Origin: Psococerastis gibbosa
Lineage: Eukaryota; Arthropoda; Insecta; Psocodea; Psocidae
Assembly: GCA_963971405.1 (NCBI GenBank)
Contig: OZ020489.1
Coordinates: forward strand, 12,710,001-12,774,000
Direction: 5' to 3'
DNA length: 64,000 nucleotides
This document shows positions 1 through 64,000 of the stretch, one piece after another. Each line of letters starts with the position of its first letter. Position 1 is the stretch's first letter. The notes below the pieces were generated by a model that worked only from the letters and a program-made list of their open reading frames with translations, was not told the origin of the DNA and searched no databases. A program made the translations under genes and the position numbers.

Positions 1-3000
1 AACGTTAAGCAATTGCTCCTGCGCGTAAATCGGTTTAAATTTAGCTAAAAAAAAATTCATTTGACAAGAATACGAAAAATAGCTATTTACTTATTTTATT
101 TTTTTTAATGGTCTTGAAATGATATGGGTGTCTTAGTTTTGCTTATTTTGGCTCATTGTATTGCACTTAACATTGAGCAATCGCTCCTGCGTGTTCATCG
201 GTGTAAATGTAGCTTAATAAAATTCATTCGGCAAGAATACGAAAAATAGCGATTTGCTTATTTTATTTTTTTTTAAAGGTTTTGAATGATATGGGTGTTT
301 AAATTTTGCTTATTTTGGCTCATTGTATTGTACTAAACATTTCGCAATAGCTCCTGCGTGTTCATCGGTGTAAATGTAGCTTAAAAAAATTCATTCGGCA
401 TGAATACGAAAAATAGCGATTTGCTTATTTTATTTTTTTTAAAGGTCTGGAATGATATGGGTGTCAGAATTTTGCTTATTTTGGCTCATTGTATTGTATT
501 TAGCAATAGCTCCTGCGTGTTCATCGGTGTAAATGTAGCTGAAAATAATTCATTCGACAAGAATACGAAAAATAGCTATTTACTTATTTTATTTTTTTTA
601 AGGGTCTTGAAATGATATGGGTGTCTAAATTTTGCTTATTTTGGCTCATTGTATTGTATTTAGCAATAGCTCCTGCGTGTTCATCGGTGTAAATGTAGCT
701 GAAAATAATTCATTCGACAAGAATACGAAAAATTGCTATTTACTTATTTTATTTTTTTTAAAGGTCTTGAAATGATATGGGTGTCTTAGTTTTGCTTATT
801 TTGGCTCATTGTATTGTACTTAACATTGAGCAATCGCTCCTGCGTGTTGATCGCTGTAAATGTAGCTGAAAAAAATTCATTTGACAAGAATACGAATAAT
901 AGCTATATACTTATTTTTTTTTTAAAGGTCTTGAAATGATGTGGGTGTCTAAATTATGCTTATTTTGGCTCATTGTATTGTACTTAACATTGAGCAATTG
1001 CTCCTGCGTGTTCATGGGTGTACATGTAGCTTAAAACAATTCATTCGACAAGAATACGAAAAATTGCTATTTACTTATTTTATTTTTTTTAAAGGTCTTG
1101 AAATGATATGGGTGTCTTAGTTTTGCTTATTTTGGCTCATTGTATTGTACTTAACATTGAGCTATTGCTCCTGCGTGTTCATCGGTGTAAGTGTAGTTGC
1201 AAAAAATTCATTCGACAAGAATACGAAAAATAGCTATTTACTTATTTTTTTTTTTGAAAGGTCTTGAAATAATATGGGTGTCTAAATTTTGCTTTTTTTG
1301 GCTCATTGTATTGTACTTAACATTGAGCAATTGCTCCTGCGTGTTCATCGGTGTAAATGTAGCTTAAAAAAATTCATTCGGCATGAATTCGAAAAATGGC
1401 TATTTACTTATTTTATTTTTTTAAAAGGTCTTGAAATGATATAGGTGTCTAAATTTTGCTTATTTTGGCTCAGCAATTGCTCCTGCGTGTTCATCGGTGT
1501 AAATGTAGCTTAATGAAATTCTTTCGGCAAGAATACGAAAAATAGCGATTTGCTTATTTTATTTTTTTTAAAGGTCTTGAAATGATATGGGTGTCTTAAT
1601 TTAGCTTATTTGGGCTCATTGTATTGTACATAACATTGAGCAATTGCTCCTGCGCGTAAATCGGTTTAAATTTAGCTAAAAAAAAATTCATTTGACAAGA
1701 ATACGAAAAATAGCTATTTACTTATTTTATTTTTTTTAAAGGTCTGTATTGATATGGGTGTCTAAATTTTGCTTATTTTGGCTCATTGTATTGTACTTAA
1801 CATTGAGCAATTGCTCCTGCGTGTTCATCGGTGTAAATGTAGCTTAAAAAAATTCATTCGGCAAGAATACGAAAAATGGCTGTTTACTTATTTTTTTTTT
1901 TTTTAAAGGTCTTGAAATGATACGGGTGTCTTAGTTTTGCTTATTTTGGCTCATTGTATTGTACTTAACAATTAGCAATTGCTCCTGCGTGTTCATCGGT
2001 GTAAGTGTAGTTGCAAAAAATTCATTCGACAAGAATACGAAAAATAGCTATTTACTTATTTTTTTTTTTAAAGGTCTTGAAATAATATGGGTGTCTAAAT
2101 TTTGCTTTTTTTGGCTCATTGTATTGTACTTAACATTGAGCAATTGCTCCTGCGTGTTCATCGGTGTAAATGTAGCTTAAAAAAATTCATTCGGCATGAT
2201 TTCGAAAAATGGCTATTTACTTATTTCATTTTTTTAAAAGGTCTTGAAATGATATGGGTGTCTTAGTTTTGCTTATTTTGGCTCATTGTATTGCACTTAA
2301 CATTGAGCAATCGCTCCTGCGTGTTCATCGGTGTAAATGTAGCTTAAAAAAATTCATTCGACAAGAATACGAAAAATAGCTATTGACTTATTTTATTTTT
2401 TTTAAAGGTCCTGAAATGTTATGGGTGTCTTAGTTTTGCTTATTTTGGCTCATTGTATTGTACTGAACATTGAGCTATTGCTCCTGCGTGTTCATCGGTG
2501 TAAATGTAGCTTAAAAATATTCATTCGACAGGAATACGAGAAATAGCTATTAACTTATTTTATTTTTTTTAAAGGTCTGGAATGATATGGGTGTCTAAAT
2601 TTTGCTTATTTTGGCTCATTGTCTTGTACTCAGCATTGAGCGATTGCTCCTGCGTGTTCATCGGTGTAAATGTAGCTTAAAAAAACTCATTCGGCAAGAA
2701 TACGAAAAATGGCTGTTGACTTATTTTATTTTTTTTAAAGGTCTTGAAATGATACGGGTGTCTTAGTTTTGCTTATTTTGCTTATTTTTGGAAAGGATAT
2801 GGGTGTCTAAATTTTGCTTATTTTGGCTCATTGTATTGTATTTAGCAAAAGCTCCTGCGTGTTCATCGGTGTAAATGTAGCTTAAAAATATTCATTCGAC
2901 AGGAATACGAAAAATAGCTATTGACTTATTTTATTTTTTTTAAAGGTCCTGAAATGTTATGGGTGTCTTAGTTTTGCTTATTTTGGCTCATTGTATTGTA

Positions 3001-6000
3001 CTGAACATTGAGCTATTGCTCCTGCGTGTTCATCGGTGTAAATGTAGCTTAAAAATATTCATTCGACAGGAATACGAGAAATAGCTATTAACTTATTTTA
3101 TTTTTTTTAAAGGTCTGGAATGATATGGGTGTCTAAATTTTGCTTATTTTGGCTCATTGTCTTGTACTCAGCATTGAGCGATTGCTCCTGCGTGTTCATC
3201 GGTGTAAATGTAGCTTAAAAAAACTCATTCGGCAAGAATACGAAAAATGGCTGTTGACTTATTTTATTTTTTTTAAAGGTCTTGAAATGATACGGGTGTC
3301 TTAGTTTTGCTTATTTTGGCTCATTGTATTGAACTTAACATTGAGCAATTGCTCCTGCGTGTTCATCGGTGTAAATGTAGCTTAATAAAATTCATTCGGC
3401 AAGAATACGAAAAATCGCGATTTGCTTATTTTTTTTTTTTTTTTAAAGGTCTTGAATGATATGGGTGTCTAAATTTTGCTTGTTTTGGCTCATTGTATTG
3501 TACTAAACATTTAGCAATAGCTCCTGCGTGTTCATCGGTGTAAATGTAGCTCAAAAAAATTCATTCGGCATGAATACGAAAAATGGCTATTAACTTACTT
3601 TATTTTTTTTAAAGGTCTTGAAATGATATGGGTGTCTAAATTTTGCTTATTTTGGCTCATTGTATTGTACTAAACATTTAGCAATAGCTCCTGCGTGTTC
3701 ATCGGTGTAAATGTAGCTCAAAAAAATTCATTCGGCATGAATACGAAAAATGGCTATTTACTTACTTTATTTTTTTTAAAGGTCTTGAAATGAAATGGGT
3801 GTCTTAGTTTTGCTTATTTTGGCTCATTGTATTGCACTTAACATTGAGCAATCGCTCCTGCGTGTTCATCGGTGTAAATGTAGCTCAAAAAAATTCATTC
3901 GGCATGAATACGAAAAATGGCTATTTACTTACTTTATTTTTTTTAAAGGTCTTGAAATGAAATGGGTGTCTTAGTTTTGCTTATTTTGGCTCATTGTATT
4001 GTACTTAACATTGAGCAATTGCTCCTGCGTGTTCATCGGTGTAAATGTAGCTTAAAAAAATTCATTTGACAAGAATACGAAAAATAGCTTTATAATTATT
4101 TTATTTTTTTTAAAGGTCTTGAAAAGATATGGGTGTCTTAATTTTGTTTATTTTGGCTCACTGTATTGTACTTGACATTAAGCAATTGCTCCTGCGCGTA
4201 AATCGGTTTAAATTTAGCTAAAAAAAATTAATTTGACAAGAATACGAAAAATAGCTATATATTTATTTTATTTTTTTTGAAGGTCTCGAAATGATATGGG
4301 TGTCTTAGTTTTGCTTATTTTGGCTCACTGTATTGTACTTAACATTAAGCAATTGCTCCTGCGCGTAAATCGGTTTAAATTTAGCTAAAAAAAATTCATT
4401 TGACAAGAATACGAAAAATAGCTATATACTTATTTTATTTTTTTTAAAGGTCTTGAAAAGATATGGGTGTCTTAATGTTGCTTATTTTGGCTCATTGTAT
4501 TGTACTTAACATTAAGCTATTGCTCCTACGTGTTCATCGGTGTAAATGTAGCTAAAAAAATTCATTAGACAAGAATACGAAAAATAGCTATATAATTATT
4601 TTATTTTTTTTAAAGGTCTTGAAATGATATGGGTGTCTTAATTTAGCTTATTTTGGCTCATTGTATTGTACTTAACATTGAGCAATTGCTCCTGCGCGAA
4701 AATCGGTTTAAATTAGCTAAAAAAAATTAATTTGACAAGAATACGAAAAATAGCTATATACTTATTTTATTTTTTTTGAAGGTCTCGAAATGATATGGGT
4801 GTCTTAATTTTGCTTATTTTGGCTCACTGTATTGTACTTAACGTTAAGCAATTGCTCCTGCGCGTAAATCGGTTGAAATTTAGCTAAACAAAAATTCATT
4901 TGACAAGAATACGAAAAATAGCTATTTACTTATTTTATTTTTTTTAATGGTCTTGAAATGATATGGGTGTCTTAGTTTTGCTTATTATGGCTCATTGTAT
5001 TGCACTTAACATTGAGCAATCGCTCCTGCGTGTTCATCGGTGTAAATGTAGCTTAAAATAATTCATTTGACAAGAATACCAAAAATAGCTATTTTCTTAT
5101 TTTATTTTTTTTAAAGGTCTTGAAATGTTATGGGTGTCTTAGTTTTGCTTATTTTGGCTCATTGTATTGTACTGAACATTGAGCAATTGCTCCTGCGTGT
5201 TCATCGGTGTAAATGTAGCTTAATAAAATTCATTCGGCAAGAATACGAAAAATAGCGATTTGCTTATTTTTTTTTTTTAAAGGTCTTGAATGATATGGGT
5301 GTCTAAATTTTGCTTATTTTGGCTCATTGTATTGTAATAAACATTTAGCAATAGCTCCTGCGTGTTCATCGGTGTAAATGTAGCTTAAAAAAATTCATTC
5401 GGCATGAATACGAAAAATGGCTATTTACTTACTTTATTTTTTTTAAAGGTCTTGAAATGAATTGGGTGCCTTAGTTTTGCTTATTTTGGCTCATTGTATT
5501 GTACTTACAATTGAGCAATTGCTCCTGCGTGTTCATCGGTGTAAATGTAGCTTAATAAAATTCATTCGGCATGAATACGAAAAATGGCTATTTACCTAAC
5601 TTTACTTATTTTATTTTTTTTGAAGGTCTCGAAATGATATGGGTGTCTTAATTTTGCTTATTTTGGCTCACTGTATTGTACTTAACATTAAGCAATTGCT
5701 CCTGCGCGTAAATCGGTTTAAATTTAGCTAAAAAAAATTCATTTGACAAGAATACGAAAAATAGCTATTTTCTTATTTTATTTTTTTTAAAGGTCTGGAA
5801 TGATATGAGTGTCTAAATTTTGCTTATTTTGGCTCATTGTATTGTACTTAACATTGAGCTATTGCTCCTGCGTGTTCATCGGTGTAAATGTAGCTTAAAA
5901 AAATTCATTCGGCATGAATACGAAAAATGGCTATTTACTTATTTTATTTTTTTTAATGGTCTTGAAATGATATGGGTGTCTTAGTTTTGCTTATTTCGGC

Positions 6001-9000
6001 TCATTGTATTGCACTTAACATTGAGCAATCGCTCCTGCGTGTTCATCGGTGTAAATGTAGCTTAAAAAAATTCATTTGACAAGAATACGAAAAATAGCTA
6101 TTTTCTTATTTTATTTTTTTTAAAGGTCTTGAAATGTTATGGGTGTCTTAGTTTTGCTTATTTTGGCTCATTGTATTGTACTTAACATTGAGCAATTGCT
6201 CCTGCGTGTTCATCGGTGTAAATGTAGCTTAAAAAAATTCATTTGACAAGAATACGAAAAATTGCTGTTTACTTATTTTATTTTTTTTAAAGGTCTGGAA
6301 TGATATGGGTGTCTTAATTTTGCTTATTTTGCCTCATTGTATTGTACTTAACATTAAGCATTTGCTCCTACGTGTTCATCGGTGTAAATGTAGCTAAAAA
6401 AAATTCATTAGACAAGAATACGAAAAATAGCTTTATAATTATTTTATTTTTTTTAAAGGTCTTGAAAAGATATGGGTGTCTTAATTTTGCCTATTTTGGC
6501 TCACTGTATTAAAAATTAATTTGACAAGAATACGAAAAATAGCTATATATTTATTTTATTTTTCTTGAAGGTCTCGAAATGATATGGGTGTCTTAGTTTT
6601 GCTTATTTTGGCTCACTGTATTGTACTTAACATTAAGCAATTGCTCCTGCGCGTAAATCGGTTTAAATTTAGCTAAAAAAAATTCATTTGACAAGAATAC
6701 GAAAAATAGCTATATACTTATTTTATTTTTTTTAAAGGTCTTGAAAAGATATGGGTGTCTTAATTTTGCTTATTTTGGCTCATTGTATTGTACTTAACAT
6801 GAAGCTATTGCTCCTACGTGTTCATCGGTGTAAATGTAGCTGAATAAAATTTATTTGACAAGAATACGAAAAATAGCTATTTACTTATTTTTTTTTTTTT
6901 TTAAAGGTCTTGAAATGATATGGGTGTCTAAATTTTGCTTATTTTGGCTCATTATATTGTACTTAACATTGAGCAATTGCTCCTGCGTGTTCATGGGTTT
7001 ACATGTAGCTTAAAAAAATTCATTCGACAAGAATACAAAAAATTGCTATTTACTTATTTTTTTTTTTTTAAAGGTCTTGAAATGATATGGGTGTCTTAGT
7101 TTTGCTTATTTTGGCTCATTGTATCGTACTTAACATAGAGCTATTGCTCCTGCGTGTTCATCGGTGTATATGTAGCTTAAAAAAATTCATTCGACAAGAA
7201 TACGAAAAATAGCTATTTACTTATTTTATTTTTTTTAAAGGTCTTGAAAAGATATGGGTGTCTAAATTCTGCTTATTTTGGCTCATTGTATTGTATTTAG
7301 CAATAGCTCCTGCGTGTTCATCGGTGTAAATGTAGCTTTAAAATATTCATTCGACAGGAATATGAAAAATAGCTATTTACTTATTTTATTTTTTTTAAAG
7401 GTCTTGAAATGTTATGGGTGTCTTAGTTTTGCTTATTTTGGCTCATTGTATTGTACTGAACATTGAGCTATTGCTCCTGCGTGTTCATCGGTGTAAATGT
7501 AGCTTAAAAATATTCATTCGACAGGAATACGAGAAATGGCTGTTTACTTATTTTATTTTTTTTAAAGGTCTTGAAATGATACGGGTGTCTTAGTTTTGCT
7601 TATTTTGGCTCACTGTAGTGCACTTAACATTGAGCAATCGCTCCTGCGTGTTCATCGGTGTAAATGTAGCTTAAAAAAATTCATTCGACAAGAATGCGAA
7701 AAATAGCTATTTACTTATTTTATTTTTTTTAAAGGTCTTGAAATGTTATGGGTGTCTAAATTTTGCTTATTTTGGCTCATTGTATTGTACTTAACATTGA
7801 GCAATTGCTCCTGCGTGTTCATCGGTGTAAATGTAGCTCAAAAAAATTCATTTGACAAGAATACGAAAAATAGCTATTTACTTATTTTATTTTTTTTAAG
7901 GGTCTTGAAATGATATGGGTGTCTAAATTTTGCTTATTTTGGCTCATTGTATTGTATTTAGCAATAGCTCCTGCGTGTTCATCGGTGTAAATGTAGCTGA
8001 AAATAATTCATTCGACAAGAATACGAAAAATTGCTATTTACTTATTTTATTTTTTTTAAAGGTCTTGAAATGATATGGGTGTCTTAGTTTTGCTTATTTT
8101 GGCTCATTGTATTGTACTTAACATTGAGCAATCGCTCCTGCGTGTTGATCGCTGTAAATGTAGCTGAAAAAAATTCATTTGACAAGAATACGAATAATAG
8201 CTATATACTTATTTTTTTTTTTAAAGGTCTTGAAATGATATGGGTGTCTAAATTATGCTTATTTTGGCTCATTGTATTGTACTTAACATTGAGCAATTGC
8301 TCCTGCGTGTTCATGGGTGTACATGTAGCTTAAAACAATTCATTCGACAAGAATACGAAAAATTGCTATTTACTTATTTTATTTTTTTTAAAGGTCTTGA
8401 AATGATATGGGTGTCTTAGTTTTGCTTATTTTGGCTCATTGTATTGTACTTAACATTGAGCTATTGCTCCTGCGTGTTCATCGGTGTAAGTGTAGTTGCA
8501 AAAAATTCATTCGACAAGAATACGAAAAATAGCTATTTACTTATTTTTTTTTTGAAAGGTCTTGAAATAATATGGGTGTCTAAATTTTGCTTTTTTTGGC
8601 TCATTGTATTGTACTTAACATTGAGCAATTGCTCCTGCGTGTTCATCGGTGTAAATGTAGCTTAAAAAAATTCATTCGGCATGAATTCGAAAAATGGCTA
8701 TTTACTTATTTTATTTTTTTAAAAGGTCTTGAAATGATATAGGTGTCTAAATTTTGCTTATTTTGGCTCAGCAATTGCTCCTGCGTGTTCATCGGTGTAA
8801 ATGTAGCTTAATGAAATTCTTTCGGCAAGAATACGAAAAATAGCGATTTGCTTATTTTATTTTTTTTAAAGGTCTTGAAATGATATGGGTGTCTTAATTT
8901 AGCTTATTTGGGCTCATTATATTGTACTTAACATTGAGCAATTGCTCCTGCGCGTAAATCGGTTTAAATTTAGCTAAAAAAAAATTCATTTGACAAGAAT

Positions 9001-9424
9001 ACGAAAAATAGCTATTTACTTATTTTATTTTTTTTAAAGGTCTGTAATGATATGGGTGTCTAAATTTTGCTTATTTTGGCTCATTGTATTGTACTTAACA
9101 TTGAGCAATTGCTCCTGCGTGTTCATCGGTGTAAATGTAGCTTAAAAAAATTCATTCGGCAAGAATACGAAAAATGGCTGTTTACTTATTTTATTTTTTT
9201 TAAAGGTCTTGAAATGATACGGGTGTCTTAGTTTTGCTTATTTTGGCTCATTGTATTGTACTTAACAATGAGCAATTGCTCCTGCGTGTTCATCGGTGTA
9301 AGTGTAGTTGCAAAAAATTCATTCGACAAGAATACGAAAAATAGCTATTTACTTATTTTTTTTTTTTAAAGGTCTTGAAATAATATGGGTGTCTAAATTT
9401 TGCTTTTTTTGGCTCATTGTATTG

Positions 9425-9461
<37 letters not shown>

Positions 9462-12400
9462 GGTGCCTCCTTAAGGTAAGGTTCGTTGCGTCGACCTTTG
9501 AGATCTATTGCAGCCGCTTTGTATTGTACTTAACATTGAGCAATTGCTCCTGCGTGTTCATCGGTGTAAATGTAGCTTAAAAAAATTCATTCGGCATGAA
9601 TTCGAAAAATGGCTATTTACATATTTCATTTTTTTAAAAGGTCTTGAAATGATATGGGTGTCTTAGTTTTGCTTATTTTGGCTCATTGTATTGCACTTAA
9701 CATTGAGCAATCGCTCCTGCGTGTTCATCGGTGTAAATGTAGCTTAAAAAAAATTCATTCGACAAGAATACGAAAAATAGCTTTTTACTTATTTTATTTT
9801 TTTTAAAGGTCTTGAAAAGATATGGGTGTCTAAATTTTGCTTATTTTGGCTCATTGTATTGTATTTAGCAAAAGCTCCTGCGTGTTCATCGGTGTAAATG
9901 TAGCTTAAAAATATTCATTCGACAGGAATACGAAAAATGGCTATTTACTTATTTTATTTTTTTGAAGGTCTCGAAATGATATGGGTGTCTTAATTTTGCT
10001 TATTTTGGCTCACTGTATTGTACTTAACATTAAGCAATTGCTCCTGCGCGTAAATCGGTGTAAATGTAGCTTAAAAATATTCATTCGACAGGAATACGAG
10101 AAATAGCTATTAACTTATTTTATTTTTTTTAAAGGTCTGGAATGATATGGGTGTCTAAATTTTGCTTATTTTGGCTCATTGTCTTGTAGTCAGCATTGAG
10201 CGATTGCTCCTGCGTGTTCATCGGTGTAAATGTAGCTTAAAAAAACTCATTCAGCAAGAATACGAAAAATGGCTGTTGACTTATTTTATTTTTTTTAAAG
10301 GTCTTGAAATGATACGGGTGTCTTAGTTTTGCTTATTTTGGCTCATTGTATTGTACTTAACATTGAGCAATTGCTCCTGCGTGTTCATCGGTGTAAATGT
10401 AGCTTAATAAAATTCATTCGGCAAGAATACGAAAAATCGCGATTTGCTTATTTTTTTTTTTTTTAAAGGTCTTGAATGATATGGGTGTCTAAATTTTGCT
10501 TGTTTTGGCTCATTGTATTGTACTAAACATTTAGCAATAGCTCCTGCGTGTTCATCGGTGTAAATGTAGCTCAAAAAAATTCATTCGGCATGAATACGAA
10601 AAATGGCTATTAACTTACTTTATTTTTTTTAAAGGTCTTGAAATGATATGGGTGTCTAAATTTTGCTTATTTTGGCTCATTGTATTGTACTAAACATTTA
10701 GCAATAGCTCCTGCGTGTTCATCGGTGTAAATGTAGCTCAAAAAAATTCATTCGGCATGAATACGAAAAATGGCTATTTACTTACTTTATTTTTTTTAAA
10801 GGTCTTGAAATGAAATGGGTGTCTTAGTTTTGCTTATTTTGGCTCATTGTATTGCACTTAACATTGAGCAATCGCTCCTGCGTGTTCATCGGTGTAAATG
10901 TAGCTTAAAAAAATTCATTTGACAAGAATACGAAAAATAGCTATTTTCTTATTTTATTTTTTTTAAAGGTCTTGAAATGTTATGGGTGTCTTAGTTGTGC
11001 TTATTTTGGCTCATTGTATTGTACTTAACATTGAGCAATTGCTCCTGCGTGTTCATCGGTGTAAATGTAGCTTAAAAAAATTCATTTGACAAGAATACGA
11101 AAAATTGCTATTTACTTATTTTATTTTTTTTAAAGGTCTGGAATGATATGGGTGTCTTAATTTTGCTTATTTTGCCTCATTGTATTGTACTTAACATTAA
11201 GCATTTGCTCCTATGTGTTCATCGGTGTAAATGTAGCTAAAAAAAATTCATTAGACAAGAATACGAAAAATAGCTTTATAATTATTTTATTTTTTTTAAA
11301 GGTCTTGAAAAGATATGGGTGTCTTAATTTTGCTTATTTTGGCTCACTGTATTGTACTTGACATTAAGCAATTGCTCCTGCGCGTAAATCGGTTTAAATT
11401 TAGGTAAAAAAAATTAATTTGACAAGAATACGAAAAATAGCTATATATTTATTTTATTTTTTTTGAAGGTCTCGAAATGATATGGGTCTCTTAGTTTTGC
11501 TTATTTTGGCTCACTGTATTGTACTTAACATTAAGCAATTGCTCCTGCGCGTAAATCGGTTTAAATTTAGCTAAAAAAAATTCATTTGACAAGAATACGA
11601 AAAATAGCTATATACTTATTTTATTTTTTTTAAAGGTCTTGAAAAGATATGGGTGTCTTAATTTTGCTTATTTTGGCTCATTGTATTGTACTTAACATTA
11701 AGCTATTGCTCCTACGTGTTCATCGGTGTAAATGTAGCTAAAAAAATTCATTAGACAAGAATACGAAAAATAGCTATATAATTATTTTATTTTTTTTAAA
11801 GGTCTTGAAATGATATGGGTGTCTTAATTTAGCTTATTTTGGCTCATTGTGTTGTACTTAACATTGAGCAATTGCTCCTGCGCGAAAATCGGTTTAAATT
11901 AGCTAAAAAAAATTAATTTGACAAGAATACGAAAAATAGCTATATACTTATTTTATTTTTTTTGAAGGTCTCGAAATGATATGGGTGTCTTAATTTTGCT
12001 TATTTTGGCTCACTGTATTGTACTTAACGTTAAGCAATTGCTCCTGCGCGTAAATCGGTTTAAATTTAGCTAAAAAAAAATTCATTTGACAAGAATACGA
12101 AAAATAGCTATTTACTTATTTTATTTTTTTTAATGGTCTTGAAATGATATGGGTGTCTTAGTTTTGCTTATTTTGGCTCATTGTATTGCACTTAACATTT
12201 AGCAATCGCTCCTGCGTGTTCATCGGTGTAAATGTAGCTTAATAAAATTCATTCGGCAAGAATACGAAAAATAGCGATTTGCTTATTTTATTTTTTTTTA
12301 AAGGTTTTGAATGATATGGGTGTCTAAATTTTGCTTATTTTGGCTCATTGTATTGTACTAAACATTTCGCAATAGCCCCTGCGTGTTCATCGGTGTAAAT

Positions 12401-15400
12401 GTAGCTTAAAAAAATTCATTCGGCATGAATACGAAAAATAGCGATTTGCTTATTTTATTTTTTTTAAAGGTCTGGAATGATATGGGTGTCTGAATTTTGC
12501 TTATTTTGGCTCATTGTATTGTATTTAGCAATAGCTCCTGCGTGTTCATCGGTGTAAATGTAGCTGAAAATAATTCATTCGACAAGAATACGAAAAATAG
12601 CTATTTACTTATTTTATTTTTTTTAAGGGTCTTGAAATGATATGGGTGTCTAAATTTTGCTTATTTTGGCTCATTGTATTGTATTTAGCAATAGCTCCTG
12701 CGTGTTCATCGGTGTAAATGTAGCTGAAAATAATTCATTCGACAAGAATACGAAAAATTGCTATTTACTTATTTTATTTTTTTTAAAGGTCTTGAAATGA
12801 TATGGGTGTCTTAGTTTTGCTTATTTTGGCTCATTGTATTGTACTTAACATTGAGCAATTGCTCCTGCGTGTTCATCGGTGTAAATGTAGCTTAATAAAA
12901 TTCATTCGGCATGAATACGAAAAATGGCTATTTACTTATTTTATTTTTTTGAAGGTCTCGAAATGATATGGGTGTCTTAATTTTGCTTATTTTGGCTCAC
13001 TGTATTGTACTTAACATTAAGCAATTGCTCCTGCGCGTAAATCGGTTTAAATTTAGCTAAAAAAAATTCATTTGACAAGAATACGAAAAATAGCTATTTT
13101 CTTATTTTATTTTTTTTAAAGGTCTGGAATGATATGAGTGTCTAAATTTTGCTTATTTTGGCTCATTGTATTGTACTTAACATTGAGCTATTGCTCCTGC
13201 GTGTTCATCGGTGTAAATGTAGCTTAAAAAAATTCATTCGGCATGAATACGAAAAATGGCTATTTACTTACTTTATTTTTTTTAAAGGTCTTGAAATGAA
13301 TTGGGTGCCTTAGTTTTGCTTATTTTGGCTCATTGTATTGTACTTACAATTGAGCAATTGCTCCTGCGTGTTCATCGGTGTAAATGTAGCTTAATAAAAT
13401 TCATTCGGCATGAATACGAAAAATGGCTATTTACTTATTTTATTTTTTTTGAAGGTCTCGAAATGATATGGGTGTCTTAATTTTGCTTATTTTGGCTCAC
13501 TGTATTGTACTTAACATTAAGCAATTGCTCCTGCGCGTAAATCGGTTTAAATTTAGCTAAAAAAAATTCATTTGACAAGAATACGAAAAATAGCTATTTT
13601 CTTATTTTATTTTTTTTAAAGGTCTGGAATGATATGAGTGTCTAAATTTTGCTTATTTTGGCTCATTGTATTGTACTTAACATTGAGCTATTGCTCCTGC
13701 GTGTTCATCGGTGTAAATGTAGCTTAAAAAAATTCATTCGGCATGAATACGAAAAATGGCTATTTACTTATTTTTTTTTTTTTAATGGTCTTGAAATGAT
13801 ATGGGTGTCTTAGTTTTGCTTATTTTGGCTCATTGTATTGCACTTAACATTGAGCAATCGCTCCTGCGTGTTCATCGGTGTAAATGTAGCTTAAAAAAAT
13901 TCATTTGACAAGAATACGAAAAATAGCCATTTTCTTATTTTATTTTTTTTAAAGGTCTTGAAATGTTATGGGTGTCTTAGTTTTGCTTATTTTGGCTCAT
14001 TGTATTGTACTTAACATTGAGCAATTGCTCCTGCGTGTTCATCGGTGTAAATGTAGCTTAAAAAAATTCATTTGACAAGAATACGAAAAATTGCTATTTA
14101 CTTATTTTATTTTTTTTAAAGGTCTGGAATGATATGGGTGTCTTAATTTTGCTTATTTTGCCTCATTGTATTGTACTTAACATTAAGCATTTGCTCCTAC
14201 GTGTTCATCGGTGTAAATGTAGCTAAAAAAAATTCATTAGACAAGAATACGAAAAATAGCTTTATAATTATTTTATTTTTTTTAAAGGTCTTGAAAAGAT
14301 ATGGGTGTCTTAATTTTGCCTATTTTGGCTCACTGTATTAAAAATTAATTTGACAAGAATACGAAAAATAGCTATATATTTATTTTATTTTTCTTGAAGG
14401 TCTCGAAATGATATGGGTGTCTTAGTTTTGCTTATTTTGGCTCACTGTATTGTACTTAACATTAAGCAATTGCTCCTGCGCGTAAATCGGTTTAAATTTA
14501 GCTAAAAAAAATTCATTTGACAAGAATACGAAAAATAGCTATATACTTATTTTATTTTTTTTAAAGGTCTTGAAAAGATATGGGTGTCTTAATTTTGCTT
14601 ATTTTGGCTCATTGTATTGTACTTAACATTAAGCTATTGCTCCTACGTGTTCATCGGTGTAAATGTAGCTGAATAAAATTTATTTGACAAGAATACGAAA
14701 AATAGCTATTTACTTATTTTTTTTTTTTTTAAAGGTCTTGAAATGATATGGGTGTCTAAATTTTGCTTATTTTGGCTCATTATATTGTACTTAACATTGA
14801 GCAATTGCTCCTGCGTGTTCATGGGTTTACATGTAGCTTAAAAAAATTCATTCGACAAGAATACGAAAAATTGCTATTTACTTATTTTTTTTTTTTTAAA
14901 GGTCTTGAAATGATATGGGTGTCTTAGTTTTGCTTATTTTGGCTCATTGTATTGTATTTAGCAATAGCTCCTGCGTGTTCATCGGTGTAAATGTAGCTGA
15001 AAATAATTCATTCGACAAGAATACGAAAAATTGCTATTTACTTATTTTATTTTTTTTAAAGGTCTTGAAATGATATGGGTGTCTTAGTTTTGCTTATTTT
15101 GGCTCATTGTATTGTACTTAACATTGAGCAATCGCTCCTGCGTGTTGATCGCTGTAAATGTAGCTGAAAAAAATTCATTTGACAAGAATACGAATAATAG
15201 CTATATACTTATTTTTTTTTTTAAAGGTCTTGAAATGATATGGGTGTCTAAATTATGCTTATTTTGGCTCATTGTATTGTACTTAACATTGAGCAATTGC
15301 TCCTGCGTGTTCATGGGTGTACAAGTAGCTTAAAACAATTCATTCGACAAGAATACGAAAAATTGCTATTTACTTATTTTATTTTTTTTAAAGGTCTTGA

Positions 15401-18400
15401 AATGATATGGGTGTCTTAGTTTTGCTTATTTTGGCTCATTGTATTGTACTTAACATTGAGCTATTGCTCCTGCGTGTTCATCGGTGTAAGTGTAGTTGCA
15501 AAAAATTCATTCGACAAGAATACGAAAAATAGCTATTTACTTATTTTTTTTTTTGAAAGGTCTTGAAATAATATGGGTGTCTAAATTTTGCTTTTTTTGG
15601 CTCATTGTATTGTACTTAACATTGAGCAATTGCTCCTGCGTGTTCATCGGTGTAAATGTAGCTTAAAAAAATTCATTCGGCATGAATTCGAAAAATGGCT
15701 ATTTACTTATTTTATTTTTTTAAAAGGTCTTGAAATGATATAGGTGTCTAAATTTTGCTTATTTTGGCTCAGCAATTGCTCCTGCGTGTTCATCGGTGTA
15801 AATGTAGCTTAATGAAATTCTTTCGGCAAGAATACGAAAAATAGCGATTTGCTTATTTTATTTTTTTTAAAGGTCTTGAAATGATATGGGTGTCTTAATT
15901 TAGCTTATTTGGGCTCATTGTATTGTACTTAACATTGAGCAATTGCTCCTGCGCGTAAATCGGTTTAAATTTAGCTAAAAAAAAATTCATTTGACAAGAA
16001 TACGAAAAATAGCTATTTACTTATTTTATTTTTTTTAAAGGTCTGTAATGATATGGGTGTCTAAATTTTGCTTATTTTGGCTCATTGTATTGTACTTAAC
16101 ATTGAGCAATTGCTCCTGCGTGTTCATCGGTGTAAATGTAGCTTAAAAAAATTCATTCGGCAAGAATACGAAAAATGGCTGTTTACTTATTTTATTTTTT
16201 TTAAAGGTCTTGAAATGATACGGGTGTCTTAGTTTTGCTTATTTTGGCTCATTGTATTGTACTTAACAATGAGCAATTGCTCCTGCGTGTTCATCGGTGT
16301 AAGTGTAGTTGCAAAAAATTCATTCGACAAGAATACGAAAAATAGCTATTTACTTATTTTTTTTTTTAAAGGTCTTGAAATAATATGGGTGTCTAAATTT
16401 TGCTTTTTTTGGCTCATTGTATTGTACTTAACATTGAGCAATTGCTCCTGCGTGTTCATCGGTGTAAATGTAGCTTAAAAAAATTCATTCGGCATGAATT
16501 CGAAAAATGGCTATTTACTTATTTCATTTTTTTAAAAGGTCTTGAAATGATATGGGTGTCTTAGTTTTGCTTATTTTGGCTCATTGTATTGCACTTAACA
16601 TTGAGCAATCGCTCCTGCGTGTTCATCGGTGTAAATGTAGCTTAAAAAAATTCATTCGACAAGAATACGAAAAATAGCTTTTTACTTATTTTATTTTTTT
16701 TAAAGGTCTTGAAAAGATATGGGTGTCTAAATTTTGCTTATTTTGGCTCATTGTATTGTATTTAGCAAAAGCTCCTGCGTGTTCATCGGTGTAAATGTAG
16801 CTTAAAAATATTCATTCGACAGGAATACGAAAAATAGCCATTGACTTATTTTATTTTTTTTAAAAGTCTTGAATTGTTATGGGTGTCTTAGTTTTGCTTA
16901 TTTTGGCTCATTGTATTGTACTGAACATTGAGCTATTGCTCCTGCGTGTTCATCGGTGTAAATGTAGATTAAAAATATTCATTCGACAGGAATACGAGAA
17001 ATAGCTATTAACTTATTTTATTTTTTTTAAAGGTCTGGAATGATATGGGTGTCTAAATTTTGCTTATTTTGGCTCATTGTCTTGTAGTCAGCATTGAGCG
17101 ATTGCTCCTGCGTGTTCATCGGTGTAAATGTAGCTTAATAAAATTCATTCGGCAAGAATACGAAAAATCGCGATTTGCTTATTTTTTTTTTTTTTAAAGG
17201 TCTTGAATGATATGGGTGTCTAAATTTTGCTTGTTTTGGCTCATTGTATTGTACTAAACATTTAGCAATAGCTCCTGCGTGTTCATCGGTGTAAATGTAG
17301 CTCAAAAAAATTCATTCGGCATGAATACGAAAAATGGCTATTAACTTACTTTATTTTTTTTAAAGGTCTTGAAATGATATGGGTGTCTAAATTTTGCTTA
17401 TTTTGGCTCATTGTATTGTACTAAACATTTAGCAATAGCTCCTGCGTGTTCATCGGTGTAAATGTAGCTCAAAAAAATTCATTCGGCATGAATACGAAAA
17501 ATGGCTATTTACTTACTTTATTTTTTTTAAAGGCCTTGAAATGAAATGGGTGTCTTAGTTTTGCTTATTTTGGCTCATTGTATTGCACTTAACATTGAGC
17601 AATCGCTCCTGCGTGTTCATCGGTGTAAATGTAGCTTAAAAAAATTCATTTGACAAGAATACGAAAAATAGCTATTTTCTTATTTTATTTTTTTTAAAGG
17701 TCTTGAAATGTTATGGGTGTCTTAGTTTTGCTTATTTTGGCTCATTGTATTGTACTTAACATTGAGCAATTGCTCCTGCGTGTTCATCGGTGTAAATGTA
17801 GCTTAAAAAAATTCATTTGACAAGAATACGAAAAATTGCTATTTACTTATTTTATTTTTTTTAAAGGTCTGGAATGATATGGGTGTCTTAATTTTGCTTA
17901 TTTTGCCTCATTGTATTGTACTTAACATTAAGCATTTGCTCCTATGTGTTCATCGGTGTAAATGTAGCTAAAAAAAATTCATTAGACAAGAATACGAAAA
18001 ATAGCTTTATAATTATTTTATTTTTTTTAAAGGTCTTGAAAAGATATGGGTGTCTTAATTTTGCTTATTTTGGCTCACTGTATTGTACTTGACATTAAGC
18101 AATTGCTCCTGCGCGTAAATCGGTTTAAATTTAGCTAAAAAAAATTAATTTGACAAGAATACGAAAAATAGCTATATATTTATTTTATTTTTTTTGAAGG
18201 TCTCGAAATGATATGGGTGTCTTAGTTTTGCTTATTTTGGCTCACTGTATTGTACTTAACATTAAGCAATTGCTCCTGCGCGTAAATCGGTTTAAATTTA
18301 GCTAAAAAAAATTCATTTGACAAGAATACGAAAAATAGCTATATACTTATTTTATTTTTTTTAAAGGTCTTGAAAAGATATGGGTGTCTTAATTTTGCTT

Positions 18401-21400
18401 ATTTTGGCTCATTGTATTGTACTTAACATTAAGCTATTGCTCCTACGTGTTCATCGGTGTAAATGTAGCTAAAAAAATTCATTAGACAAGAATACGAAAA
18501 ATAGCTATATAATTATTTTATTTTTTTTAAAGGTCTTGAAATGATATGGGTGTCTTAATTTAGCTTATTTTGGCTCATTGTGTTGTACTTAACATTGAGC
18601 AATTGCTCCTGCGCGAAAATCGGTTTAAATTAGCTAAAAAAAATTAATTTGACAAGAATACGAAAAATAGCTATATACTTATTTTATTTTTTTTGAAGGT
18701 CTCGAAATGATATGGGTGTCTTAATTTTGCTTATTTTGGCTCACTGTATTGTACTTAACGTTAAGCAATTGCTCCTGCGCGTAAATCGGTTTAAATTTAG
18801 CTAAAAAAAATTCATTTGACAAGAATACGAAAAATAGCTATTTACTTATTTTATTTTTTTTAATGGTCTTGAAATGATATGGGTGTCTTAGTTTTGCTTA
18901 TTTTGGCTCATTGTATTGCACTTAACATTGAGCAATCGCTCCTGCGTGTTCATCGGTGTAAATGTAGCTTAATAAAATTCATTCGGCAAGAATACGAAAA
19001 ATAGCGATTTGCTTATTTTATTTTTTTTTAAAGGTTTTGAATGATATGGGTGTCTAAATTTTGCTTATTTTGGCTCATTGTATTGTACTAAACATTTCGC
19101 AATAGCTCCTGCGTGTTCATCGGTGTAAATGTAGCTTAAAAAAATTCATTCGGCATGAATACGAAAAATAGCGATTTGCTTATTTTATTTTTTTTAAGGG
19201 TCTTGAAATGATATGGGTGTCTAAATTTTGCTTATTTTGGCTCATTGTATTGTATTTAGCAATAGCTCCTGCGTGTTCATCGGTGTAAATGTAGCTGAAA
19301 ATAATTCATTCGACAAGAATACGAAAAATAGCTATTTACTTATTTTATTTTTTTTAAGGGTCTTGAAATGATATGGGTGTCTAAATTTTGCTTATTTTGG
19401 CTCATTGTATTGTATTTAGCAATAGCTCCTGCGTGTTCATCGGTGTAAATGTAGCTGAAAATAATTCATTCGACAAGAATACGAAAAATTGCTATTTACT
19501 TATTTTATTTTTTTTAAAGGTCTTGAAATGATATGGGTGTCTTAGTTTTGCTTATTTTGGCTCATTGTATTGTACTTAACATTGAGCAATCGCTCCTGCG
19601 TGTTGATCGCTGTAAATGTAGCTGAAAAAAATTCATTTGACAAGAATACGAATAATAGCTATATACTTATTTTTTTTTTTAAAGGTCTTGAAATGATATG
19701 GGTGTCTAAATTATGCTTATTTTGGCTCATTGTATTGTACTTAACATTGAGCAATTGCTCCTGCGTGTTCATGGGTGTACATGTAGCTTAAAAAAATTCA
19801 TTCGGCATGAATTCGAAAAATGGCTATTTACTTATTTTATTTTTTTAAGAGGTCTTGAAATGATATAGGTGTCTAAATTTTGCTTATTTTGGCTCAGCAA
19901 TTGCTCCTGCGTGTTCATCGGTGTAAATGTAGCTTAATGAAATTCTTTCGGCAAGAATACGAAAAATAGCGATTTGCTTATTTTATTTTTTTTAAAGGTC
20001 TTGAAATGATATGGGTGTCTTAATTTAGCTTATTTGGGCTCATTGTATTGTACTTAACATTGAGCAATTGCTCCTGCGCGTAAATCGGTTTAAATTTAGC
20101 TAAAAAAAAATTCATTTGACAAGAATACGAAAAATAGCTATTTACTTATTTTATTTTTTTTAAAGGTCTGTATTGATATGGGTGTCTAAATTTTGCTTAT
20201 TTTGGCTCATTGTATTGTACTTAACATTGAGCAATTGCTCCTGCGTGTTCATCGGTGTAAATGTAGCTTAAAAAAATTCATTCGGCAAGAATACGAAAAA
20301 TGGCTGTTTACTTATTTTTTTTTTTTTAAAGGTCTTGAAATGATACGGGTGTCTTAGTTTTGCTTATTTTGGCTCATTGTATTGTACTTAACAATGAGCA
20401 ATTGCTCCTGCGTGTTCATCGGTGTAAGTGTAGTTGCAAAAAATTCATTCGACAAGAATACGAAAAATAGCTATTTACTTATTTTTTTTTTAAAGGTCTT
20501 GAAATAATATGGGTGTCTAAATTTTGCTTTTTTTGGCTCATTGTATTGTACTTAACATTGAGCAATTGCTCCTGCGTGTTCATCGGTGTAAATGTAGCTT
20601 ATAAAAATTCATTCGGCATGAATTCGAAAAATGGCTATTTACTTATTTCATTTTTTTAAAAGGTCTTGAAATGATATGGGTGTCTTAGTTTTGCTTATTT
20701 TGGCTCATTGTATTGCACTTAACATTGAGCAATCGCTCCTGCGTGTTCATCGGTGTAAATGTAGCTTAAAAAAATTCATTCGACAAGAATACGAAAAATA
20801 GCTTTTTACTTATTTTATTTTTTTTAAAGGTCTTGAAAGGATATGGGTGTCTAAATTTTGCTTATTTTGGCTCATTGTATTGTATTTAGCAAAAGCTCCT
20901 GCGTGTTCATCGGTGTAAATGTAGCTTAAAAATATTCATTCGACAGGAATACGAAAAATAGCTATTGACTTATTTTATTTTTTTTAAAGGTCCTGAAAAG
21001 TTATGGGTGTCTTAGTTTTGCTTATTTTGGCTCATTGTATTGTACTGAACATTGAGCTATTGCTCCTGCGTGTTCATCGGTGTAAATGTAGCTTAAAAAT
21101 ATTCATTCGACAGGAATACGAGAAATAGCTATTAACTTATTTTATTTTTTTTAAAGGTCTGGAATGATATGGGTGTCTAAATTTTGCTTATTTTGGCTCA
21201 TTGTCATGTACTCAGCATTGAGCGATTGCTCCTGCGTGTTCATCGGTGTAAATGTAGCTTAAAAAAACTCATTCGGCAAGAATACGAAAAATGGCTGTTG
21301 ACTTATTTTATTTTTTTTAAAGGTCTTGAAATGATACGGGTGTCTTAGTTTTGCTTATTTTGGCTCATTGTATTGTACTTAACATTGAGCAATTGCTCCT

Positions 21401-22900
21401 GCGTGTTCATCGGTGTAAATGTAGCTTAATAAAATTCATTCGGCAAGAATACGAAAAATCGCGATTTGCTTATTTTTTTTTTTTTTAAAGGTCTTGAATG
21501 ATATGGGTGTCTAAATTTTGCTTGTTTTGGCTCATTGTATTGTACTAAACATTTAGCAATAGCTCCTGCGTGTTCATCGGTGTAAATGTAGCTCAAAAAA
21601 ATTCATTCGGCATGAACACGAAAAATGGCTATTAACTTACTTTATTTTTTTTAAAGGTCTTGAAATGATATGGGTGTCTAAATTTTGCTTATTTTGGCTC
21701 ATTGTATTGTACTAAACATTTAGCAATAGCTCCTGCGTGTTCATCGGTGTAAATGTAGCTCAAAAAAATTCATTCGGCATGAATACGAAAAATGGCTATT
21801 TACTTACTTTATTTTTTTTAAAGGTCTTGAAATGAAATGGGTGTCTTAGTTTTGCTTATTTTGGCTCATTGTATTGCACTTAACATTGAGCAATCGCTCC
21901 TGCGTGTTCATCGGTGTAAATGTAGCTTAAAAAAATTCATGTGACAAGAATACGAAAAATAGCTATTTTCTTATTTTATTTTTTTTAAAGGTCTTGAAAT
22001 GTTATGGGTGTCTTAGTTTTGCTTATTTTGGCTCATTGTATTGTACTTAACATTGAGCAATTGCCCCTGCGTGTTCATCGGTGTAAATGTAGCTTAAAAA
22101 AATTCATTTGACAAGAATACGAAAAATAGCTTTATAATTATTTTATTTTTTTTAAAGGTCTTGAAAAGATATGGGTGTCTTAATTTTGCTTATTTTGGCT
22201 CACTGTATTGTACTTGACATTAAGCAATTGCTCCTGCGCGTAAATCGGTTTAAATTTAGCTAAAAAAAATTAATTTGACAAGAATACGAAAAATAGCTAT
22301 ATATTTAATTTAATTTTTTTGAAGGTCTCGAAATGATATGGGTGTCTTAGTTTTGCTTATTTTGGCTCACTGTATTGTACTTAACATTAAGCAATTGCTC
22401 CTGCGCGTAAATCGGTTTAAATTTAGCTAAAAAAAATTCATTTGACAAGAATACGAAAAATAGCTATATACTTATTTTATTTTTTTTAAGGGTCTTGAAA
22501 AGATATGGGTGTCTTAATGTTGCTTATTTTGGCTCATTGTATTGTACTTAACATTAAGCTATTGCTCCTACGTGTTCATCGGTGTAAATGTAGCTAAAAA
22601 AATTCATTAGACAAGAATACGAAAAATAGCTATATAATTATTTTATTTTTTTTAAAGGTCTTGAAATGATATGGGTGTCTTAATTTAGCTTATTTTGGCT
22701 CATTGTAATGTACTTAACATTGAGCAATTGCTCCTGCGCGAAAATCGGTTTAAATTAGCTAAAAAAAATTAATTTGACAAGAATACGAAAAATAGCTATA
22801 TACTTATTTTATTTTTTTTGAAGGTCTCGAAATGATATGGGTGTCTTAATTTTGCTTATTTTGGCTCACTGTATTGTACATAACGTTAAGCAATTGCTCC
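1..22900 (+). repeat. Satellite sub-region with HORs of about 7 kb
   Basis: Rare variant monomers recur in the same order at long intervals. A monomer reading TGTTGATCGCTGTAAATG occurs near 838, 8138, 15138 and 19596, giving spacings of about 7300, 7000 and 4460 bp. A variant with AAATTAATTTGACAAG and TTTTTCTTGAAGG occurs near 6510 and 14338. The spacings are not constant, so whole monomers or groups of monomers have been gained or lost inside the copies. Order and shared mutations show block duplication rather than single-monomer spread. Confidence 0.8.
9430..9518 (-). mobile_element. Retroposed 59-nt fragment with poly(A) tail, inside a satellite monomer
   Basis: On the plus strand a run of T (9428-9459, 32 T including two target bases) is followed by 59 nt of non-satellite, GC-richer sequence (9460-9518). 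The satellite then resumes. TTGTATTGTACTT is present on both sides (9417-9429 and 9519-9531), a perfect 13-bp target-site duplication. Sister monomers, for example at 16411-16440, show the unoccupied site. Poly(A) plus a duplication of this size is the mark of LINE-driven retroposition; read as RNA, the insert is on the minus strand. The body can fold in part (AAGGTTCG with CGACCTT). The source RNA was not identified. Confidence 0.9.
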
Positions 22901-23579
22901 TGCGCGTAAATCGGTTTAAAGTTAGCTAAAAAAAAATTCATTTGACAAGAATACGAAAAATAGCTATTTACTTATTTTATTTTTTTTAATGGTCTTGAAA
23001 TGATATGGGTGTCTTAGTTTTGCTTATTTTGGCTCATTGTATTGCACTTAACATTGAGCAATCGCTCCTGCGTGTTCATCGGTGTAAATGTAGCTTAAAA
23101 TAATTCATTTGACAAGAATACCAAAAATAGCTATTTTCTTATTTTATTTTTTTTAAAGGTCTTGAAATGTTATGGGTGTCTTAGTTTTGCTTATTTTGGC
23201 TCATTGTATTGTACTTAACATTGAGCAATTGCTCCTGCGTGTTCATCGGTGTAAATGTAGCTTAAAAAAATTCATTCGACAAGAATACGAAAAATTGCTA
23301 TTTACTTATTTTATTTTTTTTAAAGGTCTGGAATGATATGGGTGTCTGAATTTTGCTTATTTTGGCTCATTGTATTGTAGTTAACATTTAGCAATTGCTC
23401 CTGCGTGTTCATCGGTGTAAATGTAGCTTAAAAAAATTCATTCGACAAGAATACGAAAAATAGCTATTTACTTATTTTATTTTTTTTAAAGGTCTTGCAA
23501 AGATATGGGTGTCTAAATTTTGCTTATTTTGGCTCATTGTATTGTATTTAGCAATACCTCCTGCGTGTTCATCGGTGTA

Positions 23580-26500
23580 AATGTAGCTGAAAATAAATCA
23601 TTCGACAAGAATACGAAAAATAGCTATTTACTTATTTTATTTTTTTTAAGGGTCTTGAAATGATATGGGTGTCTAAATTTAGCTTATTTTGCCTCATTGT
23701 ATTTTACTTAACATTTAGCAATAGCTCCTGCGTGTTGATCGGTGTAAATGTAGCTGAATAAAATTCATTTGACAAGAATACGAAAAATAGCTTTTTACTT
23801 ATTTTATTTTTTTTTAAAGGTCTTGAAATGATATGGGTGTCTAAATTTTGCTTATTTTGGCTCATTGTATTGTACTTAACATTGAGCAATTGCTCCTGCG
23901 TGTTCATGGGTGTATATGTAGCTTAAAAAAATTCATTCGACAAGAATACGAAAAATAGCTATTTACGTATTTTATTTTTTTTAAAGGTCTTGAAAAGATA
24001 TGGGTGTCTAAATTTTGCTTATTTTGGCTCATTGTATTGTATTTAGCAATAGCTCCTGCGTGTTCATCGGTGTAAATGTAGCTTTAAAATATTCATTCGA
24101 CAGGATAAGGAAAAATAGCTATTTACTACTTATTTTTTTTTTTTTAAAGGTCTTGAAATGTTATGGGTGTCTTAGTTTTGCTTATTTTGGCTCATTGTAT
24201 TGTACTGAACATTGAGCAATTGCTCCTGCGTGTTCATCGGTGTAAATGTAGCTTAATAAAATTCATTCGGCAAGAATACGAAAAATAGCGATTTGCTTAT
24301 TTTATTTTTTTTAAAGGTCTTGAAAAGATATGGGTGTCTAAATTTTGCTTATTTTGCCTCATTGTATTTTACTTAACATTTAGCAATAGCTCCTGCGTGT
24401 TGATCGGTGTAAATGTAGCTGAATAAAATTCATTTGACAAGAATACGAAAAATAGCTTTTTACTTATTTTATTTTTTTTTAAAGGTCTTGAAATGATATG
24501 GGTGTCTAAATTTTGCTTATTTTGGCTCATTGTATTGTACTAAACATTTCGCAATAGCTCCTGCGTGTTCATCGGTGTAAATGTAGCTTAAAAAAATTCA
24601 TTCGGCATGAATACGAAAAATAGCGATTTGCTTATTTTATTTTTTTTAAAGGTCTGGAATGATATGGGTGTCTGAATTTTGCTTATTTTGGCTCATTGTA
24701 TTGTATTTAGCAATAGCTCCTGCGTGTTCATCGGTGTAAATGTAGCTGAAAATAATTCATTCGACAAGAATACGAAAAATAGCTATTTACTTATTTTATT
24801 TTTTTTAAGGGTCTTGAAATGATATGGGTGTCTAAATTTTGCTTATTTTGGCTCATTGTATTGTATTTAGCAATAGCTCCTGCGTGTTCATCGGTGTAAA
24901 TGTAGCTGAAAATAATTCATTCGACAAGAATACGAAAAATTGCTATTTACTTATTTTATTTTTTTTAAAGGTCTTGAAATGATATGGGTGTCTTAGTTTT
25001 GCTTATTTTGGCTCATTGTATTGTACTTAACATTGAGCAATCGCTCCTGCGTGTTGATCGCTGTAAATGTAGCTGAAAAAAATTCATTTGACAAGAATAC
25101 GAATAATAGCTATATACTTATTTTTTTTTTAAAGGTCTTGAAATAATATGGGTGTCTAAATTATGCTTATTTTGGCTCATTGTATTGTACTTAACATTGA
25201 GCAATTGCTCCTGCGTGTTCATGGGTGTACATGTAGCTTAAAACAATTCATTCGACAAGAATACGAAAAATTGCTATTTACTTATTTTATATTTTTTAAA
25301 GGTCTTGAAATGATATGGGTGTCTTAGTTTTGCTTATTTTGGCTCATTGTATTGTACTTAACATTGAGCTATTGCTCCTGCGTGTTCATCGGTGTAAGTG
25401 TAGTTGCAAAAAATTCATTCGACAAGAATACGAAAAATAGCTATTTACTTATTTTTTTTTTTAAAGGTCTTGAAATAATATGGGTGTCTAAATTTTGCTT
25501 TTTTTGGCTCATTGTATTGTACTTAACATTGAGCAATTGCTCCTGCGTGTTCATCGGTGTAAATGTAGCTTAAAAAAATTCATTCGGCATGAATTCGAAA
25601 AATGGCTATTTACTTATTTTATTTTTTTAAAAGGTCTTGAAATGATATAGGTGTCTAAATTTTGCTTATTTTGGCTCAGCAATTGCTCCTGCGTGTTCAT
25701 CGGTGTAAATGTAGCTTAATGAAATTCTTTCGGCAAGAATACGAAAAATAGCGATTTGCTTATTTTATTTTTTTTAAAGGTCTTGAAATGATATGGGTGT
25801 CTTAATTTAGCTTATTTGGGCTCATTGTATTGTACTTAACATTGAGCAATTGCTCCTGCGCGTAAATCGGTTGAAATTTAGCTAAAAAAAAATTCATTTG
25901 ACAAGAATACGAAAAATAGCTATTTACTTATTTTATTTTTTTTAAAGGTCTGTATTGATATGGGTGTCTAAATTTTGCTTATTTTGGCTCATTGTATTGT
26001 ACTTAACATTGAGCAATTGCTCCTGCGTGTTCATCGGTGTAAATGTAGCTTAAAAAAATTCATTCGGCAAGAATACGAAAAATGGCTGTTTACTTATTTT
26101 TTTTTTTTTAAAGGTCTTGAAATGATACGGGTGTCTTAGTTTTGCTTATTTTGGCACATTGTATTGTACTTAACAATGAGCAATTGCTCCTGCGTGTTCA
26201 TCGGTGTAAGTGTAGTTGCAAAAAATTCATTCGACAAGAATACGAAAAATAGCTATTTACTTATTTTTTTTTTTTAAAGGTCTTGAAATAATATGGGTGT
26301 CTAAATTTTGCTTTTTTTGGCTCATTGTATTGTACTTAACATTGAGCAATTGCTCCTGCGTGTTCATCGGTGTAAATGTAGCTTAAAAAAATTCATTCGG
26401 CATGAATTCGAAAAATGGCTATTTACTTATTTCATTTTTTTAAAAGGTCTTGAAATGATATGGGTGTCTTAGTTTTGCTTATTTTGGCTCATTGTATTGC

Positions 26501-29500
26501 ACTTAACATTGAGCAATCGCTCCTGCGTGTTCATCGGTGTAAATGTAGCTTAAAAAAATTCATTCGACAAGAATACGAAAAATAGCTTTTTACTTATTTT
26601 ATTTTTTTTAAAGGTCTTGAAAGGATATGGGTGTCTAAATTTTGCTTATTTTGGCTCATTGTATTGTATTTAGCAAAAGCTCCTGCGTGTTCATCGGTGT
26701 AAATGTAGCTTAAAAATATTCATTCGACAGGAATACGAAAAATAGCTATTGACTTATTTTATTTTTTTTAAAGGTCTTGAAATGATACGGGTGTCTTAGT
26801 TTTGCTTATTTTGGCTCATTGTATTGCACTTAACATTGAGCAATCGCTCCTGCGTGCTCATCGGTGTAAATGTAGCTTAAAAAAATTCATTCGACAAGAA
26901 TGCGAAAAATAGCTATTTACTTATTTTATTTTTTTTAAAGGTCTGGAATGATATGGGTGTCTAAATTTTGCTTATTTTGGCTCATTGTCTTGTACTCAGC
27001 ATTGAGCGATTGCTCCTGCGTGTTCATCGGTGTAAATGTAGCTTAAAAAAACTCATTCGGCAAGAATACGAAAAATGGCTGTTGACTTATTTTATTTTTT
27101 TTAAGGGTCTTGAAATGATATGGGTGTCTAAATTTTGCTTATTTTGGCTCATTGTATTGTATTTAGCAATAGCTCCTGCGTGTTCATCGGTGTAAATGTA
27201 GCTGAAAATAATTCATTCGACAAGAATACGAAAAATTGCTATTTACTTATTTTATTTTTTTTAAAGGTCTTGAAATGATATGGGTGTCTTAGTTTTGCTT
27301 ATTTTGGCTCATTGTATTGTACTTAACATTGAGCAATCGCTCCTGCGTGTTGATCGCTGTAAATGTAGCTGAAAAAAATTCATTTGACAAGAATACGAAT
27401 AATAGCTATATACTTATTTTTTTTTAAAGGTCTTGAAATGATATGGGTGTCTAAATTATGCTTATTTTGGCTCATTGTATTGTACTTAACATTGAGCAAT
27501 TGCTCCTGCGTGTTCATGGGTGTACATGTAGCTTAAAACAATTCATTCGACAAGAATACGAAAAATTGCTATTTACTTATTTTATTTTTTTTAAAGGTCT
27601 TGAAATGATATGGGTGTCTTAGTTTTGCTTATTTTGGCTCATTGTATTGTACTTAACATTGAGCTATTGCTCCTGCGTGTTCATCGGTGTAAGTGTAGTT
27701 GCAAAAAATTCATTCGACAAGAATACGAAAAATAGCTATTTACTTATTTTTTTTTTTAAAGGTCTTGAAATAATATGGGTGTCTAAATTTTGCTTTTTTT
27801 GGCTCATTGTATTGTACTTAACATTGAGCAATTGCTCCTGCGTGTTCATCGGTGTAAATGTAGCTTAAAAAAATTCATTCGGCATGAATTCGAAAAATGG
27901 CTATTTACTTATTTTATTTTTTTAAAAGGTCTTGAAATGATATAGGTGTCTAAATTTTGCTTATTTTGGCTCAGCAATTGCTCCTGCGTGTTCATCGGTG
28001 TAAATGTAGCTTAATGAAATTCTTTCGGCAAGAATACGAAAAATAGCGATTTGCTTATTTTATTTTTTTTAAAGGTCTTGAAATGATATGGGTGTCTTAA
28101 TTTAGCTTATTTGGGCTCATTGTATTGTACTTAACATTGAGCAATTGCTCCTGCGCGTAAATCGGTGTAAATGTAGCTGAAAATAAATCATTCGACAAGA
28201 ATACGAAAAATAGCTATTTACTTATTTTATTTTTTTTAAGGGTCTTGAAATGATATGGGTGTCTAAATTTAGCTTATTTTGCCTCATTGTATTTTACTTA
28301 ACATTTAGCAATAGCTCCTGCGTGTTGATCGGTGTAAATGTAGCTGAATAAAATTCATTTGACAAGAATACGAAAAATAGCTTTTTACTTATTTTATTTT
28401 TTTTTAAAGGTCTTGAAATGATATGGGTGTCTAAATTTTGCTTATTTTGGCTCATTGTATTGTACTTAACATTGAGCAATTGCTCCTGCGTGTTCATGGG
28501 TGTATATGTAGCTTAAAAAAATTCATTCGACAAGAATACGAAAAATAGCTATTTACGTATTTTATTTTTTTTAAAGGTCTTGAAAAGATATGGGTGTCTA
28601 AATTTTGCTTATTTTGGCTCATTGTATTGTATTTAGCAATAGCTCCTGCGTGTTCATCGGTGTAAATGTAGCTTTAAAATATTCATTCGACAGGATAAGG
28701 AAAAATAGCTATTTACTACTTATTTTTTTTTTTTTAAAGGTCTTGAAATGTTATGGGTGTCTTAGTTTTGCTTATTTTGGCTCATTGTATTGTACTGAAC
28801 ATTGAGCAATTGCTCCTGCGTGTTCATCGGTGTAAATGTAGCTTAATAAAATTCATTCGGCAAGAATACGAAAAATAGCGATTTGCTTATTTTATTTTTT
28901 TTAAAGGTCTTGAAAAGATATGGGTGTCTAAATTTTGCTTATTTTGCCTCATTGTATTTTACTTAACATTTAGCAATAGCTCCTGCGTGTTGATCGGTGT
29001 AAATGTAGCTGAATAAAATTCATTTGACAAGAATACGAAAAATAGCTTTTTACTTATTTTATTTTTTTTTAAAGGTCTTGAAATGATATGGGTGTCTTAA
29101 TTTAGCTTATTTGGGCTCATTGTATTGTACTTAACATTGAGCAATTGCTCCTGCGCGTAAATCGGTTGAAATTTAGCTAAAAAAAAATTCATTTGACAAG
29201 AATACGAAAAATAGCTATTTACTTATTTTATTTTTTTTAAAGGTCTGTATTGATATGGGTGTCTAAATTTTGCTTATTTTGGCTCATTGTATTGTACTTA
29301 ACATTGAGCAATTGCTCCTGCGTGTTCATCGGTGTAAATGTAGCTTAAAAAAATTCATTCGGCAAGAATACGAAAAATGGCTGTTTACTTATTTTTTTTT
29401 TTTTAAAGGTCTTGAAATGATACGGGTGTCTTAGTTTTGCTTATTTTGGCACATTGTATTGTACTTAACAATGAGCAATTGCTCCTGCGTGTTCATCGGT

Positions 29501-32500
29501 GTAAGTGTAGTTGCAAAAAATTCATTCGACAAGAATACGAAAAATAGCTATTTACTTATTTTTTTTTTTTAAAGGTCTTGAAATAATATGGGTGTCTAAA
29601 TTTTGCTTTTTTTGGCTCATTGTATTGTACTTAACATTGAGCAATTGCTCCTGCGTGTTCATCGGTGTAAATGTAGCTTAAAAAAATTCATTCGGCATGA
29701 ATTCGAAAAATGGCTATTTACTTATTTCATTTTTTTAAAAGGTCTTGAAATGATATGGGTGTCTTAGTTTTGCTTATTTTGGCTCATTGTATTGCACTTA
29801 ACATTGAGCAATCGCTCCTGCGTGTTCATCGGTGTAAATGTAGCTTAAAAAAATTCATTCGACAAGAATACGAAAAATAGCTTTTTACTTATTTTATTTT
29901 TTTTAAAGGTCTTGAAAGGATATGGGTGTCTAAATTTTGCTTATTTTGGCTCATTGTATTGTATTTAGCAAAAGCTCCTGCGTGTTCATCGGTGTAAATG
30001 TAGCTTAAAAATATTCATTCGACAGGAATACGAAAAATAGCTATTGACTTATTTTATTTTTTTTAAAGGTCTTGAAATGATACGGGTGTCTTAGTTTTGC
30101 TTATTTTGGCTCATTGTATTGCACTTAACATTGAGCAATCGCTCCTGCGTGCTCATCGGTGTAAATGTAGCTTAAAAAAATTCATTCGACAAGAATGCGA
30201 AAAATAGCTATTTACTTATTTTATTTTTTTTAAAGGTCTGGAATGATATGGGTGTCTAAATTTTGCTTATTTTGGCTCATTGTCTTGTACTCAGCATTGA
30301 GCGATTGCTCCTGCGTGTTCATCGGTGTAAATGTAGCTTAAAAAAACTCATTCGGCAAGAATATGAAAAATGGCTGTTGACTTATTTTATTTTTTTTAAG
30401 GGTCTTGAAATGATATGGGTGTCTAAATTTTGCTTATTTTGGCTCATTGTATTGTATTTAGCAATAGCTCCTGCGTGTTCATCGGTGTAAATGTAGCTGA
30501 AAATAATTCATTCGACAAGAATACGAAAAATTGCTATTTACTTATTTTATTTTTTTTAAAGGTCTTGAAATGATATGGGTGTCTTAGTTTTGCTTATTTT
30601 GGCTCATTGTATTGTACTTAACATTGAGCAATCGCTCCTGCGTGTTGATCGCTGTAAATGTAGCTGAAAAAAATTCATTTGACAAGAATACGAATAATAG
30701 CTATATACTTATTTTTTTTTAAAGGTCTTGAAATGATATGGGTGTCTAAATTATGCTTATTTTGGCTCATTGTATTGTACTTAACATTGAGCAATTGCTC
30801 CTGCGTGTTCATGGGTGTACATGTAGCTTAAAACAATTCATTCGACAAGAATACGAAAAATTGCTATTTACTTATTTTATTTTTTTTAAAGGTCTTGAAA
30901 TGATATGGGTGTCTTAGTTTTGCTTATTTTGGCTCATTGTATTGTACTTAACATTGAGCTATTGCTCCTGCGTGTTCATCGGTGTAAGTGTAGTTGCAAA
31001 AAATTCATTCGACAAGAATACGAAAAATAGCTATTTACTTATTTTTTTTTTTAAAGGTCTTGAAATAATATGGGTGTCTAAATTTTGCTTTTTTTGGCTC
31101 ATTGTATTGTACTTAACATTGAGCAATTGCTCCTGCGTGTTCATCGGTGTAAATGTAGCTTAAAAAAATTCATTCGGCATGAATTCGAAAAATGGCTATT
31201 TACTTATTTTATTTTTTTAAAAGGTCTTGAAATGATATAGGTGTCTAAATTTTGCTTATTTTGGCTCAGCAATTGCTCCTGCGTGTTCATCGGTGTAAAT
31301 GTAGCTTAATGAAATTCTTTCGGCAAGAATACGAAAAATAGCGATTTGCTTATTTTATTTTTTTTAAAGGTCTTGAAATGATATGGGTGTCTTAATTTAG
31401 CTTATTTGGGCTCATTGTATTGTACTTAACATTGAGCAATTGCTCCTGCGCGTAAATCGGTGTAAATGTAGCTGAAAATAAATCATTCGACAAGAATACG
31501 AAAAATAGCTATTTACTTATTTTATTTTTTTTAAGGGTCTTGAAATGATATGGGTGTCTAAATTTAGCTTATTTTGCCTCATTGTATTTTACTTAACATT
31601 TAGCAATAGCTCCTGCGTGTTGATCGGTGTAAATGTAGCTGAATAAAATTCATTTGACAAGAATACGAAAAATAGCTTTTTACTTATTTTATTTTTTTTT
31701 AAAGGTCTTGAAATGATATGGGTGTCTAAATTTTGCTTATTTTGGCTCATTGTATTGTACTTAACATTGAGCAATTGCTCCTGCGTGTTCATGGGTGTAT
31801 ATGTAGCTTAAAAAAATTCATTCGACAAGAATACGAAAAATAGCTATTTACGTATTTTATTTTTTTTAAAGGTCTTGAAAAGATATGGGTGTCTAAATTT
31901 TGCTTATTTTGGCTCATTGTATTGTATTTAGCAATAGCTCCTGCGTGTTCATCGGTGTAAATGTAGCTTTAAAATATTCATTCGACAGGATAAGGAAAAA
32001 TAGCTATTTACTACTTATTTTTTTTTTTTTAAAGGTCTTGAAATGTTATGGGTGTCTTAGTTTTGCTTATTTTGGCTCATTGTATTGTACTGAACATTGA
32101 GCAATTGCTCCTGCGTGTTCATCGGTGTAAATGTAGCTTAATAAAATTCATTCGGCAAGAATACGAAAAATAGCGATTTGCTTATTTTATTTTTTTTAAA
32201 GGTCTTGAAAAGATATGGGTGTCTAAATTTTGCTTATTTTGCCTCATTGTATTTTACTTAACATTTAGCAATAGCTCCTGCGTGTTGATCGGTGTAAATG
32301 TAGCTGAATAAAATTCATTTGACAAGAATACGAAAAATAGCTTTTTACTTATTTTATTTTTTTTTAAAGGTCTTGAAATGATATGGGTGTCTAAATTTTG
32401 CTTATTTTGGCTCATTGTATTGTACTAAACATTTCGCAATAGCTCCTGCGTGTTCATCGGTGTAAATGTAGCTTAAAAAAATTCATTCGGCATGAATACG

Positions 32501-35500
32501 AAAAATAGCGATTTGCTTATTTTATTTTTTTTAAAGGTCTGGAATGATATGGGTGTCTGAATTTTGCTTATTTTGGCACATTGTATTGTATTTAGCAATA
32601 GCTCCTGCGTGTTCATCGGTGTAAATGTAGCTGAAAATAATTCATTCGACAAGAATACGAAAAATAGCTATTTACTTATTTTATTTTTTTTAAGGGTCTT
32701 GAAATGATATGGGTGTCTAAATTTTGCTTATTTTGGCTCATTGTATTGTATTTAGCAATAGCTCCTGCGTGTTCATCGGTGTAAATGTAGCTGAAAATAA
32801 TTCATTCGACAAGAATACGAAAAATTGCTATTTACTTATTTTATTTTTTTTAAAGGTCTTGAAATGATATGGGTGTCTTAGTTTTGCTTATTTTGGCTCA
32901 TTGTATTGTACTTAACATTGAGCAATCGCTCCTGCGTGTTGATCGCTGTAAATGTAGCTGAAAAAAATTCATTTGACAAGAATACGAATAATAGCTATAT
33001 ACTTATTTTTTTTTTAAAGGTCTTGAAATAATATGGGTGTCTAAATTATGCTTATTTTGGCTCATTGTATTGTACTTAACATTGAGCAATTGCTCCTGCG
33101 TGTTCATGGGTGTACATGTAGCTTAAAACAATTCATTCGACAAGAATACGAAAAATTGCTATTTACTTATTTTATATTTTTTAAAGGTCTTGAAATGATA
33201 TGGGTGTCTTAGTTTTGCTTATTTTGGCTCATTGTATTGTACTTAACATTGAGCTATTGCTCCTGCGTGTTCATCGGTGTAAGTGTAGTTGCAAAAAATT
33301 CATTCGACAAGAATACGAAAAATAGCTATTTACTTATTTTTTTTTTTAAAGGTCTTGAAATAATATGGGTGTCTAAATTTTGCTTTTTTTGGCTCATTGT
33401 ATTGTACTTAACATTGAGCAATTGCTCCTGCGTGTTCATCGGTGTAAATGTAGCTTAAAAAAATTCATTCGGCATGAATTCGAAAAATGGCTATTTACTT
33501 ATTTTATTTTTTTAAAAGGTCTTGAAATGATATAGGTGTCTAAATTTTGCTTATTTTGGCTCAGCAATTGCTCCTGCGTGTTCATCGGTGTAAATGTAGC
33601 TTAATGAAATTCTTTCGGCAAGAATACGAAAAATAGCGATTTGCTTATTTTATTTTTTTTAAAGGTCTTGAAATGATATGGGTGTCTTAATTTAGCTTAT
33701 TTGGGCTCATTGTATTGTACTTAACATTGAGCAATTGCTCCTGCGCGTAAATCGGTTGAAATTTAGCTAAAAAAAAATTCATTTGACAAGAATACGAAAA
33801 ATAGCTATTTACTTATTTTATTTTTTTTAAAGGTCTGTATTGATATGGGTGTCTAAATTTTGCTTATTTTGGCTCATTGTATTGTACTTAACATTGAGCA
33901 ATTGCTCCTGCGTGTTCATCGGTGTAAATGTAGCTTAAAAAAATTCATTCGGCAAGAATACGAAAAATGGCTGTTTACTTATTTTTTTTTTTTTAAAGGT
34001 CTTGAAATGATACGGGTGTCTTAGTTTTGCTTATTTTGGCACATTGTATTGTACTTAACAATGAGCAATTGCTCCTGCGTGTTCATCGGTGTAAGTGTAG
34101 TTGCAAAAAATTCATTCGACAAGAATACGAAAAATAGCTATTTACTTATTTTTTTTTTTAAAGGTCTTGAAATAATATGGGTGTCTAAATTTTGCTTTTT
34201 TTGGCTCATTGTATTGTACTTAACATTGAGCAATTGCTCCTGCGTGTTCATCGGTGTAAATGTAGCTTAAAAAAATTCATTCGGCATGAATTCGAAAAAT
34301 GGCTATTTACTTATTTCATTTTTTTAAAAGGTCTTGAAATGATATGGGTGTCTTAGTTTTGCTTATTTTGGCTCATTGTATTGCACTTAACATTGAGCAA
34401 TCGCTCCTGCGTGTTCATCGGTGTAAATGTAGCTTAAAAAAATTCATTCGACAAGAATACGAAAAATAGCTTTTTACTTATTTTATTTTTTTTAAAGGTC
34501 TTGAAAGGATATGGGTGTCTAAATTTTGCTTATTTTGGCTCATTGTATTGTATTTAGCAAAAGCTCCTGCGTGTTCATCGGTGTAAATGTAGCTTAAAAA
34601 TATTCATTCGACAGGAATACGAAAAATAGCTATTGACTTATTTTATTTTTTTTAAAGGTCTTGAAATGATACGGGTGTCTTAGTTTTGCTTATTTTGGCT
34701 CATTGTATTGCACTTAACATTGAGCAATCGCTCCTGCGTGCTCATCGGTGTAAATGTAGCTTAAAAAAATTCATTCGACAAGAATGCGAAAAATAGCTAT
34801 TTACTTATTTTATTTTTTTTAAAGGTCTGGAATGATATGGGTGTCTAAATTTTGCTTATTTTGGCTCATTGTCTTGTACTCAGCATTGAGCGATTGCTCC
34901 TGCGTGTTCATCGGTGTAAATGTAGCTTAAAAAAACTCATTCGGCAAGAATACGAAAAATGGCTGTTGACTTATTTTATTTTTTTTAAGGGTCTTGAAAT
35001 GATATGGGTGTCTAAATTTTGCTTATTTTGGCTCATTGTATTGTATTTAGCAATAGCTCCTGCGTGTTCATCGGTGTAAATGTAGCTGAAAATAATTCAT
35101 TCGACAAGAATACGAAAAATTGCTATTTACTTATTTTATTTTTTTTAAAGGTCTTGAAATGATATGGGTGTCTTAGTTTTGCTTATTTTGGCTCATTGTA
35201 TTGTACTTAACATTGAGCAATCGCTCCTGCGTGTTGATCGCTGTAAATGTAGCTGAAAAAAATTCATTTGACAAGAATACGAATAATAGCTATATACTTA
35301 TTTTTTTTTAAAGGTCTTGAAATGATATGGGTGTCTAAATTATGCTTATTTTGGCTCATTGTATTGTACTTAACATTGAGCAATTGCTCCTGCGTGTTCA
35401 TGGGTGTACATGTAGCTTAAAACAATTCATTCGACAAGAATACGAAAAATTGCTATTTACTTATTTTATTTTTTTTAAAGGTCTTGAAATGATATGGGTG

Positions 35501-38500
35501 TCTTAGTTTTGCTTATTTTGGCTCATTGTATTGTACTTAACATTGAGCTATTGCTCCTGCGTGTTCATCGGTGTAAGTGTAGTTGCAAAAAATTCATTCG
35601 ACAAGAATACGAAAAATAGCTATTTACTTATTTTTTTTTTTAAAGGTCTTGAAATAATATGGGTGTCTAAATTTTGCTTTTTTTGGCTCATTGTATTGTA
35701 CTTAACATTGAGCAATTGCTCCTGCGTGTTCATCGGTGTAAATGTAGCTTAAAAAAATTCATTCGGCATGAATTCGAAAAATGGCTATTTACTTATTTTA
35801 TTTTTTTAAAAGGTCTTGAAATGATATAGGTGTCTAAATTTTGCTTATTTTGGCTCAGCAATTGCTCCTGCGTGTTCATCGGTGTAAATGTAGCTTAATG
35901 AAATTCTTTCGGCAAGAATACGAAAAATAGCGATTTGCTTATTTTATTTTTTTTAAAGGTCTTGAAATGATATGGGTGTCTTAATTTAGCTTATTTGGGC
36001 TCATTGTATTGTACTTAACATTGAGCAATTGCTCCTGCGCGTAAATCGGTGTAAATGTAGCTGAAAATAAATCATTCGACAAGAATACGAAAAATAGCTA
36101 TTTACTTATTTTATTTTTTTTAAGGGTCTTGAAATGATATGGGTGTCTAAATTTAGCTTATTTTGCCTCATTGTATTTTACTTAACATTTAGCAATAGCT
36201 CCTGCGTGTTGATCGGTGTAAATGTAGCTGAATAAAATTCATTTGACAAGAATACGAAAAATAGCTTTTTACTTATTTTATTTTTTTTTAAAGGTCTTGA
36301 AATGATATGGGTGTCTAAATTTTGCTTATTTTGGCTCATTGTATTGTACTTAACATTGAGCAATTGCTCCTGCGTGTTCATGGGTGTATATGTAGCTTAA
36401 AAAAATTCATTCGACAAGAATACGAAAAATAGCTATTTACGTATTTTATTTTTTTTAAAGGTCTTGAAAAGATATGGGTGTCTAAATTTTGCTTATTTTG
36501 GCTCATTGTATTGTATTTAGCAATAGCTCCTGCGTGTTCATCGGTGTAAATGTAGCTTTAAAATATTCATTCGACAGGATAAGGAAAAATAGCTATTTAC
36601 TACTTATTTTTTTTTTTTTAAAGGTCTTGAAATGTTATGGGTGTCTTAGTTTTGCTTATTTTGGCTCATTGTATTGTACTGAACATTGAGCAATTGCTCC
36701 TGCGTGTTCATCGGTGTAAATGTAGCTTAATAAAATTCATTCGGCAAGAATACGAAAAATAGCGATTTGCTTATTTTATTTTTTTTAAAGGTCTTGAAAA
36801 GATATGGGTGTCTAAATTTTGCTTATTTTGCCTCATTGTATTTTACTTAACATTTAGCAATAGCTCCTGCGTGTTGATCGGTGTAAATGTAGCTGAATAA
36901 AATTCATTTGACAAGAATACGAAAAATAGCTTTTTACTTATTTTATTTTTTTTTAAAGGTCTTGAAATGATATGGGTGTCTAAATTTTGCTTATTTTGGC
37001 TCATTGTATTGTACTAAACATTTCGCAATAGCTCCTGCGTGTTCATCGGTGTAAATGTAGCTTAAAAAAATTCATTCGGCATGAATACGAAAAATAGCGA
37101 TTTGCTTATTTTATTTTTTTTAAAGGTCTGGAATGATATGGGTGTCTGAATTTTGCTTATTTTGGCACATTGTATTGTATTTAGCAATAGCTCCTGCGTG
37201 TTCATCGGTGTAAATGTAGCTGAAAATAATTCATTCGACAAGAATACGAAAAATAGCTATTTACTTATTTTATTTTTTTTAAGGGTCTTGAAATGATATG
37301 GGTGTCTAAATTTTGCTTATTTTGGCTCATTGTATTGTATTTAGCAATAGCTCCTGCGTGTTCATCGGTGTAAATGTAGCTGAAAATAATTCATTCGACA
37401 AGAATACGAAAAATTGCTATTTACTTATTTTATTTTTTTTAAAGGTCTTGAAATGATATGGGTGTCTTAGTTTTGCTTATTTTGGCTCATTGTATTGTAC
37501 TTAACATTGAGCAATCGCTCCTGCGTGTTGATCGCTGTAAATGTAGCTGAAAAAAATTCATTTGACAAGAATACGAATAATAGCTATATACTTATTTTTT
37601 TTTTAAAGGTCTTGAAATAATATGGGTGTCTAAATTATGCTTATTTTGGCTCATTGTATTGTACTTAACATTGAGCAATTGCTCCTGCGTGTTCATGGGT
37701 GTACATGTAGCTTAAAACAATTCATTCGACAAGAATACGAAAAATTGCTATTTACTTATTTTATATTTTTTAAAGGTCTTGAAATGATATGGGTGTCTTA
37801 GTTTTGCTTATTTTGGCTCATTGTATTGTACTTAACATTGAGCTATTGCTCCTGCGTGTTCATCGGTGTAAGTGTAGTTGCAAAAAATTCATTCGACAAG
37901 AATACGAAAAATAGCTATTTACTTATTTTTTTTTTTAAAGGTCTTGAAATAATATGGGTGTCTAAATTTTGCTTTTTTTGGCTCATTGTATTGTACTTAA
38001 CATTGAGCAATTGCTCCTGCGTGTTCATCGGTGTAAATGTAGCTTAAAAAAATTCATTCGGCATGAATTCGAAAAATGGCTATTTACTTATTTTATTTTT
38101 TTAAAAGGTCTTGAAATGATATAGGTGTCTAAATTTTGCTTATTTTGGCTCAGCAATTGCTCCTGCGTGTTCATCGGTGTAAATGTAGCTTAATGAAATT
38201 CTTTCGGCAAGAATACGAAAAATAGCGATTTGCTTATTTTATTTTTTTTAAAGGTCTTGAAATGATATGGGTGTCTTAATTTAGCTTATTTGGGCTCATT
38301 GTATTGTACTTAACATTGAGCAATTGCTCCTGCGCGTAAATCGGTTGAAATTTAGCTAAAAAAAAATTCATTTGACAAGAATACGAAAAATAGCTATTTA
38401 CTTATTTTATTTTTTTTAAAGGTCTGTATTGATATGGGTGTCTAAATTTTGCTTATTTTGGCTCATTGTATTGTACTTAACATTGAGCAATTGCTCCTGC

Positions 38501-39790
38501 GTGTTCATCGGTGTAAATGTAGCTTAAAAAAATTCATTCGGCAAGAATACGAAAAATGGCTGTTTACTTATTTTTTTTTTTTTAAAGGTCTTGAAATGAT
38601 ACGGGTGTCTTAGTTTTGCTTATTTTGGCACATTGTATTGTACTTAACAATGAGCAATTGCTCCTGCGTGTTCATCGGTGTAAGTGTAGTTGCAAAAAAT
38701 TCATTCGACAAGAATACGAAAAATAGCTATTTACTTATTTTTTTTTTTAAAGGTCTTGAAATAATATGGGTGTCTAAATTTTGCTTTTTTTGGCTCATTG
38801 TATTGTACTTAACATTGAGCAATTGCTCCTGCGTGTTCATCGGTGTAAATGTAGCTTAAAAAAATTCATTCGGCATGAATTCGAAAAATGGCTATTTACT
38901 TATTTCATTTTTTTAAAAGGTCTTGAAATGATATGGGTGTCTTAGTTTTGCTTATTTTGGCTCATTGTATTGCACTTAACATTGAGCAATCGCTCCTGCG
39001 TGTTCATCGGTGTAAATGTAGCTTAAAAAAATTCATTCGACAAGAATACGAAAAATAGCTTTTTACTTATTTTATTTTTTTTAAAGGTCTTGAAAGGATA
39101 TGGGTGTCTAAATTTTGCTTATTTTGGCTCATTGTATTGTATTTAGCAAAAGCTCCTGCGTGTTCATCGGTGTAAATGTAGCTTAAAAATATTCATTCGA
39201 CAGGAATACGAAAAATAGCTATTGACTTATTTTATTTTTTTTAAAGGTCTTGAAATGATACGGGTGTCTTAGTTTTGCTTATTTTGGCTCATTGTATTGC
39301 ACTTAACATTGAGCAATCGCTCCTGCGTGCTCATCGGTGTAAATGTAGCTTAAAAAAATTCATTCGACAAGAATGCGAAAAATAGCTATTTACTTATTTT
39401 ATTTTTTTTAAAGGTCTGGAATGATATGGGTGTCTAAATTTTGCTTATTTTGGCTCATTGTCTTGTACTCAGCATTGAGCGATTGCTCCTGCGTGTTCAT
39501 CGGTGTAAATGTAGCTTAAAAAAACTCATTCGGCAAGAATACGAAAAATGGCTGTTGACTTATTTTATTTTTTTTAAGGGTCTTGAAATGATATGGGTGT
39601 CTAAATTTTGCTTATTTTGGCTCATTGTATTGTATTTAGCAATAGCTCCTGCGTGTTCATCGGTGTAAATGTAGCTGAAAATAATTCATTCGACAAGAAT
39701 ACGAAAAATTGCTATTTACTTATTTTATTTTTTTTAAAGGTCTTGAAATGATATGGGTGTCTTAGTTTTGCTTATTTTGGCTCATTGTAT
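23580..39790 (+). repeat. 4590-bp higher-order repeat (28-mer), with a 3295-bp deletion form
   Basis: A segment starting with a GAAAATAAATCATTCGAC monomer recurs from about 23585 at about 28172, 31466 and 36061. The steps are 4590, 3295 and 4589 bp. Inside the unit a half-unit recurs every 2295 bp (for example 25352, 27647; 30942, 33237; 35531, 37826). The 28.17-31.47 kb copy lacks 1295 bp, about eight monomers, with the break near 29090. The last copy loses one further monomer (163 bp) near 39790. Copies differ at only a few positions, so the amplification is recent. Confidence 0.85.
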
Positions 39791-40724
39791 TGTACTTAAC
39801 ATTGAGCAATTGCTCCTGCGTGTTCATGGGTGTACATGTAGCTTAAAACAATTCATTCGACAAGAATACGAAAAATTGCTATTTACTTATTTTATTTTTT
39901 TTAAAGGTCTTGAAATGATATGGGTGTCTTAGTTTTGCTTATTTTGGCTCATTGTATTGTACTTAACATTGAGCTATTGCTCCTGCGTGTTCATCGGTGT
40001 AAGTGTAGTTGCAAAAAATTCATTCGACAAGAATACGAAAAATAGCTATTTACTTATTTTTTTTTTTAAAGGTCTTGAAATAATATGGGTGTCTAAATTT
40101 TGCTTATTTTGGCTCAGCAATTGCTCCTGCGTGTTCATCGGTGTAAATGTAGCTTAATGAAATTCTTTCGGCAAGAATACGAAAAATAGCGATTTGCATA
40201 TTTTATTTTTTTTAAAGGTCTTGAAATGATATGGGTGTCTTAATTTAGCTTATTTGGGCTCATTGTATTGTACTTAACATTGAGCAATTGCTCCTGCGCG
40301 TAAATCGGTTTAAATTTAGCTAAAAAAAAATTCATTTGACAAGAATACGAAAAATAGCTATTTACTTATTTTATTTTTTTTAAAGGTCTGTATTGATATG
40401 GGTGTCTAAATTTTGCTTATTTTGGCTCATTGTATTGTACTTAACATTGAGCAATTGCTCCTGCGTGTTCATCGGTGTAAATGTAGCTTAAAAAAATTCA
40501 TTCGGCAAGAATACGAAAAATGGCTGTTTACTTATTTTTTTTTTTTTAAAGGTCTTGAAATGATACGGGTGTCTTAGTTTTGCTTATTTTGGCTCATTGT
40601 ATTGTACTTAACAATGAGCAATTGCTCCTGCGTGTTCATCGGTGTAAGTGTAGTTGCAAAAAATTCATTCGACAAGAATACGAAAAATAGCTATTTACTT
40701 ATTTTTTTTTTTAGAGGTCTTGAA

Positions 40725-43700
40725 AGGATATGGGTGTCTAAATTTTGCTTATTTTGGCTCATTGTATTGTATTTAGCAAAAGCTCCTGCGTGTTCATCGG
40801 TGTAAATGTAGCTTAAAAATATTCATTCGACAGGAATACGAAAAATAGCTATTGACTTATTTTATTTTTTTTAAAGGTCTTGAAATGATACGGGTGTCTT
40901 AGTTTTGCTTATTTTGGCTCATTGTATTGCACTTAACATTGAGCAATCGCTCCTGCGTGTTCATCGGTGTAAATGTAGCTTAAAAAAATTCATTCGACAA
41001 GAATGCGAAAAATAGCTATTTACTTATTTTATTTTTTTTAAAGGTCTGGAATGATATGGGTGTCTAAATTTTGCTTATTTTGGCTCATTGTCTTGTACTC
41101 AGCATTGAGCGATTGCTCCTGCGTGTTCATCGGTGTAAATGTAGCTTAAAAAAACTCATTCGGCAAGAATACGAAAAATGGCTGTTGACTTATTTTATTT
41201 TTTTTAAAGGTCTTGAAATGATACGGGTGTCTTAGTTTTGCTTATTTTGGCTCATTGTATTGTACTTAACATTGAGCAATTGCTCCTGCGTGTTCATCGG
41301 TGTAAATGTAGCTTAATAAAATTCATTCGGCAAGAATACGAAAAATCGCGATTTGCTTATTTTTTTTTTTTTTAAAGGTCTTGAATGATATGGGTGTCTA
41401 AATTTTGCTTGTTTTGGCTCATTGTATTGTACTAAACATTTAGCAATAGCTCCTGCGTGTTCATCGGTGTAAATGTAGCTCAAAAAAATTCATTCGGCAT
41501 GAATACGAAAAATGGCTATTAACTTACTTTATTTTTTTTAAAGGTCTTGAAATGATATGGGTGTCTAAATTTTGCTTATTTTGGCTCATTGTATTGTACT
41601 AAACATTTAGCAATAGCTCCTGCGTGTTCATCGGTGTAAATGTAGCTCAAAAAAATTCATTCGGCATGAATACGAAAAATGGCTATTTACTTACTTTATT
41701 TTTTTTAAAGGTCTTGAAATGAAATGGGTGTCTTAGTTTTGCTTATTTTGGCTCATTGTATTGCACTTAACATTGAGCAATCGCTCCTGCGTGTTCATCG
41801 GTGTAAATGTAGCTTAAAAAAATTCATGTGACAAGAATACGAAAAATAGCTATTTTCTTATTTTATTTTTTTTAAAGGTCTTGAAATGTTATGGGTGTCT
41901 TAGTTTTGCTTATTTTGGCTCATTGTATTGTACTTAACATTGAGCAATTGCCCCTGCGTGTTCATCGGTGTAAATGTAGCTTAAAAAAATTCATTTGACA
42001 AGAATACGAAAAATAGCTTTATAATTATTTTATTTTTTTTAAAGGTCTTAAAAAAAAATGGGTGTCTTAATTTTGCTTATTTTGGCTCACTGTATTGTAC
42101 TTGACATTAAGAAATTGCTCCTGCGCGTAAATCGGTTTAAATTTAGCTAAAAAAAATTAATTTGACAAGAATACGAAAAATAGCTATATATTTATTTTAT
42201 TTTTTTTGAAGGTCTCGAAATGATATGGGTGTCTTAGTTTTGCTTATTTTGGCTCACTGTATTGTACTTAACATTAAGCAATTGCTCCTGCGCGTAAATC
42301 GGTTTAAATTTAGCTAAAAAAAATTCATTTGACAAGAATACGAAAAATAGCTATATACTTATTTTATTTTTTTTAAAGGTCTTGAAAAGATATGGGTGTC
42401 TTAATGTTGCTTATTTTGGCTCATTGTATTGTACTTAACATTAAGCTATTGCTCCTACGTGTTCATCGGTGTAAATGTAGCTAAAAAAATTCATTAGACA
42501 AGAATACGAAAAATAGCTATATAATTATTTTATTTTTTTTAAAGGTCTTGAAATGATATGGGTGTCTTAATTTAGCTTATTTTGGCTCATTGTATTGTAC
42601 TTAACATTGAGCAATTGCTCCTGCGCGAAAATCGGTTTAAATTAGCTAAAAAAAATTAATTTGACAAGAATACGAAAAATAGCTATATACTTATTTTATT
42701 TTTTTTGAAGGTCTCGAAATGATATGGGTGTCTTAATTTTGCTTATTTTGGCTCACTGTATTGTACTTAACGTTAAGCAATTGCTCCTGCGCGTAAATCG
42801 GTTTAAATTTAGCTAAAAAAAATTCATTTGACAAGAATACGAAAAATAGCTATTTACTTATTTTATTTTTTTTAATGGTCTTGAAATGATATGGGTGTCT
42901 TACATTTGCTTATTTTGGCTCATTGTATTGCACTTAACATTGAGCAATCGCTCCTGCGTGTTCATCGGTGTAAATGTAGCTTAAAATAATTCATTTGACA
43001 AGAATACCAAAAATAGCTATTTTCTTATTTTATTTTTTTTAAAGGTCTTGAAATGTTATGGGTGTCTTAGTTTTGCTTATTTTGGCTCATTGTATTGTAC
43101 TTAACATTGAGCAATTGCTCCTGCGTGTTCATCGGTGTAAATGTAGCTTAAAAAAATTCATTCGACAAGAATACGAAAAATTGCTATTTACTTATTTTAT
43201 TTTTTTTAAAGGTCTGGAATGATATGGGTGTCTGAATTTTGCTTATTTTGGCTCATTGTATTGTAGTTAACATTTAGCAATTGCTCCTGCGTGTTCATCG
43301 GTGTAAATGTAGCTTAAAAAAATTCATTCGACAAGAATACGAAAAATAGCTATTTACTTATTTTATTTTTTTTAAAGGTCTTGCAAAGATATGGGTGTCT
43401 AAATTTTGCTTATTTTGGCTCATTGTATTGTATTTAGCAATACCTCCTGCGTGTTCATCGGTGTAAATGTAGCTGAAAATAAATCATTCGACAAGAATAC
43501 GAAAAATAGCTATTTACTTATTTTATTTTTTTTAAGGGTCTTGAAATGATATGGGTGTCTAAATTTAGCTTATTTTGCCTCATTGTATTTTACTTAACAT
43601 TTAGCAATAGCTCCTGCGTGTTGATCGGTGTAAATGTAGCTGAATAAAATTCATTTGACAAGAATACGAAAAATAGCTTTTTACTTATTTTATTTTTTTT

Positions 43701-43790
43701 TAAAGGTCTTGAAATGATATGGGTGTCTAAATTTTGCTTATTTTGGCTCATTGTATTGTACTTAACATTGAGCAATTGCTCCTGCGTGTT
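40725..43790 (+). repeat. Block duplicated from about 20.84-23.9 kb
   Basis: This block matches about 20840-23900 at a shift of about 19886-19890 bp. Shared rare marks include ATTCATGTGACAAG (21937 and 41825), GCCCCTGCGTG (near 22062 and 41948) and the CTTGCAAAGATATGGG monomer (near 23496 and 43380). One stretch near 21.0 kb and its partner near 40.9 kb differ by whole-monomer replacement. The copy lies on the far side of the 4590-bp HOR domain, so that domain appears to have expanded inside an older block. Confidence 0.75.
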
Positions 43791-45960
43791 CATGGGTGTA
43801 CATGTAGCTTAAAAAAATTCATTGGACAAGAATTCGAAAAATTGCTATTTACTTATTTTATTTTTTTTAAAGGTCTAGAAATGATATGGGTGTCTTAGTT
43901 TTGCTTATATTGGCCCATTGTATTGTACTTAACATTAAGCTATTGCTCCTGCGTGTTCATCGGTGTATATGTAGCTAAAAAAAATTCATTCGACAAGAAT
44001 CCGAAAAATAGCTATTTACGTATTTTATTTTTTTTAAAGGTCTTGAAAAGATATGGGTGTCTAAATTTTGCTTATTTTGGCTCATTGTATTGTATTTAGC
44101 AATAGCTCCTGCGTGTTCATCGGTGTAAATGTAGCTTTAAAATATTCATTCGACAGGATAAGGAAAAATAGCTATTTACTTATTTTTTTTTTTTAAAGGT
44201 CTTGAAATGTTATGGGTGTCTTAGTTTTGCTTATTTTGGCTCATTGTATTGTACTGAACATTGAGCAATTGCTCCTGCGTGTTCATCGGTGTAAATGTAG
44301 CTTAATAAAATTCATTCGGCAAGAATACGAAAAATAGCGATTTGCTTATTTTATTTTTTTTAAAGGTCTTGAAAAGATATGGGTGTCTAAATTTTGCTTA
44401 TTTTGCCTCATTGTATTTTACTTAACATTTAGCAATAGCTCCTGCGTGTTGATCGGTGTAAATGTAGCTGAATAAAATTCATTTGACAAGAATACGAAAA
44501 ATAGCTTTTTACTTATTTTATTTTTTTTTAAAGGTCTTGAAATGATATGGGTGTCTAAATTTTGCTTATTTTGGCTCATTGTATTGTACTTAACATTGAG
44601 CAATTGCTCCTGCGTGTTCATGGGTGTACATGTAGCTTAAAAAAATTCATTGGACAAGAATTCGAAAAATTGCTATTTACTTATTTAATTTTTTTTAAAG
44701 GTCTAGAAATGATATGGGTGTCTTAGTTTTGCTTATATTGGCCCATTGTATTGTACTTAACATTAAGCTATTGCTCCTGCGTGTTCATCGGTGTATATGT
44801 AGCTTAAAAAAATTCATTCGACAAGAATACGAAAAATAGCTATTTACGTATTTTATTTTTTTTAAAGGTCTTGAAAAGATATGGGTGTCTAAATTTTGCT
44901 TATTTTGGCTCATTGTATTGTATTTAGCAATAGCTCCTGCGTGTTCATCGGTGTAAATGTAGCTTTAAAATATTCATTCGACAAGATAAGGAAAAATAGC
45001 TATTTACGTATTTTATTTTTTTTAAAGGTCTTGAAAAGATATGGGTGTCTAAATTTTGCTTATTTTGGCTCATTGTATTGTATTTAGCAATAGCTCCTGC
45101 GTGTTCATCGGTGTAAATGTAGCTTTAAAATATTCATTCGACAGGATAAGGAAAAATAGCTATTTACTTATTTTTTTTTTTAAAGGTCTTGAAATGTTAT
45201 GGGTGTCTTAGTTTTGCTTATTTTGGCTCATTGTATTGTACTGAACATTGAGCAATTGCTCCTGCGTGTTCATCGGTGTAAATGTAGCTTAATAAAATTC
45301 ATTCGGCAAGAATACGAAAAATAGCGATTTGCTTATTTTATTTTTTTTAAAGGTCTTGAAAAGATATGGGTGTCTAAATTTTGCTTATTTTGCCTCATTG
45401 TATTTTACTTAACATTTAGCAATAGCTCCTGCGTGTTGATCGGTGTAAATGTAGCTGAATAAAATTCATTTGACAAGAATACGAAAAATAGCTTTTTACT
45501 TATTTTATTTTTTTTTAAAGGTCTTGAAATGATATGGGTGTCTAAATTTTGCTTATTTTGGCTCATTGTATTGTACTTAACATTGAGCAATTGCTCCTGC
45601 GTGTTCATGGGTGTACATGTAGCTTAAAAAAATTCATTGGACAAGAATTCGAAAAATTGCTATTTACTTATTTTATTTTTTTTAAAGGTCTAGAAATGAT
45701 ATGGGTGTCTTAGTTTTGCTTACATTGGCCCATTGTATTGTACTTAACATTAAGCTATTGCTCCTGCGTGTTCATCGGTGTATATGTAGCTTAAAAAAAT
45801 TCATTCGACAAGAATACGAAAAATAGCTATTTACGTATTTTATTTTTTTTAAAGGTCCTGAAAAGATATGGGTGTCTAAATTTTGCTTATTTTGGCTCAT
45901 TGTATTGTATTTAGCAATAGCTCCTGCGTGTTCATCGGTGTAAATGTAGCTTTAAAATAT
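43590..45960 (+). repeat. Local tandem duplications of 828 and 987 bp
   Basis: The same group of monomers (marks: CATTGGACAAGAATTCG and GGCCCATTG) appears three times, beginning near 43590, 44418 and 45405. The steps of 828 and 987 bp are five and six monomers. A GGATAAGGAAAAATAGC monomer is also repeated next to itself in the last copy (near 44990 and 45145). These are short, in-phase duplications. Confidence 0.8.
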
Positions 45961-46559
45961 TCATTCGACTGGATAAGGAAAAATAGCTATTTACTTATTT
46001 TTTTTTTTTTAAAGGTCTTGAAATGATATGGGTGTCTAAATTTTGCTTATTTTGGCTCATTATATTGTACTTAACATTGAGCAATTGCTCCTGCGTGTTC
46101 ATGGGTTTACATGTAGCTTAAAAAAATTCATTCGACAAGAATACGAAAAATTGCTATTTACTTATTTTTTTTTTTTTAAAGGTCTTGAAATGATATGGGT
46201 GTCTTAGTTTTGCTTATATTGGCTCATTGTATTGTACTTAACATTGAGCAATTGCTCCTGCGTGTTCATCGGTGTATATGTAGCTTAAAAAAATTCATTC
46301 GACAAGAATACGAAAAATAGCTATTTACTTATTTTATTTTTTTTAAAGGTCTTGAAAAGATATGGGTGTCTAAATTCTGCTTATTTTGGCTCATTGTATT
46401 GTATTTAGCAATAGCTCCTGCGTGTTCATCGGTGTAAATGTAGCTTTAAAATATTCATTCGACAGGAATATGAAAAATAGCTATTTACTTATTTTATTTT
46501 TTTTAAAGGTCTTGAAATGTTATGGGTGTCTTAGTTTTGCTTATTTTGGCTCATTGTAT

Positions 46560-47900
46560 TGTACTGAACATTGAGCTATTGCTCCTGCGTGTTCATCGGT
46601 GTAAATGTAGCTTAAAAATATTCATTCGACAGGAATACGAGAAATGGCTGTTTACTTATTTTATTTTTTTTAAAGGTCTTGAAATGATACGGGTGTCTTA
46701 GTTTTGCTTATTTTGGCTCATTGTATTGCACTTAACATTGAGCAATCGCTCCTGCGTGTTCATCGGTGTAAATGTAGCTTAAAAAAATTCATTCGACAAG
46801 AATGCGAAAAATAGCTATTTACTTATTTTATTTTTTTTAAAGGTCTTGAAATGTTATGGGTGTCTAAATTTTGCTTATTTTGGCTCATTGTATTGTACTT
46901 AACATTGAGCAATTGCTCCTGCGTGTTCATCGGTGTAAATGTAGCTTAATAAAATTCATTCGGCAAGAATACGAAAAATAGCGATTTGCTTATTTTTTTT
47001 TTTTAAAGGTCTTGAATGATATGGGTGTCTAAATTTTGCTTATTTTGGCTCATTGTATTGTAATAAACATTTAGCAATAGCTCCTGCGTGTTCATCGGTG
47101 TAAATGTAGCTTAAAAAAATTCATTCGGCGTGAATACGAAAAATGGCTATTTACTTATTTTATTTTTTTTAAAGGTCTTGAAATGATATGGGTGTCTTAG
47201 TTTTGCTTATTTTGGCTCATTGTATTGTACTTAACATTGAGCTATTGCTCCTGCGTGTTCATCGGTGTAAATGTAGCTTAAAAATATTCATTCGACAGGA
47301 ATACGAGAAATGGCTGTTTACTTATTTTATTTTTTTTAAAGGTCTTGAAATGATACGGGTGTCTTAGTTTTGCTTATTTTGGCTCATTGTATTGCACTTA
47401 ACATTGAGCAATCGCTCCTGCGTGTTCATCGGTGTAAATGTAGCTTAAAAAAATTCATTCGACAAGAATGCGAAAAATAGCTATTTACTTATTTTATTTT
47501 TTTTAAAGGTCTTGAAATGTTATGGGTGTCTAAATTTTGCTTATTTTGGCTCATTGTATTGTACTTAACATTGAGCAATTGCTCCTGCGTGTTCATCGGT
47601 GTAAATGTAGCTTAATAAAATTCATTCGGCAAGAATACGAAAAATAGCGATTTGCTTATTTTTTTTTTTTTAAAGGTCTTGAATGATATGGGTGTCTAAA
47701 TTTTGCTTATTTTGGCTCATTGTATTGTAATAAACATTTAGCAATAGCTCCTGCGTGTTCATCGGTGTAAATGTAGCTTAAAAAAATTCATTCGGCGTGA
47801 ATACGAAAAATGGCTATTTACTTACTTTATTTTTTTTTAAAGGTCTTGAAATGAAATGGGTGCCTTAGTTTTGCTCATTTTGGCTCATTGTATTGTACTT
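46560..47900 (+). repeat. 666-bp (four-monomer) duplication near the array edge
   Basis: A four-monomer group beginning with GACAGGAATACGAGAAATGG near 46630 recurs 666 bp later near 47296. The preceding 46.0-46.9 kb stretch matches 6.9-7.76 kb (both hold GACAGGAATATGAAAAATAG), almost 39 kb away. The edge of the array therefore contains the same variants as its left part rather than strongly decayed monomers. Confidence 0.75.
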
Positions 47901-48187
47901 ACAATTGAGCAATTGCTCCTGCGTGTTCATCGGTGTAAATGTAGCTTAAAAAAATTCATTCGGCATGAATACGAAAAATGGCTATTTACTTATTTTATTT
48001 TTTTTTGAAGGTCTCGAAATGATATGGGTGTCTTAATTTTGCTTATTTTGGCTCACTGTATTGTACTTAACATTAAGCAATTGCTCCTGCGCGTAAATCG
48101 GTTTAAATTTAGCTAAAAAAAATTCATTAGACAAGAATACGAAAAATAGCTATTTACTTATTTTATTTTTTTTAAAGGTCTTGGGAA

Positions 48188-48312
48188 AACCACTTGGGAA
48201 ACACAGTGAAGTCACATGATTAGTTCGGAGGTGACCAGGAAAAGTCCTACCATGTTTCCCTACCGGCACTGTGCACACGACCAAGTTATCTGCATCTTTG
48301 AACCTGCTCTGG
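48188..48312 (-). mobile_element. Truncated SINE-like element, family of 52156-52395
   Basis: This stretch is the reverse complement of about 52190-52313, with few differences. It begins five bases after the satellite ends and stops at GAACCTGCTCTGG, where similarity to the other copy ends. It lacks the 5' head and the 3' tail of the complete copy, and no target-site duplication was seen. It forms the immediate border of the satellite array. Confidence 0.8.
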
Positions 48313-48473
48313 TAAATGGTAAATACAGTACATACAAATATATGCTACGAAATACCCTAATATGTCCTTCGGATATGGGGGGGGGGGGGTGTAGTTGCAT
48401 TAGTATACATTTCAAGTACAACCAGAGGCAACTCGAGTTACTCCACTTTGCATTTGTAAACTACCTACCCGCG

Positions 48474-48742
48474 AGGTGGCCATTCCACCGGCAAATTTAC
48501 TTGAAAAATTGACTTTGTCATTAACGTTTGTTTTGTTTTAAGGAGATATATGTAGATACTTAACTTATCTATTTTAAATTAAGTTATAATATGGTAGAGT
48601 CTTATTAATGATGTCTGCTACCATGTCATAACTTAATTTATAATAGATAAGTTAATTATCTACATAATAGTCTCCTTAAACAAAACAAACGTCAATGACA
48701 AAGTCAATTTTTCAAGTAAATTCGCCGGTGGAATGGCCACCT
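48474..48742. mobile_element. Foldback (palindromic) MITE, AGG(C/T)GGC family
   Basis: The ends AGGTGGCCATTCCACC and GGTGGAATGGCCACCT are inverted, and the arms continue nearly symmetrically for over 100 bases (AAATTTACTTGAAAAATTGA... pairs with its complement at the right). The centre contains TTAATGATGTCTGCTACCATG. No open reading frame or clear target duplication was found. The end sequence and the centre are shared with the elements at 54073 and 62663; the arms are not. Confidence 0.85.
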
Positions 48743-49436
48743 TATCTAGCCGAGAAAAACATCTCGGAATCTCTGATTACTCAGGGATAATCACTCAACC
48801 TACTCCCAGCTCTCCTCATCTACTCTAGCCGACGGATTCTGACGAGGATTTCACAACAGGAAAACGCTGGAAGGATGAGTTAGAAACTGACTTTCGCGAG
48901 TTGGGAGTCCGTAGATGGTGGAGCGCTGTGATGACTTTATGTATTAGGTTTTTCATGTCAACTGGCGCCCCCCTCCCCCACCCGAAGCATGGCGCCCTGA
49001 CCAAATGCCTAGTTCGCCCATTTATAGGGCAGGGCTTGTACCTGAGCAAATATTCTGCTCCAACAGCCTTTGAAACTTGTGGTCGATTTTTTGCAGCTGC
49101 TGAGGGTTGAGCTCTACATTGCACGACTGCAATTTGAGTCCCTTCTGATGCTTTGTATTGCCGTCTTTTACTTCTGATGTCAGCACTTGGGCGTCATTTC
49201 TGCGTCTATTTTGGCTCAAGCCGCAGCCCATTGCTGATTTCATTTGTCTGCAAAAATCCATGTTCTGTTCTGTATCTAACATATGTATGCTCAAGCTGAC
49301 ACTGACTGATATTGAATTTGTGGATTAATTGACCTGCTCAGATTGGTATGACAGCTGCCTTTTAATAAAAAATCCAACAATCCCCGTTCTTAAAAAATTA
49401 ATTGAGTAAAACAATTAATTAATAAGAGATTCGGAA
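48743..49436. other. Unassigned stretch, possible LINE C-terminal remnant
   Basis: No gene is recognised. On the plus strand, 48829-48945 reads through a short segment (KRWKDELETDFRELGVRRWW) that resembles the C-terminal arginine/tryptophan-rich tail of some non-LTR retrotransposon polyproteins. It is preceded by an in-frame stop, and what follows does not resemble such a tail. Overlapping minus-strand reading frames also exist, but nothing identifies them. Assignment to a LINE is a weak inference. Confidence 0.2.
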
Positions 49437-49622
49437 TCATAAATACAACAAATAAATAACATAAATAATTAGATTACTCGTGACTTCGTGGTATTTATAA
49501 ATATAAATATAATATAAATATAATATATTATATATGTATATATTAAATATAATATATATAAATATAATATAAATATAAATAAATAAATAAACAATATAAT
49601 AATTTACGGCATTACAACAGGT
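49437..49622. repeat. AT-rich low-complexity tract (AATAT/AAAT repeats)
   Basis: The stretch consists of imperfect AATATA, TATAAATA and AAATA units. The open frame across it on the minus strand encodes only tyrosine/isoleucine-rich low-complexity sequence and is not a gene. The 250 bases after it hold nothing recognisable until the TA run. Confidence 0.85.
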
Positions 49623-49876
49623 CAACAGCATATTGCAATTTATTAGTTTTAGGGGGACACCGGAGTGACCAGATTAACCCTTGCTGGGTTTGAATAATAA
49701 AATGTTGAACCGGTCTCGTTGCCATTATTAATAAGTTACTAACAGTTGTCGTTGTACTGGTAAAAACAACTAAGTACCCTGGTTAGTCATCATACCCGGT
49801 ACCTAACCTACTATATATATGGTCACAAAACCAACAGTTTTGGTTGCTAAAAAAAATTGTATTTAGGTATATGGCT

Positions 49877-49898
49877 TATATATATATATATATATATT
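49877..49898. repeat. (TA)n microsatellite
   Basis: An uninterrupted run of alternating T and A, about 22 bp, in otherwise unique AT-rich DNA. Confidence 0.9.
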
Positions 49899-50012
49899 TA
49901 TATTATAAAGTAATGGAAGGCTATATTATGGGTATTCAAATTCATGATACTTTTTGGGTGGAACGTATCAGGTGTTTTAAACTGTAGAGTTATAGGCTAC
50001 TACAGTTTAAGC

Positions 50013-50400
50013 CTGAGTGTTCAAAATGTTTTGTAAACAAGAAATTATCGTACTTTTTGGACGAAATTAATTAATTGCTCGTTCCACAGCCACAAAGATA
50101 TAAAAGGGAACAGATGAAAAAATCTTAAAAAATACGAGTTTTCTGTGAAAGCTGTCTATTTCCTCTACAGATTTACAACTGTTCTACAAAATGGGTTTAA
50201 GGTTTAAGGCTCTTTGTCCCATTTTTCTACGGTAATAATATTTCAGTTCAGAAAATATAAACTTCCTACAATAACTTGTATTTTGTATACGTTTTTTATC
50301 TGTTCACTTTGTTATCTTTGTATTTGTGGAAGGAGCAATAAATTAGTTTCATCAGAAAATCAGCAAAATTTCTTGTTTACAAAACATTTTGAACACTCAG
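50013..50400. repeat. 34-bp perfect inverted repeat flanking a 320-bp spacer
   Basis: Positions 50013-50046 and 50367-50400 are exact reverse complements over 34 bases (starting CTGAGTGTTCAAAATG). The spacer holds no recognisable gene. This may be the inner part of a decayed foldback element, but no matching outer ends or target duplication could be defined. The DNA from 50401 to 50971 shows nothing else recognisable. Confidence 0.85.
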
Positions 50401-50971
50401 CTTTAAGTGCGAACTCCCCTAAACGGCTGTGTTGCGACGTTGCAATTTTCAGTTAGCCAAAAAACGCTACAGTAGGCTATATTCTACTTTCTACAAACAC
50501 AACCTTAATCTAATAAACTCTACCTATTTTACCTCAATTATCCAGCATTACAAGTTTACGCCAACATTCATAACACACGAACTCCAACAAATAGTTGCCA
50601 ATTTGAGTCATACCGTATTGCCACATACAACAGCACCCTTCGAACACTAATGAATGTGGTATACCACGCGACAGGAAAATAGAGACTAAACCAGTTATGT
50701 CCAAAAAGAGCTTTTGGTCCAGTCGCCCCGCAATTAGATCACGTGTCAATCTGCCATTGAAAGCATCACAGGTGGTTTAGGTGGAGAGTACTTCGGGATT
50801 AGGGAGAAAGAAGCTAAGTCCATAAGGGGTGTTGACTTCCGTATTTTGTTGCTTGGGTTGAGTGAACACCCCTATCACTGTGGTATGAATGAATCATATG
50901 TTTACTCCCATTCTATTACAATACCATGATAAATTTTTTGTGATAAATAAACTGTTGTTCCTGACGGGGGG

Positions 50972-51108
50972 CAGGGGCGAGGGGTAGCTGCCCCCCCAAA
51001 TTTAGTAAATATATCTATTGTAAGTTAATTTATTAAGAGTTTGTTCTATTTTTTTACCCACAACTACCCCCCCCCCCCCAAAGTCAAAGTGGGCTGGATC
51101 CGTTCCTG
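50972..51108. mobile_element. Probable non-autonomous hAT-type MITE with G/C-rich ends
   Basis: The left end CAGGGGCGAGGGG and the inverted right end (CAGGAACGGATCCAGCCC on the minus strand, then a run of G) resemble the CAGGGGCGGATCC-type termini common among short hAT-like elements. The interior is AT-rich with a C run at the right. The ends match imperfectly, and an unambiguous 8-bp duplication was not found. Confidence 0.4.
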
Positions 51109-51607
51109 AGTCTGTAATGAAAAACATGAACATGTAAAAATAAGCCGACTATTGCAGCTGTGTTCAGGTACAGGTTACAGGTTCGTTTATCGTTAAAAAA
51201 ATAAAATACAAACACAGAATAATATCAAATGCAAATGCAAGTACTGGATATAGTTGTTAAGCAGACAAATAGTCGTTGCTAAAGGTCGCTTACAGTAAAT
51301 TATGCAAACCGTTTTCCGTCCGATGGATACAAATGTACAATAAACAAGCAGCAATATTGTTTAATTTTCACAATCTCCTGGAGAATTATCGAAGGGAGCG
51401 TGTCCAAAGGGCATTAGGCTCCCCCAAAATACTTTGGAACCTCTCGACACCACGGACTACCAGCAATCCCCCCGGCTACCATTATAACACCCTTCCCGAA
51501 ATTATCAGCACTTTCTCTTTAACAAGCATTGTTCTCGAGTTCTTGGGTATCCCTGTCATCTCCAATTTTGAGTATAAGTGGTATACAGGTATATAAAGCT
51601 TTTGGTT
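51109..51607. other. Unassigned stretch
   Basis: No gene is recognised. A 106-codon frame at 51276-51596 starts at a TTG rather than an ATG and shows no recognisable domain or repeat. Its significance is doubtful. Confidence 0.5.
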
Positions 51608-51622
51608 AGGCGGCTATTCCAT
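51608..51622 (+). repeat. Single end of the aggcggctattcca foldback family
   Basis: AGGCGGCTATTCCA, the outer end of the foldback family, occurs here, but no inverted partner was seen in the following 300 bases. It is either a broken copy or a solo end. Confidence 0.5.
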
Positions 51623-51879
51623 CTGTCAATAATCCGTCATTTATGCTTGACCATTTTTGAAATGGAATTTTAATGTAACAGTAGATTTATTTTATACTCA
51701 TTAAAAAAATCTCTACATAAAAATCTCGTATTTAGTAGGGGAATTCCACAGCTAAAAACACCATCATTTACATATTTGTTTTTTAATATTTAATCCACCT
51801 GACGTCACTGGAGGTGAGGTAAATTCTAGATAGGTTAGACCAACACATTACCACACAGCAATAATGGCAGGGCACGCAA

Positions 51880-52787
51880 TGCATTTGACCGTGAATTTTC
51901 TATCATTTAAAAAAAAAAATTTTTTTTTGCACAATCCCAAATAGTTTTTTGGGAAAGCAACCTGTCCGGTTTCGTTACTCAATTTAACACCTAAAACATG
52001 CCTGAAGGTAGAAATCATGAATAGAAAGGTTTCGCAGAAAAATTATTTTTTAGTCATTTTTCTTTAAAATTTAGTTATTTTTATTTCTTTACCCCCAGAA
52101 GCAAACTATCAAGGGGCAAGCGGCCCCCGCATATTGTCAACATTAATAACGACTAGCCGGCCGCCATACCAAGTTGAATCCAGCGGACCAGAGCAGGTTC
52201 AAAGCTGCAGATAAATTGGTCGTGTGCACAGTGCCGGTAGGGAAACATGGTAGGACTTGTCCTGGTCACCTCCGAACTAATCGTGTGACTTCACTGTGTT
52301 TCCCAAGTGGTTCGGAATCCACTATAATCAGGAGGTCCACTGGAGTCCTATGGGCCCACACCGTGGCCTGGGACTGTGTCAAACCATACTACTACTAATA
52401 ACGACTACAATATATGTGAATTTAAAAGAAATCGTTGGAGCCGTTTTGGAAATAATAATTTTTTTATAAGTTTTTTTGTAGTTTTTTTGAGAATAAACCC
52501 CCCCCCCCCCAAATTGTGTAAGCCCCAAATAAAAAAAAATATTCCGAGGCATGATTTTTGTGAACTTACATGCCGAATTTAATCAAAATCGACCGAGTAG
52601 TTTGCCCGGAAATTGACGCACAGACAGAGGGACAGACAGACAGAGCGACGGATAGACAGACATTTCGTAAAAACCACTTTTTGGGTTCCTGGGACCTCAA
52701 AACGTGTAAATCCGTTGAAATCTCGGAATTGAAAATTTGGACCATCACAAAGCTTTCCTTATACTACGTATAAATTGGAAAGCAATA
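51880..52787 (+). mobile_element. Dispersed repeat copy A (GACA-rich 3' part), split by a SINE
   Basis: This copy aligns by eye with 58975-59790. Shared marks in order are CCGGTTT, AACACCTAAAACAT, AGAAGCAAACTATCAAGGGGC, ATCGTTGGAGCCGTTTT, a GACAGACAGACA-rich stretch, CATTTCGTAAAAA, TCCGTTGAAATCTCGG and a common end TTGGAAAGCAATA. It is interrupted at 52156-52395 by a SINE. Phrases such as AATCAAAATCGACCGAGTAGTTTG followed by CAGACAGA runs resemble 3' regions of invertebrate non-LTR retrotransposons. No reverse transcriptase frame remains, so the class is an inference. Confidence 0.75.
52156..52395 (+). mobile_element. SINE-like element with 12-bp target-site duplication
   Basis: TAATAACGACTA occurs directly before (52144-52155) and directly after (52396-52407) a 240-bp insert. 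Removing the insert restores the dispersed repeat that continues on both sides, as in the copy near 59380-59400. The insert ends in a short (ACT)n tail, as many SINEs do. It contains GGTTCAAAGC and GGTTCGGAATCC, which resemble a polymerase III B box, but no convincing A box at the right distance. A second, truncated copy lies inverted at 48188-48312. Confidence 0.85.
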
Positions 52788-53037
52788 AGATTCTTTTGAT
52801 CCAACTGAAGTTTTATAAGGAGGCATTGAAGTGTTATCTAACTTGCTTAGTAAAGTACACCACCTTTATTGAAGGTAGTAAAACTGAAGAACCTTGGAGA
52901 TCGGTCAGCTTGGCCCGGCCATGTATAGTATCACGAGCAACCATAGTAGTTTGCTTTTTGATTTTCTTTTTCGCCCCATGCTATAGGCACCCAAGGGCAG
53001 TGAAAAATCAGGGAGAGAGAGAGAGTGCGACAGTGGC
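52788..53037. other. Unassigned stretch
   Basis: No gene or known element is recognised. A short GAGAGAGAGA run lies just before 53030. Confidence 0.5.
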
Positions 53038-53386
53038 GTGTCCGTAGAAATGATGAGCTCTAGCGATATACCCACAACCTACGATAGTAGCCGAAATCAA
53101 GAGATACGCCTCATCAGGGAGCTAGGGTACGTGGAACGAATGACAGACCTCAGACCATATACCCCATGGTCCTTACACAAGAGCAGCCTTACACAAGGTG
53201 TCCAAAGGAAGCAGGCGAGAGGGAAGACCGTGGATGCGATGGCTTGATGTCGTCGAGGTGGATCTGGTGGCCCTTAGCGTCGATGTCTGGCGAAGGAGAG
53301 CGCAGGACCGCACAGGCTGGCGCGAAGTGGTAGGGCAGGCCAAGGCCTTCACGGTTTTGTAGGAGTATAAGTAAGTAAGTAAGTAT
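53038..53386 (+). pseudogene. LINE (non-LTR retrotransposon) 3' end, C-terminal fragment
   Basis: The end of a non-LTR retrotransposon polyprotein. The reading frame from 53038 gives RELGYVERMTDLRPY and then GVQRKQARG; after a frameshift near 53215-53222, the second frame gives GRPWMRWLDVVEVD and VWRRRAQDRTGWREVVGQAK and stops with TAG at 53360-53362. The GHVERM-like segment, the GRPrxRW segment and the closing W.RRAQDR.GWR...QAK are typical of the C-terminal tail downstream of LINE reverse transcriptases. An (AAGT)n tail follows (53365-53386), as in LINEs ending in simple repeats. The reverse transcriptase and endonuclease are absent, so this is a 5'-truncated, frame-broken dead copy. Confidence 0.8.
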
Positions 53387-53764
53387 AGGCACCACAGTTT
53401 AATGTGTAAAGTTAGTCTGTACGCTGAACGTTGTACTAATTCCAGTTTATTTTTCTTTTCTTTACCTATTACGTCACTTCACATTGCTCTCGCACTTATT
53501 CGAGTACTGTACTGTACGTAACCAGAGGGCCGAATTCTTTTGATTTTACACTAGATAGGAAAGAGCTTTCCAAGCGTGCAACATTTTACTATACATATAC
53601 TATAGGATCGCAGCCCTCCCCGCAATAATATCCTGGTTACGGACCTGCCTATTTTAGTATGTGTCACCGTATATATGAATACAGCTAGGCCTTTGAGCCG
53701 TATGAGCAGTATGTTTCCGAAAGTCCGGAAATGCTTCCGTGTTGACAATAAACCGGATATGGTT
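53387..53764. other. Unassigned stretch
   Basis: No gene or element is recognised. The minus-strand open frame across 53551-53841 shows no known domain and overlaps the possible dehydrogenase remnant that follows. Confidence 0.5.
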
Positions 53765-53896
53765 CTTCCAGGTTTGAATTCAAAACCTACTATCTCACTT
53801 ATCAATCCCATGCTCTTGGTCTCATGCCCAATTGACTTCATAGCATCAAACGCCTCCCAGGTACGTTGGTGTCTCTCACTGACTACATACCTACAG
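53765..53896 (+). pseudogene. Possible remnant of iron-containing alcohol dehydrogenase (ADHFE1-like)
   Basis: In the frame of an 89-codon ORF (53675-53944), residues about 31-74 read GLNSKPTISLINPMLLVSCP, then IASNASQVRW and LTTYL. From family knowledge, iron-dependent alcohol dehydrogenases and hydroxyacid-oxoacid transhydrogenase have, after the nucleotide-binding part, an L.P....DP......P....A..G.D.L.HA.E....T pattern. The P-T, the L-I-(D/N)-P, the second proline, the A and the TT fall at comparable places. The catalytic GxDxxxH segment is not preserved (SQVRWC instead). The upstream glycine-rich part is not visible. If the match is right, this is a decayed fragment or pseudogene; it could also be chance. 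The call rests on eye alignment only. Confidence 0.3.
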
Positions 53897-54072
53897 GTAT
53901 GCGATTGTTGTGGTGTGGGTGAATGGCTATTAATAAGAGGGTGAGAGTGTATGCAGCAACCTGTAGGCTGTACAGGTATAGAATGCGTGGGCCTCGGGGC
54001 CTATACGACAAACTCATCGACAAGCTAATTAATTCCCTAATATTGTAGGTTGCGAATACACATGTCACGAAT
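53897..54072. other. Unassigned stretch
   Basis: Nothing recognisable between the possible dehydrogenase remnant and the foldback element. Confidence 0.5.
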
Positions 54073-54287
54073 AGGCGGCTATTCCACCGACGTCGTTTTT
54101 CATTGTGCATGTGTCATGACGTCAGATGTCAGACCTCATTAACAAGTCTCTGCCATATTTTAAGGAGACTATAATGTAGATACTTAACTTATCTATTATA
54201 AATTAAATTATAGTATGGTAGAGACTTATTAATGATGTCTGCTTACACGTCATGCACATGCACAATGAAAAACGACGTCGGTGGGAT
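54073..54287. mobile_element. Foldback MITE, aggcggctattccac family, decayed right end
   Basis: The left end AGGCGGCTATTCCACCGACG pairs with CGTCGGTGGGATG at the right. The arms continue with CGTTTTTCATTGTGCATGTG and its complement. The last bases of the right end differ (GTGGGATGTTTAAG for GTGGAATAGCCGCCT). The inner part (AAGGAGACTATAATGTAGAT, then TACTTAACTTATCTATT) is shared with the 48474 element. The right end touches the RING-coding segment. Confidence 0.8.
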
Positions 54288-54362
54288 GTTTAAGAAGGCT
54301 GGCAACGTTGGATGATATTTGCTCGGTTTGCCTAAGTCCCATGCAGAAGGCTAAAGTTACCC

Positions 54363-54370
54363 CATGTAAT
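54363..54370 (+). repeat. hAT target-site duplication, left copy
   Basis: CATGTAAT, immediately before the CAGTGCCGGG end. An identical octamer follows the other end at 58199-58206. Eight bases is the standard duplication length for hAT transposons. Confidence 0.97.
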
Positions 54371-54385
54371 CAGTGCCGGGTTTGG
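54371..54385 (+). repeat. hAT left terminal inverted repeat
   Basis: CAGTGCCGGGTTTGG. It fits the (T/C)A(A/G)NG start common in hAT ends and is 15/15 identical to the inverted right end. Confidence 0.95.
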
Positions 54386-54853
54386 CTATGGGGCACTGTG
54401 GGCCCGGGCCCCAGGGCCCCCACAAAAATGGGGCCCCCACAAAACGAAAAAATACAAATAAAAAATTGAAAAAATTAAAAAAAATCAAAACAGATAACTT
54501 TTTAAATTTTCGCGGGAAATTCGAACGCATCGTGGCATTAATGACTCATTTTTGATAAAAATTTAACAAAAAATGAAGTATGTCCACTCCTGCTCTGAAA
54601 CCACGATTGTTTTGCTTCATTAAATACAAATTGAAAATTTGAAATCAAATTTCTAAATTGAAACTACTTTTATCAGCACTTTCTGGTTGGTATATTGTTA
54701 AGGTAAGTAGCATAAGTTAATTCTTATATTAGAGGCGGAAGTACCTAATAGTTGTTCTTTATAAGATAAGGTCCTTATTTTTCGTATTCTGCGCCCATTT
54801 ACCACAATTCACAGAACGCATCAAAACTTTGTAAGCCTATTAATTTTAATACG

Positions 54854-55045
54854 AAATGTGCCCAGCCACGTGGTCGCCACAAAATCGAGCACGTTATAAA
54901 TATAAAATTCATTGGTCTAAAATGTTATATGTCATAAAATGTTATATTATAAGACGCATGATTCGGAATTTTGAGATGTTTTATACAAAAGGGGATAAAA
55001 AATAAAATGTATTCGATTTTGTGGTGACCACGTGGCTGCACATTT
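54854..55045. repeat. Inverted repeat with paired CACGTG boxes in the hAT leader
   Basis: Positions 54854-54888 and 55013-55045 are reverse complements apart from a 2-base gap and one mismatch (AAATGTGC..AGCCACGTGG...). The 124-bp centre is AT-rich. Each arm has the palindrome CCACGTGG, a canonical E box. It is either a small foldback element nested in the transposon or a regulatory or hairpin structure belonging to it. Confidence 0.8.
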
Positions 55046-55156
55046 CATCTTAAGTAGGGCAATAGGAACAAGTGGACTAGATAATTAGGCTCTGGCTAGT
55101 GAGTTCTGAAAAAACTAATTTATTACAATTTTTATTTTTGATTCCGTAGTGAAATA

Positions 55157-57906
55157 ATGGATCGTCACAAGGGAAAACGCGAATATGCAAGCGGCAGTGA
55201 AAAGCGGAAAATCGCAGCAGATAAAGAAAACAAAATTCAAGATGTTTTATCTAAAACGCGCCGTATAACGGATTTTGTAACAAAAATAGAGACGGGTCCA
55301 TCTACTCCTAGTTCTACTTCTAATTTTGTTGAAATGATGAGTGGTGATTCTGATTTTCCTGCATCTTCTCAAGTTATTGCTAGCCCTACCCAAGAGGTAA
55401 GAGTTTGACTTTAATTACTTAATTAAGGTGACCGCAATCAAAAATTACCGACCCCACTCACCCCAGTAATTCTTATGGAATTAAAAATGGGGGACTCCTG
55501 TTAATTTACTGTATGAATTAAACCTACCTAAACTTGAGTCGGCCATGCCGAAAGGATTGTTTACAAAATTAATTACAACTGTAATTGTTTTACTTGTAGG
55601 CAGTAATTGATAACAATGACGAATCCGAAAATACTGCTGATGATGGATTTTGCAAAGAAAATGACGTGGGATTGTGGCCAGCAGTTCTTAGTCAACAACA
55701 CATCGACTATTGGATCAAGAAAGGAAATTTGGAAACTCAGCATTGTAATGAAGATATTTTGAAAGAAAAAAGCTTGGGACAAGTAGATGCAGTGAAAAGA
55801 AGAAAATGCCATGCAAGTTTATTCCTTCGTCAAACTCAGGCAGGCAAGTCTATAAGCCGCTCTTGGTTATGTTTTTCACCTAGTACGGGGAAGCTATACT
55901 GCTTTTATTGTAAATTGCTCTGCAAATCAGCAAATCAGTTTTCAACTGAAGGGTTTGCTGACTGGAAGCATGCGTCTGAGCGTTTGAAAAGACATGAAAC
56001 TACCGTAACGCATTTGCAAATAGTTTGCCAATTTAAGCATCTCTCAAACGAGGCAATGCGTATTGATCGTGAGTTGGCCACACAAGTGAAGGAGAGCATT
56101 GCTTATTGGCGAAACGTTCTAAACAGATTGATTTCCGTCATAATATTTCTTTCTGGACGAGGACTTGCCTTTCGAGGGGACAACGAAATTTTGGGATCAA
56201 CCAAAAATGGCAATTATTTGGGAGTCCTTGAGCTAATTGCACAATATGATCCGTTTTTAGTAGGCCACTTAGAGAAGCATGGAAATCGTGGCAGTGGTAG
56301 TGGCGGCGTTAACTACCTATCTGCCCACATTTGCGAAGAATTAATTGCGCTGATGTCCACCAAAGTTAGCGATGAAATAATTAAACGCTTAAAAGCCTGC
56401 AAATATTATTCGGTTTCGGTAGATTCAACAACTGACGAAGGCCATATAGATCAAATGACTGTGATTGTCAGGTATCTAGAAGAAAGCACACCAAAGGAAA
56501 GATTTCTTAGTTTTATGCCAAACCAAGGCCATAAAGCTAAAGAATTATTTGATGGCCTCAACAAAGTTTTAAAAAAGTTCGGCCTGGATTTGAAAGATAT
56601 TCGTGGGCAGTCGTATGACAATGCTTCCGCTATGAGTGGAGAATATAGTGGTCTACGCACTTTGGTGCTAAATGAGAATCCTTTGGCTTTATGGGTTCCA
56701 TGTTTCAATCATTCCCTCAACTTAGTGGGCACAAAAGCGATGGACTCCTGCTCCCAATCGAAATTATTTTTTAGCTTTCTTGAGCAAATTTATGTATTTT
56801 TTACAAGTTCCACAGCTCGGTTCAACGTCCTTTCAAATGTTCTAAAAAGTGCTGCGAAGAAGTATGGCCACAACATACCAGTGCCCAAAAGAATCAGTTT
56901 AACCCGGTGGTCCTCAAGAGCGGAAGCTACTAATAGCCTAGTTTTGGGCTATAACGAAATACGAGAAGTCCTTAAAGATCTCTCCGAAGAAGATGTCCAA
57001 GCAAGTGGACTCTATTTGCAAATTACCACGTTGGAGATAGCAATTTACGCTGTTCTTTGGAACGATATACTGGCAAGGGTGAATGCAGTAAACATCAATC
57101 TCCAGAATCCAAGAATCGACATTAATACTTCGATCAGTGTGATGGAGTCCCTTAAGATCTTCATTGGGGAATTTAGGGATTCTTTCCAAGAATATGAGAA
57201 AAAGGGTGTTGAATTGTGTGGGCACAATTCTTATAAATCGGAAACTTTGCGGAAGCGGATCCGAAATGTGAGGCTAAATCCTTTGGATTATGGGAAAACT
57301 GAGGAAGCTGAATTCAGTCATAGCGAGAAATTCCGAATCGAAAGTTTCATTCCCATAATTGACCAGTTTATGCAATCATTGGATCGGAGAATTTCAGCAT
57401 ATGAAGACATAAATAGGAAATTTGGATTTTTACAATATTTAGAAAAAATAAGCCCTGATGATTTGAAAACTAGGGCAGAGAACCTGGTGAGTTGTTACAC
57501 AGGTGACTTGGACGGTAACTTGTACTTCGAGCTAGTACAGTTTCGTGAGTTTGTGAAATTATTTGTGATAGATGATGCACAAAAAAACAATATAATCGAA
57601 GAAAAACGTATCAGTTTTGAACGGTTCATGTACAATTTGATTTTAGAAAGAGGAGTAGCTGATAGCTTTCCCAATGTAGAAGTACTTTTGAAGATGTACT
57701 TAGTTATAATGAGTGGCAACATAAGCAGCGAGCGATCTTTTTCCGTACTAAAACACATAAAAAATCCTCGTCGCACCAGTTCTTCTGAAGCTCGGCTTAG
57801 CCATCTTTCAATGCTGAATATAAATCACGACATAGTGGCAGCGTTAAATTATGACGATATAATTGACAGTTTTGCTGTAATAAAGAGTCGAAGAGTGCAT
57901 CTTTAA
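55157..57906 (+). CDS. hAT transposase, TTF/ZMYM1-like zinc finger type (two exons, 848 aa)
   Basis: Transposase that would cut and reinsert this element in the nucleus. Exon 1 is 55157-55396 (ATG, 80 codons, charged); exon 2 is 55600-57906 (768 codons). The intron starts GTAAGA and ends TTGTAG, phase 0. Residues about 153-219 form a TTF-type zinc finger (CFYC at 181-184, H212, H218). A DUF4371-like RNase-H-fold core follows. It has the aspartate of VDSTTDE (about D355), the aspartate of SYDNAS (about D420) and CFNHSLNL (about 448-455). The C-terminal hAT dimerisation region has SSERSFS (E791), NPRRTS and RLSHLSMLNI. By comparison with Hermes-type hAT enzymes, D355, D420 and E791 are the probable catalytic triad. 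No stop or frameshift was seen. The ATG is preferred because the exon-2 frame is already open upstream of its first GTG and the splice sites join in frame. AATAAA overlaps the stop codon. Confidence 0.92.
55397..55599 (+). other. Intron of the hAT transposase gene
   Basis: The 203-bp interval begins GTAAGAG after CAAGAG and ends TTTACTTGTAG before GCAGTAATT. Stops occur in the exon-1 frame right after the donor, and removing the interval joins the two frames in phase 0. The splicing is inferred, not observed. Confidence 0.8.
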
Positions 57907-57911
57907 ATAAA
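57906..57911 (+). promoter_or_regulatory. Polyadenylation signal AATAAA of the transposase gene
   Basis: AATAAA begins with the last base of the TAA stop codon, so the 3' untranslated region would be very short. It is the first canonical signal after the coding region. Confidence 0.55.
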
Positions 57912-58183
57912 TTAAAATTTTGTGTTTATAATTAGGTACCTATTAATTTATTCCTTTTAAAAATACACCGCAGTGTCTACAGCTTTAGTTGAGTAGCCCT
58001 TAGGCTTGTATTGTACTATTGACTTGACTTTATATTACTAAGAATCGCTTTTCTTTTTTATAATGATTTTGCAACCTGTGTCACCATTTTATAATTTATT
58101 GTGGGATATTCGTCTAAGGGGATTAGAAATTTCTCCCCGAGAAAGGGCCCCCACATAATTCGGGCCCACGGGCCCCCACAAGC

Positions 58184-58206
58184 CCAAACCCGGCACTGCA
58201 TGTAAT
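58184..58206 (+). repeat. hAT right terminal inverted repeat and right target-site copy
   Basis: CCAAACCCGGCACTG (58184-58198) is followed by CATGTAAT (58199-58206), identical to the octamer at 54363-54370. Confidence 0.95.
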
Positions 58207-58349
58207 CATCTATTCCATAGAGAGTGTCTATGTATTATGTATTAATATATTAATATAAATATATTACAATGTATTAAGGCTAAAAGTGAGTGTTCTGTTT
58301 GTAAATATAAGCTTTTATAAATAAATAAATATTGACTTTTTGTACTATT

Positions 58350-58535
58350 ACTAAGCCAACCTAGCGGAGTTAGGGCTATAAAGCCCTCTCTTACATTCAA
58401 CTAGGAAAGTCCGGGACCGCCTGCTTTACGTGCCCTCCGAAGCATGGCCAGAAAATTTTGCAAGTGTGGGACTCGAACCAACAACCTTTTGGGTGAAAGT
58501 TGGAGTCTTTACCACTACTCTACAAGGTCTGATTT
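58350..58535 (-). mobile_element. tRNA-derived SINE, same family as 62962-63215
   Basis: On the minus strand the head has an A box TAGAGTAGTGG (58522-58512) and a B box GGTTCGAGTCC (58479-58469). A body follows with CCATGCTTCGGAGGGCACG, then GTAAAGC.GGCGGTCCCGG (58447-58411). The same body block occurs in the plus-strand copy downstream. The flanks of the polymerase III-like head cannot form an acceptor stem, so it is not a tRNA gene. The 3' end and target duplication are unclear; the limits are approximate. Confidence 0.8.
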
Positions 58536-58974
58536 GATGAATTATATGGCTAACTTTAAAACAAAAAGTTATATAGGCCTAAAGAAGAAATAGGTTATAA
58601 ATATAAAAAATGTTTATTTAGCCAAAAATTCACTTGATAGAAACTCGAAGTTTGGCATTATTTTCAACTTATTTTTTCATGAAAGCAATTTCGCATGGCT
58701 CCACTGGAAGAGGCCCATGGTTCCTTGGAGTGGGAACCCGTCAGCAGTTTTAGATCCGTTCGTCGTACTGAGACCGTTATCTAGCGGTTGATATATAAAA
58801 ACAATTATTTCTCCAAACCACCGCTAGAGGCCATGGGCATGACTAATTTGAAGCACACAGGCGTCAGCTATATGGCAATCCAGACTCCAGAGGCGGTCAC
58901 GTGACTTAATTTGACACAAGCGCAGTAGCGCGGTGCTGATGTACATTGCAGGCCCTGAGCACTGAGCGGCAGGA
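58536..58974. other. Unassigned stretch
   Basis: No gene is recognised. A short inverted pair (CTAGCGGTTG near 58782 and CACCGCTAG near 58820) is present. The right part may belong to the 5' region of dispersed repeat copy B. Confidence 0.4.
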
Positions 58975-59790
58975 GCGCGAAGTTTCCATAATTTCAAAAA
59001 AAGAAAGCAGTTTTTTGTACAAAACCAAACCTTTCATGCGGAATGAAACCTGTTCGGTTTTGACACTCTGTCTAACACCTAAAACATATCTGCAGTCTGA
59101 TCGAGGCTTTTATAATACCGGGGTTAAATAAATACCCTAGGATTATAACTGTAAACAAACAAATTTTGAATAGCACTTTCCGTTATAAAATTATTTTGTT
59201 TACCAGTGGATTAAATAAATACCGGTATTATAAACGCCCCGATCAGGCTGCTGAAGGTTGAAAGGTTGCGCAGAAAAATATTTTTTTAGTAATTTTTCAT
59301 GAATATTGAGTAATTTTTTTTACCCTCAGAAGCAAACTATCAAGGGGCAAGCGACCCACTGTGTTTTGTTAACATTACTAATAGCTACAATATAATATGT
59401 GAATTTAAAATTAATCGTTGGAGCCGTTTTTGACAAATATTTTTTAAGACGTTTTTTAATGGAGTATTTTGTGAATAAGCCCTCCAGTTGAGTTAGCCCA
59501 AAATAAATGTCCCGAGGTATGATTTTTTTGAACCTACATGAAACAAACAGAGCGACAGACACAGTGGCCCAGGAACAGACAGAGCGGAAGAGCGAAAGAG
59601 TGATAGACAGAGGGACAGACAGACAGACATTTCGTAAAAAACACTTTTTTGGTTCCTGGCACCTCAAAACGTGTAAATCCGTTGAAATCTCGGAATCAAA
59701 CATTTCGACCATCACAAAGCAAATCTCGGAACCGAAAATGTTGACCATTACAAAGCTTTCCTTATACTACATAGAAATTGGAAAGCAATA
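58975..59790 (+). mobile_element. Dispersed repeat copy B, split by a small TIR element
   Basis: This copy shares the ordered marks listed for copy A (51880-52787), from CCTGTTCGGTTTT through AGAAGCAAACTATCAAGGGGC to the common end TTGGAAAGCAATA. It carries a short internal duplication near its 3' end (ATCTCGGAA...ACAAAGC at about 59687-59719 and 59722-59756) and a 138-bp insertion at 59103-59240. No coding capacity was seen. Confidence 0.75.
59103..59240. mobile_element. Small TIR element (MITE) inside dispersed repeat B
   Basis: The left end GAGGCTTTTATAATACCGG and the inverted right end GGGGCGTTTATAATACCGG match over most of 19 bases. GATC lies directly outside both ends (59099-59102, 59241-59244), a possible 4-bp target duplication. 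The sequence TTAAATAAATACC is also present near both ends in direct orientation. Copy A of the host repeat lacks this insertion at the equivalent place. Confidence 0.65.
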
Positions 59791-59930
59791 GTAATCCATG
59801 TGGGCGAATTTTGGGCCTTTCAACCCACTCTTACTATTAACCCAACAACTAATCAACATTCTAGCACTGCCCCTAGGTTGATAGGCCTAACCAGGAAAAT
59901 ATAAAACACCGCACCGTGCCGCGTCCAAAA

Positions 59931-61800
59931 TAGGGCTCTATATTAGACAGGTATTGTCATCCGCCATGTTGTATCCAATATACGTCTTGTGTATAAGCAT
60001 AGCCTGCCAATCGAAATAAGCAGACTGGCATTCCTATGCTTATACATAGGATGCAGTATTTCAGGGCTTTGTGATTTTCTTCATGAAATCACAGGATTGA
60101 AGTTACAAAATATTTGCGTCCCACTTTCGGATTTTGGCCACTTGGTAGCGCTTGGGTGTTTCCCGCACAAATTTAAAAATTGAAATGTAGTAGTCAATAT
60201 CAATTTAATGAGTCATTTCATATTAATAAATCTATAATGACCCAAATTTAATGAAACCAACTAGTTTATTGTATCATTCGCACACCTAGGTACATCTACA
60301 GTACAATGGTCAATGAATATTTAAAAAATAAAAATGCTCGTGTATCCTACGCAGTATGTATTAATGTATGGAAGTATCACATACAATACTTCACGTTACG
60401 GCAAGCATTCATTAGGGCCTTTTCGTACAGTTCACTGGGGGTTTGGCATTTTAAACCAAAACCCTGTATGGGGAAAGTGGCAAAAAAAGTCTTTACGTCG
60501 TGTTAGCATACTGTCACAGTAGACCATGTATTGGACATTTTCACAACCCCTATTTATTCAGACAGGTAGTTCCTCACTAACGCCATACGGTGACACCCAC
60601 GATGTTCCCTTCCTTTTGACTCTGTAAGCCATGGGTGACAAGTGAAAACTCTAGGTGAGTTCCATGGAAAAGGCTTTTAAAATACAGCATAATGCAATAA
60701 CATTAATGTAATAACAAATATACAGTAATTTACAGTGAAGAGGAAGGAACACAACTAATATTTTTGACTTTTTTTCCTTCTGGTAGAAATTGTCTTGCAT
60801 TAACTTAAAGTTTCCACTCGGATTTCCTTGCTTCAACATTTTCTGTGGCGGGACGAGACGCCTCCTCTGCTCCTGTTCCTCGAAATCTGTTGCCCTAAAA
60901 ATGTCAATAATATTAGCCTACCGATACATGCCAATTAAAATAAGACAACATATTTTGTTTTAGTTAATGTATGCTGCAGTGGGCCCATAGAGGGAAGACA
61001 CTGTCACAAATTATTACTTCGCAAGACCTATGCATGCAAAGGCTTAAAAATGCTTCTCGTAGGTTGTACAGTAACTTGTTGCACTCGGTGTTTTTGGGAG
61101 TGTGCTAAGTGACTTAATTTGGCTACAAGACGGCTATTGTGGGTTTAATATAAATTTCTCACTTACCTTTTAGATGCATCATTGTAGGCCTACTGTACTT
61201 TGCATAATGTGTAGCATAGTTTGCAGTTTTCAATCCAACAACCGAACTTATTTTATTAGTAAAGTAGGTATTGCTGTAGAGATTGAAATTTGAATCAATA
61301 AATAATGTTTATCATTTTTGTTTATCAAAAACCCACTCATTTCTGCTGCGTTGTTATTGTTTTGAAAATGAATGTTGACTTCAAAACAGGCAGCCAATAG
61401 TAGGCCAAGTTTTATAGAACGTTCGAATACACTCACAATTGTTTCTTGATAAATTAATTTGATTGGTTAAAACTGGGACGCAAATATTTTGTGACTCGGC
61501 TCATGTGATTTTCCTATTTGGAATCACAGACGGCCCTATACCGACTAGCATTCTATAGTAAATATTATTCTATGTGTATAAGTCAAGCATTGGGTATTTA
61601 CCTATTTATTTTTTGAAATTAATCGTTGTTTATTTATTTGTATTTAAAAAACGCGCTACCACGTAGGGAAGTGTATAATAAAAAAATACTAAAACGTGTA
61701 TTAGTTTTTTTCAATTTTTTACTTTTCTTACAATACTTACCATATAGGAAATATGGGATACAACATGGCTGATGCCAATACCCGGGTATATAGTGCCTTA
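59931..61800. mobile_element. Non-autonomous hAT-like element with long imperfect inverted ends (1870 bp)
   Basis: GTCCAAAA lies directly before (59923-59930) and after (61801-61808). The ends start TAGGGCTCTATAT and, inverted, TAAGGCACTATAT. Further inverted blocks pair inward: GGTATTG.CATC.GCCATG plus TTGTATCC (59950-59976 with 61756-61782), hairpins with TGTGATT...AATCACA (60070-60093 with 61505-61529) and ACAAAATATTTGCGTCCCA (about 60103-60121 with 61470-61488). An 8-bp duplication and (T/C)A(A/G)NG ends fit hAT. The 1.3-kb centre has only short, unconvincing frames (for example 60306-60506) and no transposase. An alternative is two separate repeat copies in opposite orientation, but the flanking duplication argues against it. 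Confidence 0.7.
59990..60046. repeat. Hairpin in the left inverted end
   Basis: TGTATAAGCATAG (59990-60002) and CTATGCTTATACA (60034-60046) are exact complements with a 31-bp loop. This lies inside the long left end of the element at 59931-61800. Confidence 0.8.
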
Positions 61801-61810
61801 GTCCAAAATA

Positions 61811-62662
61811 AACCTTATTTATGATGAAAACAAAATGCATTAATTTTAAAAACTCCAAAATTTTTAAAAATTACAACATAAGGTACATTTCTTAAACGAG
61901 AAGGCCTAGCACTCGCTTTGAAGGTAGCCTATAATTTACTGACACTCTTTTTGTACCTAATAGTATGTTATATGTTTTCCCATAAAGTGAATAATTACCC
62001 CGATAAAAATTAAAAATCGAATGTACCCCGTTTTCGGGGACCCTTACACCCATAAAAAATTAGCGTACAATCCGTATATGGGATTTTAGGGTGGTTCTGA
62101 CTAGTCATTCAGCAAGTACTAAGGATCCAAAATGCAAAAGTTGAGCTTGTCCCTAATGTTTCCAAATCTCAAACCCTAAAGCTTACTGATTTATAGGGCT
62201 TGCCTATCAGGTAGCAGTCGACTGCAATAGCGAACCAACTGCAAGTTGCAACAGGTCAAGAAGCAACTCATTCGCTAGACAGGCAACATCGGCAAGGGGT
62301 GGTCAATAACTCCCAACATTTTAAACGGCCACTTAGTCCAGGGATTCGGAACCCCAGAATATACTGTACATACACAGTAGTATACACTATGTAGTCTTCT
62401 TCACTTCCTGTGCCATTGGAATTTAACATGTAACAAATTTTTCTAGCTAAGTACATAAACACCAGATAAATCTGCATTATTATTTTAATATACTGTATGA
62501 ATGTATGATACCTTGCACTGGGAATGTTTGCAGGATGATCCATTCTCAACTTAAAAACATTTTGTGGATTCGCTCTTTTTGCAGTTATGTTTTTTTTTGC
62601 CTATACAGACTTACGGTTAAATACACTGCATCCTCAGAATATATGTAAATGTTACCGTATTG
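61811..62662. other. Unassigned stretch
   Basis: No gene, RNA or known element is recognised. The frame on the minus strand at 62268-62549 shows no known domain. Confidence 0.5.
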
Positions 62663-62804
62663 AGGCGGCTATTCCACTGACCTCGTTTTGCAGAGTGAGC
62701 GTGACATTGACGTGGTAGCAGACATTCTTAATAAGTCTTTAATGTCTGCTACCATGTCAATGTCACGCTCACGCTGCAAAACGAGGTCGGTGGAATAGCC
62801 GCCT
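62663..62804. mobile_element. Foldback MITE with nearly perfect 64-bp arms
   Basis: The ends AGGCGGCTATTCCAC and GTGGAATAGCCGCCT are exact complements. The arms continue (GACCTCGTTTTGCAGAG..., GTGAGCGTGACATTGACGTG, GTAGCAGACATT) with only a few mismatches to a short loop around CTTAATAAGTCTTT. This is the youngest-looking member of the family. Its outer ends and central TTAATAAGTCT/ATGTCTGCTACCATG are shared with the other members, but its arm sequence is different. The target duplication is unclear. Confidence 0.9.
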
Positions 62805-62961
62805 GAATAAATGACACCAGTGACGTTGAATACCTATTCAATGGTCTTATCTGAAACGTCTACATTGTAAGTCACCATCTTGGATTATGACCTTATGGTC
62901 CAAATTTCTAAATGACAACATCAAAATTAGCGTTCAGTAAGTCCAAATTATTTTGTAAGAA

Positions 62962-63215
62962 GTAGTCAGAATGGCGTAGGGGTAACGACTCGGACTATCA
63001 TCCAGAAGGTGACTGGTTCGAGTCCCACCCGAATGCCAAAATTTTCTAGTGGTACAATTATTTATCTTCTGACTACCATGCTTCGGAGGGCATGTAAAGC
63101 CGGCGGTCCCGGCAGTCTTCCCTGACTGTCGATAGGTTAAACAGGAGGCTGTTGATGCAACCTGAAAACTCCTGTACCACGGGTAGTACCACCCCGACAC
63201 GAATTTACTTTTTAC
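62962..63215 (+). mobile_element. tRNA-derived SINE with 12-bp target-site duplication
   Basis: ATTTTGTAAGAA occurs directly before (62950-62961) and directly after (63216-63227) a 254-bp insert. The head has an A box TGGCGTAGGGG (62972-62982) and a B box GGTTCGAGTCC (63015-63025), the internal polymerase III promoter of a tRNA-derived SINE. The body has CCATGCTTCGGAGGGCATG and GTAAAGCCGGCGGTCCCGG (63076-63112), shared with the inverted copy at 58350-58535. A LINE partner would have supplied the retroposition machinery; it is not identifiable here. Confidence 0.9.
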
Positions 63216-63227
63216 ATTTTGTAAGAA

Positions 63228-63724
63228 AATATTTCACAAAATGTTACCCATTTAAAAATGGGAGAATGTTGGTATAATAGCTGCAGGTTATCGGGTGTAA
63301 AAGAAATAGTTGGTATAGCATAGGTGAGTTGTTGTCAGTACAGCGCGACTAGATTAGTAGCCTATAATCAACAGGGGTCGGCCAGTGGTATTAGCATTTA
63401 TTATATATATATATATTACTATATTATTAGAAATTAGCCTAAGTCTTATCAAACTTCTGCAGACAATTTTTTGAATGTGGCCCATAATATCGCCTAATTT
63501 GGCGACATAAATTCCCCTAAAAACAGTCAAAAAATGATTTTTTTTTTCGTTTGTGAAACGTTCTTTTATAACCCCCTTAGGTAATCCACATAGGCTTAAA
63601 CTTGCTGATTTGAAAGGAACATCATAATAATAATTATTATTTTGTCTTCAAATCCAAAGCCTCGGCTTGTAAAGCACCATGTTCTGTGTGTGTTGTTGCT
63701 CTGCATGTAGTACCTACTGCAAGA
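63228..63724. other. Unassigned stretch with a (TA)n run
   Basis: No gene is recognised. A TATATATATATATATATA run lies near 63400-63416. Confidence 0.5.
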
Positions 63725-63843
63725 CCGTGCCCAGATTTTGATTTCGGAAAGTCCATTATATCAAGTGTTCAAACTCAAATAAAACAATTTATTTCGGGAG
63801 GGGGGGGGGGTCCAGATCCCTTGGATCACACCCCTGGGCACGG
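63725..63843. mobile_element. Possible short TIR element with G run
   Basis: CCGTGCCCAG (63725-63734) and CTGGGCACGG (63834-63843) are exact complements. An interior G run at about 63796-63810 is followed by TCCAGATCC. Such ends with G runs resemble short DNA elements of the hAT-like kind, but no target duplication was found. The final 157 bases of the window show nothing recognisable. Confidence 0.4.
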
Positions 63844-64000
63844 CCATGACTCTAAAACATACCTGACTTAAAAATCATTGATTGAATCCATCAAAGGGGA
63901 TATGACCTAGTGGGATTTCTTTAAATTAATTAAGTACCGTACTACAATATATCATATAGAATGACATCATGTATCATGCATTGTATTGTTTCGTCATTTC

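Follow-up and report, generated by a model that had tools for sequence, protein, structure and literature searches.

A RING-finger signature that can be read only across the insertion point of a hAT transposon raises the question whether the transposon destroyed a functional exon or came to lie in a sequence that was already dead. We addressed this for a 64-kb stretch of DNA from Psococerastis gibbosa (the window; C14:12710001-12774000) by searching the 409-Mb assembly of 68 contigs to which it belongs. A sequence-only reading of the locus had allowed both outcomes. Insertion into an existing pseudogene is upheld by the present analysis, and the loss of a functional exon is not, because a hAT-free copy elsewhere on the same contig carries the same stop, the same insert and the same 5′ truncation.

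The transposon and the RING segment it interrupts

As already proposed from the sequence, the RING segment is split by a hAT element that lies between two copies of the 8-bp duplicated target site (TSD) CATGTAAT and is bounded by perfect terminal inverted repeats (TIRs; Table 1). Its 5′ edge coincides with that of 39 further scored genome matches, which begin at query base 63-71, equivalent to position 54371 or just before. A TSD of 8 bp is that of the hAT superfamily, and the TIRs and total length fall within the ranges of 10-25 bp and 2.5-5 kb given for hATs in PMC3942097. The predicted transposase scored clearly with DUF4371 of Pfam (71.8 bits, cut-off 32.1), and Dimer_Tnp_hAT remained under its cut-off (17.5 against 21.4 bits). 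No solved structure matched the transposase sequence of the window at E 0.1, no transposase relative was confirmed in viral contigs, and an Rfam search returned no family at gathering score. The element looks autonomous, and its transposase is presumably active. A fusion of the RING segment with the transposase was considered and rejected, as the frame entering the element from the left stops at 54469, far before the transposase.

Table 1. Features at the interrupted RING segment (window positions unless a contig is named).
Feature	Position	Strand	Remarks
~93-kb direct duplication, window part	48188..64000	.	C14:12758188-~12850727 vs C14:10997130-~11089527
MITE-like inverted-repeat element, right end cut short	54073..54287	.	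RING fragment starts at its edge
RING fragment, 5′ half (CSVC...TPCN)	54288..54370	+	Valid frame only from ~54302, directly after a 14-bp deletion (read by eye)
Left TSD copy, 8 bp	54363..54370	.	CATGTAAT
hAT element, 3,828 bp	54371..58198	+	15-bp perfect TIRs
hAT TIRs, 15 bp, perfect	54371-54385 / 58184-58198		CAGTGCCGGGTTTGG
Predicted transposase exon 1	55157..55396	+	ATG to GT donor, read from sequence
Predicted transposase exon 2	55600..57906	+	Open frame of 768 aa; 849 aa with exon 1
Right TSD copy, 8 bp	58199..58206	.	CATGTAAT; single in the hAT-free C14 segment
RING fragment, 3′ half (HLFHREC ... ECSVCKYKLL, stop)	58207..58320	+	Joined reading
AT-rich insert, 33 bp	~58233..58265	+	In-frame TAA at 58243-58245; insert absent from the C1 gene

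Joining the flanks over one TSD copy gives a single frame, as had been claimed, which reads LATLDDICSVCLSPMQKAKVTPCN up to the insertion point, continues directly with HLFHRECL and comprises on the far side HLFHRECLCIMY, a stop, YININILQCIKAKSECSVCKYKLL and a further stop. The frame had been thought to end at 58245. The TAA is indeed there, within the 33-bp insert, but the same frame resumes behind it and continues to LQCIKAKSECSVCKYKLL and a stop. ECSVC lies in this frame at 58288-58302, and with it the final CxxC (58291-58302), so that the supposed lack of the last W...CPxC half was an error. All eight RING ligands are thus present in one frame, but the TAA and 11 extra codons stand between ligands six and seven, and the fragment has no open frame that carries all eight in order. 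Without the insert, the spacing of the last ligands is that of a related gene on contig C1. The MITE-like element that forms the 5′ boundary of the fragment has a related copy at 62658-62809.

The joined segment, queried with an X at the stop, exceeded the Pfam cut-offs (in brackets) of zf-RING_11 with 29.5 bits (27), zf-RING_UBOX with 27.2 (25.2) and zf-C3HC4 with 24.2 (21), and stayed under that of zf-RING_2 (24.6 against 27.3 bits); either half alone was below every Pfam RING cut-off. Its best matches among solved structures were AMFR and synoviolin. Searched in all six frames without joining, the 64-kb window contains no six-ligand RING pattern. Together with 87% identity to an open frame on C1, this shows that the joined signature is not due to chance, in agreement with the earlier judgement that chance was unlikely.

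Relatives on C1 and C3 and a hAT-free copy on C14

A search of the genome with the joined piece gave nine matches, all nine candidates being scored: a hAT-free copy at 11.0 Mb on C14 (98% identity across the joined query; the TAA is shared), the two halves in the window, the open frame on C1 (E 2.6e-19), a gene on C3 (46%) and four weak matches with E values from 0.025 to 2. The frame on C1 (C1:43501687-43502616) encodes 310 amino acids ending in LRQCIKAKNECPLCKYQLL and a stop, lacks the insert and contains a complete RING with eight ordered ligands in one open frame (zf-RING_2, 39.1 bits, cut-off 27.3). When this exon was used as query, 8 matches were obtained from 17 scored candidates. Residues 1-204 were covered by C1 alone, and the two places on C14 matched only residues 259-310 and 259-285. 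Beyond the stop, on the 3′ side, C1 and C14 remain similar for more than 5 kb, with individual blocks at ~78-93% identity. The C3 gene encodes a 605-aa TRC8 protein (TRC8_N, 609 bits) with 34% identity to the last 122 residues of the C1 exon. Both genes have CPLC where the C14 side has CSVC. Presumably the C1 gene is functional and copying proceeded from C1 to C14.

Over the 32 codons before the insert, all five differences between the C1 gene and the fragment are silent by our reading of the codons. Behind the insert, four changes alter an amino acid and one is silent, and one further difference lies at the insert edge. Decay of the first half of the fragment is therefore not visible, which counts against our reading, although the number of changes is small. 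So few changes do not bring back the idea of a functional fragment, as the piece has a stop and lacks an upstream exon. In addition, both C14 copies appear by eye to have lost 14 bp directly before LATLDD in comparison with C1.

The hAT-free copy is located on the same contig at a distance of 1.76 Mb, with 1.67 Mb between the two copies, and has a single CATGTAAT exactly at the insertion point. Both copies have the 5′ truncation at the MITE-like edge, the 33-bp insert and the TAA in common. In the aligned segment around the insertion, a single substitution and a 3-bp gap distinguish them, with one substitution in the RING part. As these defects are present in the copy without the element, the hAT entered a fragment that was already dead, and no functional exon was lost.

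Both copies belong to the ~93-kb direct duplication, with 99.0-99.8% substitution identity in 15 of 20 5-kb bins. Identity falls to 96.4 and 97.4% in the two bins right of the hAT; the last three bins (12840000-12850727), after which homology ends, have 97.4, 95.4 and 95.7%. The low-identity stretch right of the hAT (window 58500-64000 against C14:11003700-11006800, ~95-97%) is precisely where the C14 sequence resembles C1, and is flanked by ~99.7% identity on the left and mostly more than 99% on the right. As an explanation of this trough, gene conversion from C1 was rejected: among the 52 differences between the C14 copies in six aligned stretches, 25 arose on the window side, 25 on the other side and 2 were undecided, an even split indicating that neither copy was pulled towards C1.

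Four insertions are confined to the window copy, namely the hAT, ~59092-59251 (160 bp), ~59923-61802 (~1.88 kb) and a SINE at 62962-63215; conversely, ~2.5 kb of the other copy (11007215-11009700) is missing on the window side. The SINE, which the other C14 copy lacks, is tRNA-like and shows by eye a 12-bp target duplication, and a related piece lies in reverse orientation at ~58466-58518. To the left, the window consists of a satellite that repeats about every 167 bp, up to ~48187, and its remainder is rich in mobile elements. With one mismatch allowed, the genome contains 67,461 occurrences of a 31-mer from this satellite (reversed control, 0), which is found also at the very start of contig C2. 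Two 126-bp inverted repeats (48188-48313 and 52187-52312), 97% alike and 3.9 kb apart, lie next to the array, the first beginning exactly at the satellite edge.

Order of events and competing readings

In the order of events that we favour with considerable confidence, the hAT would have inserted by ordinary cut-and-paste, through an 8-bp staggered cut, into an already dead fragment of a RING gene. The last 52 codons of the C1 gene, together with 5 kb or more of the DNA that follows them, would have been copied to C14 as genomic DNA. This copy would then have lost its 5′ side at the MITE-like element and gained the 33-bp insert with its stop. Subsequently, the RING piece would have become part of the ~93-kb duplication, and finally the hAT would have entered one of the two C14 copies during a very recent burst.

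The main competitor leaves the fragment broken and concerns only its copies. If the two C14 copies were misassembled haplotypes of one locus, the hAT would be a heterozygous presence/absence variant of an already broken fragment. Identity of 99.0-99.8% in 15 of 20 bins is within the allelic range, and the left end of the duplication coincides exactly with the border of the satellite array, where assemblies commonly break. Nevertheless, we regard misassembly as unlikely: homology stops inside a 46.5-Mb contig at both sides of the compared stretch, identity drops to 95-97% in the last three bins before that point, the left flank of the 11.0-Mb copy has no satellite, and the compared stretches of 119 kb and 120 kb contain no run of N. 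The empty site 1.76 Mb away is thus more likely a paralogue than an allele.

Much further down in probability are two accounts of the fragment itself. That the insertion destroyed a functional exon here is suggested by the genuine RING and by the ligands kept in frame on both sides of the element, yet it is refuted for this haplotype by the defects of the hAT-free copy, and the search with the C1 exon found no other part of that exon on C14; it is therefore given hardly any credence. Equally improbable is a processed retrocopy. The fragment does include the 3′ end of the coding region with its stop, as an mRNA copy might, but similarity to C1 goes on in several blocks for more than 5 kb beyond the stop of the gene, which speaks against an mRNA origin; as the whole fragment falls inside one exon, a loss of introns could not show. 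The favoured order, with insertion into a dead fragment, can be read from the empty copy and the C1 gene.

The hAT family and comparison with known systems

All 40 scored copies of the element, the best 40 of 842 candidates, reached 5,770 bits over 3,199 bp, which is the per-base score of a perfect self-match and means that these copies are identical. Likewise, the 58 scored transposase matches (best 58 of 801 candidates) had 100% identity over 768 amino acids, open and without a stop. The 51-bp 5′ end of the element occurs 170 times in the genome within two mismatches (reversed-pattern control, 0), and the 100 places listed, in an order that is possibly sorted, all had 0 mismatches. Identical full-length copies number dozens and are spread over several contigs. 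These counts are lower bounds, since the genome search scores only the best candidates and may be biased to the most similar copies; the window's own element is missing among the listed 768-aa and 3,199-bp matches, which shows that more copies exist than those two sets contain. At eight loci including that of the window, four copies showed no difference over the first 1,930 bases and four were rearranged or internally deleted. TAAT precedes six of nine 5′ ends, in a sample biased by ranking loci according to matches running into the flank.

Judged from these copies, the family has undergone a very recent burst that is possibly continuing. At an assumed rate of 3e-9 changes per site and generation, 0 changes in 40 x 3,199 bases would date the burst to within ~8,000 generations, as far as the scored copies are concerned. 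There is about an even chance that the family is in the midst of a present-day invasion of its host, perhaps after horizontal transfer. The transfer is a guess, whereas the recency of the burst is not. It is the family that makes the finding useful, since it may represent an autonomous animal hAT that is mobile at present. As a locus, the site is ordinary; it illustrates that a gene has not necessarily been broken where a RING signature spans an insertion point.

The closest known elements are the hATs with a DUF4371 transposase, of which BuT2 of Drosophila, a member of the Tip group, is one described case (PMC3942097). The window element agrees with them in its 8-bp TSD, short TIRs, length of 2.5-5 kb, DUF4371, a transposase with an intron and the coexistence of full copies with deletion derivatives. 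It differs from them in that its hATC dimerisation domain is under the Pfam cut-off and in that the identity among its copies is unusually complete. With the Tip group in particular, the feature seen in common is DUF4371, and we assign the element to none of the groups Ac, Buster and Tip.

On the RING side, the systems to compare are the membrane-bound E3 ligases TRC8, AMFR and SYVN1, two of which (AMFR and synoviolin) gave the best structural matches; unlike these, the piece in the window is a truncated fragment with a stop. Its parent on C1 is similar to the C3 TRC8 protein at the RING end, but the 310-aa exon, the only exon of the C1 gene that was found, had no Pfam match to the TRC8_N domain of the TRC8 (RNF139) family, and the gene is thus called TRC8-like in its RING only. 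As a whole, the locus resembles unprocessed gene duplicates in which a paralogue preserves the empty site, being a genomic DNA copy with common disabling changes and an insertion in one copy. Nothing notable sets it apart from such fragments, and it represents an ordinary case of this kind.
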